From: Desulfovibrio sp. UCD-KL4C
Lineage (GTDB): Bacteria; Desulfobacterota; Desulfovibrionia; Desulfovibrionales; Desulfovibrionaceae
Reading direction: 5' to 3'
NCBI RefSeq assembly: GCF_006210265.1
Contig: NZ_VCNC01000005.1
Span: forward strand, 1 to 64,000
DNA: 64,000 bases
The position numbers and the translations under genes are program-made. The notes under the pieces are model-generated. The model made no database searches, had not been told where the DNA came from, and worked only from the letters and a program-made list of their open reading frames with translations. Below are positions 1-64,000 of this stretch, piece by piece. Each line of letters opens with the position of its first letter. Positions within the stretch are counted from its first letter, which is position 1.

Positions 1-29
1 GTATAAAAGTTATTAACAAAAGAAATTTG

Positions 30-146
30 TCCTTGCGACCATTGAGGAGGGGCCACACCCGATCCCATTCCGAACTCGGAAGTTAAGACCTCCATCGCCG
101 ATGATACTGCTAGGTAGCTAGTGGGAAAGTAGGTCGTCGCAAGGAC
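30..146 (+). rRNA. rrf: 5S ribosomal RNA, copy 1
   Basis: A 117-nt sequence with the universal 5S features: terminal helix formed by TCCTTGCGAC and its complement GTCGCAAGGAC, and the conserved internal stretch CGATCCCATTCCGAACTCGG. It is followed at once by an intrinsic terminator, so it is the last gene of an rRNA operon whose 16S and 23S genes must lie to the left of the window. A second copy of identical sequence starts at 491. Confidence 0.97.
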
Positions 147-159
147 TTTTGTTTTTAAA

Positions 160-190
160 GAAACCCCGTACATATTATGTACGGGGTTTC
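160..190 (+). terminator. Intrinsic terminator after 5S copy 1
   Basis: A near-perfect 15-bp inverted repeat (arm GAAACCCCGTACATA) with almost no loop, 13 bases after the 5S gene. The U-tract is weak, as is common for rRNA operon terminators that rely on stem strength. Confidence 0.8.
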
Positions 191-490
191 TTGCGTTAAA
201 GGAAATATTTGCAAAGTGATTTTTCGTTCTGTTTAGAAGAAGCCAGAACCGCGTTTATAAATCAGCTTACAGCTGTTTAGTCTGGTTAATTAATATAGAA
301 CCTTAGATTCTATTGTTAGCTGGTTCAAAAGTCCTTTTAAAAAGTTTTTAATATCGGGAAAGACTGATTCTATAAGCTAATAGCTGTTGACAGTGAGAAG
401 TTCTTTATATAGAACTCTTTCTCCTGCTTCGGCATAAGTTATTTGTTAAGAATAATGCTCTAGATAAATAAATATATTTTTAAATATTTG
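191..490. other. Spacer between the two 5S genes, no gene seen
   Basis: About 300 bases of AT-rich sequence without a credible open reading frame or tRNA. TTGACA at 387-392 is followed at 15 bases by TATAGA, a sub-optimal promoter-like pair that overlaps a small inverted repeat (AGTTCT at 400-405, AGAACT further on). It could give the second 5S gene its own promoter, but this is weak. Confidence 0.4.
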
Positions 491-607
491 TCCTTGCGAC
501 CATTGAGGAGGGGCCACACCCGATCCCATTCCGAACTCGGAAGTTAAGACCTCCATCGCCGATGATACTGCTAGGTAGCTAGTGGGAAAGTAGGTCGTCG
601 CAAGGAC
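491..607 (+). rRNA. rrf: 5S ribosomal RNA, copy 2
   Basis: Same 117-nt sequence as the copy at 30-146 as far as I can read, with its own different terminator behind it. Flanking sequences of the two copies differ except for the few bases directly before the gene, so this is an extra 5S gene after the rRNA operon rather than a repeat of the whole operon end. Confidence 0.97.
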
Positions 608-616
608 TTTAGTTTT

Positions 617-651
617 TAAAACCCCTGTACATTATGATGTATGGGGGTTTT
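617..651 (+). terminator. Intrinsic terminator after 5S copy 2
   Basis: Inverted repeat AAAACCCCTGTACAT / ATGTATGGGGGTTTT with a 5-base loop and one G:U pair, ending in TTTT. It lies ten bases after the 5S gene. Confidence 0.8.
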
Positions 652-727
652 CGCGTCTGAATATGATTTTCTTATACTTTTGCTAGAAATTATCTGTTTA
701 AATAAATTTAACGATTTCGAGGGAATA

Positions 728-1684
728 ATGGTTACTTTAGTTCTCTGCACGCTAATTCCAATTTTTTTAATGATTTTGGGTGGGGCGTTTGCATATAGAA
801 GTGAAATATTACCGGAAAATAGTGCCACCGTATTAAATGGCTTTGTTTGTTACTTTACTCTGCCAGCACTTATATTTGGATCACTCGCCACAACTCCGAT
901 AAATGAGATAGCAAGAGGTCGATTTATTACAGGAACTGTTGCTTCTATGCTCATATCCTATCTATTAATGTTTATATTTTCAAAATATGTTTTTAAATCA
1001 CACTACACTGAGAGTGCTATGAGAGCTATGACAGGAAGTTTTCCTAATTGTGCTTTTTTAGGTCTTCCGGTGATGCTTTCGTTGTTTGGTCATGGTAAGG
1101 ATGTTTTAATTGCTACAACTATCTCTATCCTTATACCTACCTTACTTATCATTATTGTCGTAGCAAAATTTTCTTTGTATAGAGCGGATAAGGATAAGTC
1201 TTTATTTTTAATTATCTATTCAATAGTAATTTTAACATTGAAAACACCTCTAGTTATTTCTGCATTAATCGGTATTGTTTTTTCTATCCTGCAAATATCT
1301 CTTCCAGCTTTTTTTACCAAAGCTTTGCATAGCTTTGGAATGTCTTCAATTCCGTGCGCTCTCTTTGCTGTTGGAATCGTACTAAGTAAGCAGAAAATAA
1401 AACTCGAATGGTCTAAAATACTATTAGTTAACTTTAGTAAAATGATCTTGCATCCTGTTTTAGCAGCAGTATTTTTGTCTTTACTTAAGGTTCCTGAAAA
1501 TATGCTTATTATGGGAGTTGTATCATCCGGAATGCCAGCAGCAGCTATAACATGCGTATTATCGCAGGAATATGAAACATTAGAAATGGAAACCTCTGCA
1601 AGTGTTTTGATCACGACTATAATTTATATGCCTTGTTTATTAGGAACCTTGTTTATTGCACATATGTTTGGGATAACATTTTAG
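728..1684 (+). CDS. AEC family (auxin efflux carrier-type) permease
   Basis: A 318-residue, strongly hydrophobic protein with about ten predicted membrane segments and the two-half layout of the AEC family (malonate/auxin-type permeases of the inner membrane). The first segment (VLCTLIPIFLMILGGAFAY) and the late conserved SSGMPAAA motif fit the family. I start it at the ATG at 728, preceded by a GAGGG ribosome site; the frame stays open 29 codons upstream but that part overlaps the 5S terminator and is not membrane-like. The substrate cannot be told; the family moves organic acids and similar anions. It stands alone on the plus strand. Confidence 0.8.
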   Translation: MVTLVLCTLIPIFLMILGGAFAYRSEILPENSATVLNGFVCYFTLPALIFGSLATTPINEIARGRFITGTVASMLISYLLMFIFSKYVFKSHYTESAMRAMTGSFPNCAFLGLPVMLSLFGHGKDVLIATTISILIPTLLIIIVVAKFSLYRADKDKSLFLIIYSIVILTLKTPLVISALIGIVFSILQISLPAFFTKALHSFGMSSIPCALFAVGIVLSKQKIKLEWSKILLVNFSKMILHPVLAAVFLSLLKVPENMLIMGVVSSGMPAAAITCVLSQEYETLEMETSASVLITTIIYMPCLLGTLFIAHMFGITF

Positions 1685-1784
1685 TTTTAATAGAACCGTT
1701 TTAACGAAGTGATTGTTTTTATATTTTGTTTAAGTTAATTAGATAATCATTTAATTTAAAGAAAATATAAATATGGAGTTACGT

Positions 1785-2405
1785 ATGACAATTAGCGTTA
1801 AGGATGCAATTAAGCAAAGGCATAGCGTAAGATCTTATTTAGATACGCCTTTAAATGATTCAGATATTATGGAGATTCTTGATGCAGGCCGGAACGCCCC
1901 ATCTAGTTTAAATTCTCAGCCATGGCGTTTTAAAGTTGTAACTGACAAAACAACAATAGAATGGCTTTCAACAAAAAAAGTATCCCGGAATCAGTCTTGG
2001 ATAGGTAAAGCTCCTGCTGTTATTGTTTGCTGTGTTGATCTGGATGGATACATAAAAGATTCTCAAGCCAGTGCATTTTTCTTTAGGGAAAATAATATTA
2101 TGGAAGAGGAGCCTATGCAAGGTATCGAAGAATATGTTGCTAAAGCTGAAAGCGAACCTGATTCTGATAAGTTCGGAGCCAGTGTTATGAATTTATCGAT
2201 AGCTATGTCTTTTATGATGCTTCGTGCAACAGAGCTAGGATTAGGTTCTTGTTGGGTCGGAATGTTTAATCCTGATTTAATTAAAGAACATTTAAATATG
2301 AGTGATAAGCTACGCATTGCAGCTTTACTTGTTATAGGCAAACCAGATGAAAGTGGAACAATTCCGCGTAACCGAAAAACAATCGATGATATTCTTATTA
2401 AGTAG
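1785..2405 (+). CDS. Nitroreductase family FMN oxidoreductase
   Basis: 206-residue protein of the nitroreductase fold. The N-terminus (RHSVRSYL) and PSSLNSQPWRF are the usual FMN phosphate- and ring-contacting segments, and the C-terminal GLGSCWVG plus IGKPDE are also family typical. Such enzymes reduce nitroaromatics, quinones or flavins with NAD(P)H in the cytoplasm; the true substrate here is unknown. The ATG at 1785 is preferred over the one at 1773 because GGAG at 1775-1778 is then well spaced. It converges on the TRAP operon and shares the terminator at 2429-2469. Confidence 0.85.
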   Translation: MTISVKDAIKQRHSVRSYLDTPLNDSDIMEILDAGRNAPSSLNSQPWRFKVVTDKTTIEWLSTKKVSRNQSWIGKAPAVIVCCVDLDGYIKDSQASAFFFRENNIMEEEPMQGIEEYVAKAESEPDSDKFGASVMNLSIAMSFMMLRATELGLGSCWVGMFNPDLIKEHLNMSDKLRIAALLVIGKPDESGTIPRNRKTIDDILIK

Positions 2406-2428
2406 ATTTTGGCTAAAATTAATATTTA

Positions 2429-2469
2429 AAAATTAGCGCCTTAGTTTTATAAACTGAGGCGCTAATTTT
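2429..2469. terminator. Bidirectional terminator between nitroreductase and dctM
   Basis: An 18-bp stem (AAATTAGCGCCTTAGTTT with its complement, one G:U pair) and a tiny loop, A-rich on the left and T-rich on the right, between two converging genes. It can serve both. Confidence 0.85.
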
Positions 2470-2514
2470 ATTTGATGGGCAAGAATCTCTATTTAAAAGT
2501 CTAATTAATTATTT

Positions 2515-3828
2515 TTAATACATAGCCTGTGGCAGGAACAAGATGATCTTGGGGAAGATTGCAAATAAAATTAATCCGACGATAATTGCCAAAAGAAATG
2601 GAATAGTTCCCTTAAATATTTCTTCTAATGTGATTGATGGTTCAAACTTTTTAGCCATCCCGTAAACCACGTAGACATTGATTCCTACAGGGGGAGTTAT
2701 AACTCCGATTTGTGTAACCAAAACAATTATTATTCCAAACCAGATAGGATTGAATCCAAGTGACATCACGACAGGATAGAAGACTGGAATTGTAAGCATG
2801 ATCAAAGCTAAAGCATCCATAAAACATCCGCCTATAAAATATATGGTAAGAATCATGCCCATAATTATAAGTGGATGAAGGTCAAATGACGCAGTCCATT
2901 CTGCAATATCGAACGGAATTCTCGTTACAGCTAAAAACTTTCCAAATATTACAGCTCCAGCAACGAGTAGCAGAACCATGCAGGATGTGCGAAGTGTTTC
3001 ATAAAGTGAATTTAAAAAAGCCTGCCATGTGAGTTGTCGTTTTAAAATACCTAAAACGAGTATGCCCAGAACACCGACTGCAGCGGACTCATTTGGAGTG
3101 AAAAAACCAAAGAACATTCCGCCAATTACCAGTGCGAAAATTATAAATGTATCAGCAAGCCCGATCAGTGAACGCATTTTTTCGGCAAAAGTGAATGTTT
3201 CACCTTTAGGCCCGAGATTTGGATTTTTGTGACATTGGATAGCTATTGCCACAATAAAAAGAAGTGTAAGAACTATCGATGGTACTATTCCAGCCATGAA
3301 TAGCTCACCTATTGATTGCTCGGTGAGCACTCCGTAAACAATGAGAACTACACTTGGCGGCATTATCATTCCTAGCCCGCCGCCTGAGGCTACAGAGCCG
3401 GCTGCAAGGGAATTGGAATATCCATACCGCTTCATTTCAGGGATGCCTACAGTCGCCATTGTCGCTGCTGTTGCAGGACTTGATCCGCAGACAGCTCCGA
3501 AGGCCGTGCATGCGGCTACGGTAGCCATTGCTAAGCCTCCCTGAATATTCCCGAGAAAGTGGTAAGCCGTTTTATAAAGTTTGCGACTTATGCCGCTGTT
3601 AAAAGCTAGCTGGCCCATTAAAATAAAAAGAGGAACTGTTGCCAGACTGTACGAAGAAAATGAATCATAAAAACTTCTGGATAATAAGTTTAGTCCACCT
3701 TTCATCGATATTAGAAACGAAAATCCGCTGAAGCCGACAAGAGTCATTACATATGCAACAGGCATACGGGTAAGAAAAAGAGCCAGCATTACTAATACAC
3801 CGAGGATTCCGGCTGTACTCGGTTCCAT
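2515..3828 (-). CDS. dctM: TRAP transporter large permease (DctM)
   Basis: 437-residue membrane protein, the usual length for the 12-segment DctM subunit that couples Na+ to uptake of a carboxylate or related acid. Family motifs are present: an early PLFILMGQLAF segment, GGLGMIMPPSVVLI in the middle and the late TPPVGINVYV. It begins one base after the end of the small permease gene, so the two are translated together. It is the last gene of the tetR-dctP-dctQ-dctM unit on the minus strand and ends ahead of the terminator at 2429-2469. Confidence 0.93.
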   Translation of the reverse strand: MEPSTAGILGVLVMLALFLTRMPVAYVMTLVGFSGFSFLISMKGGLNLLSRSFYDSFSSYSLATVPLFILMGQLAFNSGISRKLYKTAYHFLGNIQGGLAMATVAACTAFGAVCGSSPATAATMATVGIPEMKRYGYSNSLAAGSVASGGGLGMIMPPSVVLIVYGVLTEQSIGELFMAGIVPSIVLTLLFIVAIAIQCHKNPNLGPKGETFTFAEKMRSLIGLADTFIIFALVIGGMFFGFFTPNESAAVGVLGILVLGILKRQLTWQAFLNSLYETLRTSCMVLLLVAGAVIFGKFLAVTRIPFDIAEWTASFDLHPLIIMGMILTIYFIGGCFMDALALIMLTIPVFYPVVMSLGFNPIWFGIIIVLVTQIGVITPPVGINVYVVYGMAKKFEPSITLEEIFKGTIPFLLAIIVGLILFAIFPKIILFLPQAMY

Positions 3829-3829
3829 A

Positions 3830-4318
3830 TTACTTATCCCCCAAAAGATGCTTGGCTATTTCTTTAAGTAAAGTCAGTGTGAAACATCCAAATCCGAAAG
3901 CAAGTGAGTAGATTATCATATAGGTCGGCAGTGCGAGCGTCATTGTTACTTCGCCAGCATCTTTCAAACTTTGACCGTACAGAACAAGCCTCCACGCAAC
4001 CACCGCGAAAAGCGCTGCGCTTACAATATTTGTTGCGCAGTTAATATTGTGACGAGTTCTGTGCTTAAATTTGCTGACAAGGAATTCCACTCCGATGTTG
4101 CTTTTCTGCGAATGGGTATAACCTAGGGACAACCCGGTCGTTAATACCGCAAGTACCGCAATAATTTCTTCAACTCCGAAGATAGGAGATCCTAATGCTC
4201 CACGGAATATGATATCTGCTCCAGTCAGCAGAGCCATACTGAGAAGACAAAATGCTGCAATATTTTTTAATATGGTTTCAAGTTTACTTATCAGGTTTGA
4301 ACTTTTTAATTCACTCAC
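3830..4318 (-). CDS. dctQ: TRAP transporter small permease (DctQ)
   Basis: Small four-segment membrane subunit. I place the start at a GTG (4318), which has GGAG six bases upstream and gives 162 residues, normal for DctQ; an in-frame ATG at 4384 lacks a ribosome site. Motifs include GADIIFRGALGSPIFGVEE (first helices) and QKSNIGVE after the second helix, both typical. It sits between the binding-protein and large-permease genes. Confidence 0.85.
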   Translation of the reverse strand: MSELKSSNLISKLETILKNIAAFCLLSMALLTGADIIFRGALGSPIFGVEEIIAVLAVLTTGLSLGYTHSQKSNIGVEFLVSKFKHRTRHNINCATNIVSAALFAVVAWRLVLYGQSLKDAGEVTMTLALPTYMIIYSLAFGFGCFTLTLLKEIAKHLLGDK

Positions 4319-4446
4319 ATGGAGCTCCGTTAAAGAGGTGTAAGGTGTAAGTTGTTTTATTATTGTAAAAAAGTTTAAGATCAAATATATTTAGGATGCG
4401 GTTCTTAACACTATATTTTAGAAACGATGTCTGTTTGCAATTTTTC

Positions 4447-5460
4447 TTAATTATTGCATTTTTTGAGTGATTGAACTGTGAAATCTAAAATTTCTTTGCC
4501 GTTTAATCCCTTAGAATTTGTTACTTTCACATACTTATCCATCATAGGAGCGGCTTTTTCTTTCCAGCGTGCGCCTTCAGCTTTGCTTAAGGTAATAAAC
4601 TTTCCACCTTTTTTAGTTAAAAATTCTTTACCGACAGCATCACTTTCATCCCAAGCCTGTCCGTGTTTTTTCGCCCATTCCTTGTTTATTTCAGTGATAA
4701 TTTTCTGGAGATCAGCAGGTATTGAGTTCCATTTGTCCTTGTTCATTACAATGAAAAAAGTGGTTGTATATCCAACAGGGAAATCAAGTGTACAATAGTC
4801 TACAACATCAGCCATTTTCCAGCCTTTATTGCTTTCCATCGGATACATACCTCCGTTTACAACTCCTTTCCGGATAGCTTGATATGAATCAGGCATGGAC
4901 ATTGCGACAGGAGCACCACCAAGGATTTTAATCAATTCTGCGCAGTTTCCTGTACCGCGTAATTTTAAACCTTTTAGATCTTCTAAAGTTTTAACAGGTG
5001 TTTTTGCAGTAAAAAGGAGACCTGGTCCATGTGCGTGAAAGTACATAGGAGCAACATCATTAAATTCTTTTGGTTTAAATTTTTCGTATACTTCATTAGC
5101 TACCTTAGTAGCCGCGGTACCTGATTTATAACCTAATGGAAGATCAACTGCTGCCATTGTCGGGAAACGCCCGCGTGAGTAAGCGAGAGCTGAAAGGCCT
5201 ATGTCAGAGATCCCTTCGACAACGCCGTCATAACATTGTTTAGCCTTAGTAAGTGTTCCGCCCGGGAAGTATGAAATTTTAATTTTATTATCTGTCCGTT
5301 TTTCTACTTCCTTGCACCATGCTTCAGCTAGTTTTGATTGAACATGAGTAGGCGGAAAAAAACAGGAGTAGGTAAGTGTTATGGGGGCTGCATTCGCAGA
5401 AAAAGGCATTGCTGCAAATCCGATTACTAAGGCAATGAAGGTAAGTAGTAGTCTTTTCAT
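4447..5460 (-). CDS. dctP: TRAP transporter periplasmic binding protein (DctP)
   Basis: 337 residues with a clear signal peptide (charged MKRLLL, hydrophobic core, cleavage near SANAA). The mature part fits the DctP family: an Arg in KLRGTGN that would bind the ligand carboxylate, followed by the MPDSYQAIRKGVVNGG stretch. It captures substrate in the periplasm for the DctQM permease. GGAGAG lies just before the ATG. The ligand cannot be assigned from sequence. The TetR gene immediately upstream (38 bases away) is probably in the same transcript. Confidence 0.92.
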   Translation of the reverse strand: MKRLLLTFIALVIGFAAMPFSANAAPITLTYSCFFPPTHVQSKLAEAWCKEVEKRTDNKIKISYFPGGTLTKAKQCYDGVVEGISDIGLSALAYSRGRFPTMAAVDLPLGYKSGTAATKVANEVYEKFKPKEFNDVAPMYFHAHGPGLLFTAKTPVKTLEDLKGLKLRGTGNCAELIKILGGAPVAMSMPDSYQAIRKGVVNGGMYPMESNKGWKMADVVDYCTLDFPVGYTTTFFIVMNKDKWNSIPADLQKIITEINKEWAKKHGQAWDESDAVGKEFLTKKGGKFITLSKAEGARWKEKAAPMMDKYVKVTNSKGLNGKEILDFTVQSLKKCNN

Positions 5461-5498
5461 TTTCTCTCCATTAAGGCGTTGTTTTTAAGTTTAAGCTG

Positions 5499-6089
5499 TT
5501 ACTTTTTTAGCCCATTTGCCAAAGCGAGGGTGATCGCAGCTTCGCGAACATCTTTTAGGTCTACAAATCCAGTTTGAAGAGCATTTTGAACCATGAACCC
5601 TTCAAAAAGAACGGTATTGAAAGCACCTAATTTTTCAGGATGGTAGTCAGTTTCAATAAACTTGCTAACTAAATTAGCAAAAACTTTTTCCGACAGCCTG
5701 TATTGGCTTAAACTGAGATCATCACGCAACTCCGGGATGCGTGATGCATAAACTGTAAATTCCAGAAAGACTTTAGCCCAGTTGTAGTCCTGCACAATTA
5801 CTTCCAGAAAATCCCATATAATATGCATAACTTCTTCAAGACTTTGAGCTTTATCAAGTCTCTGATCTCTAGAATTGCGGTATGTTGTAAGTTTGTTTTC
5901 AACAATTTCTAAAAAAAGTTTATCCTTGCTTACCCAGTGTCGATAAAAACTTCCCTTTGAATACCCTGCATGGGTTGTAATTTCGGCGACAGTGGTTGCC
6001 ATATATCCATTTAAACCGAAAAGTTCTTCCGCAGAATTTATTAATTCTTCTTTCGTTTGTTGAGATTTTTCTTTTTGTTTTCTAGCCAT
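5499..6089 (-). CDS. TetR/AcrR family regulator, first gene of the TRAP operon
   Basis: 196-residue TetR-type repressor: helix-turn-helix in the first 55 residues (NGYMATTVAEITTHAGYSKGSFYRH is split over the second and third helices), then a helical ligand-binding domain. It lies directly ahead of dctPQM in the same direction. A strong promoter (6155-6183) and a double GGTCA-type inverted repeat (6113-6145) sit just upstream, a classic layout for an autoregulated repressor that also controls the transporter. The inducer may be the transported acid; that is inference. Confidence 0.9.
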   Translation of the reverse strand: MARKQKEKSQQTKEELINSAEELFGLNGYMATTVAEITTHAGYSKGSFYRHWVSKDKLFLEIVENKLTTYRNSRDQRLDKAQSLEEVMHIIWDFLEVIVQDYNWAKVFLEFTVYASRIPELRDDLSLSQYRLSEKVFANLVSKFIETDYHPEKLGAFNTVLFEGFMVQNALQTGFVDLKDVREAAITLALANGLKK

Positions 6090-6112
6090 TTGGCTTTCTC
6101 CTAAACAATATT

Positions 6113-6145
6113 GTGGTCAACGGTCACAAAATGACCATTGGTCAT
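6113..6145. promoter_or_regulatory. Probable TetR operator
   Basis: The perfect 15-base palindrome ATGACCATTGGTCAT (6131-6145) is preceded by a related imperfect site built from GTGGTCAACGGTCAC (6112-6126). Both lie between the promoter and the tetR start, where bound repressor would block transcription. Confidence 0.6.
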
Positions 6146-6154
6146 CTTTGCAGA

Positions 6155-6183
6155 GATATAACTTTGAGGAATAATACTGTCAA
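6155..6183 (-). promoter_or_regulatory. Sigma-70 promoter of the tetR-dctPQM operon
   Basis: Read on the minus strand: TTGACA (6183-6178), a 17-base spacer, then TATATC (6160-6155). The first box is a perfect consensus and the second matches four of six. The expected start falls just before the palindromic operator. Confidence 0.6.
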
Positions 6184-6381
6184 GATTATTATCATTTGCT
6201 ACATAAGAAGCGTAACGTAACAATTATAAATTACAAATTTGAACGGTTATCTTATTAGTTTAAACAAAGAATTATAAAATTTATTTATAATAAAAGCTGA
6301 GCTAATAGCGTAAGTTCGATTCTTTGTAATCTATTTGCTATATCTAGTTTATATATTTTAAAAAAAAGAGGCTCAAATCAA

Positions 6382-7755
6382 ATGAGATTTATTTGGCTTA
6401 TTTTTATATTTTTTGTTGTGAGTGTTGTTCCGTTTCAAGTTTCAGCACATCCGCTGGGTGAGGTTGTACAAGAAACCACAGTTCAAAATGAAGGTGAGCG
6501 GATTCTTATTATTTATGAAACGGCTATCGGGCCATCCATAACTGCTACCCTTGTCCCGGATGCGGATCATGATGGTGAGGTTACACCTAAGGAAGAAGCT
6601 GATCTAGCTCAAGCGATACATAAAATTCTGTATCCCAATATTGAAGTAGTTTTAGATGGTAAAGCAGTTGCAATGGATCTTTATTACGACTCCGTAGCTC
6701 CGGCGGTTGGGGGGTATAATAATGGTTTACGATTAAATTTGATTTATTCTCTTAGCATTTTTAATAATTCAAACAATCATGATCTTAAAATTTCTGATCA
6801 TAATTTTAGAGCTGGAGAATTGAAGTGGTTAAAATGGTTTGTTCAGGCAGAGCCAAATGTTAGTAAGGTTGCAACTTCAAAAGATTCCAGAACATTAGAT
6901 TATGCTTTCACAAGCAATGCCGTTAGTAAGATAAATTCAGAATCAACTTTAGGCGTTTCAGAAAATATTAATGATAAAAGTGCGCTCACGCCTGAACCCA
7001 AAGAAAATTCTAGTCAGGCGGCTTTGCGGGAATACCTTGCACAAGAGAATTTAGGAGCTTTGGCAACTATAGTTGCTCTAGGAATGGCCTTTATTTTAGG
7101 CATGGGGCACGCCTTAAGCCCAGGGCATGGAAAGGCTATGGTTGCAGCATATTTGATTGGGCGAAGCGGAAAAATTAAAGATGCTTTTACGCTTGGAATT
7201 ATTGTAACGATTACTCATGTTGCTAGTGTTATTGTGCTGGGTGTTATTGCTTTGTTATTATCAAGGTATTTTTTGCCCGGAGATCTTTATCCGTGGCTTG
7301 GAGCTTTTTCAGGATTGCTCGTTTTTATTGTGGGATATGTCATGCTCGCAAAGCGAGCTTTGAGCGGGCATCATCATCACCATCATCATAGTAATGAAAA
7401 TGAATCAACAAAAGAGAGTGGCGAGGTGTCATGGTGGTCAATGTTGAGCCTAGGAATTGCAGGAGGCATGGTTCCTTGTCCTACAGCTCTTGTTGTCTTG
7501 CTTGCTGCTGTTGCACTTGGAAGAATTGTTTTTGGACTTATGTTAATTTTTGCTTTTAGCTTCGGCCTTGCAGCAGTGTTAATTTTAATCGGAATTTTAA
7601 CTGTTCGAGCATCAAAGTTAGTAGATACTTTTTCTGGGTCACGCCGCTGGATTGAGAATTTACCTGTTGCCAGTGCTGGTCTTGTTATGGTTGCAGGAAT
7701 AGCAATTGCTTTAAATGCCTTAAGTGCTGGTGGAATTTTAAAGTTTTTACCATAA
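6382..7755 (+). CDS. NicO-type nickel/cobalt permease with EF-hand-like N-terminal domain
   Basis: 457 residues: signal peptide (1-22), an extracytoplasmic N-terminal domain of about 200 residues, then a polytopic permease. The permease carries the NicO/RcnA signature GHALSPGHGKAM (His243, His249) and a cytoplasmic or periplasmic loop with seven consecutive His (330-336), followed by GGMVPCPTA. Family members move Ni2+ or Co2+ out of or into the cell; direction is not decided by sequence. Residues 60-71 (DADHDGEVTPKE) look like an EF-hand loop. It stands alone, ending at a terminator shared with uppS. Confidence 0.85.
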   Translation: MRFIWLIFIFFVVSVVPFQVSAHPLGEVVQETTVQNEGERILIIYETAIGPSITATLVPDADHDGEVTPKEEADLAQAIHKILYPNIEVVLDGKAVAMDLYYDSVAPAVGGYNNGLRLNLIYSLSIFNNSNNHDLKISDHNFRAGELKWLKWFVQAEPNVSKVATSKDSRTLDYAFTSNAVSKINSESTLGVSENINDKSALTPEPKENSSQAALREYLAQENLGALATIVALGMAFILGMGHALSPGHGKAMVAAYLIGRSGKIKDAFTLGIIVTITHVASVIVLGVIALLLSRYFLPGDLYPWLGAFSGLLVFIVGYVMLAKRALSGHHHHHHHSNENESTKESGEVSWWSMLSLGIAGGMVPCPTALVVLLAAVALGRIVFGLMLIFAFSFGLAAVLILIGILTVRASKLVDTFSGSRRWIENLPVASAGLVMVAGIAIALNALSAGGILKFLP

Positions 7756-7780
7756 CCTTGTTCTGAGTTTTCCCACAAAA

Positions 7781-7810
7781 AACCCCTCAGACAGATAACT
7801 GTGAGGGGTT
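7781..7810. terminator. Bidirectional terminator between the NicO gene and uppS
   Basis: Stem AACCCCTC / GAGGGGTT extended by ACAG / CTGT across a two-base bulge, with an A-run on the left and TTAATA on the right. It lies between two converging genes. Confidence 0.75.
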
Positions 7811-7833
7811 AATAATATATATTGTTGTTATAT

Positions 7834-8529
7834 TTAAATCTGGTCGCCGGTTTTTCCGAAACGACGCTGTCTTTTAGTAAAGTCGGCTAATGCTTTTTCC
7901 AGCTCATCTGGCGTAAAGTCCGGCCAATATACATCAGTAAAGTATAACTCAGAGTATGCAGCCTGAAACAGTAAATAGTTTGAAAGCCGCTGTTCTCCGC
8001 TGGTGCGGATAATTAAATCAGGGTCCGGCTGTCCGGCTGTATATAAATTTTCGGAAATAGTTTCTTGGGTAATTTGGTCTTCCCGAAGTCCCGAAGAAAT
8101 TAATTTTTTACAAGCTCGCACCAATTCATCCCTGCCTGAATAATTCAGTGCAAGGTTTAATGTCATTGAGCTGCAATGCTGAGTTTTTTTTATGGTATGG
8201 GCAACAACCTGTTTTACGCCGAATGGGAAGTCTGAAAGTTCTCCCAAAACATTTAAGCGTATGTCCTGTTCACACAGATTCAACAGTTCTTTTTTTAAAA
8301 AAACAGTTAACAGATTGAAGAGCTGAGCTATTTCATCTTTTGGCCTTGCCCAGTTCTCTTTGGAGAACGTATACAAGGTCAAATATTTAATACCGAGTTC
8401 TCGGCTTTTTTCTACTATAGCTTTGGCTGCTTCAGTGCCTGCTTTATGACCTTCGCTGCGCGCAAGATCTCTAGCCTTTGCCCATCTACCATTTCCATCC
8501 ATAATGATGGCTACATGTCGGGGCATCAT
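7834..8529 (-). CDS. uppS: Isoprenyl transferase (undecaprenyl diphosphate synthase)
   Basis: 231 residues, cis-prenyltransferase family. The catalytic MDGNGRWA motif (Asp11) is at the N-terminus, and TFSKENWARP and RTSGEQRLSN follow at the expected places. It makes the C55 lipid carrier for peptidoglycan and surface glycans. The gene begins four bases after frr ends and is the last of pyrH-frr-uppS; a second ATG one codon in is equally possible as start. Confidence 0.95.
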   Translation of the reverse strand: MMPRHVAIIMDGNGRWAKARDLARSEGHKAGTEAAKAIVEKSRELGIKYLTLYTFSKENWARPKDEIAQLFNLLTVFLKKELLNLCEQDIRLNVLGELSDFPFGVKQVVAHTIKKTQHCSSMTLNLALNYSGRDELVRACKKLISSGLREDQITQETISENLYTAGQPDPDLIIRTSGEQRLSNYLLFQAAYSELYFTDVYWPDFTPDELEKALADFTKRQRRFGKTGDQI

Positions 8530-8533
8530 TATG

Positions 8534-9091
8534 TTATATTTCCAGTATTTCCTTTTCTTTTGCTAAAAAGAGATCATCACATTTTTTGATGAATTCGTCA
8601 GTATGCTTTTGCACATCATCTTGTGAGTTATGCATTTCATCTTCATTGATTTCTTTATCTTTTTCGAGCTTTTTAAGTGTATCATTCATGTCGCGACGGA
8701 CATTGCGGATAGCCACTTTAGAATCTTCAGTGAATTTTTTAGCTACTTTAACGAGATCTTTACGACGTTCCTCAGTTAAAGGCGGAATGCTGATGCGAAT
8801 AAGTTTTCCGTCGTTAACAGGGTTCAGTCCCAAGTCGGACTTAAGCAGAGCTTTATCAATCAGAGCGAATGCTCCTTTATCCCATGGCTGTATAGTAATT
8901 GTGCGGGAATCCGGCACAGCAACTGAAGCCAGCTGGTTTATCGGAGTGGGAGTTCCATAGTAATCAACCTTAACATGATCTATCAGGCCGGTTGAAGCTC
9001 TTCCTGTGCGCAGTCTTACAAAGTCACCGCTGAGACTGGTTAGAGCTCCTTCCATTCTTTTAATGCCATCTGACATAATTTCATTAATCAT
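8534..9091 (-). CDS. frr: Ribosome recycling factor
   Basis: 185 residues, the family's standard length, with the RLRTGRAS and RRDMND segments of the three-helix domain. It releases the post-termination ribosome with EF-G. The ATG at 9091 has GGAGG five bases before it and overlaps the end of pyrH by eight bases, so translation is coupled; an ATG four codons upstream has no ribosome site. Confidence 0.96.
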
Positions 9092-9812
9092 TCTTTCCTC
9101 CATGAACTATTGTTCCGATCTTTTCACCTTTGACAACCCTTGTGATATTACCTTCTTCAAAAAGGTTGAAAACAATTATGGGCAGGTTGTTATCCATGGC
9201 TAATGAAATAGCTGTGGAATCCATAACCCCGATTCGTTTTTCAAGAGTTTCAATATAAGTGATAGATTCAAATTTAACTGCATCTGAATATTTCATAGGG
9301 TCTTTATCATAGACTCCGTCAACTTTGGTAGCTTTAATAATTGCCTCGGCCTTAAGCTCCATTGCTCTGAGAGCAGCAGCTGTATCTGTTGTGAAAAAGG
9401 GATTACCTGTTCCAGCAGCACAAATAACTACGCGTCCTTTTTCAAGATGGCGGATAGCTCTGCGGCGTATATAAGGTTCGGCAACAGCTTGCATCGGGAT
9501 AGCTGACAACACTCGTGTGTCGCAGTCAAGTTTTTCAAGTGCGTCCTGAACAGCAAGGGCATTCATGACAGTTGCGAGCATTCCCATGTAGTCGGCTGAA
9601 GATCTATCCATTCCTTTAGCTGAAGCGGATAAGCCTCTAAAAATATTTCCTCCGCCGATAACTAAAGCAACCTGTACTCCGGTTTTGGCTACAGCTGCAA
9701 TTTCTCTACAAAACTTGTTAATTGCCGCAGGTTCAATACCGAACTGCTGATCACCGGCGAGAGCTTCACCGCTGAGTTTGATCATTACTCGTGAATAGTG
9801 CAATTTGTCCAT
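9084..9812 (-). CDS. pyrH: UMP kinase
   Basis: 242 residues of the amino-acid-kinase fold. [10 protein letters not shown] near the N-terminus and the GGGNIFRG nucleotide-binding loop mark bacterial UMP kinase, which makes UDP from UMP and ATP in pyrimidine synthesis. First of three co-transcribed genes (pyrH-frr-uppS). It is separated from tsf by about 430 bases including a terminator, so it needs its own promoter. Confidence 0.96.
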
Positions 9813-9831
9813 AGTTTACCACGTTTTTCCG

Positions 9832-9844
9832 CGGACATTGTCCG
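9832..9844. promoter_or_regulatory. Perfect palindrome upstream of pyrH
   Basis: CGGACATTGTCCG is a perfect 13-base palindrome 20 bases before the pyrH start. It could be a repressor site or a small mRNA hairpin hiding the pyrH ribosome site. I do not recognise a specific regulator. Confidence 0.35.
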
Positions 9845-9934
9845 GTTATGGGTAGAAGCAGATCCGGAAAAGCTATGCTTTGAGTAGTAGGATATTCTCC
9901 ACACTTAAGCTTCCGGTAAGCATTAACTGTTTTT

Positions 9935-10066
9935 TTAATATATATGAGTTTTTGATAACAGAGAGTCTGCTTCAATGAACTCGGCATAGTAAAATTGTTC
10001 CCTAAAAAAACTCAAATTCTTACGAGTTGTTACTCCGTATTGAATCTGAGTTGAAATTTTTTCCAT
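9935..10066 (-). CDS. Possible 43-residue small protein between tsf and pyrH
   Basis: The frame begins at an ATG with a good ribosome site (AGGAG, eight bases before) and encodes 43 residues starting MEKISTQIQYGVTT, rich in aromatic and charged residues (REQFYYAEFIEAD). No family recognised. The region holds no other gene, and the strong ribosome site is the main support; an upstream ATG at 10135 in the same frame lacks one. It would be transcribed with pyrH. Confidence 0.4.
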   Translation of the reverse strand: MEKISTQIQYGVTTRKNLSFFREQFYYAEFIEADSLLSKTHIY

Positions 10067-10206
10067 CGCGATGTCTCCTAAAGTCCAGATGTCGTTCTTT
10101 CCGGCTCGGGTGTTTACTGCGTGGTGTAAAGGCATATAGGGAAAATTCTTTTACTGATCTCGTCCTTCGGCAGGAGAGCTGCCAAGTATCTAAAAATCGG
10201 GCAAAA
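10067..10206. other. Leader region ahead of the pyrH unit
   Basis: About 140 bases between the tsf terminator and the small reading frame. The pyrH promoter should lie here or inside the small frame, but I see no convincing -35/-10 pair. Confidence 0.3.
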
Positions 10207-10230
10207 AAAACGGGCCTTGCGGCCCGTTTT
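10207..10230 (-). terminator. Intrinsic terminator after tsf
   Basis: Perfect ten-base stem AAAACGGGCC / GGCCCGTTTT with a four-base loop, followed on the minus strand by a run of T. It ends the rpsB-tsf transcript. Confidence 0.9.
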
Positions 10231-10240
10231 ATAATCCGTC

Positions 10241-10870
10241 TTATTCTTCTTCGGCTTCTTCTGCACCACTTGCTGCTTCAGCAAGGTTGATGCGTGCGAA
10301 TCGACCTATCTGCATATTCTCACCGAGAATAGCAATAGTTTCGTTAACTAAGTCTTTGATAGATTTCTTGTCATCTTTAATGAAAGGCTGTTCAAGAAGA
10401 CAAACTTCCTTGTAATATTTCTGAATACGTCCAATAACGATCTTTTCAGCGATATTAGCAGGTTTACCTTCTTCGATAGCCTGCTGCAGGTAAATTGCTT
10501 TTTCTTTTTCAAGAATATCCTGAGGAAGTTCATCAGGGCTTACACAAAGTGGGTTGGTAGCAGCAACCTGCATAGCAACATCTTTAGTAAGCTGAATGAA
10601 CTGATCAGATTTAGCAACAAAGTCAGTTTCACATTTAACTTCAACTATAGCAGAGAGCTTACCGTTGCTGTGCATGTAAGACCCGATAAGTCCTTCACTT
10701 GTAGTACGGCCAGCTTTTTTAGCAGCTTTAGAAAGTCCTTTTTCGCGAAGGTAGGTAACAGCTTTTTCTTCATCACCATCACATTCAGCGAGTGCTTTCT
10801 TACAATCCATCATGCCTACACCGGTAAGTTCGCGTAGGGATTTTACCATCTGGGCGGTAACAGCAGCCAT
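10241..10870 (-). CDS. tsf: Elongation factor Ts
   Basis: 209 residues, the short form of EF-Ts. The N-terminal domain (LRELTGVGMMDCKKAL) and the TDFVA motif that contacts EF-Tu are present. It exchanges GDP for GTP on EF-Tu. The C-terminus is strongly acidic and glutamate-rich. It follows rpsB by two bases and ends at a strong terminator. Confidence 0.96.
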   Translation of the reverse strand: MAAVTAQMVKSLRELTGVGMMDCKKALAECDGDEEKAVTYLREKGLSKAAKKAGRTTSEGLIGSYMHSNGKLSAIVEVKCETDFVAKSDQFIQLTKDVAMQVAATNPLCVSPDELPQDILEKEKAIYLQQAIEEGKPANIAEKIVIGRIQKYYKEVCLLEQPFIKDDKKSIKDLVNETIAILGENMQIGRFARINLAEAASGAEEAEEE

Positions 10871-10872
10871 GA

Positions 10873-11655
10873 TTACTTAGCCTCCTGAGCAGTTTCTTCT
10901 TCTTTAGTTTCAGGAGCAACAGCTTTTTCAGTTGCTTTAGTTTTTTCTTCTACCATAGTAGTTTCTTCTTTGCGACGAGCTGCACCTTCGATGCATGCAT
11001 CAGCCATGTGAGCTGCGAACAGCTTAATAGCGCGGATAGCGTCATCATTACCTGGGATGATGTAATCAACCAAGTCTGGGTCACAGTTAGAGTCAACAAC
11101 AGCAACTACTGGGATACCGAGTTTGCGGCATTCAAGAATAGCAATATGTTCACGCTTGGGGTCAATGACGAATGCTACGGCAGGAGCTCCGTTGAGATCT
11201 TTAATACCGCCGAGTGCGAGGGTAAGTTTTTTAACCTCGCGGCCCATCATTACGATTTCCTTTTTAGGGAAGCGTTTGATGGAACCATCTTCGAACATTT
11301 CTTCAAGGTTTTTAAGGCGATCAATACGACGTTTGATTGTCTGGAAGTTGGTGAGAGTTCCACCCATCCAACGATGTGTTACATGAAACATTCCTGCGCG
11401 TGCAGCTTCAGTTGCAACAGCTTCCTGAGCCTGACGTTTAGTTCCGATGAAAAGTACTTTTCCACCTTTTGCAACAGAGTCAGCAATGAAGTCGTGAGCT
11501 TTACGGAAAAGTTTAACAGTCTGCTGGAGGTCCATGATGTGGATTCCGTTACGTGCGCCAAAGATGTAAGGACGCATTTTAGGATTCCATCTGCGAGTCT
11601 GGTGACCGAAATGAACGCCTGTTTCCAGCATTTGTTTCATAGTTACATAAGCCAT
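10873..11655 (-). CDS. rpsB: 30S ribosomal protein S2
   Basis: 260 residues with the S2 hallmark [15 protein letters not shown] near the N-terminus, then a glutamate/alanine/lysine-rich tail of about 30 residues. I start at the ATG at 11655, seven bases after AGGAG; the frame is open further up but that is the leader. Its 5' leader (11680-11741) can form two exclusive structures, as expected for S2 autoregulation. Confidence 0.96.
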
Positions 11656-11679
11656 AATAATTCTCCTGGGTTTTATCTT

Positions 11680-11741
11680 CCACCTTGGCATCAACAGACT
11701 TCACAACATTTGTAAAGCACCCTTATTCGACCAAGGTGTGC
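11680..11741 (-). promoter_or_regulatory. rpsB mRNA leader, probable S2 autoregulatory structure
   Basis: In the transcript, GCACACCTT (11741-11733) pairs with AAGGGTGC (11724-11717) as a local hairpin, and the overlapping CACCTTGG (11738-11731) is exactly complementary to CCAAGGTG (11688-11681) about 40 bases downstream, near the ribosome site. Two competing pairings in front of rpsB match the general idea of the S2 operator known from other bacteria. Confidence 0.5.
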
Positions 11742-11855
11742 GAATTTAGCTACGCACAATTACGGGAAAAATGATTTGAAATCAACCCCGAATGCGAGCA
11801 AAAGTAAAATACTTTAAAAGAACTGTAAATTCACCGTTAGGTCGAGCCATGCTTC

Positions 11856-12629
11856 CTATTGCACAGGTGTGCGGATAGGTTCATGATTTATTACTGTATT
11901 GGATAAAATACCTACGCCCTCTATTTCCACATCTACCTTATCTTCTGGGGATAATGTTCCGATTCCTGGAGGAGTTCCTGTCAAGATGACATCACCCGGG
12001 GTAAGAGTCATAATGTGAGAAATGAAACTTACAAGCTGTACTGGATTGTAAATCATGTCTGAGGTATTACCTTCCTGCCTAACCTTGCCGTTCACTATTG
12101 TTCTTAGTGATAGAGAGTTTGGATCAGTAATTCCGGTTTCAATGCATGGTCCTATGGGAGCAAAGGTGTCAAATCCTTTGGCTCGCGCGAAAATTGTATC
12201 TTTTTTTTGAAGATCTCTGGCTGTCACGTCGTTGGCACAGGTGTATCCAAAGATATGTTTTGCTACGTTTTCCGGCAGTATATTTTTCCCAGTCTGGCCG
12301 ATAATAATTGCCAGCTCACCTTCAAAATCAACCTGTTCGGACATGGCCGGAATAACTATTTTATCACCGTTACCGATTACAGCAGACGGCGGTTTAAAGA
12401 AAATCATGGGGTCTTCAGGAATTTCCATACCCAGTTCACGAGCATGCTCATGGTAGTTAAGGCCGGCGCATATTATTTTTGAAGGTACGGCTACCGGCAG
12501 TATTGTGCATTCCGTAGCTGGTAGAAGACTCTTCTCATTATCTTTTGACAACAGTGGTTTGAAAAAATTATTGTCCTCGATAGTTGCGTAAAATACTGAC
12601 CCGTTGTGTTTAATTCTAAAGACTTTCAT
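11856..12629 (-). CDS. Fumarylacetoacetate hydrolase (FAH) family protein
   Basis: 257 residues. The catalytic-domain motifs are visible: GLNYHEHA, the metal-binding FEGELAIIIG, KGFDTFAPIGP and LTGTPPGIG. Family members hydrolyse or decarboxylate acylpyruvates or similar beta-keto acids with Mg2+; the substrate here is open (oxaloacetate or acylpyruvate are common for short forms). It is a lone gene between rnj and the rpsB leader. Confidence 0.88.
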   Translation of the reverse strand: MKVFRIKHNGSVFYATIEDNNFFKPLLSKDNEKSLLPATECTILPVAVPSKIICAGLNYHEHARELGMEIPEDPMIFFKPPSAVIGNGDKIVIPAMSEQVDFEGELAIIIGQTGKNILPENVAKHIFGYTCANDVTARDLQKKDTIFARAKGFDTFAPIGPCIETGITDPNSLSLRTIVNGKVRQEGNTSDMIYNPVQLVSFISHIMTLTPGDVILTGTPPGIGTLSPEDKVDVEIEGVGILSNTVINHEPIRTPVQ

Positions 12630-12729
12630 TTTAACCCTTTAAGTTTTTTTATTATAATTGGGGTAACTTATCATAACTTTAAAAAAATATCATGTGTTCT
12701 TTCGGGCTAAATTACAGGTAGTTATAGAT

Positions 12730-14424
12730 TTAAATTTCGCATTTGGAGTCTATCTCCTGAGCTTCGTTCCCGGTCAGAGAAATAATGAGCGGGATTACCA
12801 CGGGGTCGCGGCCTAAAACTTTACGGAAAAATCTTCGTAAGGCTGAGCGGATTCTTTCTTTAAGTTTAACGGTCTGTCCCGGAGGAATATTTTCAAAAAC
12901 ATCTAAGATTATACATTTAGCATCTTCAAGGACATGTGAATATTTCTGTTCAAAAACAAATCCCTTGGAAGTAACTTCCGGCCCGCGAATGATTTCTCCG
13001 GTGTTAACGTCAATAACTATGCTAACGATGACGAGTCCTTCTCCTGCTAAAAGTTGTCGCTCCTTAATTACAGACTGACCTACATCGCCGACACCTTTAC
13101 CGTCTACAAGTGTGCATTGAACTGGTATTGCTTCTTCAACACGGATTCCGTGAGTCAGAAAGGTGATAGGTTCGCCGTCTTCAATAACTAAAGCTCTTTC
13201 TGGAGCTACGCCTGTTTCAACTGCGAGTCTGGAATGTTTAACCAGATGTCTGTATTCACCGTGGACAGGAATAAAATATTTAGGCTTAACCGTTTCAAGC
13301 ATGGTTCGCAGTTCTTCTTTGTGTGCGTGGCCCGATGCATGAATACCATGTTTTTTTTCATGAAGGACTTCTGCCCCAAGCTTATAAAGTCTGTTGATGA
13401 CTCGTGTTATAGCTTTTGTATTACCAGGGATAAAGCGGGAAGACATGAGGATAAGGTCACCCTTATGTATCTTGAGTTGGCGATGCTCTGCGGTTGAAAG
13501 CCGTGAAAGTGCGGCAAGAGCTTCTCCCTGTGAACCTGTTACCAATATAACTATTTCGTGATTATCGTAGTATGGTAGATCTTCTATTTCTACAATTGCG
13601 GAAGATGCAATGCGTATCTGTCCCAGATCTCTGGCCAGATCAATATTTCTGGCAAGGCTTCTACCACTGATTGCTACTTTTCTGCCTGTTTCAGCTGCAA
13701 GGTCGAATATTTCCTGCATCCGCTGGATATGACTCGAAAAAAGAGTTACTAAAATGCGTCCTTCCGCGTCTTCAAATATATTGCGCATGGCCCCTTTAAT
13801 GTCTCTTTCAGTCAGGGCGTATCCGTCCTGTTCAATATTGGTTGAATCTGAAAGAAGTAGGGTTACTCCTTGGCTTGAAAATTCTTTGATGGCATTTAAG
13901 TCAGTTCCATGCCCATCAAGAGGAGTGCGGTCTATTTTAAAATCACCTGTATGTATGATTCTTCCTACAGGAGTTTCAATCCCGAGTGCAAAGCCGTCTA
14001 TTATCGAGTGACAGACTGGGAAAAAGTTGAAAAATAAATCACCGAACTGAACTCTGTCATAGGCTTTAACTTCGCGCAGATCGACGTAATCAATTAGATT
14101 ATGTTCTTGTAGTTTGTTTTCAACCAAACCCAGAGTAAATTTAGAGCCGTAAACAGGTACGTTAATATAAGGAAGAAGCCACGGCAGTGCTCCGATATGA
14201 TCTTCATGCCCGTGAGTTAAAACAATCGCTTTAAGGCGATCTTTCAGAGCAAGAATATGGTCAAACCGTGGAATGGCAACATCTACACCAAAAAGAGCAT
14301 TGTCTGGAAAGAGTAGCCCGCAGTCTACAATAACGACATTCTCTTCAGTGCTGAGCATCATGCAGTTAAGGCCGATTTCTCCAAGTCCACCAAGTGGGCA
14401 TACCGTTAGCTGGTGCTCACTCAT
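12730..14424 (-). CDS. rnj: Ribonuclease J
   Basis: 564 residues, the length of RNase J. The metallo-beta-lactamase motif HGHEDH is at 71-76, the beta-CASP domain follows (SDSTN, SSHIQRM, SSRFIPGNT, HASGHAHKEEL), and a small C-terminal domain ends the protein. The enzyme acts as endo- and 5'-exoribonuclease in mRNA decay and rRNA maturation. The start overlaps the end of the acyltransferase gene by eight bases, so the two are coupled. Confidence 0.93.
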   Translation of the reverse strand: MSEHQLTVCPLGGLGEIGLNCMMLSTEENVVIVDCGLLFPDNALFGVDVAIPRFDHILALKDRLKAIVLTHGHEDHIGALPWLLPYINVPVYGSKFTLGLVENKLQEHNLIDYVDLREVKAYDRVQFGDLFFNFFPVCHSIIDGFALGIETPVGRIIHTGDFKIDRTPLDGHGTDLNAIKEFSSQGVTLLLSDSTNIEQDGYALTERDIKGAMRNIFEDAEGRILVTLFSSHIQRMQEIFDLAAETGRKVAISGRSLARNIDLARDLGQIRIASSAIVEIEDLPYYDNHEIVILVTGSQGEALAALSRLSTAEHRQLKIHKGDLILMSSRFIPGNTKAITRVINRLYKLGAEVLHEKKHGIHASGHAHKEELRTMLETVKPKYFIPVHGEYRHLVKHSRLAVETGVAPERALVIEDGEPITFLTHGIRVEEAIPVQCTLVDGKGVGDVGQSVIKERQLLAGEGLVIVSIVIDVNTGEIIRGPEVTSKGFVFEQKYSHVLEDAKCIILDVFENIPPGQTVKLKERIRSALRRFFRKVLGRDPVVIPLIISLTGNEAQEIDSKCEI

Positions 14425-15124
14425 TCCTCATCTCCGCATAAGCTTTATCCATAATATCCTGTAAATCTTCTTTTATTTTCTCCCTTTCCTTTAAGGAATA
14501 CTTACTTGTATCGATAGGAGGGAGAGCTTTAATTTTAATTTTTTGGCAAGGACTCATTATAAGCTTACCTTTATAAAGAACTTTTTCAGGCCCAACCATT
14601 AATATTGGAGCTATTGGTTTTTGACATTTTAAAGCCAGAATCATTCCGCCGATTTTAAAGGGTAAAAGCTTATTAGGATTGGGATTCCGTGTTCCTTCAG
14701 GAAAGATTAATGGAGAATGCCCACTGTTTGCGACATCTACAGCATGTTGAATGTCTTTCATTCCTTTTCTGCTGTTTTCTCTATCAATTGAAATATGTTT
14801 TGCCGCAGCCATTGCATTACCGAATATAGGGAACTTAAATAAGGATTTTTTTGCGACGAACTTAAACTGCCATGGGCTTAAAAAATGAAACAGCAAAGGA
14901 ATGTCGAAAAAGCTTTGGTGATTGACCATGAAAACGTAAGTTTGATTTTCATCAAGAGCACTGAGGTCTACATCAAATTCGCATCCACTGTTTTTTATCA
15001 TGGCCTTTCCCCAGGTCCGTTCGCACCAGTGGAAAGTTTTTTGAGTTTTAGAAAAAATGATTACGAAAGAATAAAAAATAGTTTGTGGAAAAAACAGTAA
15101 GTAGAAATATATAAGTCTTAGCAT
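14417..15124 (-). CDS. plsC: 1-acyl-sn-glycerol-3-phosphate acyltransferase (PlsC-like)
   Basis: PlsC-type acyltransferase: an N-terminal membrane helix, the NHQSFFD catalytic box (H-x4-D) and the FPEGTRN box. It adds the second acyl chain to make phosphatidic acid. Length from the ATG at 15124 is 235 residues, normal for the family; the frame remains open to an ATG at 15229, which would add an unusual hydrophobic tail of 35 residues and also lacks a clear ribosome site. The gene runs into rnj with an eight-base overlap. Confidence 0.87.
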   Translation of the reverse strand: MLRLIYFYLLFFPQTIFYSFVIIFSKTQKTFHWCERTWGKAMIKNSGCEFDVDLSALDENQTYVFMVNHQSFFDIPLLFHFLSPWQFKFVAKKSLFKFPIFGNAMAAAKHISIDRENSRKGMKDIQHAVDVANSGHSPLIFPEGTRNPNPNKLLPFKIGGMILALKCQKPIAPILMVGPEKVLYKGKLIMSPCQKIKIKALPPIDTSKYSLKEREKIKEDLQDIMDKAYAEMRNE

Positions 15125-15344
15125 TTTTGTTGTAGATAAATATTTAGTGTTAAAAGTTAATAAAAATATGATGATATAAATATTTAAAGATAAATTAGAT
15201 CCCGAAAGATATGCTTTGGAATTTTGCATTCTTTAACCATTAACTTGATAGTTTAATTTAGCACGGGAAACAAGAGTAGATCTTAAAAAGAAAAAGTTTA
15301 GTGTATAAAGCCGTTGTCGTATAATGGATCAAAGGTTTTACACA

Positions 15345-15376
15345 AAAATGGCTGTGAGGTTAACCTCACAGCCATA
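15345..15376 (-). terminator. Intrinsic terminator after the EF-G paralogue
   Basis: A perfect palindrome built on TGGCTGTGAGGTTAACC (15349-15376) followed on the minus strand by TTTTTG. The 15125-15448 spacer otherwise shows no gene. Confidence 0.8.
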
Positions 15377-15448
15377 TAGTAATAATTTGAAACTGTTAAT
15401 TGATTTTAGGGCTATTCATAAAGACTAGTGGACTCGTTTTAACTTTCG

Positions 15449-17512
15449 TTAATCCTCAACAGGGGAATCATATTCAGATATAATTTTTTCAGCTATCTGG
15501 GATGGACATTCTTCGTAATGAGAAAATTCCATGGTGAATGTTCCCTGTCCTCCGGTCATAGAGCGCAGGTCCGGTGCATATTGTAATATTTCAGACATCG
15601 GAACATGAGCTTTAACTTCAGTTATTCCGGCAGTTGAACCAGATCCTAAAACTTTTCCTCTGCGACTTGAAAGGTCACCAATAATATCTCCCATGAATTC
15701 ATCCGGAACTTCAACAAGAATATTCATAATTGGTTCAAGCAGTGTTACCCCGGCAGCTTCACATGCTTTTTTGAAAGCCATGGACCCCGCAACTTTGAAT
15801 GCCATTTCCGAAGAATCCACAGCATGATATGAACCATCGTAAAGAGTCACTTGAAAATCGATAATCGGTGCTCCGGCCAGTACCCCTTTTGTTGCAGCTT
15901 CTTGAACACCTTTATCAACAGCAGGAATGTATTGCTTCGGGATTACGCCGCCGACGATTGAATTAACAAATTTATATCCTTCACCTTTGGGTAGCGGTTC
16001 AAGTCTTATCCAGCAGTCCCCGAACTGTCCGCGTCCACCTGACTGTTTTTTATATCTTCCTTGAACTTCTGCTGAGCCTTTAATTGTTTCGCGATAAGGA
16101 ACTTTTGGTGTTTTTAATATTATATCCGTCTTGTAACGACGTTTTGCCTTTTCAACTGAAATTTCAATATGATTCTGTCCCATGCCGGAAAGAAGAATAT
16201 CACCAGATTCACCGTCGCGAGAAAGCGTTAAATTGATATCTTCTACAAGAAGTTTCATAATAGCTTGAAAGACTTTATCTTCCTCACCTTTTTCTGCAGG
16301 AGCAAGTGCAAAAGTTATCAGCTGTGGAGCAACTTTTGGCTTTTTCAATTCAAACGGATCTTTTTCGTCACAGAGAGTGTCGCCTGTGAATGTCTCTTTT
16401 AATTTAGCGAGGGTTATTATTGCGCCCGGCCCAACAGGTCCTTTTGCAGGATGCTGTTCTTTTCCGTTAAGCAATTGAAGTGTTCCAAGTCTTTCTTTGG
16501 AATTTCTTGCTGGATTTGTCAGGGTTAGGTCCCCGGTTACTGTTCCTGATAGAACCCGGCAGATAGTTAGCTGTCCGGCAAACGGGTCTGCCAATGTTTT
16601 GAAAATAAAGCATGCAACGGGAGCATCGGGAGAAGAAGCTCTGGTTGAACCGTCTTCTGCCTGCCAATCCGCGTGTTCAAGAGGAGAGGGGAGATAAGTC
16701 TGGACCATCTCCAGTAAGAAAGATCCACCTTTGTTTTCAAGAGCAGAACCTAAACAAACAGGGAAGATTGTACGGTTTTTTATACCTAAGGATAATCCTT
16801 CAGTAATTTCTTCAGCGGTAAGTTCTCCTATTTCAAGATATTTTTCCATGAGGTTTTCATCACTTTCGGCGATGTTTTCAATCATGGTTTCGCGTAAAAT
16901 TTCAATTTCTTCTGCAAGGTCGTTAGGAATATCGCTTTTGGCAATTTTACCGTTTTCTTCGAACATATATGCTGTACCGGAAAGCATATCGACAAACCCT
17001 TTAAAATTTTCCTTGCTTCCTATTGGATACTGGAGCAGTACGGGGTTGATGCCGAGCGAAGAGTTAAGGCTGTTGAACGCGGAGTCAAAATCTGCTCGAT
17101 CACGGTCCATTTTATTAATAAAAATTATTGTAGGAAGTGCAGCTTTTTCAACTGCTGCCCAGATTTTACGGGAAAGAGGCTTGACTCCGTCCACTGCGTC
17201 GATGGTAAAGATAACGCCATCAGATGCGGTTAAAGAGTATGGAAGGTCTCCGCAAAAATTTGGATCACCCGGAGTATCAATAAGGTAGTGGTTGTTTTTC
17301 TTCCATTTGTAACCGGCAAATCCCGGTTGAATTGATCCGCGGCGTTTAATTTCTTCAGGCTCATTATCGAGGGATGTTGTTCCTTCTTCGATTTTGCCGA
17401 GACGATCAATTACGCCTGTGTTAAAAAGTAGCATTTCTGCGGTCGATGTTTTACCACAACCGCTATGGCCTACAAGTGCATAAGTCCGTTGGTTCTTTAA
17501 GGCTTCAGACAT
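15449..17512 (-). CDS. Elongation factor G-like GTPase (EF-G paralogue)
   Basis: 687 residues with the EF-G domain order. The GTPase motifs are G1 GHSGCGKT (15-22), G3 DTPGDPNF and G4 NKMD; domains II-V follow, ending GQGTFTMEFSHYEECP. The residues around G1 and the effector region differ from canonical EF-G, and the gene stands alone rather than beside rpsL/rpsG/tuf, so I read it as the common second EF-G-like protein, not the translocase. Its precise role is unknown. A perfect TTGACA at 17637-17632 with CAATAT 17 bases on may be its promoter. Confidence 0.88.
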   Translation of the reverse strand: MSEALKNQRTYALVGHSGCGKTSTAEMLLFNTGVIDRLGKIEEGTTSLDNEPEEIKRRGSIQPGFAGYKWKKNNHYLIDTPGDPNFCGDLPYSLTASDGVIFTIDAVDGVKPLSRKIWAAVEKAALPTIIFINKMDRDRADFDSAFNSLNSSLGINPVLLQYPIGSKENFKGFVDMLSGTAYMFEENGKIAKSDIPNDLAEEIEILRETMIENIAESDENLMEKYLEIGELTAEEITEGLSLGIKNRTIFPVCLGSALENKGGSFLLEMVQTYLPSPLEHADWQAEDGSTRASSPDAPVACFIFKTLADPFAGQLTICRVLSGTVTGDLTLTNPARNSKERLGTLQLLNGKEQHPAKGPVGPGAIITLAKLKETFTGDTLCDEKDPFELKKPKVAPQLITFALAPAEKGEEDKVFQAIMKLLVEDINLTLSRDGESGDILLSGMGQNHIEISVEKAKRRYKTDIILKTPKVPYRETIKGSAEVQGRYKKQSGGRGQFGDCWIRLEPLPKGEGYKFVNSIVGGVIPKQYIPAVDKGVQEAATKGVLAGAPIIDFQVTLYDGSYHAVDSSEMAFKVAGSMAFKKACEAAGVTLLEPIMNILVEVPDEFMGDIIGDLSSRRGKVLGSGSTAGITEVKAHVPMSEILQYAPDLRSMTGGQGTFTMEFSHYEECPSQIAEKIISEYDSPVED

Positions 17513-17608
17513 TCACAACTCCGTTTCTCTGAATGTTCAATTAGCCGAGACAAGAAGTCTCTGCTCCCAGTACTATTGTGCAACTTATACTATTACAATG
17601 GTTAGCAC

Positions 17609-17637
17609 ATATTGTGACACCATTGCCAACATGTCAA
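17609..17637 (-). promoter_or_regulatory. Possible promoter of the EF-G paralogue
   Basis: On the minus strand TTGACA (17637-17632), 17 bases, CAATAT (17614-17609). The -35 is perfect and the -10 poor (three of six). It lies about 100 bases before the gene. Confidence 0.35.
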
Positions 17638-17719
17638 GCACAGAGAATTAATGAATGTTGCTTTGCAGGTACCCGTTAAACAAGAAAAAAATAATGATTT
17701 GATTTGGAGGTTTTTTATA

Positions 17720-18673
17720 GTGACTGATACTCAAATATACAGTTTTGACCCAGCTGAAATAGACTGCTGCGGGGAATGGTTGCTTTACCCATCTTTATTA
17801 GATGACGAGTTTATCAGTTCTATAAAAACAGTAGGGCAGCTTGTACCTGTTCTCCTTGCAAAGAACGGAAATAAAGTTGTTCTTCTTGCCGGGAGATCAA
17901 GGGTTCTTGCCGCTGAAAAGCTAGGTTTGAATGTGTCGGGTATTTTTGTGGACGCCAGAGAAGATATTTCGCGGGCATTAGTTCATATGGAAGAGAACAG
18001 GAGACGAGTTATAGATGATGCTCTTAAGCTGACTGTTTTCAGATTTTTCCATAATCGTGTATCCGAAGAAGAACTGTCCAAACGAGTCGCGTCTCTTTTA
18101 GGCATAAAGTACAAGGATAGAGAATTAAAACTCTGGTTTGAATGGCTGCGGTTACCGTTGGAGTTTGATGACATTCTTAAGTCCGGTAAATTCCCTCTTG
18201 CGGCTGTATCAATCTTATCAAAATTTTCTGATGATGATAAAAAAGCTGTTTTACCTTATTTTGAAAAATTGGGTTGGTCCCGTTCAAATGCTGTAAATTT
18301 TTTAACATGGCTTTATGAGACCTCTAGAAGAGATAAAAAATCTGTAGCGACTCTAATATCAGAGTATGATCTGTCTCCTGTAAAAGAAAACGAATCTCCC
18401 AAAGATGGTGTTGCGCGTCTTTGCAAAGCTGCGAAACAGCTTCGCTCTCCAGAATATAGTAAACTTCTTAAAACTCATGAAACAATTGTCGCTGAAATTT
18501 GCACGGGTACAAAATGGCGGGTCGAATCTGCAGGTAATTTTGAAACAGGAGAAGTTCTGCTTCAAACCCGCTTCAAGTCGCGAGAAGTTTTGCAAAAGGC
18601 TGTTGAAGATTTGAATTCTATTCAAAAGTCAGGTGACTGGGATAAACTTTTTGAAATCGGCAGGGATAAGTAA
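17720..18673 (+). CDS. ParB-like nuclease-domain protein upstream of an SPL-like enzyme
   Basis: 317 residues from a GTG start at 17720, which has GGAGG nine bases upstream; an ATG at 17651 in frame has none. Residues about 25-95 form a ParB/Srx-like N-terminal domain (LAGRSRVLAAEKLG, then MEENRRRV), followed by a helical middle part that resembles the ParB DNA-binding region and an unassigned C-terminal third. It is not next to parA and so is unlikely to be the chromosome partition protein. The stop overlaps the start of the radical SAM gene by one base (TAATG), so the pair works as one unit. Confidence 0.65.
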   Translation: MTDTQIYSFDPAEIDCCGEWLLYPSLLDDEFISSIKTVGQLVPVLLAKNGNKVVLLAGRSRVLAAEKLGLNVSGIFVDAREDISRALVHMEENRRRVIDDALKLTVFRFFHNRVSEEELSKRVASLLGIKYKDRELKLWFEWLRLPLEFDDILKSGKFPLAAVSILSKFSDDDKKAVLPYFEKLGWSRSNAVNFLTWLYETSRRDKKSVATLISEYDLSPVKENESPKDGVARLCKAAKQLRSPEYSKLLKTHETIVAEICTGTKWRVESAGNFETGEVLLQTRFKSREVLQKAVEDLNSIQKSGDWDKLFEIGRDK

Positions 18674-19773
18674 TGGATAAGAAAATACAAATTCCATCAC
18701 ACCTGACAGGAATTGAAAAGATATATGTAGACCGGACTATGGTCGATGCTCCTTTGACAGAAAGAGTCACTGGGCGACTTCCAGATCTTCCTGTTGAAAT
18801 AGTTGATCCTGAAAATTTCCCTCATGAAGCACTAGGTGAAGGGCAGTCGCTTTACCTTAAAGAATATAAAGGTAAATTCTTGAGGTTTTGCCCTGGCACA
18901 AGTTATTATCATTGCTGCGGATATCGTATTATTCATATCGGAGAAAACTGTCCGATGGCCTGTTCTTATTGTATTTTACAGGCATATTTTCAGGACAAAG
19001 TTTTGAAAGTCTGGGCTAATCAGGAAGATCTGTTTGCTGAACTCGGTAAAGCTTTTTCCGCTGATCCCGGGGCTAGATTTCGTGTTGGAACTGGAGAATT
19101 TACAGATTCGTTGGCACTTGAGGCTGTCACCGGGTATAGTCAAGATCTTATTAAATTTCTGGGAGATTACCCCAATGTATGTCTTGAACTTAAATCCAAG
19201 GTAATTGACCTTTCATGGATGGACAGTGTGAAAAGAACGGACCGAGTTCTGCCAGCGTGGTCTCTAAACGCTCCTTTTGTGAATGAATATGAAGAATTCG
19301 GTGTATCGACTTTGAAGGAAAGGCTCGAAGCTGCAAAAGTCTGCGCTGAAGCAGGATTTAAAGTGTGTTTGCATTTCGATCCGATTATTCGTTTTGAAGG
19401 TTGGCGTGAAGGGTATGCTGAAATTGTTGATATGATATTTGATTATTTAAAGCCTGAAAATATTGCTTACTTGAGCATGGGGTCTTTCAGGCATATGCCT
19501 CATTTAAAGCCAATAATTGAACGTAACTTTCCTGAAACAACTTATATTTTTGATGAATTTATTGTTGGTAATGATAACAAGATGCGTTTACTCAGACCGC
19601 TGCGTGTGCGCCAGTTTAAGTTTATAGTTGATAGACTTCGCAAGCATGGGATGGATAAGCAGATGTATTTTTGTATGGAATCGACCGAGAATTGGCAGGA
19701 TGTATTTGGCTACACGCCTAAAGATCTGGGCGGACTTGGTAATCATCTGATGAAACAGGCTTTCAGAGAGTAA
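18673..19773 (+). CDS. Spore photoproduct lyase-like radical SAM protein
   Basis: 366 residues. The radical SAM cluster motif is C93-x3-C97-x2-C100 (CPMACSYC), the spacing of the family, with the SPL-family landmarks CPGTSYYHCCGY before it and GTGEFTDSLALE after it. True spore photoproduct lyase repairs UV-made thymine dimers in spore DNA; relatives occur in non-spore-formers with unknown substrates. Coupled to the ParB-like gene upstream. I call the family with confidence and the substrate not at all. Confidence 0.85.
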   Translation: MDKKIQIPSHLTGIEKIYVDRTMVDAPLTERVTGRLPDLPVEIVDPENFPHEALGEGQSLYLKEYKGKFLRFCPGTSYYHCCGYRIIHIGENCPMACSYCILQAYFQDKVLKVWANQEDLFAELGKAFSADPGARFRVGTGEFTDSLALEAVTGYSQDLIKFLGDYPNVCLELKSKVIDLSWMDSVKRTDRVLPAWSLNAPFVNEYEEFGVSTLKERLEAAKVCAEAGFKVCLHFDPIIRFEGWREGYAEIVDMIFDYLKPENIAYLSMGSFRHMPHLKPIIERNFPETTYIFDEFIVGNDNKMRLLRPLRVRQFKFIVDRLRKHGMDKQMYFCMESTENWQDVFGYTPKDLGGLGNHLMKQAFRE

Positions 19774-19831
19774 AATGCTTTGAAATACAGGCTAATTTGA
19801 TGTATTAGGATTTTCAAAGGGGGATTATATA

Positions 19832-20302
19832 ATGTCCTTACAAGATTATCAGACTCGCATTGATCGGTTGCAAAGAGGTATTGGCAAGGCTTTTGTCGAA
19901 AGTCCTTTTATTTTTAATATTCCAGGCAAGTCCATAGCTTTAAAGGTTGACCCCTATTATTATGTAGCTTTTGAACCTTCATTCACAGAACATTTAAGCA
20001 AGTTCAGTGCAATGCTTAAGCAAAATGTTCGGGATACCTTGGTTCGCACTGGGAACCTCGTTTCAGAGCCTAGTACACGTAATCCTTTGTTAAAAATTAA
20101 GCTTAAGTGGGATGGTCGTACTTATGCACTTAATGCTTGTTTTGTGGAAGCTGAATTTATTGATCAGGCTCTTAAAATGTATGGCGGCGTGTCCGGTGAT
20201 ATAGGTTTTTCGGAAATGCAGATCCTTTCTTCGGAACGTGAAAATATCGATAAGTTTTTCGGTGAAAGAACTCGCCTGCAATCAGTTGCTTTTACAGATT
20301 AG
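19832..20302 (+). CDS. Hypothetical protein, 156 residues
   Basis: No family recognised. It has a GGGG ribosome site, no signal peptide and no membrane segment; composition is that of a normal soluble protein, ending in a charged helix (SERENIDKFFGERTR). It follows the SPL-like gene by 58 bases in the same direction and ends at a strong terminator, so it may belong to that transcript. Confidence 0.65.
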   Translation: MSLQDYQTRIDRLQRGIGKAFVESPFIFNIPGKSIALKVDPYYYVAFEPSFTEHLSKFSAMLKQNVRDTLVRTGNLVSEPSTRNPLLKIKLKWDGRTYALNACFVEAEFIDQALKMYGGVSGDIGFSEMQILSSERENIDKFFGERTRLQSVAFTD

Positions 20303-20322
20303 TATCGCATTATATAATCAAG

Positions 20323-20363
20323 AAAGAACCCCGCCAGAACAATTGTTCTGGCGGGGTTCTTTT
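20323..20363. terminator. Strong bidirectional terminator
   Basis: A stem of about 18 bp (AAAGAACCCCGCCAGAAC and its complement) with a short AATT centre and T-run. It ends the 17720-20302 unit and also faces the converging gene at 20392. Confidence 0.9.
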
Positions 20364-20391
20364 TTTGATGTTTTGTTGATTCTAAAAAATA

Positions 20392-20916
20392 TTATTTGCG
20401 AAGTTTGCTCTTTGGGCAATTTTCTTCAAGGTAGCAAACTTCACATCCACCGGAATAAGGGTGAGGGGTGAATACAGCGTACTGTCTGTTTACTGTCCCT
20501 TCCTGATTCCATTCGAGTCCAAGAGATTTGAATGTTTCAAGAACGGCTTCACCAGGTTTAGGAAGCGGAGCACATTTACCTTCTTCCAGTTCTGGAAGCA
20601 GACTTTGCGCTGCAGACATGATCAGTGTTATTGCAAGGTTGTGGTGTGCGAGGCCTTCTGTAGGAGTTTCCTGCCAGATTTCTTCGACAGCATCTTCAAC
20701 TTCTTTTTCAAGATATAACAGCAGAAAATCAGTTCCTTTTCCGCCTGCAGGCTTTTCAAGTTTAAAAGCTTTAAGGTGGGGTAGCCATTGGTTCCAATAT
20801 TTTTCAAGGCTTTCCATGAGGGTTTGTTCAATGCGGGTGGAACCGTTTAATTCTGCAAAGTAGAATATATTAAATTCCGGAGTTGCTGTGACTTCTGAAA
20901 CTTTAAGAGCACTCAT
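20392..20916 (-). CDS. Hypothetical protein with C-terminal cysteines, 174 residues
   Basis: Unrecognised. Mostly helical and acidic, with a C-terminal GGCEVCYLEENCPKSK segment whose three Cys (C-x2-C-x6-C) could bind metal or be redox active. It lies alone between the SPL unit and metK, reading toward the terminator at 20323-20363. Confidence 0.6.
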   Translation of the reverse strand: MSALKVSEVTATPEFNIFYFAELNGSTRIEQTLMESLEKYWNQWLPHLKAFKLEKPAGGKGTDFLLLYLEKEVEDAVEEIWQETPTEGLAHHNLAITLIMSAAQSLLPELEEGKCAPLPKPGEAVLETFKSLGLEWNQEGTVNRQYAVFTPHPYSGGCEVCYLEENCPKSKLRK

Positions 20917-20992
20917 ATGTTATTCCTCGCTTATTTTTCAATTTGTAAGGAGTCCTTTACATGGTTCGAGACAGACTCTCAAGTGTAAAAAA

Positions 20993-21023
20993 ATCCCCGA
21001 AAACCAAAATAGTTTTCGGGGAT
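20993..21023 (-). terminator. Intrinsic terminator after metK
   Basis: Stem ATCCCCGAAAAC / GTTTTCGGGGAT with a seven-base loop, followed on the minus strand by seven T. Confidence 0.9.
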
Positions 21024-21052
21024 CATCAAAACAAAGTGAATTCAGATTGCTG

Positions 21053-22222
21053 TTAGATTTTGCAAGCGGTTCTGAGGTCAGCTACTGCATCGGTTTTTTC
21101 CCAAGTGAAATTAGGGTTGTTGCGACCGAAGTGACCGTAACAAGCGGAGTCCTTATAGATAGGACGTCTAAGATCAAGTCTCTGTGAGATGTACCATGGG
21201 CGCAGGTCGAATACGTCTTTGACTGCTTTAGTCAAAACTTCATCTGGAACTTCGCCAGTTCCGTGAGATGTTGCCAGAACGGATACAGGTTCTGCTACAC
21301 CGATAGCGTAAGCGACCTGAACTTCAGCACGTTCTGCAAGTCCGGCAGCTACTATATTTTTGGCAATGTAGCGAGCCATGTATGCACCGGAACGGTCAAC
21401 TTTGGATGGGTCTTTGCCTGAGAAAGCTCCACCACCGTGGTTACCCATTCCGCCGTATGTGTCGTTGATAATTTTACGACCGGTAAGGCCGCAGTCACCC
21501 ATAGGGCCGCCGATAACGAAACGACCTGTGGTGTTGATGTAAATGTGAGTCTTTTCATCAATCATATCAGCAGGAAGAGTTGCTAAAACGACTTCCTTTT
21601 TGATGTCGTCATAAATCTGCTGCTGCTCGATGCCGTCATCGTGCTGTGCTGCGATAACAACATCTGCAATGCGGACTGGTTTGCCGTTGAAGTATTCAAA
21701 AGACACTTCAGTTTTTCCGTCTGGACGAAGATAGTCGAGAACATTTGTTTTACGGACTTCAGCAAGTTTGCGTGAAAGTTGGTGTGACCAGTAAATTGGT
21801 GCAGGCATTAAAGTTTCGGTCTCTTTACATGCGAAACCGAACATCATGCCCTGGTCACCGGCGCCCTGGCTTTCTGGGGAATTGCGGTCAACGCCCTGTG
21901 CGATGTCTACAGACTGTTTGTCGATAGAAGATATAACTGCGCAAGTGTCAGCGTCAAAACCCATATCTGAGTTTACGTATCCGATTTCACGGATAGTGTC
22001 GCGAACGATTGCCTGAAAGTCGGCGTATCCGCTTGTAGTAATTTCACCGGCGATAAAAGCCATGCCGGTGGTTACCAGAGTTTCACATGCGACTCGTGCA
22101 TTTGGATCCTGAGTTAACAGGGCGTCAAGGATTGAGTCTGAAATCTGGTCGGCCACTTTATCTGGATGACCTTCTGTTACGGATTCAGAGGTAAAAAAGT
22201 ACTTGCCTTTGCTGCTGATCAT
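21053..22222 (-). CDS. metK: S-adenosylmethionine synthetase
   Basis: 389 residues, standard length. [18 protein letters not shown], the [10 protein letters not shown] loop and [16 protein letters not shown] are the family signatures. It makes SAM from methionine and ATP. The ATG at 22222 is set by an excellent GGAGG; an open frame continues upstream without a ribosome site. The leader carries a small hairpin (22254-22276) but no SAM riboswitch that I recognise. Confidence 0.97.
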
Positions 22223-22253
22223 TAAAGTTCCTCCTGATGTGAATAAAATGAGC

Positions 22254-22276
22254 TTAACGGAACCATTTCCCGTTAA
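22254..22276 (-). promoter_or_regulatory. Hairpin in the metK leader
   Basis: TTAACGG and CCGTTAA, nine bases apart, form a stem about 30 bases before the metK start. It could be part of a regulatory leader, but resembles none of the SAM riboswitch classes I know. Confidence 0.3.
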
Positions 22277-22342
22277 CACTCGTCGTAATATTAAGGCATT
22301 AGGTTCATTTTTTTCATTAATATGAACAAATAGGCCTACAAG

Positions 22343-23191
22343 TTACATTCTAATTAGCAAGTTGTCTATTAATCTTGCTTTTCCTAAGCGGACAGCCACA
22401 GCACATAATGCCGGACCGTCAACTTTATCGATTATTGAGATATTTTCTGGATGGACTATCTGTATATAGTCTATTTTGCTGCCGGGTATCATATCATTAT
22501 AGAACTTAGTAAGTTTTTCTATAAGAACCTTGGCATCGTTTTCACCCTTGTCGGCTAGTTCTTTGATTGTCCTTAGTCCTTTCTGGAGCATGGGGGCAAG
22601 TTTTTTTTCATCGTCGGTCAGGTATATGTTACGGGAGCTTAAAGCCAGACCGTCTGCGTTGCGGACAATCGGATGTCCTACAATTTCAACCGGAATGTTT
22701 AAATCTCTTACCATTCGTTTGATTATAGCGAGCTGTTGCCAGTCTTTTTCTCCGAAAATAGCTATGTCAGGTAGTGCAGTCATAAGAAGTTTAGTTACAA
22801 CTGTAGCCACCCCTCGGAAATGTACCGGGCGTGATTTGGCACATAAATTTTCGGCCAGCTCTGGTACTTCGACCCATGTGGAATGGTCAGGAAAATACAT
22901 TTGACTTTTTTGAGGCGTAAAAAGGATATCAACACCTTTTTCGCGGGCAAGGCTCGCATCTTTTTCAAGATCTTGCGGATAGTTGTCTAAGTCTTCACCA
23001 GGGCCAAACTGTGTTGGGTTGACGAAAAGTGAAACGATAACTTTGTCAGCGCGTTTTTTAGCTGCTTCCATCAAAGTCAGATGGCCTTCATGAAAATATC
23101 CCATTGAGGGGACCAATGCGATGGTTTTACCCTGTCTGCGCAGGTCTCGGCTTATTTGTTGTAGTTCTTTTGGACTTGTAATAATTTTCAT
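22343..23191 (-). CDS. panC: Pantothenate synthetase
   Basis: 282 residues. The N-terminal SMGYFHEGHLTL carries the HIGH-like ATP motif; FVNPTQFGPGED, GEKDWQQL and SSRNIYL also match. It joins pantoate and beta-alanine with ATP, for coenzyme A. It lies upstream of metK in the same direction with a 120-base gap. Confidence 0.96.
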   Translation of the reverse strand: MKIITSPKELQQISRDLRRQGKTIALVPSMGYFHEGHLTLMEAAKKRADKVIVSLFVNPTQFGPGEDLDNYPQDLEKDASLAREKGVDILFTPQKSQMYFPDHSTWVEVPELAENLCAKSRPVHFRGVATVVTKLLMTALPDIAIFGEKDWQQLAIIKRMVRDLNIPVEIVGHPIVRNADGLALSSRNIYLTDDEKKLAPMLQKGLRTIKELADKGENDAKVLIEKLTKFYNDMIPGSKIDYIQIVHPENISIIDKVDGPALCAVAVRLGKARLIDNLLIRM

Positions 23192-23389
23192 ATTTAAATG
23201 TTTTAGGTTATCCTTATATAAACTAATTTTTATACAGTTATGTACTGAATTTCTAGTTACTCTTATCAGTGTTTTATGTCTATAGTTTCTGTGTAATTTT
23301 ATTCGATTTAAATTACATTTTAAAATATTCTGCCGTCCTGTTTAAATAGCTGCTTGTATTGAAGCCCTTTGCGGGTTATTGCATTTTTT

Positions 23390-25801
23390 ATGAACAAGGA
23401 TAGCCTTTTTAAAGATGGAATATGTCTGACTCCGCAAGATCTGATCCGGTATGAGCACACTCTTAAGGATCTGATTAATGAGTTTCTCCCTTTTGACTCC
23501 TATAGTCTTTATTTTCCTAAGCCTACAGGAGGAAGTCAACAGTCTCTTGCTACGCGCTATAATCAAGAAGAAAAGCATTTGATGCTACCTTTGAAGCTTC
23601 AAGGGCGTAACCTCTGTTACTTTATAGCCAGAGGCGTAAACCTCAAAGCTCCCAAAACTGTTCCTCGATACCTTGAAGCCTTAGCAACAAGTGCTCTAGA
23701 AAAGATACTTCTCTATAAAATTTCTATTACAGACAGCCTTACAGGAATGGCTACCCGTGAACATTTCATGGTTAAGCTGGTTAAGGAATTGGATCTCATC
23801 CAAAATTGCATGATGCCTGCTCCAAGAGGATGTAAAGATCCAGGCATCCCGACTTTCAGCGGGTCTGTTGGGGTTGTTGTTCTTGATCTTGATAACTTCC
23901 AGCGTGTCAATGATCGATACGGATATACATTAGGTGATTCGATTGTAGCAGAAGTCGGCAGAGCCGTTTGTGATGCAGCATTCGAATCAGTAGTCTGCGC
24001 TCGTCTTTTTGAAGATAAATTTGCATTTCTTATTCCTGACGGCAGACCCAAGGTCTGTGCACAGCTTGCGGAAAAAATGCGTGAAATTGTCGAGCGGCTT
24101 CATGTCGAGGACCCTGTAACAGGGGACATCTTAAGAATAAGCACCAGTGCAGGGTTTGCAAACTATCCTCAGAGTTTATCTGGGCCTCATTTTAAACGTA
24201 GCGCGACCGAGCAGGGCAGAATACTTATGCGTAAGGCGGCTAAAGCCATTGCCACCGCGAAAGATTTCGGTCGAAACTGTGTTTTTGCTTATTCAGATAT
24301 TTTACAGAAAGGTGGTAAGGTTCTTGAGATTCTTCCCCTACAGCGTGTTGCGCTCAGCATTGGTCAGAGCGTTGATGCCAGAGAGGGTGGAAGATTTCTT
24401 GTATGGTCGCCGGATTATCAGGCTGGTACTCAGGTTCAACTTACTGAAGATGAGAGAATCACTGGTTCTTACCCTACTATGTACAAGGCTGAAGTTGTAA
24501 TTATTGAAGTTCAAGAAGAGATTGCATTTGCTGAAATTCTTCACTTAAGTGATACGGCGTGGCCTGTAACTGCCGGTGATAGACTGACGTTGCTTGACGA
24601 GAAAGATAGTTTTTTTGATGCACAGGCAGGTCCGGAAACTTCGGCTACCCCTCAGCGTGATATGGTGACTGGTCTTTTCCGTTATAAAGAATTTATAGGA
24701 CGTTACAGTCGCTTGAGACAGAATATGGATAAGTTTTCTGTTGCAGTGATAAGGCTTGCAGCAGGGGTCACTGATCAGGGTGGAAATTTTCAAAAAATAA
24801 CCGACGCGGAAGTTCAAAAAATAGCATCAAGAGCTGAGAATATTTTTGAAATTGATCATACCGGCGGCAGGTACAGTCTAAACAGCCTTATTTATTTTTT
24901 TCCAAAGCAGGATTCTGATTCTGTTATGGAAATAATTCTGAAACTTGTCCGAGAGTGCGAAGCTGATTTTGACATTGCTTTATCTGCAGGAGTCGCTTCT
25001 TTCCCATTTCTGAATTATAGGCGCAGTGAAATTTTAGATAACTGTCGTAAAGGTCTCGATCATGCAATGATGATGGAAAAACCTATGGTTGCGCAGTTTG
25101 ATTCTGTTTCTCTCAATATCGCTGGTGACAGGCTTTATGTTGATGGTGATATTTATGGAGCAGTAGAGGAGTTCAGGCTGGCTCTTCTGGCTGATTCCGA
25201 CAATATCTTAGCGCGTAATTCTCTCGGTATCTGTTATGCTCAACTTGGCAAGCCGGAGCAGGCACGTAAACAGTTTGAACAGGTTCTCGAAATAACTCCC
25301 AGTAATATAATGGCTCTTTATAATCTGGGGTGGGCCTGTCAGATGTTAGGTAACCGTGAAGAGGCGAGAAGTGCTTACGAACGTTGCCTTAAGCTTGAAC
25401 CGGGCAATGTTTTTAGCCTTGTGAGGCTTGGAGTACTGGCAGAACATGATATCGGACTTGATGAGGCAGAACAGTTTTATCTAAAGGCTTCGGAGCTTAA
25501 GGGAGGGGACTCTCTTACCATGAGGCATCTGGCAAGAATTTCTTACGCGCGTCAGGATATGGAAAAAGCGCGCGAGTATTTGCATCTGGCTCTTAACGCC
25601 AATCATAATGATGCTTATGCAATGAACCTTTTAGCCCGCCTTTATCTGGAAAGTGGTGAAGACCCGCAGATTGCCGAGGTCCTTGCCCGCCAAAGCGCAG
25701 CGCTTAAACCAGGAAAAGAAGAATTCTGGGAAACTCTTGCTGCTGCTCTTGAAGTTCAAGGTAAAGAGTCAGAGGCTGAGCAGGTCCGCTCAAGAATTTA
25801 A
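23390..25801 (+). CDS. Degenerate GGDEF protein with C-terminal TPR repeats
   Basis: 803 residues from the ATG at 23390 (a TTG seven codons upstream is possible). Order: N-terminal sensor-like region (1-110), a GGDEF-type domain (about 115-300) in which the catalytic GGDEF has become FEDKF (207-211), a linker, a second more diverged GGDEF-like domain (about 420-580), then some five TPR units to the end. With the active-site residues lost, it is unlikely to make cyclic-di-GMP and may be a scaffold or sensor. It is followed by a transglycosylase and the chemosensory operon. Confidence 0.75.
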   Translation: MNKDSLFKDGICLTPQDLIRYEHTLKDLINEFLPFDSYSLYFPKPTGGSQQSLATRYNQEEKHLMLPLKLQGRNLCYFIARGVNLKAPKTVPRYLEALATSALEKILLYKISITDSLTGMATREHFMVKLVKELDLIQNCMMPAPRGCKDPGIPTFSGSVGVVVLDLDNFQRVNDRYGYTLGDSIVAEVGRAVCDAAFESVVCARLFEDKFAFLIPDGRPKVCAQLAEKMREIVERLHVEDPVTGDILRISTSAGFANYPQSLSGPHFKRSATEQGRILMRKAAKAIATAKDFGRNCVFAYSDILQKGGKVLEILPLQRVALSIGQSVDAREGGRFLVWSPDYQAGTQVQLTEDERITGSYPTMYKAEVVIIEVQEEIAFAEILHLSDTAWPVTAGDRLTLLDEKDSFFDAQAGPETSATPQRDMVTGLFRYKEFIGRYSRLRQNMDKFSVAVIRLAAGVTDQGGNFQKITDAEVQKIASRAENIFEIDHTGGRYSLNSLIYFFPKQDSDSVMEIILKLVRECEADFDIALSAGVASFPFLNYRRSEILDNCRKGLDHAMMMEKPMVAQFDSVSLNIAGDRLYVDGDIYGAVEEFRLALLADSDNILARNSLGICYAQLGKPEQARKQFEQVLEITPSNIMALYNLGWACQMLGNREEARSAYERCLKLEPGNVFSLVRLGVLAEHDIGLDEAEQFYLKASELKGGDSLTMRHLARISYARQDMEKAREYLHLALNANHNDAYAMNLLARLYLESGEDPQIAEVLARQSAALKPGKEEFWETLAAALEVQGKESEAEQVRSRI

Positions 25802-25805
25802 TACT

Positions 25806-26408
25806 GTGTCAAGAATTTTAATCGTATTATACCTTATTGTATGCGGTACAATTACGTTTCTTTTGTTTATTCCTATTAATAAAGAAAGAGAATTTTCTCA
25901 TACTTTCAGGCATGATGTTCAGCAGCGCGTAAAATTAGGAAGTCGTGAGCATGTCTCAGTGCTTCCTCTTTTTAATCAAGTTGCTCAGGAATTTTCTCTG
26001 CAACCTGAAATCCTTCGCGCTATCGCCGAGTACGAAAGCGGTTATAATCCGTGGGCCTTAAACATAGAAGGACGTAGCATTTATCCTGAATCAAAAGAAG
26101 AAGCTCTTGATGTTTTGAAAAAAAATAGGATTAAAAGTTATGATATAGGTTTGATGCAAGTTAATTCTTTTTGGCTTAGAAAATTCGATCTTAATGTTAC
26201 TAAGGCTATTGAACCTGAAGAAAATGTCAGACTAGGTGCTTGGATTTTGAGGTATTGTCTGGACCGATACGGGTATAACTGGCGTGCAATCGGTGCATAT
26301 CATACAGGATCACCTGATAAGCTTCCTGATCGTTCCAAAGAATACGCTGTTAGGGTCATGCAAAAGTATAAAAAATTACTTGATAAAACTCATTCAAAAG
26401 AAAAGTGA
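25806..26408 (+). CDS. Lytic transglycosylase-like protein
   Basis: 200 residues. An N-terminal hydrophobic segment (signal anchor) is followed by an SLT domain: AIAEYESGYNPWA holds the catalytic Glu, IGLMQVN and IGAYHTG are the usual following motifs. It would cleave peptidoglycan in the periplasm. The start is a GTG at 25806 just after the GGDEF-TPR gene ends; the same frame is open further upstream inside that gene. Confidence 0.8.
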   Translation: MSRILIVLYLIVCGTITFLLFIPINKEREFSHTFRHDVQQRVKLGSREHVSVLPLFNQVAQEFSLQPEILRAIAEYESGYNPWALNIEGRSIYPESKEEALDVLKKNRIKSYDIGLMQVNSFWLRKFDLNVTKAIEPEENVRLGAWILRYCLDRYGYNWRAIGAYHTGSPDKLPDRSKEYAVRVMQKYKKLLDKTHSKEK

Positions 26409-26476
26409 TTTTATATTATAATTTCTTTGATGACTGTTTTGAGTTGTTGTTTCGAATTGCTGTGGAGGTGTAGGCT

Positions 26477-26962
26477 ATGAACAAGAATGATTACGTTATA
26501 TTTAAAGTTGACTCCTGCAAGTTCGCTGTTTCTTCTCTTCTTGTAGATAAAGTTGAGTTGGCTGTTTCACTCACGCCTGTACCTGATGCTCCTTATCCTG
26601 TTTTAGGGGTTGTAAGCGATGGAGGAACAATTGTTCCTGTTGTCGGAGTTCGCAAAAAAATAGGCAGTGAAGAACGCGATATTTTGCTTTCAGATCGTTT
26701 AATTTTCAGCAGGCTTGGCAACAGGAAAATTGCCATTCTTGCGGATGAAGTAAACGATGTGGTTGAGATTCCTCCAAAAAGATCTCAGGATTCAAGTCAA
26801 ATTTGGCCCGGTGTTTTTTATTTGAAGTCTTTTTCAGGTCTTGGGGATGATGTTATTCTGATGCAGGATCTTAATTCAATTTTTAGCACTGAACAGGAAA
26901 AGACTTTGTTTGAAGTTCTCGACGCACTGAAAGAACAGGGAAGAACTGATACGGATGAATGA
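26477..26962 (+). CDS. CheW-like adaptor, first copy
   Basis: 161 residues, one CheW domain (VDSCKFAVSSLLVDKVE, then GVVSDGGTIVPVVGVRK). Equivalent in position to WspB of the Pseudomonas Wsp system. It would couple a receptor to the CheA kinase, yet no receptor gene is present nearby. GGAGG precedes the start; its end overlaps the CheR gene by eight bases. Confidence 0.9.
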   Translation: MNKNDYVIFKVDSCKFAVSSLLVDKVELAVSLTPVPDAPYPVLGVVSDGGTIVPVVGVRKKIGSEERDILLSDRLIFSRLGNRKIAILADEVNDVVEIPPKRSQDSSQIWPGVFYLKSFSGLGDDVILMQDLNSIFSTEQEKTLFEVLDALKEQGRTDTDE

Positions 26963-28523
26963 TTCTCTTTCTGATAATAAAATTGATCTTCTGTCCCAGC
27001 TTGTCAGAAAAGTTTACGGGCTCAAATTTTCTCACGACAGATGGGAAGATTTGAAATCCGCAATTGTAAAAGTAACAAATGCTACAGCTAAATTTAAATC
27101 AGCTGAAGATTGCCTTGATCATCTCTTGTCGCCTAATGTTGATGAAGAATATTTTGAAATTTTTATCAATCAACTGACCATTGGCGAAACATATTTTTTC
27201 CGTGACCCAGTAACTCTTAATGCTTTAGAACAGGATGTTCTGCATGAAAAAAGAGGTAAGGGGAGCGGTAGACATGGCGCCGTTCGCGTTTGGTCTGTTG
27301 CATGTGCTACAGGGGAGGAGCCATATTCTATTGCAATAATGTGTCACCGGTCTAATGTGCGCTGTGAAATATTCGGAACCGATGTAGACAGTGAAGCTTT
27401 ACAGAAAGCGTCTGAAGGAAATTATCGCAAATGGTCTTTCCGGATAGAATCCAATAATTTTAAAAAGATATATTTCAAATCAGACAATCCCAATTTTTTC
27501 CAACTGGATAAAACAATTAAAAACATGGTCAGTTTTTCCAGATTAAACCTTATCGGTGAAGCTCTTCCTTCTTATTTGTGGGGTATGGATATTGTTCTGT
27601 GCCGGAATGTGTTGATCTATTTTTCAGAAGATGGTGTCCGGCTTGTTCTGGATAAAATTTGGGAAAGCCTTAATTGGGATGGTTGGCTAGTTGTTACCCC
27701 AAGTGAATCCGCGTTAATAACCGCTTATGGAAAATTTGAACCTGTTAATATCGGGGCTACCCTTATTTTTAGGAAGAATGAAAAATATAATTCACAAAAA
27801 TATAATGAAACTCTGAGTAATTTTTATAATAATGAATTAAATCAATGTCCAGCCAGTGAGACCGAAGAAGATATTGAATTTGATGAGTTAATGCTTGAAA
27901 ATGAAGAGTTGACCTTTTGTACCCCTGAGCCTGATTTGCTTTATTCTGACTCCACTGAACCTATTATTCCATCTGATTTGGTGGATATTTCGGTTGAAAC
28001 TTCTTCACAATCAAACTTTTGTAACCCTGTTGAAGAGGCGCGTGCTCTTAGAAAGCGTGGTGACTACGCAGCGGCGCTGTCTTGCCTCCAAGAAGCTCTT
28101 GAGAGCAATCTGCCACGTAATGTTGCGGCAAAGGTTCTTTTTGCCATTGCGGAAATAAAGGCAGATTCCGGTTTGCTGGATGAAGCTGTGAACTGGTGCA
28201 TAAAAGCAATTGAAATCGACCGGGTTGCGCCTTCACCTCATTTTTTGCTGGGGCAAATCAAGATGTCTGAAGGTGATTTAGCTGGAGCCCAAGCTGAGCT
28301 GCGTAAAGCAATATTTTTAGATAGTAGTTTCGTAATGGCACATTTTGTTCTGGGTAATATTTATCTGTCTCAAAAGAATAATTCTGCTGCTGCACGTCAT
28401 TTCAGCATTTCCTTGCAAGAAGTTGAAAAAATTGACAAGAATACGGCTATTCCGCATTCAGATGGAATAACAGCTGGAAGGCTTGCTGAGATGATAAAAC
28501 TTGTAAAAAATAATATAGTTTAA
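26955..28523 (+). CDS. CheR methyltransferase with TPR domain (WspC-like)
   Basis: 522 residues. Residues 1-275 are a CheR methyltransferase: GETYFFRDP, the SAM-binding SVACATGEEPYSIA (near 115-127) and LCRNVLIYF. After an acidic linker, residues 360-500 are TPR repeats. CheR-TPR fusions are typical of Wsp-like alternative chemosensory systems, where they methylate receptor glutamates. Overlap with the previous gene indicates translational coupling. Confidence 0.92.
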   Translation: MNDSLSDNKIDLLSQLVRKVYGLKFSHDRWEDLKSAIVKVTNATAKFKSAEDCLDHLLSPNVDEEYFEIFINQLTIGETYFFRDPVTLNALEQDVLHEKRGKGSGRHGAVRVWSVACATGEEPYSIAIMCHRSNVRCEIFGTDVDSEALQKASEGNYRKWSFRIESNNFKKIYFKSDNPNFFQLDKTIKNMVSFSRLNLIGEALPSYLWGMDIVLCRNVLIYFSEDGVRLVLDKIWESLNWDGWLVVTPSESALITAYGKFEPVNIGATLIFRKNEKYNSQKYNETLSNFYNNELNQCPASETEEDIEFDELMLENEELTFCTPEPDLLYSDSTEPIIPSDLVDISVETSSQSNFCNPVEEARALRKRGDYAAALSCLQEALESNLPRNVAAKVLFAIAEIKADSGLLDEAVNWCIKAIEIDRVAPSPHFLLGQIKMSEGDLAGAQAELRKAIFLDSSFVMAHFVLGNIYLSQKNNSAAARHFSISLQEVEKIDKNTAIPHSDGITAGRLAEMIKLVKNNIV

Positions 28524-28537
28524 ACAATGGCTAAATT

Positions 28538-29134
28538 ATGAAAAAGAATGATACTGCGCGATATATCCAGCAGGAACATGATAAAGAGTTGCTTAAAGAC
28601 AGAGCTGTAAGACTTGCCCGTAAGAGAACTTCTGATGATTCAGTTATAGAATCTGTCCTGAGCGGTAATTCGAAGGATTATGTTCAATTCAGTCTGGGGC
28701 TAGATGCTTATGCTTTTGATACATCTGTAGTAAAGGAAGTTCTGGAGACCGAAGATATAGTCTCTGTTCCGTGTACTCCAGATTTTATTATAGGAGTGAT
28801 AAGCGTTCGCGGTCATATTTGTCCGGTTATTGATCTGCGGTCTTTTCTAGGTGCCTCAGGAGGGTCTGAGCAAACTTTGTTTTCCGCAGTAAAAAAGGTA
28901 CTTGTCTTATCTTCTTCGGAAATGAGCTTAGCTGTTTTGATTGATGAAATTACGGATGTTTTTTCTGTTTTGGATGATGATATCATGCCGCGCACTGCAG
29001 GAAATGCCGCTTCTGATAGATTTTCTGTAGGAACAATCAATGCTAAAATTGTTGTACTGGACGGCGCAAAACTTTTGAATGCTTCGGAGCTTATTGTAAA
29101 CGAGGTTGTCAGCGGATCAATGACTATTAGATGA
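28538..29134 (+). CDS. CheW-like adaptor, second copy (WspD-like)
   Basis: 198 residues: a charged helical extension of about 45 residues, then a CheW domain (FSLGLDAYAFDTSVVKEVLE, GVISVRGHICPVIDLR). Two different CheW proteins flanking CheR is the arrangement of wspB-C-D. It lies 14 bases after CheR. Confidence 0.92.
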   Translation: MKKNDTARYIQQEHDKELLKDRAVRLARKRTSDDSVIESVLSGNSKDYVQFSLGLDAYAFDTSVVKEVLETEDIVSVPCTPDFIIGVISVRGHICPVIDLRSFLGASGGSEQTLFSAVKKVLVLSSSEMSLAVLIDEITDVFSVLDDDIMPRTAGNAASDRFSVGTINAKIVVLDGAKLLNASELIVNEVVSGSMTIR

Positions 29135-29192
29135 TTGTTACAGTTTTTTTAATCAGATCCTTAGTAAGATCTACAAATTATTCGGATAATAG

Positions 29193-31532
29193 ATGCCCCA
29201 GATAAATGGAGATTTACGCGAAAGACTACTTGGTGCTTTCAGAGGTGAGTGTAGAGAACGACTTCAGGTTCTTTCTTCTGATTTTATGGCATTAGATAAG
29301 GGGGCAGAAGCAAATGATTTAGCGCTCTTAGTCGAGTCTTCATATCGTGAAGTCCATAGTTTAAAAGGGGCGGCACGAGCTGTCGGGCTTGGAGCAGTGG
29401 AAATTTTTTGTCAGACTTTAGAGTCGTTTTTTTCTGTTCTTAAAAAAAACAGTATTGTACCGTCAAAGGATGTTGTTGGACAGATGCTGGGTTGGCTCGA
29501 TATCCTTGAAAATCTTATTCATAAGGAAGAGAGTTCAGAAGCTTCTATTTCATCCGCTCCTGTGGTTGTAGCCATTGCAAAAATGAAGGAATTTACAGAG
29601 GCTCCTGATTTTATTTCCTGTCCTATTGATGCTCCTGTTTCAACGTTTGTAGCTGATCCTTCTTTAACTGAAGAATATGCGGATAATAGAAAAGTTAAAA
29701 AGGAAGTGATTGTAAGTGATAACTCAGAGTTATGCCAGAGTATAAAGAGTGATGCGGCTCTTGCTAACGGTGAGCCTGAATTGCATACTACTCCTGCTAG
29801 AATGTCTATGGCGGAAACAGTCAGAATAAGTTCTTCGTTTCTTACTGGGTTGCTGTTGCAGACAGAAGAGCTCCTTTTCTCACGAAATTCTCAAAAAATG
29901 CGTGCTCAGGAAGCAGGTCTTCTAAACGCTGAATTTTTAGATTTTTCTAAAAGTTTAAATGAGACTATTACCGAAGCAAAAATCCATGCTGATGAAAATA
30001 AAACTGATTTTTATGCAAAGTTAGAACAGAAGGTTGAATCTTTTTCTAAGCGATTGGGCCGGCTTGTTACCGCAACTCATAAGGCGCAGTGGGATCTTGC
30101 ATCAAAAGTAGATAGTCTTTTAAGTGAATTCAAAAACTCAATGCTGCTTCCATTCTCCTCTTTGCTCGAAGACTACCCAAGAATAGTTAGAAATATTAGC
30201 GCGGAAACTGGTAGACAATGTGAGTTTTGTGTCAGCGGTGAGAATGTCAGAATTGATCGCAGAATCCTCGATATGCTCCATGATCCCCTCATGCATATGG
30301 TTCGAAATTCGCTTGCTCACGGCATTGAATCCCATAAAGAAAGACAGGAGAAAGGAAAAAAAACTGTCGGTAAAATTTCGTTTGATATTACGCAAAGTGA
30401 CCGGGATCTTGTTAAAGTCGAAATTAGTGATGATGGACAAGGGATTAACCCTGAGAAAATAATAGAATCAGCTTTAAAACAGGGTATTGTCAGCAAGGAA
30501 GAAGCGTCTGAGCTGGATCCGCAGTCTGCTTTAGAATTGATCTTTCACTCCGGTATGTCTACCTGTGAGATAATAACCGACCTCTCAGGAAGAGGTCTGG
30601 GTATGGCAATCGTTCGTGACACAGTTGAGTCTTTAGGCGGTAGCATCACTATTTCAAGTGTTTTCGGGCAAGGGGTAAGCTTTGTTCTAAATATACCCGT
30701 TGCATTAACGTCATTTAGAGGAATAGTTGTTGAATCCTGCGGGCAAAAGTTTGTTGTTCCAAAGTCAGGAGTGAAAAAGGTTTTACTTGTTAGACAGGAA
30801 GATATTCAGTCTGTTAACAGTAGAGAGACAATTTTTTATTTAAATAGGCCGACTCCAATAATCAATCTTTCTGATGTCTTAGAGCTGAATTCTGAAAACT
30901 CTGATAAAAATACATTTCCGGTTTTTATAATGGGAGAGGGATTAAATACAGTAGCTGTCAGCATGGATGAATTACATGGCGAACATGATGTCATGGCTAA
31001 GGCCATGGGGCCTCTTTTGAAAAGAGTTCGTAATGTTTCCGGATTCAGTATGCTTGATTCAGGAAAATTGGTGCCGATTCTGCATGCACCTGATATGATC
31101 CGTACTGCTATTGGAGTAAGCTCAGGTGTAAAGGTTCAATCTTTTGCACATCAGAAAGGTAAAAAAGAAGTTAAAACAGTTCTTGTTGCTGAAGACTCAA
31201 TTACTTCACGTACTCTTCTTAAAAATGTTTTAGAGGCTGCCGGATATAGTGTTGTTACAGCCGTAAACGGAGTTGATGCCCTTAATAAAGTTAAAGCTGA
31301 TTTGCCGGATATTCTTGTCTCGGATGTTGAAATGCCCCATATGGATGGCTTTATTCTTACTTCTGAGATTCGAAAAATGCAAAGTAGTGCTAATTTGCCC
31401 ATAGTTTTGGTAACGTCTTTAGGTTCAGCAGAGCATCGCGAAAAAGGTGTTGAAGCTGGCGCAGATGCTTATATAGTTAAGTCCAGTTTTGACCAAGGTA
31501 ATCTGCTTGAGGTTATTGAGCGGTTAGCTTAG
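29193..31532 (+). CDS. CheA-type hybrid histidine kinase with receiver (WspE-like)
   Basis: 779 residues: an Hpt domain with the phosphoacceptor His55 (VHSLKGAAR), a linker, the dimer/ATP domain (MVRNSLAHGIE, DDGQGI, GRGLGMAIV), a CheW-like P5 domain, and a C-terminal receiver with Asp711 (VSDVEMPHMDG). This CheA-REC fusion is the WspE/FrzE plan. The kinase would phosphorylate its own receiver, CheB, or the receivers of the hybrid kinase at the operon end. Confidence 0.93.
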   Translation: MPQINGDLRERLLGAFRGECRERLQVLSSDFMALDKGAEANDLALLVESSYREVHSLKGAARAVGLGAVEIFCQTLESFFSVLKKNSIVPSKDVVGQMLGWLDILENLIHKEESSEASISSAPVVVAIAKMKEFTEAPDFISCPIDAPVSTFVADPSLTEEYADNRKVKKEVIVSDNSELCQSIKSDAALANGEPELHTTPARMSMAETVRISSSFLTGLLLQTEELLFSRNSQKMRAQEAGLLNAEFLDFSKSLNETITEAKIHADENKTDFYAKLEQKVESFSKRLGRLVTATHKAQWDLASKVDSLLSEFKNSMLLPFSSLLEDYPRIVRNISAETGRQCEFCVSGENVRIDRRILDMLHDPLMHMVRNSLAHGIESHKERQEKGKKTVGKISFDITQSDRDLVKVEISDDGQGINPEKIIESALKQGIVSKEEASELDPQSALELIFHSGMSTCEIITDLSGRGLGMAIVRDTVESLGGSITISSVFGQGVSFVLNIPVALTSFRGIVVESCGQKFVVPKSGVKKVLLVRQEDIQSVNSRETIFYLNRPTPIINLSDVLELNSENSDKNTFPVFIMGEGLNTVAVSMDELHGEHDVMAKAMGPLLKRVRNVSGFSMLDSGKLVPILHAPDMIRTAIGVSSGVKVQSFAHQKGKKEVKTVLVAEDSITSRTLLKNVLEAAGYSVVTAVNGVDALNKVKADLPDILVSDVEMPHMDGFILTSEIRKMQSSANLPIVLVTSLGSAEHREKGVEAGADAYIVKSSFDQGNLLEVIERLA

Positions 31533-31653
31533 CTTACGAGATGTTTTTTAGACAAGTGTTTACTTTTTGTTTTCTATGTGACTTCAAAGCATTTATTAAA
31601 ATGCAATATAGTAACCAGTACGTTGATTTTTTTTAATTTAAGGTGGAGTTGCA

Positions 31654-32721
31654 GTGATTAAGATTTTAATTGTTGACGATTCAGCTTCTATTCGGAAATT
31701 TTTTTTGGAATTCTTTTCCAATGAGCCGGATTTAGAAGTTGTCGGCTGTGCTGAAGACGGAGAGTCCGCTTTTAGAATGGTTAAGGAATTAAAACCTGAT
31801 GTTGTGACAATGGATGTTAGTCTTCCTGATTATGACGGGTTTGCTGTTACTAGACGTATTATGGAACATACTCCTGTTCCAATAGTAATTATTAGTGCTG
31901 TGTATAGTGCTTCCGATGTTGAAATAGGCTTAAGAATGCTTGATACAGGCGCGCTTGCTTTTCATAACAAGCCGTCTTTAAATGATAAGTTCTTTCATGA
32001 AAGGATGAATGAAATTATTATGTCAGTGCGCTCAATGTCTGAAGTAAAGGTTGTTCGGCGTCGAAATAGAGTTCAGAAGAATGTTGAACACCGTCCCGTT
32101 AAACCAATGAAGTATTTTCGGCAAAATGTGAAAAATACAAAAGCTAAAATTGTTTGTATAGGTGCTTCGACCGGAGGACCGCTGGCTCTTAAACAGATTC
32201 TTTTTGATTTACCAAAAACTTTACCTGTGCCTGTTTTGATTGTGCAACATATTTCCAGTGGTTTTTTGCAAGGTCTTGTTAATTGGCTGCGCGACAATAC
32301 TGGGCATAATATAAAAATTGCTGTCCAAGACGAACTGTTAAAAGCAGGAGTAGTTTATTTCGCACCTGAGGATACTCATATTCAAGTGGCATCTAAAGGA
32401 CGGGTTATTCTTTCACAAAACCCTGCTGTAAATGGTATCCGTCCTACAATTGCAGAGATGTTTAGTTCTGTTGCAGCTAACTTTAAAGAAGGTTGTGTCG
32501 GAGTTTTGCTTACAGGTATGGGGCGTGACGGTGCTGACGGATTGCTGGAAATCAGGCATAATGGCGGATATACTATTGCGCAGGATAAAGAGACTTCAAT
32601 CATTTTTGGCATGCCTGGTGAAGCTGTAAAATTAGGTGCAGCAGTCTCGGTTCTTCCTCTTGAAAAGATAGGGCCAGATATTAACCGTTATCTTCTTGAA
32701 AGTTATGGAGAAAATCTTTGA
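31654..32721 (+). CDS. CheB methylesterase (WspF-like)
   Basis: 355 residues from a GTG start with GGTGGAG before it. The receiver carries Asp54 (TMDVSLPDYDG) and the esterase has the Ser172-His199-Asp292 triad in GASTGGP, VQHISSGF and MGRDGADG. It removes methyl groups from receptors, the counterpart of CheR. It ends overlapping the hybrid kinase gene by four bases. Confidence 0.94.
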   Translation: MIKILIVDDSASIRKFFLEFFSNEPDLEVVGCAEDGESAFRMVKELKPDVVTMDVSLPDYDGFAVTRRIMEHTPVPIVIISAVYSASDVEIGLRMLDTGALAFHNKPSLNDKFFHERMNEIIMSVRSMSEVKVVRRRNRVQKNVEHRPVKPMKYFRQNVKNTKAKIVCIGASTGGPLALKQILFDLPKTLPVPVLIVQHISSGFLQGLVNWLRDNTGHNIKIAVQDELLKAGVVYFAPEDTHIQVASKGRVILSQNPAVNGIRPTIAEMFSSVAANFKEGCVGVLLTGMGRDGADGLLEIRHNGGYTIAQDKETSIIFGMPGEAVKLGAAVSVLPLEKIGPDINRYLLESYGENL

Positions 32722-35186
32722 ATAATTATCATATTCTTGTGGTTGAAGACAGCCTTACTCAGGCCGTAAAACTTGAATATTTCCTTTTTGGAAAAGGTTT
32801 TCGCGTATCTCTTGCTTCTGACGGGGAGAAGGCTCTTACTATTCTTGGGGATAAAGAAATTGATTTGGTTATAAGTGATGTTGTTATGCCCGGGATGGAT
32901 GGCTATGAACTGTGTGAAAAAATACGCAGTAATAAACAGCATAAAACTGTTCCGGTTATATTGCTGACGAGTCTTTCTGATCCTGGGGATATCGTCAGAG
33001 GTCTTAAAAGTGGTGCAACAAATTTTGTAACAAAACCATATGACGAGGCTTTCTTATTTTCCAGAATAGAATCTGTTATCAAACAGAATTCGTTTGACTC
33101 TGATAATGTAATTATGCAGGAAGTTGATTTTGAATTTCACGGGGAAAAACATTCACTGAAGGCTGACTTTGGGCAGGTTTTCCACCTGCTTCTTGCTACT
33201 TATGAAAATACACTGCTCCAATCCCGTCAGCTTGACGTAGCCAATCAAAAATTAATTGCCAGAGAAGAGCAACTTAGTTCCGTTCTGGCTTCCATGTCAG
33301 CTAAGATTGCTGTTATTGATACGGATGAAAAATTGATTGTTGCTAATGACTCTTGGCGTGATTTGCTTGCGCCAGGACGTTCGGAGGCAGAGATTGAGGG
33401 ACTTGATTTTCGTAAGGCCGTAATTGCATCAGGGAGTCTTGTTAACGAGCTTGATATTTTATTTGAAGGAGTAGGTGCGGTTGTAAGCGGTGAGACTGAT
33501 CGATTTTCACTTGAGTTTGCTATTGAGGGTAAAGGAAATGGAGAAAGCTTCTGGCATATGCTTGAAGTAACTCCTATGCGCGGAAGATCAGGTGGAGCTG
33601 TTGCCTCGTTTATTGATATTACTGGTCGCAAGGAAATGGAACGTGAACTCATTAAAGCTCGCGACGCTGCTGAAGAAGCAAGTAGGTTTAAATCGCGTTT
33701 TCTTGCCTCAATGAGTCATGAAATCAGGACTCCATTAAACGGTATAGTCGGAATGACGGATTTGACTTTGTGGCCCGACTTAACTGAATCACAGGCTGAA
33801 AATTTAGAAATTGTCCGCCTTTCTGCTGACCAGTTATTGACATTGATAAATGATATTTTGGACCTTTCAAAGGTTGAGGCCCGCATGCTCAAGCTTGAAA
33901 TTAAAGAATTTCGTCTTCATGATTCTTTGCGCGGCATTGTTAAAAGTATGGAACCTCAAGCATTTGGTCGCGGTTTGGTTCTTAATATTGATATTGATGA
34001 AGATGTCCCTGATATTGTTTGCGGAGATGAAGCCCGTCTTAAGCAGATTTTATACAACCTTGTAGGTAATTCTGTAAAATTTACTGAGCAGGGTGGAGTT
34101 TTTGTTCAGGTTTCAGCTATTGACGGTTCCGATGATAAAGAAAATGTTACTTTGCAAATTTCTGTACGTGATACTGGAATAGGTATTCCTGACGATAAAC
34201 AAGCTCTTATTTTCGAAAGCTTCAGGCAGGCGGACAATTCCACTACAAGAAAGTTCGGTGGATCTGGTTTGGGGCTGGCAATCTCGCGCGAGCTTGTAGA
34301 AATGATGGGTGGTGTCTTAGCTGTCAGAAGCTCTGAAGGTTACGGTAGTGTATTTACTTTTGATGTAGTTTTGAAACGTGGAGATCCTGCAAATATTACT
34401 TTGGAGGATTCAAACAACGGGGAAAATGCTTCAGAGAATTTAAGAAAATCTTATCGGGTTTTAGTTGTTGAGGACAACCCTATTAACGTAAGGGTTGCTT
34501 CAAGTCTTCTTAAAAAAATGGGGCACAGTGTTTATGTAGCTTCTAACGGTATAGACGCCGTCAGAAGGCTTTCTGTGATGAATGTTGATCTTGTTTTAAT
34601 GGACCTTGAGATGCCTGAAATGGACGGTTTTGAAGCCGCAAAACACATTCGCAGTGGTGAATCAGGTGAAGCAAAGAAAAATATTCCGATTATTGCAATG
34701 TCTGCTCACGCTATGTCCGGTGTGAGAGAACGGTGTGAACAGGTTGGAATGGATAATTATATTGCCAAACCTGTTCAGTATTCAGATTTAAAGGAAGTTA
34801 TTTTTCAAACTGTAAATGTAGAAAGTTTAGCACCGCAAACTCCATCAGATGACAATCTATGTTCAGCTCTTGATAGGGATAAAGCTGTTAAGATGTATCA
34901 TGGCGATGAAGATTTATATCATGAGCTTTGTGATATGTTTATAGTGGAAGCTCCTCAAGATATTAAGAAAATATCTGAAGCATTTACAAAAAATGATTTT
35001 AAAACAGTAAGAAGAATTGCTCATACTCTTAAAAGTAGTTGTGCTGCTATTTGTGCAACAAATGCATATGACGTTGCAGTAAAACTTGAAAAAGCTGTGC
35101 TTGGTAAAGACTGCGAGGCTGTGTATAACCTCATGGAACAAGTTTTAGTTGAGACTGAAAAAGTAAGGGCAGAGTTAATGGATTAG
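32718..35186 (+). CDS. REC-PAS-HK-REC-Hpt hybrid histidine kinase
   Basis: 822 residues from a TTG start that overlaps the CheB stop (TTGA) and has GGAG seven bases upstream. Domains in order: receiver with Asp54, a helical linker, PAS (about 190-310), HisKA with His334 (SHEIRTPLNG), HATPase (GSGLGLAISRELV), a second receiver with Asp629, and an Hpt domain with His769 (AHTLKSS). It takes the place that wspR, the diguanylate cyclase, holds in Pseudomonas. The N-terminal receiver is a likely input from the CheA-like kinase; the output target is not in the window. Confidence 0.93.
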   Translation: MNNYHILVVEDSLTQAVKLEYFLFGKGFRVSLASDGEKALTILGDKEIDLVISDVVMPGMDGYELCEKIRSNKQHKTVPVILLTSLSDPGDIVRGLKSGATNFVTKPYDEAFLFSRIESVIKQNSFDSDNVIMQEVDFEFHGEKHSLKADFGQVFHLLLATYENTLLQSRQLDVANQKLIAREEQLSSVLASMSAKIAVIDTDEKLIVANDSWRDLLAPGRSEAEIEGLDFRKAVIASGSLVNELDILFEGVGAVVSGETDRFSLEFAIEGKGNGESFWHMLEVTPMRGRSGGAVASFIDITGRKEMERELIKARDAAEEASRFKSRFLASMSHEIRTPLNGIVGMTDLTLWPDLTESQAENLEIVRLSADQLLTLINDILDLSKVEARMLKLEIKEFRLHDSLRGIVKSMEPQAFGRGLVLNIDIDEDVPDIVCGDEARLKQILYNLVGNSVKFTEQGGVFVQVSAIDGSDDKENVTLQISVRDTGIGIPDDKQALIFESFRQADNSTTRKFGGSGLGLAISRELVEMMGGVLAVRSSEGYGSVFTFDVVLKRGDPANITLEDSNNGENASENLRKSYRVLVVEDNPINVRVASSLLKKMGHSVYVASNGIDAVRRLSVMNVDLVLMDLEMPEMDGFEAAKHIRSGESGEAKKNIPIIAMSAHAMSGVRERCEQVGMDNYIAKPVQYSDLKEVIFQTVNVESLAPQTPSDDNLCSALDRDKAVKMYHGDEDLYHELCDMFIVEAPQDIKKISEAFTKNDFKTVRRIAHTLKSSCAAICATNAYDVAVKLEKAVLGKDCEAVYNLMEQVLVETEKVRAELMD

Positions 35187-35233
35187 GAATAAAGAGTAAA
35201 AAACTGCTGTGTGATTTCTTATTAATTAAAATT

Positions 35234-35280
35234 TTCATAAAAAAGGAGCATCCTACTTAAGGATGCTCCTTTTTTATGAA
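35234..35280. terminator. Bidirectional terminator between the chemosensory operon and pgm
   Basis: A 20-bp perfect stem (arm TTCATAAAAAAGGAGCATCC) with a seven-base loop and T-rich arms on either strand, between two converging genes. Confidence 0.92.
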
Positions 35281-35299
35281 TTATCTTTTCAGATTCTTT

Positions 35300-36949
35300 T
35301 TATTTCAGAGCCTGTTCAAAAGCTTCATTAACAATTTTTCCTGCCTCTTCCTGAATAGCTACAAGATGTGCTAACCCCTTAAAGGATTCCGCGTATATTT
35401 TGTATATGGATTCTGTTCCGGAAGGGCGTGCAGCAAACCAGCCGTTTTGGGTAACAATTTTGAGCCCTCCAATAGATTCACCGTTGCCTGGGGCGGTGGT
35501 GAGTCTGGCTTCAATGGGTTCGCCAGCAAGAGTTTTTGCTTTAACCATTTCAGGAGTCAGTATGCTGAAAGCATTTTTCTGTTCCAAGGTTGCCGGAGCG
35601 TCAACTCGTTTATAAACAGAATGTCCGAATTGTCTTTCAAGATCTGTATAGTGTTCGCCTGGATCTTTATTTGTCTTCGCAGTAATTTCTGCTGCAAGAA
35701 GGTTCATGATGATACCATCTTTATCTGTAGTCCACACAGTTCCATCTTTTCTTAGGAAAGAGGCTCCAGCGCTTTCTTCTCCACCGAATCCGCATGCGCC
35801 TGACAGAAGAGGTTCAACAAACCATTTGAAACCGACTGGAACTTCCATCAGCTTGCGGTCTATTGATGCTGCAATCCGGTCGATCATGGAGCTAGAAACA
35901 AGAGTTTTTCCGACAAGCAGGTCTTTTTTCCATAAAGGTCTGTTTGTGTATAGGTACTTAATTGCTACAGCTAGGTAATGATTAGGATTCATAAGACCGC
36001 GGCTTTTGGTTACAATGCCGTGTCTGTCTGTATCTGGATCGTTAGAAAAGGAAATGTCGTATTTGTCCTTAAGTTCTATCAGCCCTGCCATTGCGTATGG
36101 TGAAGAGCAGTCCATACGGATTTTCCCATCTTTATCCACATGCATAAATGAGAAGGATGGATCAACTTTTTTATTAACTACACTGAGATTTAGGCCGTAC
36201 TTTTCTGCGATAGGTTCCCAGAAATCTATAGCAGCTCCGCCAAGCGGGTCAACTCCGATGCTTAGTCCTGCCGCTGCAATTGCTTCCATATCTACAATAT
36301 TACCGAGATCGTTAATATACGGAGTTGCAAAATCATATTCATGAGTTGTATCTGCTGCAAATGCGCGGTTCAAGGGGATACGTTTAACATCTTTAAGACC
36401 GTCTTTCAGAATTTTGTTAGCTCTGTTCTGAATAGTGCTGGTAGATGTGGTTCCGGCAGGGCCACCGTTCGGAGGATTATATTTGAATCCACCATCACGC
36501 GGAGGATTGTGAGATGGTGTTATTACTACCCCGTCCGCAAATCCGTCTTTTCTATCTTTGTTATAAGTAAGAATCGCGTGAGAAATTGCAGGCGTAGGGG
36601 TGTAGCCTTTATCGTTTACAAAGACGGTAACTCCGTTAGCAGCAAATACTTCAAGAGCGGAACTCTGTGCAGGCTCAGAGAGTGCGTGTGGGTCTTTTCC
36701 TATGAAAAGTGGCCCAGTGTATCCCATTGAAGCTCTGTACTCACATATAGCTTGGGCGATGGCCCAGATGTGTTCCTGATTAAAAGAACCGTCAAATGAA
36801 GATCCGCGATGGCCTGATGTTCCGAAAGCTACCAGCTGTGAATGGACGGATGTGTCCGGTTTAATAGTATAGTAGGCTGAAACAAGTTTAGGTATATTTT
36901 CAAGTATTTCAGGTGGAGCTAGTTGTCCGGCAAGATTACTGAGTGACAT
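35300..36949 (-). CDS. pgm: Phosphoglucomutase (alpha-D-glucose phosphate-specific)
   Basis: 549 residues, as in Escherichia coli Pgm. The phosphoserine loop is [11 protein letters not shown], the metal loop is DPDTDRHG, and the sugar and phosphate loops [10 protein letters not shown] and RPSGTE follow. It interconverts glucose 1- and 6-phosphate for glycogen and surface sugars. The ATG at 36949 has GGAGG before it; an in-frame TTG four codons upstream is less likely. Confidence 0.95.
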
Positions 36950-37071
36950 TTCGTCCTCCAAGTTTTTATATGTAGCTGAAGAATATCAAAGAAATATAAA
37001 AAAACAACCGTTAAGAATTATTTTTAAATATCTTTACTATATTGTAATGGTAAAAAAATATAATTTGCGTT

Positions 37072-37572
37072 CTAAGGGTACCGTGCTTTTTCTGCTGACA
37101 CTGTTAGATATTTACTGATGCCTATATTTTTCATGAGTTTATTATTTTTTTCCCAGCGTTCTAACAGAGTGTCGGTCAGCCCTGTTTTTCCACAGTCAGG
37201 AAACTCTGTGCACTCGAAGCAGAATTCAATGTCTTGTTTTTGTACGCATTCAGCAACCTTGCACGATGGTAGGCATGTTCTATTCTTGGAACGGCATCCA
37301 TCACATTTCGGGCTTGCAAGAAAATCCAGTAATGAGCGGAATCCTGAATAATTATTCATGGCAGGATTAAAACTTTTCAAACGGTCGGCATAAGTTTGAA
37401 AATTATCGCCAAATGTTTCTGCTATAGCGCGGGCGTGCTCAGCAACGCTCCCTTCTGTGCAATTAAGGCAGCGTGAGCAATCAAGTCCGCATGGAGCCGT
37501 AAGATTACTTAGTGTCGTTTGATTACTAACGTTATCTTGTGTTTTAAGATCAGGTGATTCTTTTGATTGCAT
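37072..37572 (-). CDS. DUF3795-like cysteine-rich protein
   Basis: 166 residues with about 14 Cys in paired motifs (APCGLDCSRC, PKCDGC, CLPSCKVAECV, EFCFECTEFPDC), the pattern of the DUF3795 family, whose cysteines probably bind zinc or an Fe-S cluster. No known activity. The first 30 residues are polar and not conserved-looking. Lone gene. Confidence 0.7.
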   Translation of the reverse strand: MQSKESPDLKTQDNVSNQTTLSNLTAPCGLDCSRCLNCTEGSVAEHARAIAETFGDNFQTYADRLKSFNPAMNNYSGFRSLLDFLASPKCDGCRSKNRTCLPSCKVAECVQKQDIEFCFECTEFPDCGKTGLTDTLLERWEKNNKLMKNIGISKYLTVSAEKARYP

Positions 37573-37701
37573 TTGATGTTTTTTCTAGCGGTTACAGTCA
37601 AAATATGATCGACCCCAGTCTCTTTATAAATTCTATAGCATAGAATGCTATGGTTTTCGAGATTGACACTACTTCTAAAAAAAAAGTTCTGCAAATAAAA
37701 A

Positions 37702-37728
37702 ACCTTCCGCCCAATTAAGGACAGAAGG
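37702..37728 (-). terminator. Intrinsic terminator after the TPR gene
   Basis: Stem CCTTCTGTCC / GGGCGGAAGG with two G:U pairs, followed on the minus strand by TTTTTTATT. Confidence 0.75.
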
Positions 37729-37754
37729 CATTTTATGAATTTTATGTAAGCTTA

Positions 37755-38375
37755 TTAACGGTGAGAATTAACTTCAGCTAGGAAGTCGGCAGGAACTTCG
37801 AATCCAGTTGCAATAGCTTTGTCAGTGTATTCAATGGCTTTAGCGTAATCACCTTTATCAGCGGCGCAAAGAGCAAGATTGTTCCATGCAGGGCCGAAAG
37901 TGTCAGCAAGCTTTACGGCTTTTTCGCAGACTTCAATGCAATCTTCAATTTCACCCTGATGGTAGTATGCACTTCCGAGTGTTGCAAGAGCCTGTACGAA
38001 GTTGTGATCATATTTGATAGCGCGTTTCAGAGCGGAAATAGCTTTTTCAACATCACCCTGCTGCATGTATACGAATCCGATGTTTCCCCAGGGAACGGCA
38101 AAGAAAGGACGCTGCTGTGTAGCTGCGATGTTGTAGCTCAGGCAGCCTTTAAGGTCATCACGTTGGAAGGCTATTCCACCGAGCTGAACGTATGCTTCAG
38201 CCATTTTGGGAGACTCATCAATGGCTGCCAAAAATTCGCGCTCAGCTTCCATGAAATCTCTTTTAGAAAGGTATGCAACTCCGAGATTGTAGCGTGTGTT
38301 ACTGCAATTCGGGCTTTTTGCCTTTTGAGATTCAAGGTCGGCAATATAGTCATCAAGATTATCAAATTTCTGCAC
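37755..38375 (-). CDS. TPR-repeat protein
   Basis: 206 residues from a GTG start with AGGA upstream. Nearly the whole protein is five TPR units (for example NTRYNLGVAYLSKRDFMEAE and the last PAWNNLALCAADKGDYAKA). No signal peptide, so a cytoplasmic scaffold. Last of three minus-strand genes with the 115-residue protein and the YkgJ-like protein. Confidence 0.85.
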   Translation of the reverse strand: MQKFDNLDDYIADLESQKAKSPNCSNTRYNLGVAYLSKRDFMEAEREFLAAIDESPKMAEAYVQLGGIAFQRDDLKGCLSYNIAATQQRPFFAVPWGNIGFVYMQQGDVEKAISALKRAIKYDHNFVQALATLGSAYYHQGEIEDCIEVCEKAVKLADTFGPAWNNLALCAADKGDYAKAIEYTDKAIATGFEVPADFLAEVNSHR

Positions 38376-38417
38376 AGGAGTATCCTCTTAATTTAGAAAA
38401 AGGTTTGAAATTGGGAA

Positions 38418-38765
38418 TCAGGCCTTTTTTTCTTCTTTTTCAAGAAGTTCGTTGTACCAAACACAAAAGTCAAAAATAGGTCTGACTCGTTCAAAGTTCA
38501 TAACCAGTGTTACGCCGAATTCAGACGCCGCCTGTGCGTATTCGGAGTTTCTGTTGGCCTGAACATTCTGAAGGAACTCTTCGCAAAGCTGCTGGGAAGT
38601 TCTACCGGTAATGTCTTTGCGTAAGTCTATCGGGTCAAGCGGGAGCTGAAAAGGGTCCCATTCATTATATCCGATTTTGTCGACAAACCTGCGCCTGCGC
38701 GGAGAAAGTTTGTCGTACATTATTTTTTTTTGTTCTTCTACTTCTTCAAGTGTTATGTTGCTCAC
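38418..38765 (-). CDS. Hypothetical protein, 115 residues
   Basis: Not recognised. Starts at GTG with AGGAGG seven bases before it. Helical, highly charged, with a basic stretch (LSPRRRRFVDKIG) and a conserved-looking WDPFQLPLDPIDLRKD motif. It is enclosed between a YkgJ-like and a TPR gene with short gaps, suggesting a shared function. Confidence 0.65.
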   Translation of the reverse strand: MSNITLEEVEEQKKIMYDKLSPRRRRFVDKIGYNEWDPFQLPLDPIDLRKDITGRTSQQLCEEFLQNVQANRNSEYAQAASEFGVTLVMNFERVRPIFDFCVWYNELLEKEEKKA

Positions 38766-38794
38766 GGTCTAGCCTCCTCGTAATTGTAAGTGAA

Positions 38795-39571
38795 TTATTC
38801 AGAGTCTGGTGTGGCGCCTAGCGAAACTGTGTAATTACAGTTGGCACAGGCACTTTTGTCTTCAGAGCATGTAGAACAGGCTTCGGAAGGAGCTTCAACG
38901 GGGGTTTCAACTTCTTCTTTGGCTTTGCCTGTATTTTCTCCCAAATATTCAGGGGTATAGTCGGTGATAAGAGCCATCGATACAGGGATGATCATTTCTG
39001 GAAGTTCTATAAGCTTGGAATTGATGCTTTCTGTCAGTTCTTTACTCAATTTAATGAGTCTATCCTGAAGAGTGTCCATGTTGATTGTAGGGTAGGCCTT
39101 GCCGGCTGAGAAACCGGATTTTGTACATGAATGGGCTTCACCGCCAATATTCATAGGTACCCCGTAGATGCGGCAGGTGAGAGGCCTGAATTCATAGAGT
39201 CCACAGAGGTCGTCATCACCAAGAAGAGGGCATCTGACGCGGGCAAGTGAAATTTCTCTAATAATTTCCTGAGCAGATGTTCCTGCCTGACTGGCTTTGA
39301 ATGCTCTTCTTTTAATTTTATTGATCTCTCTGTCGGAAACATCTGCTTGCTGCATAATTGTTGAGCGCGCCATTCCACGGAAAGATTCATTGAATTTGTG
39401 GTTCAGGTAAATAGCTTCTACTAAAGTAAGATCAAAAAGAGCATGGCAACAGTCACTGCAGCCTTTTCCACACTTGATGCCGTCATCTGTCCGTTCGGAT
39501 ACTGTTTTGAAAGCCTTGTCCACTTCTGCAACAAGGGCTTCATATTTTTCGAAAATATTGGTGAAGTCCAA
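38795..39571 (-). CDS. YkgJ-type cysteine-cluster protein
   Basis: 258 residues from a TTG start at 39571, chosen because GGAGG lies seven bases upstream. The N-terminal half has the family's metal-binding clusters (CGKGCSDCCHA, then CPLLGDDDLCGLYEFRPLTCR), thought to bind zinc or iron. The C-terminal 40 residues hold a further Cys cluster (CSTCSEDKSACANC), which is not usual for the family. Function unknown. Confidence 0.75.
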   Translation of the reverse strand: MDFTNIFEKYEALVAEVDKAFKTVSERTDDGIKCGKGCSDCCHALFDLTLVEAIYLNHKFNESFRGMARSTIMQQADVSDREINKIKRRAFKASQAGTSAQEIIREISLARVRCPLLGDDDLCGLYEFRPLTCRIYGVPMNIGGEAHSCTKSGFSAGKAYPTINMDTLQDRLIKLSKELTESINSKLIELPEMIIPVSMALITDYTPEYLGENTGKAKEEVETPVEAPSEACSTCSEDKSACANCNYTVSLGATPDSE

Positions 39572-39785
39572 AGCTAAACCTCCGTAGAATATATTAATCA
39601 AAGAGTTACGATGTTAATTTGGCGTAAACTCGTATTAACTAAGTCTTTAATTTATGCAGTCAATCTTTTGGCTTAAAAAATGTAGCGATAATCCGCGTGC
39701 GGTGAGATTAGGAGGAACAAAAAAATGAGCCTCTTCGGGAGGATAAATATCGGCGCGCCGTAAGTGAAGGACTATCTAAAAAGCA

Positions 39786-39817
39786 GGCGGGAATCTAGGT
39801 AAACCGAGACTCCCGCC
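39786..39817 (-). terminator. Intrinsic terminator after the ferredoxin gene
   Basis: Eleven-base arms GGCGGGAATCT / AGACTCCCGCC (one G:U pair) with a ten-base loop, followed on the minus strand by CTGCTTTTTAG. The rest of 39572-39845 shows no gene. Confidence 0.75.
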
Positions 39818-39845
39818 TTTAAAACTTCTTTAAAAGAAGAATCGC

Positions 39846-40034
39846 CTACTGTTCTTCAACAGTGAGAGCACCCTGTTCGCAAACTTCGATGCAAGATTCG
39901 CAACCGAGACATTCTTCTTCATTAACTGCTACAGCTTTGCCGTCCTGAAGTTCGTAAACTTCGGTAGGACAGACATCAACACATTCACCGTCGCCATTAC
40001 ATTTGTCTGTATCAATAGTGATAGTATAACCCAT
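39846..40034 (-). CDS. Ferredoxin of the D. africanus ferredoxin III type (Asp cluster ligand)
   Basis: 62 residues with two cluster-binding motifs. The second is complete (C42-x2-C45-x2-C48-x3-C52). In the first, C12-x5-C18-x3-C22-P, the second ligand position is Asp15 (Asp14 after Met removal) instead of Cys. The same Asp is found in D. africanus ferredoxin III and Pyrococcus furiosus ferredoxin, whose cluster switches between 3Fe-4S and 4Fe-4S and can take up other metals. A soluble low-potential electron carrier. Its promoter and leader hairpin are listed separately. Confidence 0.93.
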   Translation of the reverse strand: MGYTITIDTDKCNGDGECVDVCPTEVYELQDGKAVAVNEEECLGCESCIEVCEQGALTVEEQ

Positions 40035-40070
40035 GGTGTACCTCCAAAAGATTGATTTTTAGCCACTGAT

Positions 40071-40106
40071 AGCCTGTACAAAATAGCCTGAAAGGCTGTG
40101 CAGGCT
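40071..40106. promoter_or_regulatory. Nested hairpin at the 5' end of the ferredoxin transcript
   Basis: AGCCTG (40071-40076) pairs with CAGGCT (40101-40106), enclosing AGCCT/AGGCT with a three-base loop. The predicted ferredoxin transcription start falls at about 40105, so the mRNA would begin almost in this structure, which may stabilise it. Confidence 0.45.
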
Positions 40107-40111
40107 TTTGC

Positions 40112-40141
40112 ATTATGGTCGAGTTGAATTGGAAATTCAAC
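40112..40141 (-). promoter_or_regulatory. Ferredoxin promoter overlapped by a palindrome
   Basis: On the minus strand TTGAAT (40140-40135), 17 bases, CATAAT (40117-40112, five of six). The -35 lies inside the perfect palindrome GTTGAATT-GGA-AATTCAAC (40123-40141), a possible repressor site. The remaining spacer up to 40393 shows nothing further except the aminopeptidase ribosome site. Confidence 0.5.
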
Positions 40142-40393
40142 TTAAACCCCGAGACAGGGCTTGTGAAATTTGGATATCCACAAGCAACTCCTGTGTCAAG
40201 GAGCCAATGGGGAAAAACGAAAGAAACATTGTAATTGGTTTAATTAAATTTCGCTTTGTTTGATAAAAATATAAATGGTATTGCTTTTTTGCCTAATGTA
40301 ATTACCTTGAAACAGTACATTTAAGTACATCTAAACATAGAGATTTGAGTTTTAACGAGACATAAGATTTAGTAAAAATTATCAGGAGATATT

Positions 40394-41593
40394 ATGCTGA
40401 CTGAAAAGCAACTTAAAAAATATGTGGATGCTTTGTGGTGGGGGCTTACTACAGCCAGAACCAAACCCTATAAAAAGGGTGACGTTATTATGATTCGCTA
40501 CGAAGCAGAGGCTCTGCCGTTAGCTGAACTTGTCTTTAAAAAACTCATAGATGAAGGTATGAATCCAGTTCCAAGGCTGAGTCTTACTCCTTCTATGGAA
40601 AAAAGTTTTTACGGTGCTGGAAATGATGATCAGATTACTTTTATTACTCCAGGCGATGAAGAGCTGAATAAAAATCTTAATGGACTTATTGCTCTTCTTG
40701 CGCCTTCTTCGCTTACCCATTTAGCAGACGTGGATCCTGCTCGTATCGGGAAGTCTGCCGTGGCGCGAAAGTTTATCCGGGATATTATGGAAGTGCGTGA
40801 GCAGGAAGGTGAGCTGGGTTGGACTCTTTGCTCTTATCCTACAGCGGCAATGGCAGAATCAGCTGGACTTTCACTCGAAGAATTTTCGGCGCAGATAGTC
40901 AAGGCCTGCTACCTTGATGATGAAGATCCTGCAGCTCGTTGGAATGATGTTTTTAATAAGGCTACTGAAGTTAAAGATTGGCTTAATGGGCTTGATATTG
41001 AATCTTATCGCATTGTTTCAGAGGGAATGGATCTGACAGTACTGCATGGGGAAATGAGACAGTGGATAGGAGTGTCAGGGCATAATATTCCTAGCTTTGA
41101 ATTGTTTATTTCTCCAGACTGGCGCGGAACATCCGGAGTCTTTTATGCCGATCAGCCTTCATTTAGATCAGGTAATTATGTTGAAGGGGTTAAGCTGACT
41201 TTTGAAAATGGTGTTGTAACCGATATTTCAGCGAAACAGGGTGAAGAGTTTGTTAAGAAGCAACTTACAATGGACCCCGGTGCATCACGTCTTGGAGAAT
41301 TTTCACTGACAGATCGTCGCTTCTCCAGAATTGACAAGTTTATGGCTAACACCCTTTATGATGAAAATTATGGCGGAGAGTTCGGGAACAGCCATGTTGC
41401 GGTCGGTGCTTCATATGCGGATACTTATGCAGGAGATCAGGCGAAGCTTAATGCCGAGCTTAAAGAAAAGCTGGGTTATAATACATCTGCGCTGCACTGG
41501 GATTTAGTAAATACTCTTGATAAAACAGTTTACGCTAAGCTTAAAGACGGTCGCGAAATCGTTATATATGCAAAAGGCGAATTTCAGATTTAG
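40394..41593 (+). CDS. M29 family (thermophilic-type) aminopeptidase
   Basis: 399 residues. The presumed metal ligands of the M29 family can be seen: Glu in SFELFISPDWRG, Glu in LGEFSLTD, His in NSHVAVG followed by Tyr, and His/Asp in LHWDLV. Cytoplasmic two-metal enzymes that remove N-terminal amino acids from peptides. AGGAG precedes the ATG. Monocistronic, ending at a strong terminator. Confidence 0.88.
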   Translation: MLTEKQLKKYVDALWWGLTTARTKPYKKGDVIMIRYEAEALPLAELVFKKLIDEGMNPVPRLSLTPSMEKSFYGAGNDDQITFITPGDEELNKNLNGLIALLAPSSLTHLADVDPARIGKSAVARKFIRDIMEVREQEGELGWTLCSYPTAAMAESAGLSLEEFSAQIVKACYLDDEDPAARWNDVFNKATEVKDWLNGLDIESYRIVSEGMDLTVLHGEMRQWIGVSGHNIPSFELFISPDWRGTSGVFYADQPSFRSGNYVEGVKLTFENGVVTDISAKQGEEFVKKQLTMDPGASRLGEFSLTDRRFSRIDKFMANTLYDENYGGEFGNSHVAVGASYADTYAGDQAKLNAELKEKLGYNTSALHWDLVNTLDKTVYAKLKDGREIVIYAKGEFQI

Positions 41594-41620
41594 AAATTAC
41601 TTATTGTTTTTGTATAGTGA

Positions 41621-41656
41621 AAATCCCTTGCAAAGTTTTTTCTTTGCAAGGGATTT
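41621..41656 (+). terminator. Intrinsic terminator after the aminopeptidase gene
   Basis: Perfect 15-base arms AAATCCCTTGCAAAG / CTTTGCAAGGGATTT with a six-T loop and trailing T-run. Confidence 0.92.
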
Positions 41657-41711
41657 TTTAGTTTATGAGTATGTTTTAAACAGAGATTGAAGTGACTCTT
41701 TAGACGTCTAC

Positions 41712-42521
41712 TTAAAACTTTAAGTAGACTCTCAGTCCTGACATATAAAATTTGTTTTTAGGTTCAACCACATTTGCCATTGATCCACCGTAACGAACAC
41801 TGTCCGTTTCTGATTTAGCAAATTGCCAATAACGGAAATACGGTTCAATACCAACGGAATAAGAATTAAAACCATATTCCATGAACATAGAAACTCTTCC
41901 GCCTCCACCGTTCATAAATTCTTGAGTATTTTTAGCGTCTGAGTATTCTGTGCCTGCTTGGGATAATTTACTCTTTACTTCTCCGCCTAGAAATAAATCT
42001 CCTTCAAAAGTTCCCCCGATAGACCAATTGTCGTCCATCTTGGCTATAACATTTAATCCCAGCGGCATGTAGAGTTGTGTAATTTCTCTTTCATAACCAC
42101 CACTGGTTTTTATTTTATCATTCCAGTATCTTCCGCCAATTCCAGTATAAGGTGTCAGACCTATGTTTCCTAAGTCGAATCCCTTACCTATGTTTGCTCT
42201 GGTACTGATAAAATAATCGTCAGTATCACATTTCAGACTAGTTCCGTCGCTATATTGACCAGTATAATTGAGTGATCCGGCAACACCTTCTGCCTCGATA
42301 TTGACCATAATGTTGTACTTAGTAAAATAACTTGTCCATGAACCGAATCCACCATTCAAAATGCCTTTTTCATGCATTACGTTAGGTTCATCGTAGTACA
42401 TGTACATTCCCTCATAGCCAAGCTTAAACTCGCTTGTAGGAAACAGTTGTTTTTGATCGCAATGAGCACTAGTTGCGATTAACAGAACAAAAAAAGTAAA
42501 TAATAATATTAATTTTCGCAT
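41712..42521 (-). CDS. Outer-membrane beta-barrel protein
   Basis: 269 residues from the ATG at 42521 with a signal peptide (MRKLILLFTFFVLL, cleavage after SAHC or nearby). The mature chain alternates aromatic and polar residues in about ten strands and ends in the aromatic C-terminus VYLKF needed for outer-membrane insertion. Family not recognised. Its start lies inside the end of the upstream TetR gene. Confidence 0.75.
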   Translation of the reverse strand: MRKLILLFTFFVLLIATSAHCDQKQLFPTSEFKLGYEGMYMYYDEPNVMHEKGILNGGFGSWTSYFTKYNIMVNIEAEGVAGSLNYTGQYSDGTSLKCDTDDYFISTRANIGKGFDLGNIGLTPYTGIGGRYWNDKIKTSGGYEREITQLYMPLGLNVIAKMDDNWSIGGTFEGDLFLGGEVKSKLSQAGTEYSDAKNTQEFMNGGGGRVSMFMEYGFNSYSVGIEPYFRYWQFAKSETDSVRYGGSMANVVEPKNKFYMSGLRVYLKF

Positions 42522-43126
42522 ATGCATGAGTGTAAAAACATGTTTATAAATGAGTCAATTTCTTTATTAATATCAAGTTCATCTTTAAAAAATAGAGAAT
42601 ATTGTGCTAGTCCGAAAAGGCTGGAATAGTAAAAAGAGGAGGCTACTGCAGGTTTTAAATCCTTGCGGAATGTTCCGTCATTAATTCCATTTTCAAAAAT
42701 CAATTCTACTTTTTTAATAAATCGTAATTCTTCGTCTTTATATTTAAGTTTGAAGGGCATTAGTTCCGCAGACCACTCAGTTTTATTGAAAATTATTTCA
42801 AAAGCTGTGCGAAAGTTCTGGTCTGAAGTTACATGGTGAAGCCATATTTTCATCAGAGTTACAAGAACCTCTTGAGGTGAAGATATTTCATCAAATTTTG
42901 AAAAAAGAATATTGCGAACGGGAAGGAAGGCATGATCAAGAAGTTTTTCAAACAGATCAATTTTATTTTTGAAATGCCAGTATACTGCGCCGCGGGTTAC
43001 TCCGGAATCTTCGGCAATATCCTGTAGAGTTGTTTTAGCATATCCCTTGGTACTGAATACCTTAAAAGCAGATGCCAGCAGAGCTTGTCTGGTTTTTTCT
43101 GCTTCTTCTTTCGTCTTTCGTGCCAT
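42509..43126 (-). CDS. TetR/AcrR family regulator overlapping the barrel gene
   Basis: 205 residues: helix-turn-helix (TTLQDIAEDSGVTRGAVYWHF) like the AcrR/TtgR group that controls efflux pumps, then a ligand-binding domain. Here no pump follows; the overlapping gene encodes an outer-membrane barrel, so the regulator probably controls that porin and itself. Confidence 0.88.
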   Translation of the reverse strand: MARKTKEEAEKTRQALLASAFKVFSTKGYAKTTLQDIAEDSGVTRGAVYWHFKNKIDLFEKLLDHAFLPVRNILFSKFDEISSPQEVLVTLMKIWLHHVTSDQNFRTAFEIIFNKTEWSAELMPFKLKYKDEELRFIKKVELIFENGINDGTFRKDLKPAVASSFYYSSLFGLAQYSLFFKDELDINKEIDSFINMFLHSCICEN

Positions 43127-43270
43127 GATTACTCTCGTTTGTATGTAAAATAAACTTCGCTATTGATATAATTGTTGTTAATTATTACAAATTTGAATGG
43201 TTTTGTCATCATGCAGAATATTGTAATGGCACTGAGCTGTTGTTAAGTTTCTTTCAAATTTTGCAATAAA

Positions 43271-43302
43271 AATGCCCGTATGGAAAATTCCATACGGGCA
43301 TT
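43271..43302 (-). terminator. Intrinsic terminator after pheT
   Basis: Arms AATGCCCGTATGGAA and complement with a two- to six-base loop, followed on the minus strand by TTTTTATTG. Confidence 0.9.
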
Positions 43303-43325
43303 AGTTTTAGATTTATGTCGTCATT

Positions 43326-45725
43326 TTAGAAGCGGACAGGAAGATTTTTTTCCAAAGCGGAAAGAACTTTTGCATGTTCTTTGTCGACTTCTTTATCTTT
43401 AAGAGTTTTCTTGGCGTGACGGTAGGTCAGGCGGAAGGATATATTACGTTCCTCATCCTGTCCTTCCGGAGTGAATACTGTCACCAGTTCTACTGATTCA
43501 AGCAAAGGTAGTTTCAGTCCGAAAATAGCCTTTTTGATAGTTTCAGCGTGTAAAGAGATTGGTGCTATTGCAGTAATATCTCTTCTTGATGGTGGGAATA
43601 CTGGTAGCTGTGCAAACTGAATTTTATGATTCATAACTTTTTCACGCAGGAGATCGGCATTAAGGTCGGCCATCCAAATTTCTTTTTTTGCGTGATATTT
43701 ATTTGCAATCTCCGGTTTAACCATACCCATGAATCCGACTTCGTCAGTGCCGCATTCTATCTTGATACAAGGTTCAAGATATGTATGACCCTCAACAAGA
43801 GATACCTCCGGTGTTTCCAGCTTAAGTTCGTTGATAAGGTGTTCAACAAGGCCTTTCACATCAAGGTAGTCCGCATCTCCGTGCTCATGAGGCCATTCTG
43901 CGTCGTTGCGCTGTCCTGTGAGCATAAAGCCTATTCTGGTCTGTTCAAAGGTATTTGTAGCGGAAGTCGTATCTTCAACAAAATTTTTGGCAATTTCAAA
44001 AATTCTGATGTGCGTATTACCTTGTGCCAAGTTATGACGTACGGTGTTTAGCATGCCAGGAGCAAGCGCGGTACGCATGACATTTTGATCTTCGCTAAGT
44101 GGATTTGCAATGTGAACTCTTCCTTCAGAGGGCAGTCCTAAAAGATCAAGATCTTCATCACCTACAAAGCTGTAGTTAACAGCTTCATGCAAACCTACGC
44201 CGCATCCCCAGTATTTGAGACGACGGTAGAAACCGTATGGAGTATCTGCGGTTACTGCTGAATCAAAATTCTTGGAAATGCGTGGAAGAACAGAAGGTAT
44301 TTTATCCATTCCAAAATAGCGTGCGACTTCTTCGTAAAGATCGGCCTCACGTTCTAGATCAAGTCTGAATGAAGGGGTAGTTACTTTCCAGCAATCAGCG
44401 TCAGAGTCATTAACTTTCAGTCCCATAAGGGTAAAAGCGTTTTTACTGAATTCAGGCTCGAGAGAAAGCCCTAGACGTGCATTGCAGCGAGCATGACGGT
44501 AACTGTGAGTACGAGTCTGCCAAGGAGTAGGTTCGTTTTTAGCTACACCTGAAATAACTTTTGCACCGGAAAGTTCGCTCATAAGCTGAGCAGCTCTGTC
44601 CATGGCATAAGTGCTAAGTTGCTGGTCTACGCCGCGTTCAAATCTGTATGAGGCTTCAGAAGGCAGAGATAATCTGCGAGCTGTTTTACGGATAAGGCCC
44701 GGCTTGAAAACTGCGCTTTCTAAAACAACGTTCTTGGATTCATCGCTGATTTCAGAATTCATGCCACCCATAACCCCGGCTAATGCAACAGGGCGCTCAG
44801 CATCCCAGATTAACAGATCGGAATCATTAAGAGTGCGTTCCTGTTCATCAAGAGTTGTGAACTTCATGTTGTCAGATGCAAATCCGACTCTGATGGAATC
44901 GCCTTTCAGTAGATCGCGGTCAAACGAGTGTAAGGGCTGACCAAGTTCAAAAAGAATATAGTTTGTAACATCGACAATGTTGCTGATAGGGCGGACACCG
45001 ACAGAAAGAAGACGGTAGCGCATCCAGTCAGGGGAAGGTTTGATTACAGCACCTTCGAGAATTCTGGCCTGATAAAGAGGACAGATTTCAGGAGAGTCTA
45101 TGTTAATCTTCAGCATATCTGCTGCATTGCCACCTGATTCAACCAGATTCAGTGCAGGCAGTGTCAGTGGTAAGTTGAAGCCAAGAGCTGTTTCGCGGGC
45201 AATTCCTAACATTGAAAGGCAGTCAGCTCTGTTAGGAGTGACACCGAGATCAAGAATTGTTGTTTCAAGGTTCATACCCTCAACAAAATTCTGACCTGGT
45301 TTCAATGTTTCAGGGAGAACCATGATGCCTTCATGGGCCTCAGACAGTTCAAGCTCTCTTTCTGAGCAGATCATCCCGAAAGATTTAATTCCGCGAAGTT
45401 TGGCTTTTTTGATCTTAATGCCACCGGGGATAGTTGTGCCGACTTTTGCTACAGGAACGTTTTGTCCTGCCGCAATGTTCGGTGCTCCGCAGACGATCTC
45501 GAGCAGTTCGTTCTCACCTACGTCTACCTTGCATACGGAGAGCTTCTCAGCTTCAGGATGGCGTCCACATTCAACTACGTGTCCGACAACTATGGGAGCG
45601 ATTGCTTCAAAGGGATTATAAATTTCTTCAAGTTCAAGACCGAGCATAGTCAGTCTGTCACCAAGCTCCTGAATTTCGCCTTCGTAAGGTACGAAATCGC
45701 GTAGCCATTGCATGCTTAAAAGCAT
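43326..45725 (-). CDS. pheT: Phenylalanyl-tRNA synthetase beta subunit
   Basis: 799 residues, full length: N-terminal tRNA-binding (EMAP-like) domain (VVGHVVECGRHPEAEKLSVCKVD), B3/B4 editing region, B5 domain, catalytic-like core, and C-terminal anticodon-binding domain ending ALEKNLPVRF. Partner of PheS in the tetramer charging tRNA-Phe. GGAGG precedes the ATG. Unusually, a terminator-like hairpin lies between pheS and this gene. Confidence 0.97.
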   Translation of the reverse strand: MLLSMQWLRDFVPYEGEIQELGDRLTMLGLELEEIYNPFEAIAPIVVGHVVECGRHPEAEKLSVCKVDVGENELLEIVCGAPNIAAGQNVPVAKVGTTIPGGIKIKKAKLRGIKSFGMICSERELELSEAHEGIMVLPETLKPGQNFVEGMNLETTILDLGVTPNRADCLSMLGIARETALGFNLPLTLPALNLVESGGNAADMLKINIDSPEICPLYQARILEGAVIKPSPDWMRYRLLSVGVRPISNIVDVTNYILFELGQPLHSFDRDLLKGDSIRVGFASDNMKFTTLDEQERTLNDSDLLIWDAERPVALAGVMGGMNSEISDESKNVVLESAVFKPGLIRKTARRLSLPSEASYRFERGVDQQLSTYAMDRAAQLMSELSGAKVISGVAKNEPTPWQTRTHSYRHARCNARLGLSLEPEFSKNAFTLMGLKVNDSDADCWKVTTPSFRLDLEREADLYEEVARYFGMDKIPSVLPRISKNFDSAVTADTPYGFYRRLKYWGCGVGLHEAVNYSFVGDEDLDLLGLPSEGRVHIANPLSEDQNVMRTALAPGMLNTVRHNLAQGNTHIRIFEIAKNFVEDTTSATNTFEQTRIGFMLTGQRNDAEWPHEHGDADYLDVKGLVEHLINELKLETPEVSLVEGHTYLEPCIKIECGTDEVGFMGMVKPEIANKYHAKKEIWMADLNADLLREKVMNHKIQFAQLPVFPPSRRDITAIAPISLHAETIKKAIFGLKLPLLESVELVTVFTPEGQDEERNISFRLTYRHAKKTLKDKEVDKEHAKVLSALEKNLPVRF

Positions 45726-45739
45726 TGGGGGCCTCCGGC

Positions 45740-45772
45740 GGTCCGATTTTACCTGATTAAGGTATTCGGACC
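45740..45772 (-). promoter_or_regulatory. Hairpin just upstream of pheT
   Basis: GGTCCGA / TCGGACC outer stem with an ACCT/AGGT inner stem, 15 bases before the pheT start and next to its ribosome site; could modulate pheT translation. Confidence 0.4.
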
Positions 45773-45825
45773 AGAAAACTTTTATGAATGTGTTCGTGAA
45801 AGGGGAACAGCCTTAAAAAATAATA

Positions 45826-45857
45826 TTGCAGAGCAGAATAAATATCCTGCTCTGCAA
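45826..45857 (-). terminator. Terminator-like hairpin between pheS and pheT
   Basis: Perfect eleven-base arms TTGCAGAGCAG / CTGCTCTGCAA with a ten-base loop, followed on the minus strand by TATTATTTTTTAAG. It begins 15 bases after the pheS stop. If active it would reduce pheT relative to pheS. Confidence 0.6.
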
Positions 45858-45871
45858 GCCCTTAATAAGGG

Positions 45872-46921
45872 TTAGGAAAACTGTTCTAAAAACCGGATAT
45901 CGTTTTCAAAAAACATACGCAGATCGCCGATGCCGTATTTCAGCATAGCTACGCGTTCGATACCAAGTCCGAATGCGAAACCGGAATATTTTTCGGTGTC
46001 GTAGTCAACGGATTTCATGACGTTAGGGTCCATCATTCCGCAACCCAGAATTTCCACCCAGCCGGTTTGTTTGCATACTCGGCAAGGTTGTCCGTCGATG
46101 TGTCCTTTACCTCCGCACATAACGCAGGAAATATCTACTTCAGCGCTAGGTTCGGTGAACGGGAAGAAACTTGGACGGAAGCGAACTTCTGTTTTCGGTC
46201 CAAAAAGCTGATGGACGAATGCGGTAAGTGTGCCTCTAAGGTCTGCCATACTGACATTCTCATCAATCAGAACACCTTCAATCTGGTGAAACATCGGTGT
46301 ATGGGTAATGTCTGAATCACGGCGATATACTTTACCCGGTGCGATTACTGCGATTGGAGGATTTTTTTCCTGCATTGAGCGAACCTGTAAAGGTGAGGTA
46401 TGCGTACGCAGTAGAAAAGATTCTGAAATATACAGAGTATCCTGCATGTCTCTTGCGGGATGATCGGGTGGCATATTTAAGGCTTCAAAATTGTACCAGT
46501 CGTTTTCGACTTCCGGACCTGTTACGACTTCAAAACCGAGCCCTACAAAAACATCACAAATTTCATCCATTACCAGTGAAACAGGGTGGAGTGAACCTTT
46601 GTGAGGAGTGCGACCGGGCATTGTTGGGTCGAAACGGGATAAGCTCTCAGTAATGGCAGCTCTTTCAAGCTGGGACTGCCTTCCCTCAATCAGTTCTGTG
46701 AGAGCTGTCTTGACTTCGTTGGCTTTTTTTCCTGCGACAGGTTTATCTTCATTGGAAAGGGAGGGGAGGCCGGACATAATCTTGGCAAGGCGACCCTTAC
46801 GACCAAGATATTCAATCCTGAGTTCTTCCAGTTCAGATAAAGAAGAAGCCTGGTCCAAACGAGCTTCACACTCTGGGACCAGGCCTTCAAGTTCCTGTAA
46901 CAGGGACTTTGCGTCCGACAT
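45872..46921 (-). CDS. pheS: Phenylalanyl-tRNA synthetase alpha subunit
   Basis: 349 residues. Class II motifs are present ([18 protein letters not shown]-like segment at about 145-160, [34 protein letters not shown]). An insertion near residues 270-295 holds four Cys in two CxxC pairs (CVMCGGKGH and CRVCKQT), probably binding zinc. It follows rplT by one base in the thrS-infC-rpmI-rplT-pheST unit. Confidence 0.97.
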
Positions 46922-46922
46922 T

Positions 46923-47276
46923 TTAGCTTACCTGAGCTCTAGCTGTCTCAGCGAGCTTGGCGAAAGCGACAGTGTCGCAAACGGCCAGGTCAGCCAGGAT
47001 CTTACGGTTGAGTTCAATACCGGCTTTAGAAAGACCGTTAATGAAGCGGCTGTAAGACATGTCATTAAGACGGGCAGCAGCATTAATGCGCTGGATCCAG
47101 AGCTTACGCATTTCGCGTTTACGAACTTTACGTCCTACATAGGCCATGCAAAGTGAACGTTCTACACGCTCTCTAGCGGTGCGGTACAGTGTGCTACCGG
47201 AACCACGAAAGCCTTTGGCCATCTTCAAATATTTTTTGTGACGCTTATTAGCGGCAATACCACGTTTTACTCTCAT
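46923..47276 (-). CDS. rplT: 50S ribosomal protein L20
   Basis: 117 residues, basic, with the L20 start [15 protein letters not shown] and the [11 protein letters not shown] segment. Binds 23S rRNA early in 50S assembly; in other bacteria it also represses translation of its own operon. Located 68 bases after rpmI. Confidence 0.98.
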
Positions 47277-47344
47277 CCGAATCCTCCGAAGCCGCCCGTA
47301 TGCATCTAAGCACGGGCAGGAATACTATTAATTAAAAAAGAGCC

Positions 47345-47542
47345 TTAGGCGTAAGGAAGCATGCGTTTGACTTGACCAAGATTGGCTCCATCAACGAGTG
47401 CACTCTGACCTAATCTGCTCTTACGCTTTGCGTTTTTCTTAGTCAGAATATGACGAAGACCTTGCTTACGGCGTTTGAATTTTCCGCTACCAGTTTTAGT
47501 GAAACGCTTTGCAGCGCCTCTTCTAGTTTTCATTTTTGGCAT
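47345..47542 (-). CDS. rpmI: 50S ribosomal protein L35
   Basis: 65 residues, very basic, with the L35 signature [20 protein letters not shown]. Between infC and rplT as in most bacteria. A hairpin lies just upstream (47566-47585). Confidence 0.98.
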
Positions 47543-47565
47543 TTCTATCCTCCTTCGGGATATAA

Positions 47566-47585
47566 CCGACCACTTAGAGCGTCGG
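47566..47585 (-). promoter_or_regulatory. Hairpin between infC and rpmI
   Basis: CCGAC / GTCGG five-base arms ten bases apart, upstream of the GGAGG of rpmI. This is where L20-type translational control of rpmI-rplT acts in other bacteria; the match is only positional. Confidence 0.35.
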
Positions 47586-47593
47586 ACAAAACC

Positions 47594-48142
47594 TTATTTT
47601 TTTATTGGAGCTAGCATCATGTTCATTGTACGTCCTTCAGATCTAGGAGCTTGGTCCATTTTGGCCAAATCTTTAGTATCTTCTTTGACGCGTTCCAAAA
47701 CAATCAACCCTCTGTCCTTGTGAACGATTTCTCGTCCTCGGAAAAATATGGTGACCTTGCATCTGTCGCCGTCATCAAGGAAGCGGCGAATATGCTTGAG
47801 CTTTGTCTGGTAATCGTGCTCATCGGTTTTTGGTCGAAACTTTACTTCCTTGATCTGGATGACAGTTTGCTTCTTTTTGGCTTCCTGCTTGCGCTTCTGC
47901 TGCTGATATTTGAACTTACCATAGTCCATAATCTTGCATACAGGTGGATCTTCCTTTTCTGCAACTTCTACCAAATCAAGTCCTCTGCTCATAGCTAGCT
48001 CAAGCGCATCAGCAGTTGAAATTACTCCCAACTGTTCGCCTTGATCATCGATAACTCTAACCTGAGGAACTCGAATACGTTCGTTTCGTCTGGCTCCGTC
48101 TTCCCTGCGATAGGGGCGCCTGCCATCTTTATTAAAAGCTAT
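47594..48142 (-). CDS. infC: Translation initiation factor IF-3, apparent AUA start
   Basis: IF-3 family: C-terminal domain intact ([29 protein letters not shown]). The N-terminal domain is complete only if translation begins at ATA (48142): GGAGG lies eight bases before it and the product is then 182 residues, the normal size, with [18 protein letters not shown] in place. No ATG, GTG or TTG exists upstream of a TTG at 48031 that would cut 37 residues. Rare start codons at infC let IF-3 repress its own synthesis, as with AUU in E. coli. The start overlaps the end of thrS by 11 bases. Confidence 0.88.
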
Positions 48143-50057
48143 AGCTCATGCCTCCGCGTTTGAATGGTTCGTTGATGGCGGTCGAAATAAGCTCAGCCGC
48201 TTCATCAAGAGGCTTGAGTCCCGGGTCTTCCCCATCGCGGGCCCTTACATTGACCGATTCCGCTGCGACTTCGTTGTCGCCGATTATCAACATGTACGGG
48301 ACTTTCTCCAATTGAGCTTCCCGTACTTTGTAGCCCAATTTTTCATTGCGTATATCAACCTCAGCTCGAATGCCCTTTTCTTGCATAAATCGCAAGACTT
48401 TTTCAGCGTATTCGTTCTGAGTGTCAGTAACAGTAAGAATTTTTGCCTGAACAGGAGATAACCAAGCTGGCAGTGCTCCACCTGTGTGTTCGAGCAGTAC
48501 TCCAATGAATCTTTCAATGGAGCCGAGGATGACGCGATGCAACATTACTGGTCTGTGTCGTTCACCGTCATCGCCCACATATACTAAGTCGAACCTATCT
48601 GGCAAGGTAAAATCACACTGAATAGTAGCACACTGCCAACGGCGGTCAAGTGCATCTTTGATAATAATGTCGATTTTGGGGCCGTAAAAAGCTCCGTCAC
48701 CTTCATTAATAGAGTACTCCATGCCCATTGTTTCCAGCGCATCTTTCAGTGCAAAAGTTGCTTTATCCCAATCTGCTTCGGAGCCGATAGCCTTTTCAGG
48801 CTTCGTGCTGATTTCAGCTTCGTAGCTGAATCCGAAAAGATTCATTATATCACCGACGAATTTTGCTACGCCGATAATTTCATCTCTGAGTTGATCCTGA
48901 CGACAGAGAATGTGTGCATCATCCTGAGTGAAGGAGCGCACTCTCATGAGTCCGTGCAGAACACCTGATTTTTCGTGGCGATGAACGACCCCAAGCTCAA
49001 AATAACGCTGTGGAAGGTCGCGGTAGCTGCGAATTCTGGATTTAAATACCAGCATGTGAGACAGGCAGTTCATCGGTTTAATGCCGTATGCCTGATCATC
49101 AATCTCAGTAAAATACATGTTTTCACGATAGTTATCGTAATGTCCTGAACGTTCCCAAAGTTCTCTTTTGAGAATAAGCGGCCCCTGAACAAAGTTATAA
49201 CCACGTTTTAAATGCTCTTTGCGCTCGAAGTCTTCAAGGATTGCTCTGACAAGAGCTCCTTTTGGATGCCAGATGATCATTCCGGCACCGACTTCGTTAT
49301 TAATTGAAAAAAGATCCAGCTGAGTTCCGAGCTTGCGGTGATCACGTTTTTTGGCTTCTTCAAGGTGATTAAGATGCTTTTTCAGCTGTTTGGCATCCGC
49401 AAATGCAGTGCCGTAAATACGCTGAAGCTGTGCACGGTTTTCATCACCGCGCCAGTAAGCACCAGCTACAGATAAAAGCTTGAAAGCCTTAAGCATGCCC
49501 GTGCGAGCAACGTGAGGTCCACGGCAAAGGTCACAAAAGTCACCATTTGTGTAGATAGAAACTGTTTCGGCTCCTAGGTCATCAATAAGTTCAACTTTGT
49601 AGGCTTCGCCCATCTTGTCGAATTTGTCTCTGGCTTCTGCGCTGGTAAGTTCCATTCTTGAAAATTCTTCGTTGGCGCCAACGCGACTGAGCATTTCAGT
49701 TTCAATTGCTTCTAAATCTTCAGGAGTAAAAGGGCGCTCGTACTCGAAATCGTAGTAAAAACCGTTAGCAATAGAAGGCCCGATGGTTACTTTTGCTTTC
49801 GGGAAAAGTTTTTTTACAGCTTCAGCCATAAGGTGAGCTGTGGAATGGCGGATTATTTTTAATCCTTCATCAGACGTATCCATGACAGGTTCGAGCGTTG
49901 TACAGTCCGCTGGAACAGTGGATGATAGATCAATGAATGTCTCGCCGCATTTGGCAGCAACGGCACTCTTGAATTGTTTTTTCGACAGGGCTTCTTTAAG
50001 CACCTCGCCGACAATGGCGCCTTGCTCTACTTCAAGCTCATTTCCTGCTACTAGCAT
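48132..50057 (-). CDS. thrS: Threonyl-tRNA synthetase
   Basis: 641 residues: TGS domain, editing domain with [10 protein letters not shown] and the GFYYDF segment, class II core ([41 protein letters not shown]), and the anticodon-binding domain at the end. First gene of the six-gene operon. Its leader is about 180 bases if the promoter at 50247-50275 is used. Confidence 0.98.
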
Positions 50058-50092
50058 AACAACTCTCTCTTTAACGGAAGACGTTTTATATT

Positions 50093-50112
50093 GATCCCGC
50101 TTGGCGGGGATA
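50093..50112 (-). promoter_or_regulatory. Hairpin in the thrS leader
   Basis: ATCCCCGC / GCGGGAT arms with one bulge and a three-base loop, about 36 bases before the thrS start. In E. coli, thrS leader hairpins bind the synthetase; whether this one does is unknown. Confidence 0.3.
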
Positions 50113-50246
50113 AAATCTTAACTTTAAACCCAAGATGTTCTGTATTTACAGCACAATTTTTTAATTGAGTTCAGTATAAGAAAAAATAGAAATATACTCA
50201 GCGGTAAACTTAAATATGACTATTTTATATTACTTAGAAGGCGGTA

Positions 50247-50275
50247 TTTTTATCTAATAAAATCTTATAAGTCAA
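50247..50275 (-). promoter_or_regulatory. Promoter of the thrS-infC-pheT operon
   Basis: On the minus strand TTGACT (50275-50270), 17 bases, TAAAAA (50252-50247). Confidence 0.45.
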
Positions 50276-50301
50276 GCTGTAAGCGAGCCAATATAAGGTT
50301 T

Positions 50302-51027
50302 TCATTGAACATGGAGAGCAAAAGAATTTTTATTATTTGATTCGTTATGGCCTAGCAATTCAAATCCTTGTGTGTTTTTTTCGCAATTCATAAGCCTGAT
50401 TGTATTACCCTCAAAGACTTCAGAAAGAAAAGCTATGCGAATAGAACTTATATTTTCCGGCACCGAGGTCTGCATTCTTAGGGCATCCATACCCCAGCGC
50501 AGGTATTCGGTATTATTTACGTGTCCGCTTGCATCCAGTGAACTATAAGGGACACGGAAGGTTCCGATCTCATTTTCTGGTTTGCCGGGGCGGATTCTTT
50601 TTATTTTTTCTGAAAATAGTGATTTTGTTTTTGGCAGCAGGTCTAATTCCAATGATTCTATGTTCAGCGGTTTTCCTGTTTCAGAATCAAGTATCATCCA
50701 TTCCGAACTTGCACGGACAATTGTTTTTCCGCTTTCATCACATCCTTCAAATTCGCGAAGAGCTCTTAATTTTTTAGCTCCTCTAGACCATGTTGTAAGA
50801 GAAAATAAATCGTTTCGTTTCGGAAGTTTATTTATTTCTATGCACATGGAAGTCAGTATCCAGAAACAGTTTTTAGCATCTAACTGCTCAGCACCGAATC
50901 CTTCACGGTTGGCATGCATGGTTGCAGCTTCCTGCAATCTCCACATCAGCCAATGATAGTGCATTCTGTCGTCAGGTCCTGTTTCATATGCAGGCACGAC
51001 AGAGCTTACATTCATAGTATCATTCAT
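50302..51027 (-). CDS. Acyl-ACP thioesterase-like protein
   Basis: 241 residues with two hotdog-fold halves in the manner of plant/bacterial acyl-ACP thioesterases (FatA/FatB-like): the first half has DDRMHYHWLMWRLQEAATMH and WILTSMCIEI, the second SSLDASGHVNNTEYLRW with the Asn-His-type active site. It would release fatty acids from ACP. It begins seven bases after squalene-hopene cyclase ends, so it is part of the hopanoid transcript. Confidence 0.8.
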   Translation of the reverse strand: MNDTMNVSSVVPAYETGPDDRMHYHWLMWRLQEAATMHANREGFGAEQLDAKNCFWILTSMCIEINKLPKRNDLFSLTTWSRGAKKLRALREFEGCDESGKTIVRASSEWMILDSETGKPLNIESLELDLLPKTKSLFSEKIKRIRPGKPENEIGTFRVPYSSLDASGHVNNTEYLRWGMDALRMQTSVPENISSIRIAFLSEVFEGNTIRLMNCEKNTQGFELLGHNESNNKNSFALHVQ

Positions 51028-51034
51028 AATATCT

Positions 51035-53167
51035 CTACCACTTCTTATTGAGGTCCAGCGGGGAAGGGCGACGCATCAATATTTGCTGAGAATCTTCTCC
51101 TGCTGAGAATCTTTCATATACACCTAGCGCCCACATTGGGAAATACTGGCTGTATCCGTGGTAGCGGAGGTAGAATACTTTTGGAAATCCGGTTCCTGTG
51201 AAATATTTTTCATCCCAGCTTCCGTCTTTTTTCTGAGTTTCTAACAGGTAGCGGATACCTTTACTTACGGCTTTGCTGTTTACTCTTTTGGCTGCCATCA
51301 GTCCAAGTAAAGCCCACGCCGTCTGTGATGGGGTGGATTCACCTTTTCCTGCGTAGTACTTATCATTATAACTCAGGCAGGTTTCGCCCCAGCCACCATC
51401 TTTATTTTGATGACTTTCAAACCATTCAACGGCCTTACATACATATGAAGAGTTCATGTCTTCGCCGACCTGACGCAATCCGCATAGAACGGACCATGTA
51501 CCGTATATATAGTTTACGCCCCAACGACCGAACCATGATCCGTCGTCTTCCTGTTCTTTTTTAAGGAATTCAATTCCTTCTTTAATTGGACGGAAGCTTT
51601 TATTATATCCGATAACACCGAGTAATTCGATTACGCGGGCTGTCAGGTCGGAAGTAGGAGGATCAAGCAATGCTCCATGATCAGCAAATGGAATATCATT
51701 TAAATAAAGCGCGTCGTTGTCAATATCAAAGGCTGCGTAGCCTCCGCCTGTGCATTGCATACCGATAAGCCAATTTACTGCTTTAACAAAATTTTCGCGA
51801 TGTTCTTCCATTTCCAGAACGCCTGCACGGGCCATAGCCATGAGTACCATAGCAGTGTCATCGAGATCTGGATAGAAAGTGTTTTCAAATTGAAAAGCCC
51901 ATCCTGCTCCTTGCAGGTTTGGTGCTTTTGAAGCCCAGTCTCCCTTAACAAATATCTGTTGCTCAAATAACCAATCGACAGCTTTTTTTACCAAGCCGCT
52001 GTCTTTATCTTCACCGGCTTCAAGTATAGCGGAGAGGGCCAAGCATGTATCCCAGATAGGGGAGTTACAGGGCTGACACATGCACTGTTCCATGTTTTCA
52101 GCAGTCCCTTTTTCAGAAGAAATATCCAGTTCAGGAGCAGCGGAAAGTTCACGCCCTCCGGTTACAACTGTGAATTCAGAAGGAGATTTTTCACTTACAT
52201 TAAATCTATCGACTATAAGGTCATCAACAGCCTGTAGGCCACGTGCGAAATCCGGGTCTGATTCATCATAACCGAGCAGGCTCAGTGCTGTTACGGCATT
52301 TGCCATTGCAGGGAAAATTGCGCCGATTCCGCCGCGTCCGGCCATATGAGCACGTGTCCACTTTTCTGCGTAATCAACAGCTTTTTTGTGGATAGAGTCC
52401 GGTATCAAGTGTATTGTTCTTTTAAGTACTCTATCCAGCAGGATAAATAAATTTTTACGGAACGCTCTATCTCTATACCTGTCTATATGGACCAGTTCTT
52501 CTTGCGGCTTACAGAAAAGCTCAGGAATAGATTCGTCCACACGCAAAGAGCAGACAGGTTTCTTTTCATAAATAAGGAGCAACGGATAAATAACTGATCT
52601 TGACCAGTAGGAAACTTTATTCAGATGGAAGAAGAACCATTTCGGCAACAGTACTATTTCAATAGGCATTGCAGGAGGGCAGTGCCACGGGAGCTGTCCA
52701 AAGGTCGCAAGGCAGATACGTGTGAAAACGTTTGCTGATTCGGCTCCACCTTTTGCCAGAATTATCTGACGGGCACGCACCATGTGTTCATCATCTTTGT
52801 CGTCGCCCAGCATTTTAAGAGCCATGTAGGCTTTTACAGATGCGCTGATGTTTACGGGGCCGTCTAGGTCATGGAGAGGCCAGCCGCCGTCTGGAAGCTG
52901 TTTTGATCGAATATAGTTACCAAGTCTTTCTGCAACTTTAGGGTCCATCTCACGGTTTAAAAATCTCTGAAACATTATATATTCTGATGGAATAGTTACA
53001 TCGGCTTCAAGGGCAAAAACCCAGTATCCTTCAGGGCTTTGCAGTGAACGGAAGCGGCTGATAACTTTTTTGAGCGCATCCTTAGGCTGTAATAACGCTA
53101 CAACTGAGTTGTTGTTTCTACTTTTTTTCTTGTTAGCGTTAGTTTTTGCAGTCTGTGTATTGTTCAT
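51035..53167 (-). CDS. shc: Squalene-hopene cyclase
   Basis: 710 residues, family size. The catalytic DxDD motif is DLDDTAM, and several QW repeats are present (QSPEGYWVF, QLPDGGWPL, QEDDGSWFGRWG, QNKDGGWGET, QKKDGSWDE). A membrane-bound enzyme that folds squalene into hopene for hopanoids. Its neighbours are a TetR regulator upstream and a thioesterase downstream; no squalene synthase genes are in view. Confidence 0.96.
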   Translation of the reverse strand: MNNTQTAKTNANKKKSRNNNSVVALLQPKDALKKVISRFRSLQSPEGYWVFALEADVTIPSEYIMFQRFLNREMDPKVAERLGNYIRSKQLPDGGWPLHDLDGPVNISASVKAYMALKMLGDDKDDEHMVRARQIILAKGGAESANVFTRICLATFGQLPWHCPPAMPIEIVLLPKWFFFHLNKVSYWSRSVIYPLLLIYEKKPVCSLRVDESIPELFCKPQEELVHIDRYRDRAFRKNLFILLDRVLKRTIHLIPDSIHKKAVDYAEKWTRAHMAGRGGIGAIFPAMANAVTALSLLGYDESDPDFARGLQAVDDLIVDRFNVSEKSPSEFTVVTGGRELSAAPELDISSEKGTAENMEQCMCQPCNSPIWDTCLALSAILEAGEDKDSGLVKKAVDWLFEQQIFVKGDWASKAPNLQGAGWAFQFENTFYPDLDDTAMVLMAMARAGVLEMEEHRENFVKAVNWLIGMQCTGGGYAAFDIDNDALYLNDIPFADHGALLDPPTSDLTARVIELLGVIGYNKSFRPIKEGIEFLKKEQEDDGSWFGRWGVNYIYGTWSVLCGLRQVGEDMNSSYVCKAVEWFESHQNKDGGWGETCLSYNDKYYAGKGESTPSQTAWALLGLMAAKRVNSKAVSKGIRYLLETQKKDGSWDEKYFTGTGFPKVFYLRYHGYSQYFPMWALGVYERFSAGEDSQQILMRRPSPLDLNKKW

Positions 53168-53188
53168 TCGATAAATCCTTTTAATCTT

Positions 53189-53797
53189 TTAGACTATTGC
53201 GTCTACTGCTGAGTCGATGACCTGTTTTTTTAGTTTAGCAACCGGACCCCATTCGAAGTTAGGGTAGGTTACAAGCAGGGAGGTAAGCCCATGTGCCGCT
53301 GCGATGACTGAATTGGATGTTACGAGAATATCTTCATCCGAAGAGCTTGGCGGCATACATTTTTTTACGCATGATTTTATGCGGTCGTACATGGTTTTAC
53401 CAAGTGGATTATGCTCAAAATTTGAGCCGTCTTTTATCCACATGTCTGTTTCCATCATAAACCCGACTCTGTAAGCATTAGGGTTTTCAAGCCCCATGGT
53501 TACGAAAGTGTATAAAATATCTTTCAACGCATCCTTTGGAGATTTGGAGACAGAAAGAATTTCGTTCATTGCTTGAAGAAAGTCCCGATATGTTTCTTCA
53601 GTCAGACACAGAAATAATTCCTTTTTGTCTTTGAAATGGTGATATATAGTAGTAGGCGAGTAACCGATGGTTGTCGCCAACTTGCGCATTGATACCTGCG
53701 CATAGCCATGCTCGGCAAATAACTTACGCGCAGCATTAAGTATCAGCGTCTTTAAAGGAAGCTGATGGCTGTCTAATGTTGTAGCTTGAGTAGTCAT
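53189..53797 (-). CDS. TetR family regulator of the hopanoid genes
   Basis: 202 residues from the ATG at 53797 (GGAG nine bases before). Helix-turn-helix VSMRKLATTIGYSPTTIYHHF, then a TetR ligand domain. Directly upstream of shc with a 21-base gap, and preceded by a palindromic operator (53815-53829), so it most likely controls shc, the thioesterase and itself; the signal could be a lipid. Confidence 0.88.
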   Translation of the reverse strand: MTTQATTLDSHQLPLKTLILNAARKLFAEHGYAQVSMRKLATTIGYSPTTIYHHFKDKKELFLCLTEETYRDFLQAMNEILSVSKSPKDALKDILYTFVTMGLENPNAYRVGFMMETDMWIKDGSNFEHNPLGKTMYDRIKSCVKKCMPPSSSDEDILVTSNSVIAAAHGLTSLLVTYPNFEWGPVAKLKKQVIDSAVDAIV

Positions 53798-53814
53798 GTA
53801 ATTTATCTCCACCA

Positions 53815-53829
53815 CTTAACAGTGTTAAG
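53815..53829. promoter_or_regulatory. Probable operator of the hopanoid TetR
   Basis: Perfect palindrome CTTAAC-AGT-GTTAAG 18 bases before the tetR start. A perfect TTGACA lies further up on the minus strand at 53867-53862, but no good -10 follows at 17 bases. Confidence 0.55.
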
Positions 53830-54059
53830 CTGAGGCCTTCTGTTGCATGAAACTATACGACTGTCAACAAAATGTAACCTTAATTATTGCTTTTTTTAGG
53901 GAATAATTTAGTAAGAACGTCTGCTAATTTAAGGAATTAGAATTGTGTTTGTGAGACTTGGGAATAATTGTAGAAAAATCTTGCAATAGAAAGACGACTT
54001 GTATATATGTTCTCAGCTCAGGCGGGTAATACATTATCTGGCTTGTCTATATATAGAAT

Positions 54060-54136
54060 GGCCCCGTAGCTCAGTAGGATAGAGCACAAGATTCCTAATC
54101 TTGGTGTCACAAGTTCGATTCTTGTCGGGGTCACCA
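54060..54136 (+). tRNA. tRNA-Arg (anticodon CCU)
   Basis: 77 nt including the encoded CCA. Acceptor stem GGCCCCG / CGGGGTC, D-arm, anticodon stem CAAGA/TCTTG with loop TTCCTAA (anticodon CCU, reading AGG), T-arm with GTTCGATTC. It lies at the edge of an accessory region and is a common integration site for mobile elements. Confidence 0.95.
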
Positions 54137-54150
54137 TATTGAATTATATT

Positions 54151-54183
54151 AAAGGGTTAACTCATATTTTGAGTTGACCCTTT
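54151..54183 (+). terminator. Intrinsic terminator after tRNA-Arg
   Basis: AAAGGGTTAACTC / GAGTTGACCCTTT with a seven-base loop and T-run, 15 bases past the tRNA. Confidence 0.85.
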
Positions 54184-54211
54184 TCTGCGTTTTGTGGGGT
54201 TTTTTTGGTGT

Positions 54212-54233
54212 GGTGCCAACCTTTGGTGCCAAC
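54212..54233 (+). repeat. Two direct GGTGCCAAC repeats beside tRNA-Arg
   Basis: GGTGCCAAC at 54212-54220 and 54225-54233, 13 bases apart. Short direct repeats at this place are usual for arm-type sites of tyrosine recombinases; GTTGGTATGCCAAC further on at about 57897 is partly similar. Confidence 0.5.
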
Positions 54234-54372
54234 CGAGGTGAGTGAGTAGCATTATGATTGTTATTATAATTTAAAGGTTGATGATGTGAGGTGTTCTTTT
54301 GATTGATAAACTCAGCTGTGTGGTATATCTACTTTTTGTTTGAAATTAGATTGAATCTGAGGAGTATTATAT

Positions 54373-57054
54373 ATGGGCATTCCAGAATTTTTAGTCAATG
54401 TTGCAGTTGGTCTAGTTGCTAATGCTATCTCTTCTACTGAGCAATTTAAGAAATTAAGTTTTTTTGATAAAGAGAAAATTAACGCTCATGTAAAAAAGAC
54501 TGTAATTGGTACTGTCGAACCAATGATTCCATTTCTAGATGATGAAAAAATTTCAAATGAAGATCAAAAAATTCTTATCGATGTCTCCTCCAAAGAATTA
54601 GAGCCTTTTGCAAAAGATTCAAAGAAATTGTTTGAAAATTCATTAGATGGTCAAAAACTTTTTGATTATTTGTACAAAGACGAATTACCTGCGCGTATTG
54701 TGGAAAGAAAGCTAGAGGTAATATACGCTCGAATTTTTCCACTTATAGCTACTGTTTTATGTACTGTTCCTCCTGCAGTTAAAGACTGGGATGCTAATGT
54801 AGCTAAAAGTACTTTTGATAAACTTGACGACATTGAAGACAGGGTTAGTTCCTTAATCTCTGATCTTAATGCTCAGAGCAAAGCCAAAGCTGATTTAAAA
54901 GATGACTTATTCAGAGATATTCTTAACGACAAAAACCAACGTCTAAAGATGGATATAGACCTCTCTGGTTTGCGAGCAGATTTTGTTTATACAGGAGCAA
55001 TTGAGGATTTTTTTGTTCATCCCGAAATTGAGTATTATGATTCAGAAAAAAGAGAAGTACTGATTAGGGAGCCTGAGGACTCATTAGGGAATTTGGTTAA
55101 GGAAGGGGTGTGTTCGATTGTTTATGGAGATCCCGGCGCCGGAAAATCAACTTGGACAAAATGGTTAGAGGGACAAATCTTTAGTTCAGACTGGAATGGA
55201 TTGCCTATAAGATTTGAGTTTAGAGCAAATTCAACCAAAGCAGAGTTACCAAGTGTTCATGATTTAGTGCGATCTAAATTGTCGACTCATTTCAGAGAAG
55301 ATGCAACTTCGGGGAAAATAAGAGATTGGTTATCTAAAAAAGATGTTCTGTTTATTTTGGATGGATTTGATGAAATTCCTCCATCACGAAGAGAAGAGTT
55401 TTGCGACTGGATTGTTGGTTTGAGATGCGGTTCTGCAGAGTGTCCTATTGTGATAACATCGCGTGAATTGACAACAAATCATCTAGAGCGATTGGGTCAA
55501 GGTTGGACTACTTGGCATATTAAGCCCTTTGATGAGGATAGAATTCAGAAATATATTAAGTTGTGGCACGATAAGATGCCTCTATTAAGTGATGTAATAA
55601 AGAAAGATAACTCTGATCAACTTGCGAAAGAGTTATCTTCAGATCCAGTTGTTAAACCTTTGACCTCTAATCCTTTGTTGCTTTCTACTTTGCTAATGAT
55701 ACACCATCTAGATGGTAGACTTCCAGATGGAAGGGCTCAGCTTTATGCTCGTTATGTTGATGGTATGCTTGGAGGATGGGATAGCAGGCGTGATGTTAAA
55801 GGGGATGATCTTGAAATTTCCCTTCATGAAAAGAAACAAATTTTAACAAAAATTGCATTACACTTTCATTTGAATGAAATTGAACAAGTTGATGAGGATA
55901 AGGTTCTGACTGTCATTAATGACTGCTTGCATGATATGAATCTTAATAAATGCCCAGAATCTATTTTGTCATCTCTATGTGAGAGGTCTGGCTTAATTGT
56001 TGGTCCCGGCATATATAATTTCGCTCATAAGAGTGTGAGCGAGTATCTTGTTGCTGCTGCTGCAGTACAGGGGAATATGTATGATCATGACCAGAAAAGA
56101 ATTGATAGACTCAGACTTTATGAAAGTAGAGATGATGATAGGTGGAATGTAGTTATTTTTTTATGGGCTGGTCTTGCTCCTGTCGCAGATGTTGAGGCTT
56201 TTGTATCTTTGTGTATGGATGAAAAGTGTTTTTCCTTAGGGCTGGGAGTTCTATTGGATCAGTTGTCAAGGTTCGATAATAAAACAAAACAAAATCTTAT
56301 ATTAAAAGTTTTAAAGCAAGATCTAAATTTAAAAAGTGATAGTGAGCGTTTTGTGTATGATGGTCCTGGAAGTTTAAGAGACGAGATTGGTCAGCTATAT
56401 ATCCCTGAGTTAGGTATTCGATCTGTTTCTGGTAAAGGTCGTGCTTTTAGTGTCTTTGACGAGAACAATGTTACTAAGTTGTTTGGATTGGATGAGTATA
56501 GGGATATAACTGACCAGAATTTAAGAAAATTGGTTTGGATTTCTTTGATTATGCAAGATTGTCCAATTGAGGACTGGAACAAATGTCTAGATGTTATGCC
56601 CGTTTTTGTTAAAGAATCACTTGTTTGGATGGTCTGGCTTGCAGGAATGAGTCTTCGTTTGTCTGTAAGAAATAAATTGAGATACAATGATAGCTATGCT
56701 CATGCTTTTGAAGAATGCTCTCCCTTGTGTAATGGCTTCTTATTGGTGGCATTGCTAAGTTATTTTAATAGAGATGTACTTTCAGAGTTTCCGATAGTTT
56801 TTGCAAAATATTACCCTTTATATTTAGAGTACTTGTGTGAAATTAAAGATACTTCAATTCATTCTTCATTATTGTCTGAAACAGTAAGCTGGCACAATGA
56901 AGTTGGTTCTACAGGAAATTTTGATTTGTTGGTTGAATGTAAAAAATTTTTAGAAGAAAATAGTGGAGTTCGGCTTGAAGTCGCATTAGCTAGTAGGGGC
57001 ATTGAAATAGTTAATACACTTATAGAAGAGAGAAGTACGCTTATGGAAGGTTAA
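54373..57054 (+). CDS. NACHT-family NTPase, probable NLR-like anti-phage protein
   Basis: 893 residues. The N-terminal 235 residues match no domain I know and start with a short hydrophobic segment (FLVNVAVGLVANAI). The NTPase follows: Walker A GDPGAGKST (252-260), Walker B LFILDGFDEIP (326-336), sensor ITSRE, then a helical part ending in FAHKSVSEYLVA (550-561), the motif typical of NACHT proteins. The last 330 residues have no recognisable repeats. Bacterial NACHT proteins are phage sensors that activate an effector; here no effector domain is visible. Good ribosome site (GAGGAG). Located in the element beside tRNA-Arg. Confidence 0.85.
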   Translation: MGIPEFLVNVAVGLVANAISSTEQFKKLSFFDKEKINAHVKKTVIGTVEPMIPFLDDEKISNEDQKILIDVSSKELEPFAKDSKKLFENSLDGQKLFDYLYKDELPARIVERKLEVIYARIFPLIATVLCTVPPAVKDWDANVAKSTFDKLDDIEDRVSSLISDLNAQSKAKADLKDDLFRDILNDKNQRLKMDIDLSGLRADFVYTGAIEDFFVHPEIEYYDSEKREVLIREPEDSLGNLVKEGVCSIVYGDPGAGKSTWTKWLEGQIFSSDWNGLPIRFEFRANSTKAELPSVHDLVRSKLSTHFREDATSGKIRDWLSKKDVLFILDGFDEIPPSRREEFCDWIVGLRCGSAECPIVITSRELTTNHLERLGQGWTTWHIKPFDEDRIQKYIKLWHDKMPLLSDVIKKDNSDQLAKELSSDPVVKPLTSNPLLLSTLLMIHHLDGRLPDGRAQLYARYVDGMLGGWDSRRDVKGDDLEISLHEKKQILTKIALHFHLNEIEQVDEDKVLTVINDCLHDMNLNKCPESILSSLCERSGLIVGPGIYNFAHKSVSEYLVAAAAVQGNMYDHDQKRIDRLRLYESRDDDRWNVVIFLWAGLAPVADVEAFVSLCMDEKCFSLGLGVLLDQLSRFDNKTKQNLILKVLKQDLNLKSDSERFVYDGPGSLRDEIGQLYIPELGIRSVSGKGRAFSVFDENNVTKLFGLDEYRDITDQNLRKLVWISLIMQDCPIEDWNKCLDVMPVFVKESLVWMVWLAGMSLRLSVRNKLRYNDSYAHAFEECSPLCNGFLLVALLSYFNRDVLSEFPIVFAKYYPLYLEYLCEIKDTSIHSSLLSETVSWHNEVGSTGNFDLLVECKKFLEENSGVRLEVALASRGIEIVNTLIEERSTLMEG

Positions 57055-57095
57055 TGTCAACTTTGGTATGCTAAGTTATTTATGTGGGTATATAG

Positions 57096-57127
57096 AAGGT
57101 CTATCTTAACTAAGGTAGGCCTTTTTT
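57096..57127 (+). terminator. Intrinsic terminator after the NACHT gene
   Basis: AAGGTCTATCTT / AAGGTAGGCCTT (G:U pairs included), then T-run. Confidence 0.75.
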
Positions 57128-57177
57128 ATATATGGACTTATGAAGTAGAATAGTCTTCAGTCAACCGAAGAATCGAA

Positions 57178-57300
57178 ACAACCAGCAACGATCTCAAACC
57201 ATCCCCATCAGCCCACATCCTTCACCTGATCCCCAGAATCACCCCAAAAAATCATCAGCCCCCAGTGACCAAATCAAACCAATCAGGATAACCTTCAATT
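57178..57300. other. C/A-rich, G-poor tract
   Basis: About 120 bases ahead of the DUF6573-like gene are dominated by C and A on the plus strand, with very few G, unlike the surroundings. No coding frame is evident. Confidence 0.5.
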
Positions 57301-57342
57301 TTCATGATTATTTAACAATATGAAATTGAAGGAGATTTACTG

Positions 57343-57741
57343 ATGCACGGACTTGACGATTCACTGTTCAATGTAATCTTTTCGTATACCATAAAGCAGG
57401 CAATCGAAGATGGCAATCTGCTTGATGTGACCAAACAGGCCAAGGAGACCGGATTCAAGGTTCCAGTAGCTGTTTCGCTGAATCTGTATGCGAACTACAT
57501 CACCCCACCCACCGGACTTGAAGGCGAAGGGCAGAGCATTGAAGGACGACTCCATGATCTTTTTATCATGTGCATGCTAGCGATTCAGAAACAACTGAAT
57601 GAAAGTAGAGTGAACTTTAAAGTTTTATTCTTGATGAAGTCACAGCCGAGGTCCCTAGAAGAAGTAGAAGTGGTCTGCCAGATAGGACCTGACGATGACA
57701 TGAAACCCTGTATCACCCTGATGTTACCGGAAGACGATTAA
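57343..57741 (+). CDS. DUF6573-like protein
   Basis: 132 residues. IFSYTIKQAIEDGNLLDVT followed by AKETGFKVPVAVS is the pattern of the DUF6573 family, which is found on plasmids and integrative elements. It has an excellent ribosome site (AGGAG, eight bases before ATG). The function is unknown; the context supports an element-borne gene. Confidence 0.75.
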   Translation: MHGLDDSLFNVIFSYTIKQAIEDGNLLDVTKQAKETGFKVPVAVSLNLYANYITPPTGLEGEGQSIEGRLHDLFIMCMLAIQKQLNESRVNFKVLFLMKSQPRSLEEVEVVCQIGPDDDMKPCITLMLPEDD

Positions 57742-58159
57742 AAGGACGAATAGAGGGCTGTGGGATTTTTGGTTCCTTAGAACATGCAGACTGAGAAATG
57801 AACGGGTACATGTCTGGATTTTACTTGAAAGAAGACTGAGGCAGACACTAGCGGACCTGTGAATATGAGATGGATATTATCTGCTGAGACTACAAGGTTG
57901 GTATGCCAACTTTCCAGTTTCCATTGTTTCCATCAGTGTTTTTAGTGCTGTTATTCCTCTGATTAACTTTCACTGGTGAAAAATAAACGCAGGCTCCTGC
58001 GCATATAGAATCTATTTTAACCATAAGAATGAAACATGCCCAATATGCTGGGCAGATGGTTCGAGTTTACCTGTATATAGAAGAAACCAAATGCAGAGGT
58101 CCCAGTCGGAGAAGTGTTCTCTTTGGTTTTTGGGTTTTTGGAACACCCAGTCTGAGGGG
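57742..58159. other. Non-coding stretch of the element
   Basis: No gene seen. It has small hairpins: CGCAGG-CT-CCTGCG at 57988-58001 and GCCCA/TGGGC at 58038-58053. Several short frames are all broken. Confidence 0.5.
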
Positions 58160-58483
58160 TTATCGAGAAATTATACGGGTGATGGCGTAGAGTTGACGGA
58201 GTGTTTCACTATCTGCACGGGAAATGTAGGTGCGGAGTTGTTCTCGTAGGTCTTCTGTGGATACCTGAAATTCTGCGGTGTCAAATAACTCTGCTGTCGA
58301 TACGCCTAAAGCCTGTCCTATTTTTCCTAGTACGTTGATGGTCGCATTGGCCTTCCCACGTTCTACATCACCCAAATATTGTACTGAAAGACCACACAGT
58401 TCTACCAATTCATCCTGTGTCAGTCCTTTTGATTTTCTTAATGATTTTAAATGTTCACCAAATACGTTTTGCAGATCGCTCAT
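58160..58483 (-). CDS. XRE-family transcriptional regulator
   Basis: 107 residues: helix-turn-helix LTQDELVELCGLSVQYLGDVERGKAN near the N-terminus is split over two helices, then a helical tail. Typical cI-like regulator. GGAGG before the ATG. It faces away from the broken recombinase and lies between it and the DUF6573-like gene, as expected for an element's control gene. Confidence 0.9.
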   Translation of the reverse strand: MSDLQNVFGEHLKSLRKSKGLTQDELVELCGLSVQYLGDVERGKANATINVLGKIGQALGVSTAELFDTAEFQVSTEDLREQLRTYISRADSETLRQLYAITRIISR

Positions 58484-58528
58484 CTTTACCTCCAGATTTA
58501 ATCATAAAGTATAGACGAGTATTCTTAG

Positions 58529-58761
58529 TTTAAAAATCGGGTGACAGGACTACTGAAGGAGTGGACATCTGCAATTAACCTGAAAGGAAACTACGGTGCT
58601 CATACTTTGAGAAAATTTTCTGTTACCAGCAACGAGTTAATTTCGGTGCATCATGGGAACTGTTGAGTAAGCGTTTGAATCATTCCAGTCCGAGTGTGAC
58701 CCGCCGTTATATCGGGGTACAGGACGAGGAAGTGGAATCCATACTGCTTAACAACATCTAA
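58529..58761 (+). pseudogene. Remnant of a tyrosine recombinase (phage-type integrase)
   Basis: Two adjacent frames together give the C-terminal part of a tyrosine recombinase: first EWTSAINLKGNYGAHTLRK (His and Arg of the catalytic set), then, after a shift near 58617, WELLSKRLNHSSPSVTRRY with the catalytic Tyr, ending DEEVESILLNNI at a stop. The N-terminal core is missing and the junction is frameshifted, so the gene is dead. Part of the element beside tRNA-Arg. Confidence 0.8.
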
Positions 58762-59578
58762 AACTGGCAATTCAGTTAACATTTTTTCTGAGAAAATATC
58801 CTGATCCTAATACACCCGTTGTATTCTAGGGGGTACTGGGCTGTCAGATCCACAAGTTCAGCCATGGTCATTGTGTGCTAATATATTAGATCTAAAATTA
58901 TTCGTATGCGAGATTTTTATTATGTTAGAATGACCGAGGGATTAGCATATCGTGTGTCTTTTCCGGGTAGTAAAAGATTGCGGATGTCCATGAAGGATTG
59001 ACTCTGGAAAGAGTGATGATGTTGATAGAAGGAGCAGACGGTTAATTACAGCATAAACATTTTTGAGGTAGATAGAGTGGTTTGGCTTGTGAAAAAAACT
59101 TCTTCTGGAACCAATGTGTTATGGAAGAAGTTTTTTGTTGTATGCTAATTGAAAGTGATAAGATTATTCTAAAGAAAATTATCGCTTGCGGTGCTGAGGA
59201 CCCTGTTGAACCTATAGATGAAGTATAGACCTTAAAGGATAAGCAACCCCTTACCCTCAAAAAGTCGTGGTAAATTTACTGCGACTTTTTACTTGGCCTT
59301 GTGAGTGCGATGTACGGCCCCTTGAAATTTATAAATCTTGATTGCTTGCGTGTGTGGATTCGTCCGGCAATATTCTCTACACGCTGAAGAGTGACGGTGT
59401 TCGTTGTTTATAGAGTACTTCACTTATCAAGTTATTACTCATGGTTATAATTTGTGTTTTTATTGAAAATAATCAATAATTAATTTTCAATATTTCAAAT
59501 TTTTGTTCAAAAATTATATTATAAAGCTAATATGCCATTTTTTGAAGAGTTGTATTGTAAATAATTGGGGGAGAGGCT
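58762..59578. other. Spacer with two terminator-like hairpins, no clear gene
   Basis: About 800 bases with no supported gene. AAAAAACTTCTTC / GAAGAAGTTTTTT forms a stem at 59093-59136 with a loop of 18; AAAAAGTCG / CGACTTTTT with an inner GTAAATTTAC forms another at 59259-59290. The last 170 bases are very AT-rich and probably hold the promoter of the glycosyltransferase gene. Confidence 0.5.
59259..59290. terminator. Intrinsic terminator at the right end of the element
   Basis: Nine-base arms AAAAAGTCG / CGACTTTTT around a palindromic GTAAATTTAC, A-rich left and T-rich right, so it may act in both directions. Confidence 0.7.
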
Positions 59579-60391
59579 TTGCCAAATTATCGGATTAGGT
59601 GTTGTGTCCTAGTAGCAACGTTAGGGCGAAGTGATAAGTTTTTGAAAAGAGCCATACCATCGATTCAATGCCAATCAGTAAAACCAGAAGCTGTAGTTAT
59701 CGTATGTGATGGGAAACCGTTTGGCCCAGAAATCTGTGCAAAAATTAAAAACTTGCTCCTAAATATCCCTGTGTTTTTTTTAGCGAACACAAGGACCCCT
59801 GGTGTAGCAGGTGCTTGGAATTCTGGTCTTCTTTTCTTGAGGGAAAACATAAATGCTGAGTATGTCGCATTGTTAGATGATGATGACAGCTGGGATAATA
59901 ATCATCTGTATTTAAACCTCACTTCTGCCCAAAAAAATGATTCAAACGTTGTTGTTTCAGGTCTCAGAATTGTGAAAGATGGCGTTCCTGTCGAGTGTGA
60001 CATTATTACTTCACTAAATGAAAATAACTTTTTGATTGGAAATCCAGGATGGCAGGGGTCAAATACATTTATTAGCGTAGATTTACTATTTCTAGTCGGT
60101 GATTTTCGTGAAGGTTTGGCTAGTTTAAATGATAGAGATTTAGCCATTAGAGTTATTCGGCATCCACAATGCAAAATATCATATACAGGTTCTTGGTCAG
60201 CTACATGGTATTTAACAACAAAAGGCAATCAACTAAGCTCATTTCGAAACAGCAATAAAATAAGTGGATTAAGATCCTTTTGGGGAATTTACAGAGACGA
60301 TATGAGCGAGGCTATTCAGAGGAAATTCTTTTCTCGAGCTGAAAAGTTATTTGGGGTGCCAAAACAGGAAATAACAATTTATGATAAATAA
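59579..60391 (+). CDS. Family-2 glycosyltransferase
   Basis: 270 residues from a TTG start with GGGGGAG upstream. GT-A fold: CCVLVATLGR at the start, VVIVCDG, TRTPGVAGAWNSG and the metal-binding ALLDDDDSW (Asp100-103), then a C-terminal region ending in a helix. It probably transfers a sugar to a lipid- or polymer-linked acceptor at the inner membrane. First of three overlapping or closely spaced plus-strand genes. Confidence 0.85.
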   Translation: MPNYRIRCCVLVATLGRSDKFLKRAIPSIQCQSVKPEAVVIVCDGKPFGPEICAKIKNLLLNIPVFFLANTRTPGVAGAWNSGLLFLRENINAEYVALLDDDDSWDNNHLYLNLTSAQKNDSNVVVSGLRIVKDGVPVECDIITSLNENNFLIGNPGWQGSNTFISVDLLFLVGDFREGLASLNDRDLAIRVIRHPQCKISYTGSWSATWYLTTKGNQLSSFRNSNKISGLRSFWGIYRDDMSEAIQRKFFSRAEKLFGVPKQEITIYDK

Positions 60392-61262
60392 AAAACAAAC
60401 TCTCAGTGGTTTTCCTCCTAAGCCCTTTATCATGAAATTTAAGCCAGTTGAAAAGCAATGGTATAAAGTTAAAAAGGCATACCGGTCCTTACGTGTAAAA
60501 AAATATCCGACATTTATTTTCGGACCCCAGTATAAAAGAAGTAGGGATTGTATCGAGATTGACATTACTTACCGCTGCAATTTGAGATGTCTGAATTGTA
60601 ATAGATCTATCAACAAGGCCCCTGAAAATCTTGATATAAGCTTAGCTATGATTGATAATTTTGTGTCAGATTCATTGATTCGAAATATTCATTGGAAACG
60701 CATTCGAATCTTAGGAGGAGAACCTACATTACATCCTCATTTTGTAAGCATAGTGAAGAAAATTTTGAAATATAGAGATTCTATGGGACGGGGAAATGTA
60801 AGTATCGAAGTTGTAACGAATGGACATGGAAGCTATGTACAGAAACAACTTAATAGCCTGCCAAGTGATGTTTACATTGAAAATTCAAAGAAAACCCCAC
60901 AGGAAAAATTAAAATTTAGGCCTTTTAGTTGGGCCCCTCAAGACTTTGGACAATATTCAAACAATTCATATGTAAACGGCTGCCAGATCATGAAATTATG
61001 CGGAATGGGCTTAACCCCTATGGGATATTATCCTTGTGCAATTTCTGGAGGAATTGATCGAATTGCCAAAAAACAATGCGGAAGAAATAAAATACCAACA
61101 TTTGATGATGATATGAAAGATATCTTAGAATGGGCTTGCTCTCTTTGCGGACGATTTCTGGATGGTCACCATATTCCTCAAAAATTGTTGCTTCCACTAA
61201 CGGAAGAATTGATATCTCCAAGTTGGGTTAAATTATATCAGGATTGGCAAACAAAAAAATAA
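60381..61262 (+). CDS. Radical SAM protein with extra C-terminal cysteines
   Basis: 293 residues. The cluster motif is C66-x3-C70-x2-C73 (CNLRCLNC) and GGEPTLHP follows. The C-terminal half has further Cys (CQIMKLCGMG, YYPCAISGG, QCGRN, ACSLCGRF) that could hold an auxiliary Fe-S cluster. The start overlaps the glycosyltransferase end by 11 bases. Position in a sugar cluster suggests it modifies a sugar or a carrier. Confidence 0.85.
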   Translation: MINKKQTLSGFPPKPFIMKFKPVEKQWYKVKKAYRSLRVKKYPTFIFGPQYKRSRDCIEIDITYRCNLRCLNCNRSINKAPENLDISLAMIDNFVSDSLIRNIHWKRIRILGGEPTLHPHFVSIVKKILKYRDSMGRGNVSIEVVTNGHGSYVQKQLNSLPSDVYIENSKKTPQEKLKFRPFSWAPQDFGQYSNNSYVNGCQIMKLCGMGLTPMGYYPCAISGGIDRIAKKQCGRNKIPTFDDDMKDILEWACSLCGRFLDGHHIPQKLLLPLTEELISPSWVKLYQDWQTKK

Positions 61263-61278
61263 ATGTGGTATTTTTATT

Positions 61279-64000
61279 ATGACTCTTTTTAATCACAAAG
61301 AACCTATTACTTTGCGCAAACGGCTAACACCAAGAAATATTAACGTGCGCCGATGGCCGCAACAAATTAAATTATATGATGCAGACTTAATTGTAGGAGT
61401 TACTGTTCACAATAATGCAGATTCAATTAAGCGCTGCCTGCAAAGCATATTGAATCAAACAGAGCAATTTCCAGTAATTATATTGGATGATTCATCCTCT
61501 GACGATTGGTTTGATCGTTGTGCAGATTTAATTAACAGAATCGATATTCTCGTCTTAAGTGCTCACTGTGGTTCTGCTGCCAGTGCTCGAAATGCTATAC
61601 TAGATTATGTAGAAACTGAATTTTCTAATGTTCGATGGGTTGCTAGGCTTGATGCAGATGACAGGCTTTCCTTCAAAAATTCACTTATTGCAATGCGAGA
61701 CGCTGCAAGGAAAAATGATTCAAAATATGTTTTAGGTGGGAATAGGCTTGTTAAACAAGGTAAACTACTGGCGTGTAATAATCCTGCAACCAATTCCTTG
61801 AAAAAAAACTCGTTCTTGATAAATTTACTTAAAAAAATGGCTCAGGGAACAGCAAGCAATGAAATCCCCTCTTGCAACTTACTCATAGCCCCTTCCGCTG
61901 GATGGCGTTATCCTGAAATTAAAAGCGCAGAAGACCATTGGCTTGTTACCAGCTTACTGATTTTTCATCCTGAGGATGGGAGCATCGTCGATGACGTGTA
62001 TTACGCGGATTATACGTTACAAGGCTCCGTGACGATTGCATGTAAACAAAATGGGCTTGCAAAACAATATAGAGAACAATTGTTTCAAGCTGCTAAGTTG
62101 TGGATCTCCTTAAAAAACGGAGTTAATGAAATTCTTGGATTTGGCTGTGAAGGAATTGTTGTTCGCCAAGGCACACAAGTAGAAAAGCATTTTTATCCAT
62201 GGGCCATAAATGATGAAGATGTAGAGTACATAAGTAATAAAAGCCATGAATCAAAAATATTGCCCGATGTTAATTTTGTAAAAAAAAATAATAAATGGAT
62301 TGCAATATACACATTTCAAAAGTCATTTCCAGTAATTACTATAACAATCAAAGAGTCTCTTTATATTTTAAAAGAATTTTTAAATAAAAATTTTGTATGC
62401 AAAAACATATCTCGTTCAAATTTTAGAAGGATTTATGATGGTAGTTTGGTCTACATTGACATTGGGGTTTCTATATCTGAAATGGATATTTCGTACTTTA
62501 GAGATGTTGCTGCCAGAATGTATGCAATTTCAGCATTGAATTTGTCTTCAAGAGAGCTAAAAAGACGTTATACAAAAGAAAGGCAAATTGAAATATTAAG
62601 TAAATTAATTGGTTTTGAAGAATTTTACAAAGAATTAATTGAAAATCATATCAAAATGATATGGAAGAAATGCAAAATAAAAACAAGTGTAGCACATAAA
62701 AATAGAGAAACAGACGTCAGCTTAATGATAAAAGTGTGCTCTATGGATGCAAATATTATTTACAATCAAGTCGCGCATATAGTTTCACAGCTTGAAATTC
62801 CTGCAAATTTTGATGAAAAAATAATATTAATTGATCCTTTTTCTGGTCCTTACCTTAGAGCGTATGATAAAAGTAACTACTCCAAGCTTATATCTGAAGT
62901 AAAAAGACTCTGTCTGGCTGGAATTGTTGACCGTTTTTTGATTGCCCCTAAAGATTGTACCAGAGTTGCAGATGTAAACAAGAGATGGTTCAATCTTGTC
63001 TGTGAAAAAACTCATAACTCCCAGAAGGTTCCTGTCACCCCCCAACTATGGGGATTTGACCAAGTCAAATCCCGATATTTATTACAGTGTGATGTAGATA
63101 TTTTGGTAGGGCGCCGTGATTTTTGTCACGACTATCTTTCTGAAATGATTGACGCACTTCAGTCGAGCGACGTTTTTGGAATTGGCTTTAATATTCCCCA
63201 CTCTCCAAATTCTCAAGATAAGACATATGATGCTTTACCGGGAGATTACGTGCCAGAGGTCCGTTGTGGATTGTTTGACTTGGATCGGCTGAAAGCCAAT
63301 AGGCCCTTTCCGAATTATATAGAAAATGGGTATTTAAAGCTGTCGTGGTATCGGTCTATCCAACGCTACCAACAAACATATGGCTTCAGATGTCTTCGTG
63401 GTGGTTCTCCCAGAACCTTTTATGTCCACCCTAATAACAATTGTAAAGCCGACAGTAATTTTTATGCGAAAGTACGAGATCTTATATCACAAGGGGTTGT
63501 TCCTTCGTTGCAATATGGACAATGGGACGTTAAAGGAAGCATAGAGGATTGGAAATATCCAGTGAGGAGTGAGAAGCTTGTTTTCCTTTTAAGAGGACGA
63601 AACACACCATTACACAAAGTTAATAGATGTATTTCTAGCCTTTTAATGCAGAGGGTACAGAATTTTGGCGTGATTCTAATCGATGATGCGTCGTCCATAG
63701 AGCATCAAAATAATCTGTATAGGGAATTTTCACGATTGAAAAGAGCCACTTTTGTTTGTAATACCACACGACTTGGGCATATTCAAAATACTATTTTTGC
63801 GATAAATCAAATTTGTACCAATAACGATACCCTAGTAGCAATATTAGACTTAGATGATGCGCTCATAGATAGAAATACAAGCCTGTTAATCGAAGAAAAG
63901 CACCAGCAAGGACATGATGTTATTTTGGGGGCGATGTATCGCCCCGACAAACCTTTAAAGGTTTATTTCCCTCACTTTGATGCCCCGCGTTCACACTTCG
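61279..64000 (+). CDS. Giant glycosyltransferase with embedded kinase-like domain (runs off the window)
   Basis: A frame open for 907 codons from the ATG at 61279 to the window end, so the 3' end is missing. Residues about 36-270 are a family-2 glycosyltransferase (IVGVTVHNN, LDDSSSDDW, RLDADDR). Residues about 280-445 look like a protein-kinase fold: GFGCEGIVV (287-295; GxGxxG), Lys303, then CKNISRSNF and VYIDIG (374-396); the catalytic HRD Asp is Asn376 and DFG is DIG. Residues about 478-750 are a second GT-A-like module with DVDIL (605-609). From 765 a third family-2 module begins (LIDDASS, AILDLDD). Third gene of the cluster, 16 bases after the radical SAM gene. Confidence 0.8.
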   Translation, partial: MTLFNHKEPITLRKRLTPRNINVRRWPQQIKLYDADLIVGVTVHNNADSIKRCLQSILNQTEQFPVIILDDSSSDDWFDRCADLINRIDILVLSAHCGSAASARNAILDYVETEFSNVRWVARLDADDRLSFKNSLIAMRDAARKNDSKYVLGGNRLVKQGKLLACNNPATNSLKKNSFLINLLKKMAQGTASNEIPSCNLLIAPSAGWRYPEIKSAEDHWLVTSLLIFHPEDGSIVDDVYYADYTLQGSVTIACKQNGLAKQYREQLFQAAKLWISLKNGVNEILGFGCEGIVVRQGTQVEKHFYPWAINDEDVEYISNKSHESKILPDVNFVKKNNKWIAIYTFQKSFPVITITIKESLYILKEFLNKNFVCKNISRSNFRRIYDGSLVYIDIGVSISEMDISYFRDVAARMYAISALNLSSRELKRRYTKERQIEILSKLIGFEEFYKELIENHIKMIWKKCKIKTSVAHKNRETDVSLMIKVCSMDANIIYNQVAHIVSQLEIPANFDEKIILIDPFSGPYLRAYDKSNYSKLISEVKRLCLAGIVDRFLIAPKDCTRVADVNKRWFNLVCEKTHNSQKVPVTPQLWGFDQVKSRYLLQCDVDILVGRRDFCHDYLSEMIDALQSSDVFGIGFNIPHSPNSQDKTYDALPGDYVPEVRCGLFDLDRLKANRPFPNYIENGYLKLSWYRSIQRYQQTYGFRCLRGGSPRTFYVHPNNNCKADSNFYAKVRDLISQGVVPSLQYGQWDVKGSIEDWKYPVRSEKLVFLLRGRNTPLHKVNRCISSLLMQRVQNFGVILIDDASSIEHQNNLYREFSRLKRATFVCNTTRLGHIQNTIFAINQICTNNDTLVAILDLDDALIDRNTSLLIEEKHQQGHDVILGAMYRPDKPLKVYFPHFDAPRSHF

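Follow-up and report, generated by a model that had tools for sequence, protein, structure and literature searches.

At the end of the 64,000-nucleotide stretch of Desulfovibrio sp. UCD-KL4C DNA analysed here (the window), a single open reading frame (ORF) encodes a fusion in which a kinase-like domain lies between the first and second of three GT-A-type glycosyltransferase (GT) modules, and a mobile cassette that passes between distant bacteria is built around this fusion gene. On balance, we read the locus as a glycan-assembly cassette spread by horizontal transfer, in which the multi-GT enzyme would hold a nucleotide-binding pseudokinase of the HER3/JAK2 JH2 pattern that positions or switches the GT modules. 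The features of the locus are collected in Table 1.

The initial annotation, made from the window, had proposed this order of modules in one frame, and the proposal is borne out by an ORF of 996 aa (61279..64269, forward strand) and by the predicted folds. The frame from 61279 stays open up to the end of the window and, in the downstream sequence that was then obtained as the annotation had advised, its stop ends at contig position 64269, 269 bases further on, with the C-terminal GT-A module as the last domain. The residues that it had named were also correct (glycine loop 287-292, K303, N376, S378, N381 and D394 of DIG). A frame error or separate genes were rejected, the ORF being intact in the genome and the core recurring in the alignment of relatives: the kinase-GT-GT core is common to 15 relatives and dN/dS was 0.10-0.35 for every module (six pairs), which argues against both a frame error and chance. 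A scan for promoters and terminators gave sites not above the number expected from shuffles.

Table 1 Features of the cassette locus (window coordinates, strand in brackets)
Feature	Position	Basis
Tyrosine recombinase, C-terminal part, broken remnant	58538..58758 (+)	tblastn with homologous G153 ORF
Relaxase gene 3' end, remnant	59354..59393 (+), immediately before transferred block	DNA match to G109
Transferred block, 4,934 bp	59394..64000 (+), on to contig position 64326	94% identical to G109, flanks unrelated
Partner GT2, 270 aa	59579..60391 (+)	Pfam Glycos_transf_2, E 7.5e-10
Radical SAM protein, 293 aa	60381..61262 (+)	Pfam Radical_SAM, E 1e-8
Fusion ORF, GT-A / kinase-like / GT-A / GT-A	61279..64000 (+) in window	frame and genome sequence
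N-terminal GT-A module (GT2), residues about 35-250	61381..62028 (+)	Pfam Glycos_transf_2, residues 39-161, E 8.4e-23
Kinase-like domain (predicted) with N-terminal helix, residues 258-478	62050..62712 (+)	AlphaFold2, Foldseek, VIA, hmmsearch of PDB
Glycine loop GFGCEGIV, residues 287-294	62137..62160 (+)	alignment
beta3 Lys303, within VEKHF	62185..62187 (+)	Lys in 16/16
Catalytic loop NISRSN, residues 376-381	62404..62421 (+)	alignment of 16
DIG, DFG equivalent, residues 394-396	62458..62466 (+)	Asp and Gly in 16/16
Middle GT-A module (predicted), residues 476-765	62704..63573 (+)	AlphaFold2, Foldseek, VIA; no significant Pfam match
C-terminal GT-A module (GT2), residues 766-996	63574..64000 (+), continues past window	Pfam, NCBIfam

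The first and third GT modules were assigned to GT2 and the GT-A type by profile matches and DxD motifs. Specifically, two stretches of the protein matched Pfam Glycos_transf_2, the best at residues 39-161. The N-terminal module carries LDADD (124-128) as its DxD motif and SAEDHW (216-221), and the C-terminal module has an NCBIfam GT2-type match at residues 781-885 and LDLDD at 856-860; Glycos_transf_2 was found in all 15 fusions scanned with Pfam. The middle module is predicted to be a GT-A fold with a DxD motif, CDVD at 604-607, of which C-D-x-D is invariant in 13/13 rows. Its AlphaFold2 model, computed as for the kinase part with a 13-row alignment, reached a pLDDT of 89.5 and a pTM of 0.89 (five models, 77.2-89.5). 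Among the 50 Foldseek matches listed, 46 were named glycosyltransferases or polysaccharide synthases and the remaining four were Mimivirus R699 entries, the titles of which give no activity; the top match was the chondroitin polymerase K4CP, which likewise has GT-A modules in one protein. VIA agreed with a GT-A fold (best Z 14.7, rmsd 3.8 over 199, GlcNAc-transferase I), and a PDB profile search with this module returned no match, its GT-A identity being shown by fold alone. The fusion differs from family 2 glycosyltransferases and K4CP in that its middle module has no significant Pfam match, and we know of no kinase-fold insert in family 2 enzymes or in multi-GT chains such as K4CP.

For the part between modules 1 and 2, the structure prediction that had been proposed for residues 270-460 yielded a kinase fold, where the absence of one would have contradicted the annotation. 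The predicted fold is that of a bilobal protein kinase (pLDDT 86.3, pTM 0.80; five models, 85.4-86.3), and every one of the 50 matches listed by each of Foldseek and VIA was a kinase or, like RNase L, a protein with the kinase fold, the best in VIA being RIO2 (Z 11.7, rmsd 5.5 over 172) and PknI (Z 10.8, rmsd 3.8 over 178). HipA was not among the matches listed by either program, which excludes nothing. The Foldseek TM-scores against solved kinases were low (about 0.4) with large rmsd, and this counts against our main reading. An hmmsearch of the PDB returned 127 matches, of which the best 60 were all protein kinases (best E 0.022). The domain is invisible to Pfam alone: that of the window protein matched no kinase model, and the 13 members searched yielded weak ABC1 matches at most (9/13, best E 0.0058), alongside unrelated families. 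No single member reached the kinase threshold, which also weighs against our main reading; the kinase part of G231 matched Pfam Pkinase at E 0.051. Further sub-threshold matches of the kinase and middle parts were meaningless (Pfam Picorna_P3A, E 0.16; NCBIfam CT360, E 0.0039). Chance resemblance to a kinase was rejected, given the hmmsearch result, the predicted kinase fold and the motifs that stay invariant.

Alignment of the window protein with its 15 relatives strengthens the earlier suggestion of a pseudokinase, because Asn376 replaces the HRD Asp and is Asn in 16/16. The ATP site itself is conserved in sequence: the GxGxxG glycine loop and the beta3 Lys are kept in all 16 proteins, as are the two Mg-binding residues, Asn381 of the catalytic loop and the Asp of DxG. 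Ten ATP-site and core columns, chosen from general kinase knowledge, were all invariant in 13 rows, with 27 of 221 residues invariant overall (hypergeometric 1.4e-10, a value that ignores the kinship of the rows). The kinase-like domain would probably bind ATP. The aligned catalytic loop has no conserved acidic residue, and, judged by alignment columns, no position of the helix after beta3 is acidic in 13/13 rows (best 8/13). The Lys to Ser change at position 378 had also been pointed out; it is true of the window protein but is no family trait, since Lys is found in 13 of the 16 (Ser in the window protein and G109, His in G231), making Ser378 a lineage oddity. Position 379 is Arg in 15/16 and Pro in G231.

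It is extremely unlikely that the kinase-like part is a decaying relic without function. Such a relic would fit with the finding that, in five of six pairs, dN/dS is higher in this part than in any of the other three modules, which also counts against our main reading, as does an identity between lineages of 30-34% for the kinase part against 39-52% for the middle module. However, its dN/dS of 0.16-0.35 (six pairs) is far under 1, and the ATP site is invariant in 13 rows from several phyla.

By published description, HER3 and JAK2 JH2 resemble the domain in having Asn for the HRD Asp while retaining the beta3 Lys and both metal-binding residues, Asn and Asp; both bind nucleotide, HER3 without the alpha-C Glu, and they differ from the fusion in being eukaryotic signalling proteins and no sugar enzymes (PMC4718504). 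The same account describes proteins classed as pseudokinases that were sometimes found active, which counts against our main reading (PMC4718504). ActPs2, a bacterial Ser/Thr pseudokinase family, is described as having Asn for the HRD Asp too, but in most cases Arg replaces the beta3 Lys and DFG is affected by a deletion (PMC12599244). In the main text of that review of bacterial pseudokinases, the word glycosyltransferase is absent. By analogy with the pseudokinase-like SelO and SidJ, the kinase fold might serve another nucleotide reaction, such as nucleotidyl transfer or ATP hydrolysis, a proposal that we think improbable. The invariant Asn376, the Arg379 of 15 proteins and the conserved ATP site resemble a retained, altered active site, the VIA matches include small RIO2, PRPK and APH kinases, and SidJ, SdjA and SelO are cited as alternative chemistry (PMC12599244); yet the window protein, G109 and G231 deviate at position 378.

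The nearest precedents for a kinase fold in glycan assembly are described for O-antigens. WbdD of E. coli O9a and K. pneumoniae O3 has a kinase-fold domain linked to glycan assembly, but it consists of a methyltransferase and a kinase with a coiled-coil ruler, the GT modules being on a separate polymerase that it recruits (PMC11231755). ORF6 of Klebsiella pneumoniae O7 is closer, as a single chain there combines GT2 modules with a kinase-fold domain that is likewise hard to detect (PMC11231755). The initial annotation knew of no described protein with the order of the fusion: the order does differ from this precedent, but the combination of kinase and GT2 modules in one chain is not new. In O7 ORF6 the order is methyltransferase, kinase, (CBM), coiled coil and GT2 modules, while a GT precedes the kinase in the window fusion, the gene set of which also adds a radical SAM protein and other partners, unlike O7 ORF6 as described (PMC11231755). 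Apart from O7 ORF6, our literature search, which took in few subscription journals, found no paper joining a glycosyltransferase with a pseudokinase or kinase-like domain, and is weak evidence of novelty.

These precedents bring in the proposal, which we judge unlikely, that the domain may be an active, atypical kinase. It would add phosphate to a sugar of the growing glycan, in the way that WbdD and O7 ORF6 cap their chains with (methyl)phosphate, and another residue or substrate-assisted catalysis would replace the HRD Asp. The remainder of the ATP site is conserved, and O7 ORF6, with methyltransferase, kinase and GT2 in one chain, is an active kinase that phosphorylates the terminal rhamnose (PMC11231755). 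As in O7 ORF6 (PMC11231755), a methyltransferase stands beside the kinase-like domain in the distant relative G231, directly after it (Methyltransf_23, E 2.4e-13), and methyltransferase ORFs adjoin the cassette in L046 and L048. Against this proposal, O7 ORF6 uses a catalytic Asp, D441, the D441A variant of which lost all activity (PMC11231755), where the fusions have Asn in 16/16 and a catalytic loop without a conserved acidic residue. Moreover, none of the 15 fusions besides G231 (the window protein and 14 relatives; pieces in the case of L040 and L042) has a Pfam methyltransferase at E 0.001, so that these proteins show neither the methyltransferase nor the catalytic Asp of the WbdD and O7 ORF6 terminators. 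A narrow test, tblastn with the methyltransferases of L046 and L048, was negative for the other 14 loci.

The survey of other genomes that had been suggested yielded the 15 relatives with the kinase-GT-GT core, giving 16 loci with the window. Their hosts are Planctomycetota, Myxococcus, Rhodocyclales, Vibrionaceae, Rheinheimera and two more genomes of the window's family. The GT-kinase join lies within one ORF in 13/16; it is split directly ahead of the glycine loop in Myxococcus (L040) and interrupted in Zoogloea (L042), and in G231 a different N-terminal part is joined to the core. When 297 genomes of the phylum were searched by HMM, six weak matches (E 0.0028 or worse) appeared beyond the window, five of which span little more than the catalytic loop, and 30 other genomes matched weakly at E up to 1 (best 0.0047). 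A phage or viral origin was rejected: there was no match among 50,697 phage records, and two scans of viral contigs confirmed 0/46 and 0/51 pattern matches. Among 72,556 plasmid records, one matched.

Two gene remnants lie on the upstream side of the transferred block. The recombinase remnant aligned with the G153 ORF, a Pfam Phage_integrase (E 6.8e-19), in two pieces of 90 and 96% identity, and the relaxase remnant reads VDSSGNILYTLKSDG against VDSSGNVLYTLKSGG in the intact G109 relaxase ORF, assigned as a relaxase by Pfam. A NACHT protein is encoded upstream within the window. Within the block, the radical SAM gene overlaps that of the partner GT2 and ends 16 bases ahead of the fusion. Relatives of the partner GT2 occur in 16/16 loci, fused at the N-terminus in G231. 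The radical SAM protein, which has CxxxCxxC and a conserved C-terminal Cys, occurs in 8/16 loci and a partner of about 260 aa in 11/16, with either or both present in 15/16. The latter partner was left unclassified because neither Pfam, run on 3 of 11 members, nor a profile search of the PDB assigned it a class, although its GNGP...RFNQ motif is reminiscent of sialyltransferases. A search for it in the rest of the window's genome was negative.

We regard as very doubtful that the cassette is an anti-phage or competition module of defence-rich islands, whose glycan would mask a receptor or modify a cytosolic target. In its favour, 9 of 13 neighbour proteins in 7/16 loci match PADLOC models, a raw count for neighbours picked by eye: BREX PglZ and BrxL at L042, a type I methyltransferase and a PtuA-like ATPase at L048, PDC-S06 at G109, PDC-S26 at L039, and weaker or less specific matches at L043, L045 and L047; the NACHT protein of the window could be added to these. 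However, the NACHT protein and three other picked neighbours have no PADLOC match, the fusion, the GT2 and the 260-aa protein match no PADLOC model at E 0.001, and the radical SAM protein matches pVip models (E 1.6e-9) at residues 58-149 only, which is the shared radical SAM core.

Returning to a glycan-assembly cassette with a pseudokinase, we propose that it would serve the cytoplasmic assembly of a glycan or glycoconjugate. Long hydrophobic stretches are absent from the 16 fusions, taken whole or in part (top 19-residue mean 1.68), which we count in favour of this reading. With three GT-A modules in one chain and a separate GT2, up to four sugar transfers in sequence would be possible. The kinase-fold domain between modules 1 and 2 would hold a nucleotide, most likely as a pseudokinase rather than a phosphotransferase, and would position or switch the GT modules, while the radical SAM protein and/or the 260-aa partner would probably tailor the product or its acceptor. 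Overall, we infer the activity of all GT modules, the glycan, its acceptor and the regulatory role of the pseudokinase. A further-reaching version, which we put forward only tentatively, is that an undescribed family of bacterial pseudokinases, invariably with Asn at the HRD Asp and the ATP site otherwise retained, works inside a multi-glycosyltransferase as a switch that responds to ATP or nucleotide sugars, or performs some non-phosphorylating reaction. The cassette around it would cross between phyla and confer a new glycan, on the surface or within the cell.

Pseudokinases are known chiefly as signalling switches. Here a putative one, with an invariant altered active site, is fixed in a sugar-assembling enzyme across distant bacteria, which suggests an unexplored control or finishing step in the building of sugar chains. 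If the pseudokinase gates the glycosyltransferases, it would offer a simple model for a non-catalytic kinase fold that controls an enzyme in the same chain; if the domain proves active, it would be a natural bacterial exception to the requirement for the HRD Asp. The cassette, with four GT modules, a radical SAM protein and an unclassified partner, is a compact set for the discovery of new glycans.

The fusion frame stays free of stop codons to the end of the window, which is part of a contig (C5, NZ_VCNC01000005.1) of a 3.9-Mb genome. The downstream sequence completes it as one ORF of 996 residues, in agreement with the single reading frame proposed in the initial annotation. The two genes that precede it, coding for the partner GT2 and a radical SAM protein, overlap each other, and the gap from the radical SAM stop codon to the fusion start is only 16 bases; given this spacing, the three genes probably form one operon.

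Coordinates of the fusion cassette and of features at related loci
Location	Strand	Feature	Remarks
window 54373-57054		NACHT-domain protein	893 aa; Pfam E 1e-13
window 58484-59578		1.1 kb without an ORF of 80 aa	contains the tyrosine-recombinase and relaxase remnants
window 59394 to C5 64326		block shared with G109 (same genus)	4,934 bp, 94% identity
window 59579-60391		partner GT2	270 aa
window 60381-61262		radical SAM gene	between partner GT2 and fusion
window 61279 to C5 64269		fusion	start to stop
L002:7462-9273	reverse	RHS/YD-repeat protein	603 aa; ~1.2 kb past the cassette
L003:9092-14475 (C5:85092-90475)		another set of fused genes of glycan type, ~21 kb beyond the window end	nucleotidyltransferase-aminotransferase fusion (634 aa); methyltransferase; sulfatase-GT2 fusion (889 aa, two GT2 stretches)
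L040:8364-11554 (Myxococcus)		fusion as two overlapping ORFs	split just before the kinase glycine loop
L042:3517-9254 (Zoogloea MAG)		fusion gene broken by an apparent IS21-type insertion	read by eye

Relatives of the fusion were found in G109 (a close copy, 93% over the part searched) and in G231, a genome of the same family, which carries a longer and distant copy; a survey of the order gave matches in 3 of 297 genomes, the window's own included. A single plasmid out of 72,556, Salinivibrio kushneri NZ_CP114591, codes for a relative (39% over 97%). Scanning 84,980 species genomes in one pass with two short peptide patterns, which sets a lower bound, added 12 copies, from one Planctomycetota MAG, Myxococcus, Rhodocyclus, two Zoogloea, another Rhodocyclales, three Vibrio, two Photobacterium and Rheinheimera. 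The kinase-like, middle and C-terminal modules and the partner GT2 were present in all 16 copies, window included, and the N-terminal module in 15. In G231 the partner is fused at the N-terminus of a 1,734-aa chain in which a methyltransferase domain directly follows the kinase-like domain. The radical SAM gene occurs at 8 loci and a second partner gene of about 253-270 residues (one called longer) at 11; only G231 is devoid of both. This second partner lies on the reverse strand after the fusion gene in L041-L050 and L038, its 3' end overlapping that gene. It is conserved, with GNG and FN motifs; 3 of 11 members were compared with Pfam without a match, and a profile search of PDB likewise found none. 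The split of the Myxococcus fusion may be natural or a frameshift.

Comparison of the window with G109 (18 and 19 kb) gave no blastn match at E 1e-5 outside the shared block. In G109 the block comes after a relaxase gene; in the window it is directly preceded by a 40-bp remnant of the 3' end of that gene, with a broken tyrosine recombinase remnant 0.6 kb further upstream. Transposases lie near the Salinivibrio and G231 copies. In a tree built from the two C-terminal modules, the 11 copies from beta- and gammaproteobacteria separate, with support of 100/99, from those of the window and G109, Planctomycetota, Myxococcus and G231; the latter branch in no resolved order, G231 on a very long branch. 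Although from the same family, the G231 copy is less like that of the window (34% identity over these modules in plain alignments) than is the Planctomycetota copy (50%).

It is possible that the cassette has a defence role: defence models matched 9 of 13 neighbouring proteins, which were picked by eye with no background rate as control, at L039, L042, L043, L045, L047, L048 and G109. The matches were to BREX PglZ and BrxL, a type I methyltransferase, a PtuA-like protein, PDC-S06 and PDC-S26, alongside some weaker ones. The NACHT-domain protein of the window had no PADLOC match at 1e-5.

Family 2 glycosyltransferases were matched by Pfam in two stretches of the fusion, best at residues 39-161, and a GT2-type NCBIfam match covered residues 781-885. 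The middle and kinase-like parts of the window protein had no significant Pfam match, and at E 0.001 only GT2-type Pfam families were found in the 15 fusions scanned (G231 apart; L040 and L042 as pieces). The middle module, modelled alone (residues 474-768) from a 13-row alignment, was predicted with a pLDDT of 89.5 (five models, 77-90). Among the 50 Foldseek matches shown, 46 were named glycosyltransferases or polysaccharide synthases and 4 were Mimivirus R699 entries. With VIA, GlcNAc-transferase I scored best (Z 14.7, rmsd 3.8 over 199).

The kinase-like part (residues 258-478) was predicted with a pLDDT of 86.3 and a pTM of 0.80, and all 50 matches shown by Foldseek and by VIA were kinases or kinase-fold proteins, which bears out the fold initially assigned. 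VIA matches included RIO2 (Z 11.7, rmsd 5.5 over 172), PknI (Z 10.8, rmsd 3.8 over 178), PRPK (Z 10.3, rmsd 4.8 over 171) and, lower down, APH(2'')-Ia (Z 9.9, rmsd 4.0 over 165); as Foldseek TM-scores were low (~0.4), similarity to any single kinase should not be overstated. Searching PDB sequences with a profile of the domain gave 127 matches at E up to 10 (best E 0.022), the best 60 of which were all protein kinases; in the two alignments shown, Asn stood opposite the catalytic Asp.

Across 13 aligned rows, 27 of 221 residues are invariant, among them three loop glycines and the next Val, the Lys of beta3, the Asn that takes the place of the HRD Asp, the Mg-binding Asn, the Asp and Gly of DxG and the Asp starting the next helix. 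Ten preselected columns were all invariant (chance 1.4e-10, hypergeometric, ignoring relatedness of the rows). In the helix after beta3 no column is acidic in all 13 rows, the best reaching 8. G231 deviates by Ala at the loop Val, Pro at Arg379 and Glu at the last Asp. The replacement of the HRD Asp by Asn, noted initially at residue 376, extends to 16/16 copies. A residue pattern of this kind has been described for HER3 and JAK2 JH2; both bind nucleotide, using one metal ion, even though they carry Asn instead of Asp (PMC4718504). The Ser378 that was also noted initially is present in the window and G109 but is a lineage feature, since 13 of 16 copies have Lys there (His in G231). Over six pairs, dN/dS was 0.16-0.35 for the kinase part against 0.10-0.22 for the other modules, the kinase part ranking first among the four modules in five of the pairs; together with the invariant ATP-site residues, this indicates a domain that evolves faster than its neighbours while its ATP site is held fixed.

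The chief alternative is an active sugar kinase. It has a precedent in Klebsiella O7 ORF6, which likewise joins kinase and GT2 modules, with a methyltransferase, in one chain and phosphorylates the chain end; however, its activity is lost on change of its catalytic Asp, D441 (PMC11231755), the residue absent from all 16 copies here. It is also possible that the kinase fold serves other chemistry. A literature search, thin on subscription journals, found no published description of this arrangement.

The fusion and partner GT2 together hold four GT-A modules in two proteins. Their DxD motifs, and the lack of any membrane-like stretch in the fusions or parts used (highest 19-residue mean 1.68), fit a pair of cytoplasmic enzymes that would assemble a short glycan, with a lipid, a protein or a small molecule as acceptor. 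The kinase-like part lies between two GT modules and is best interpreted, with moderate confidence, as a nucleotide-binding pseudokinase that would position or switch them.
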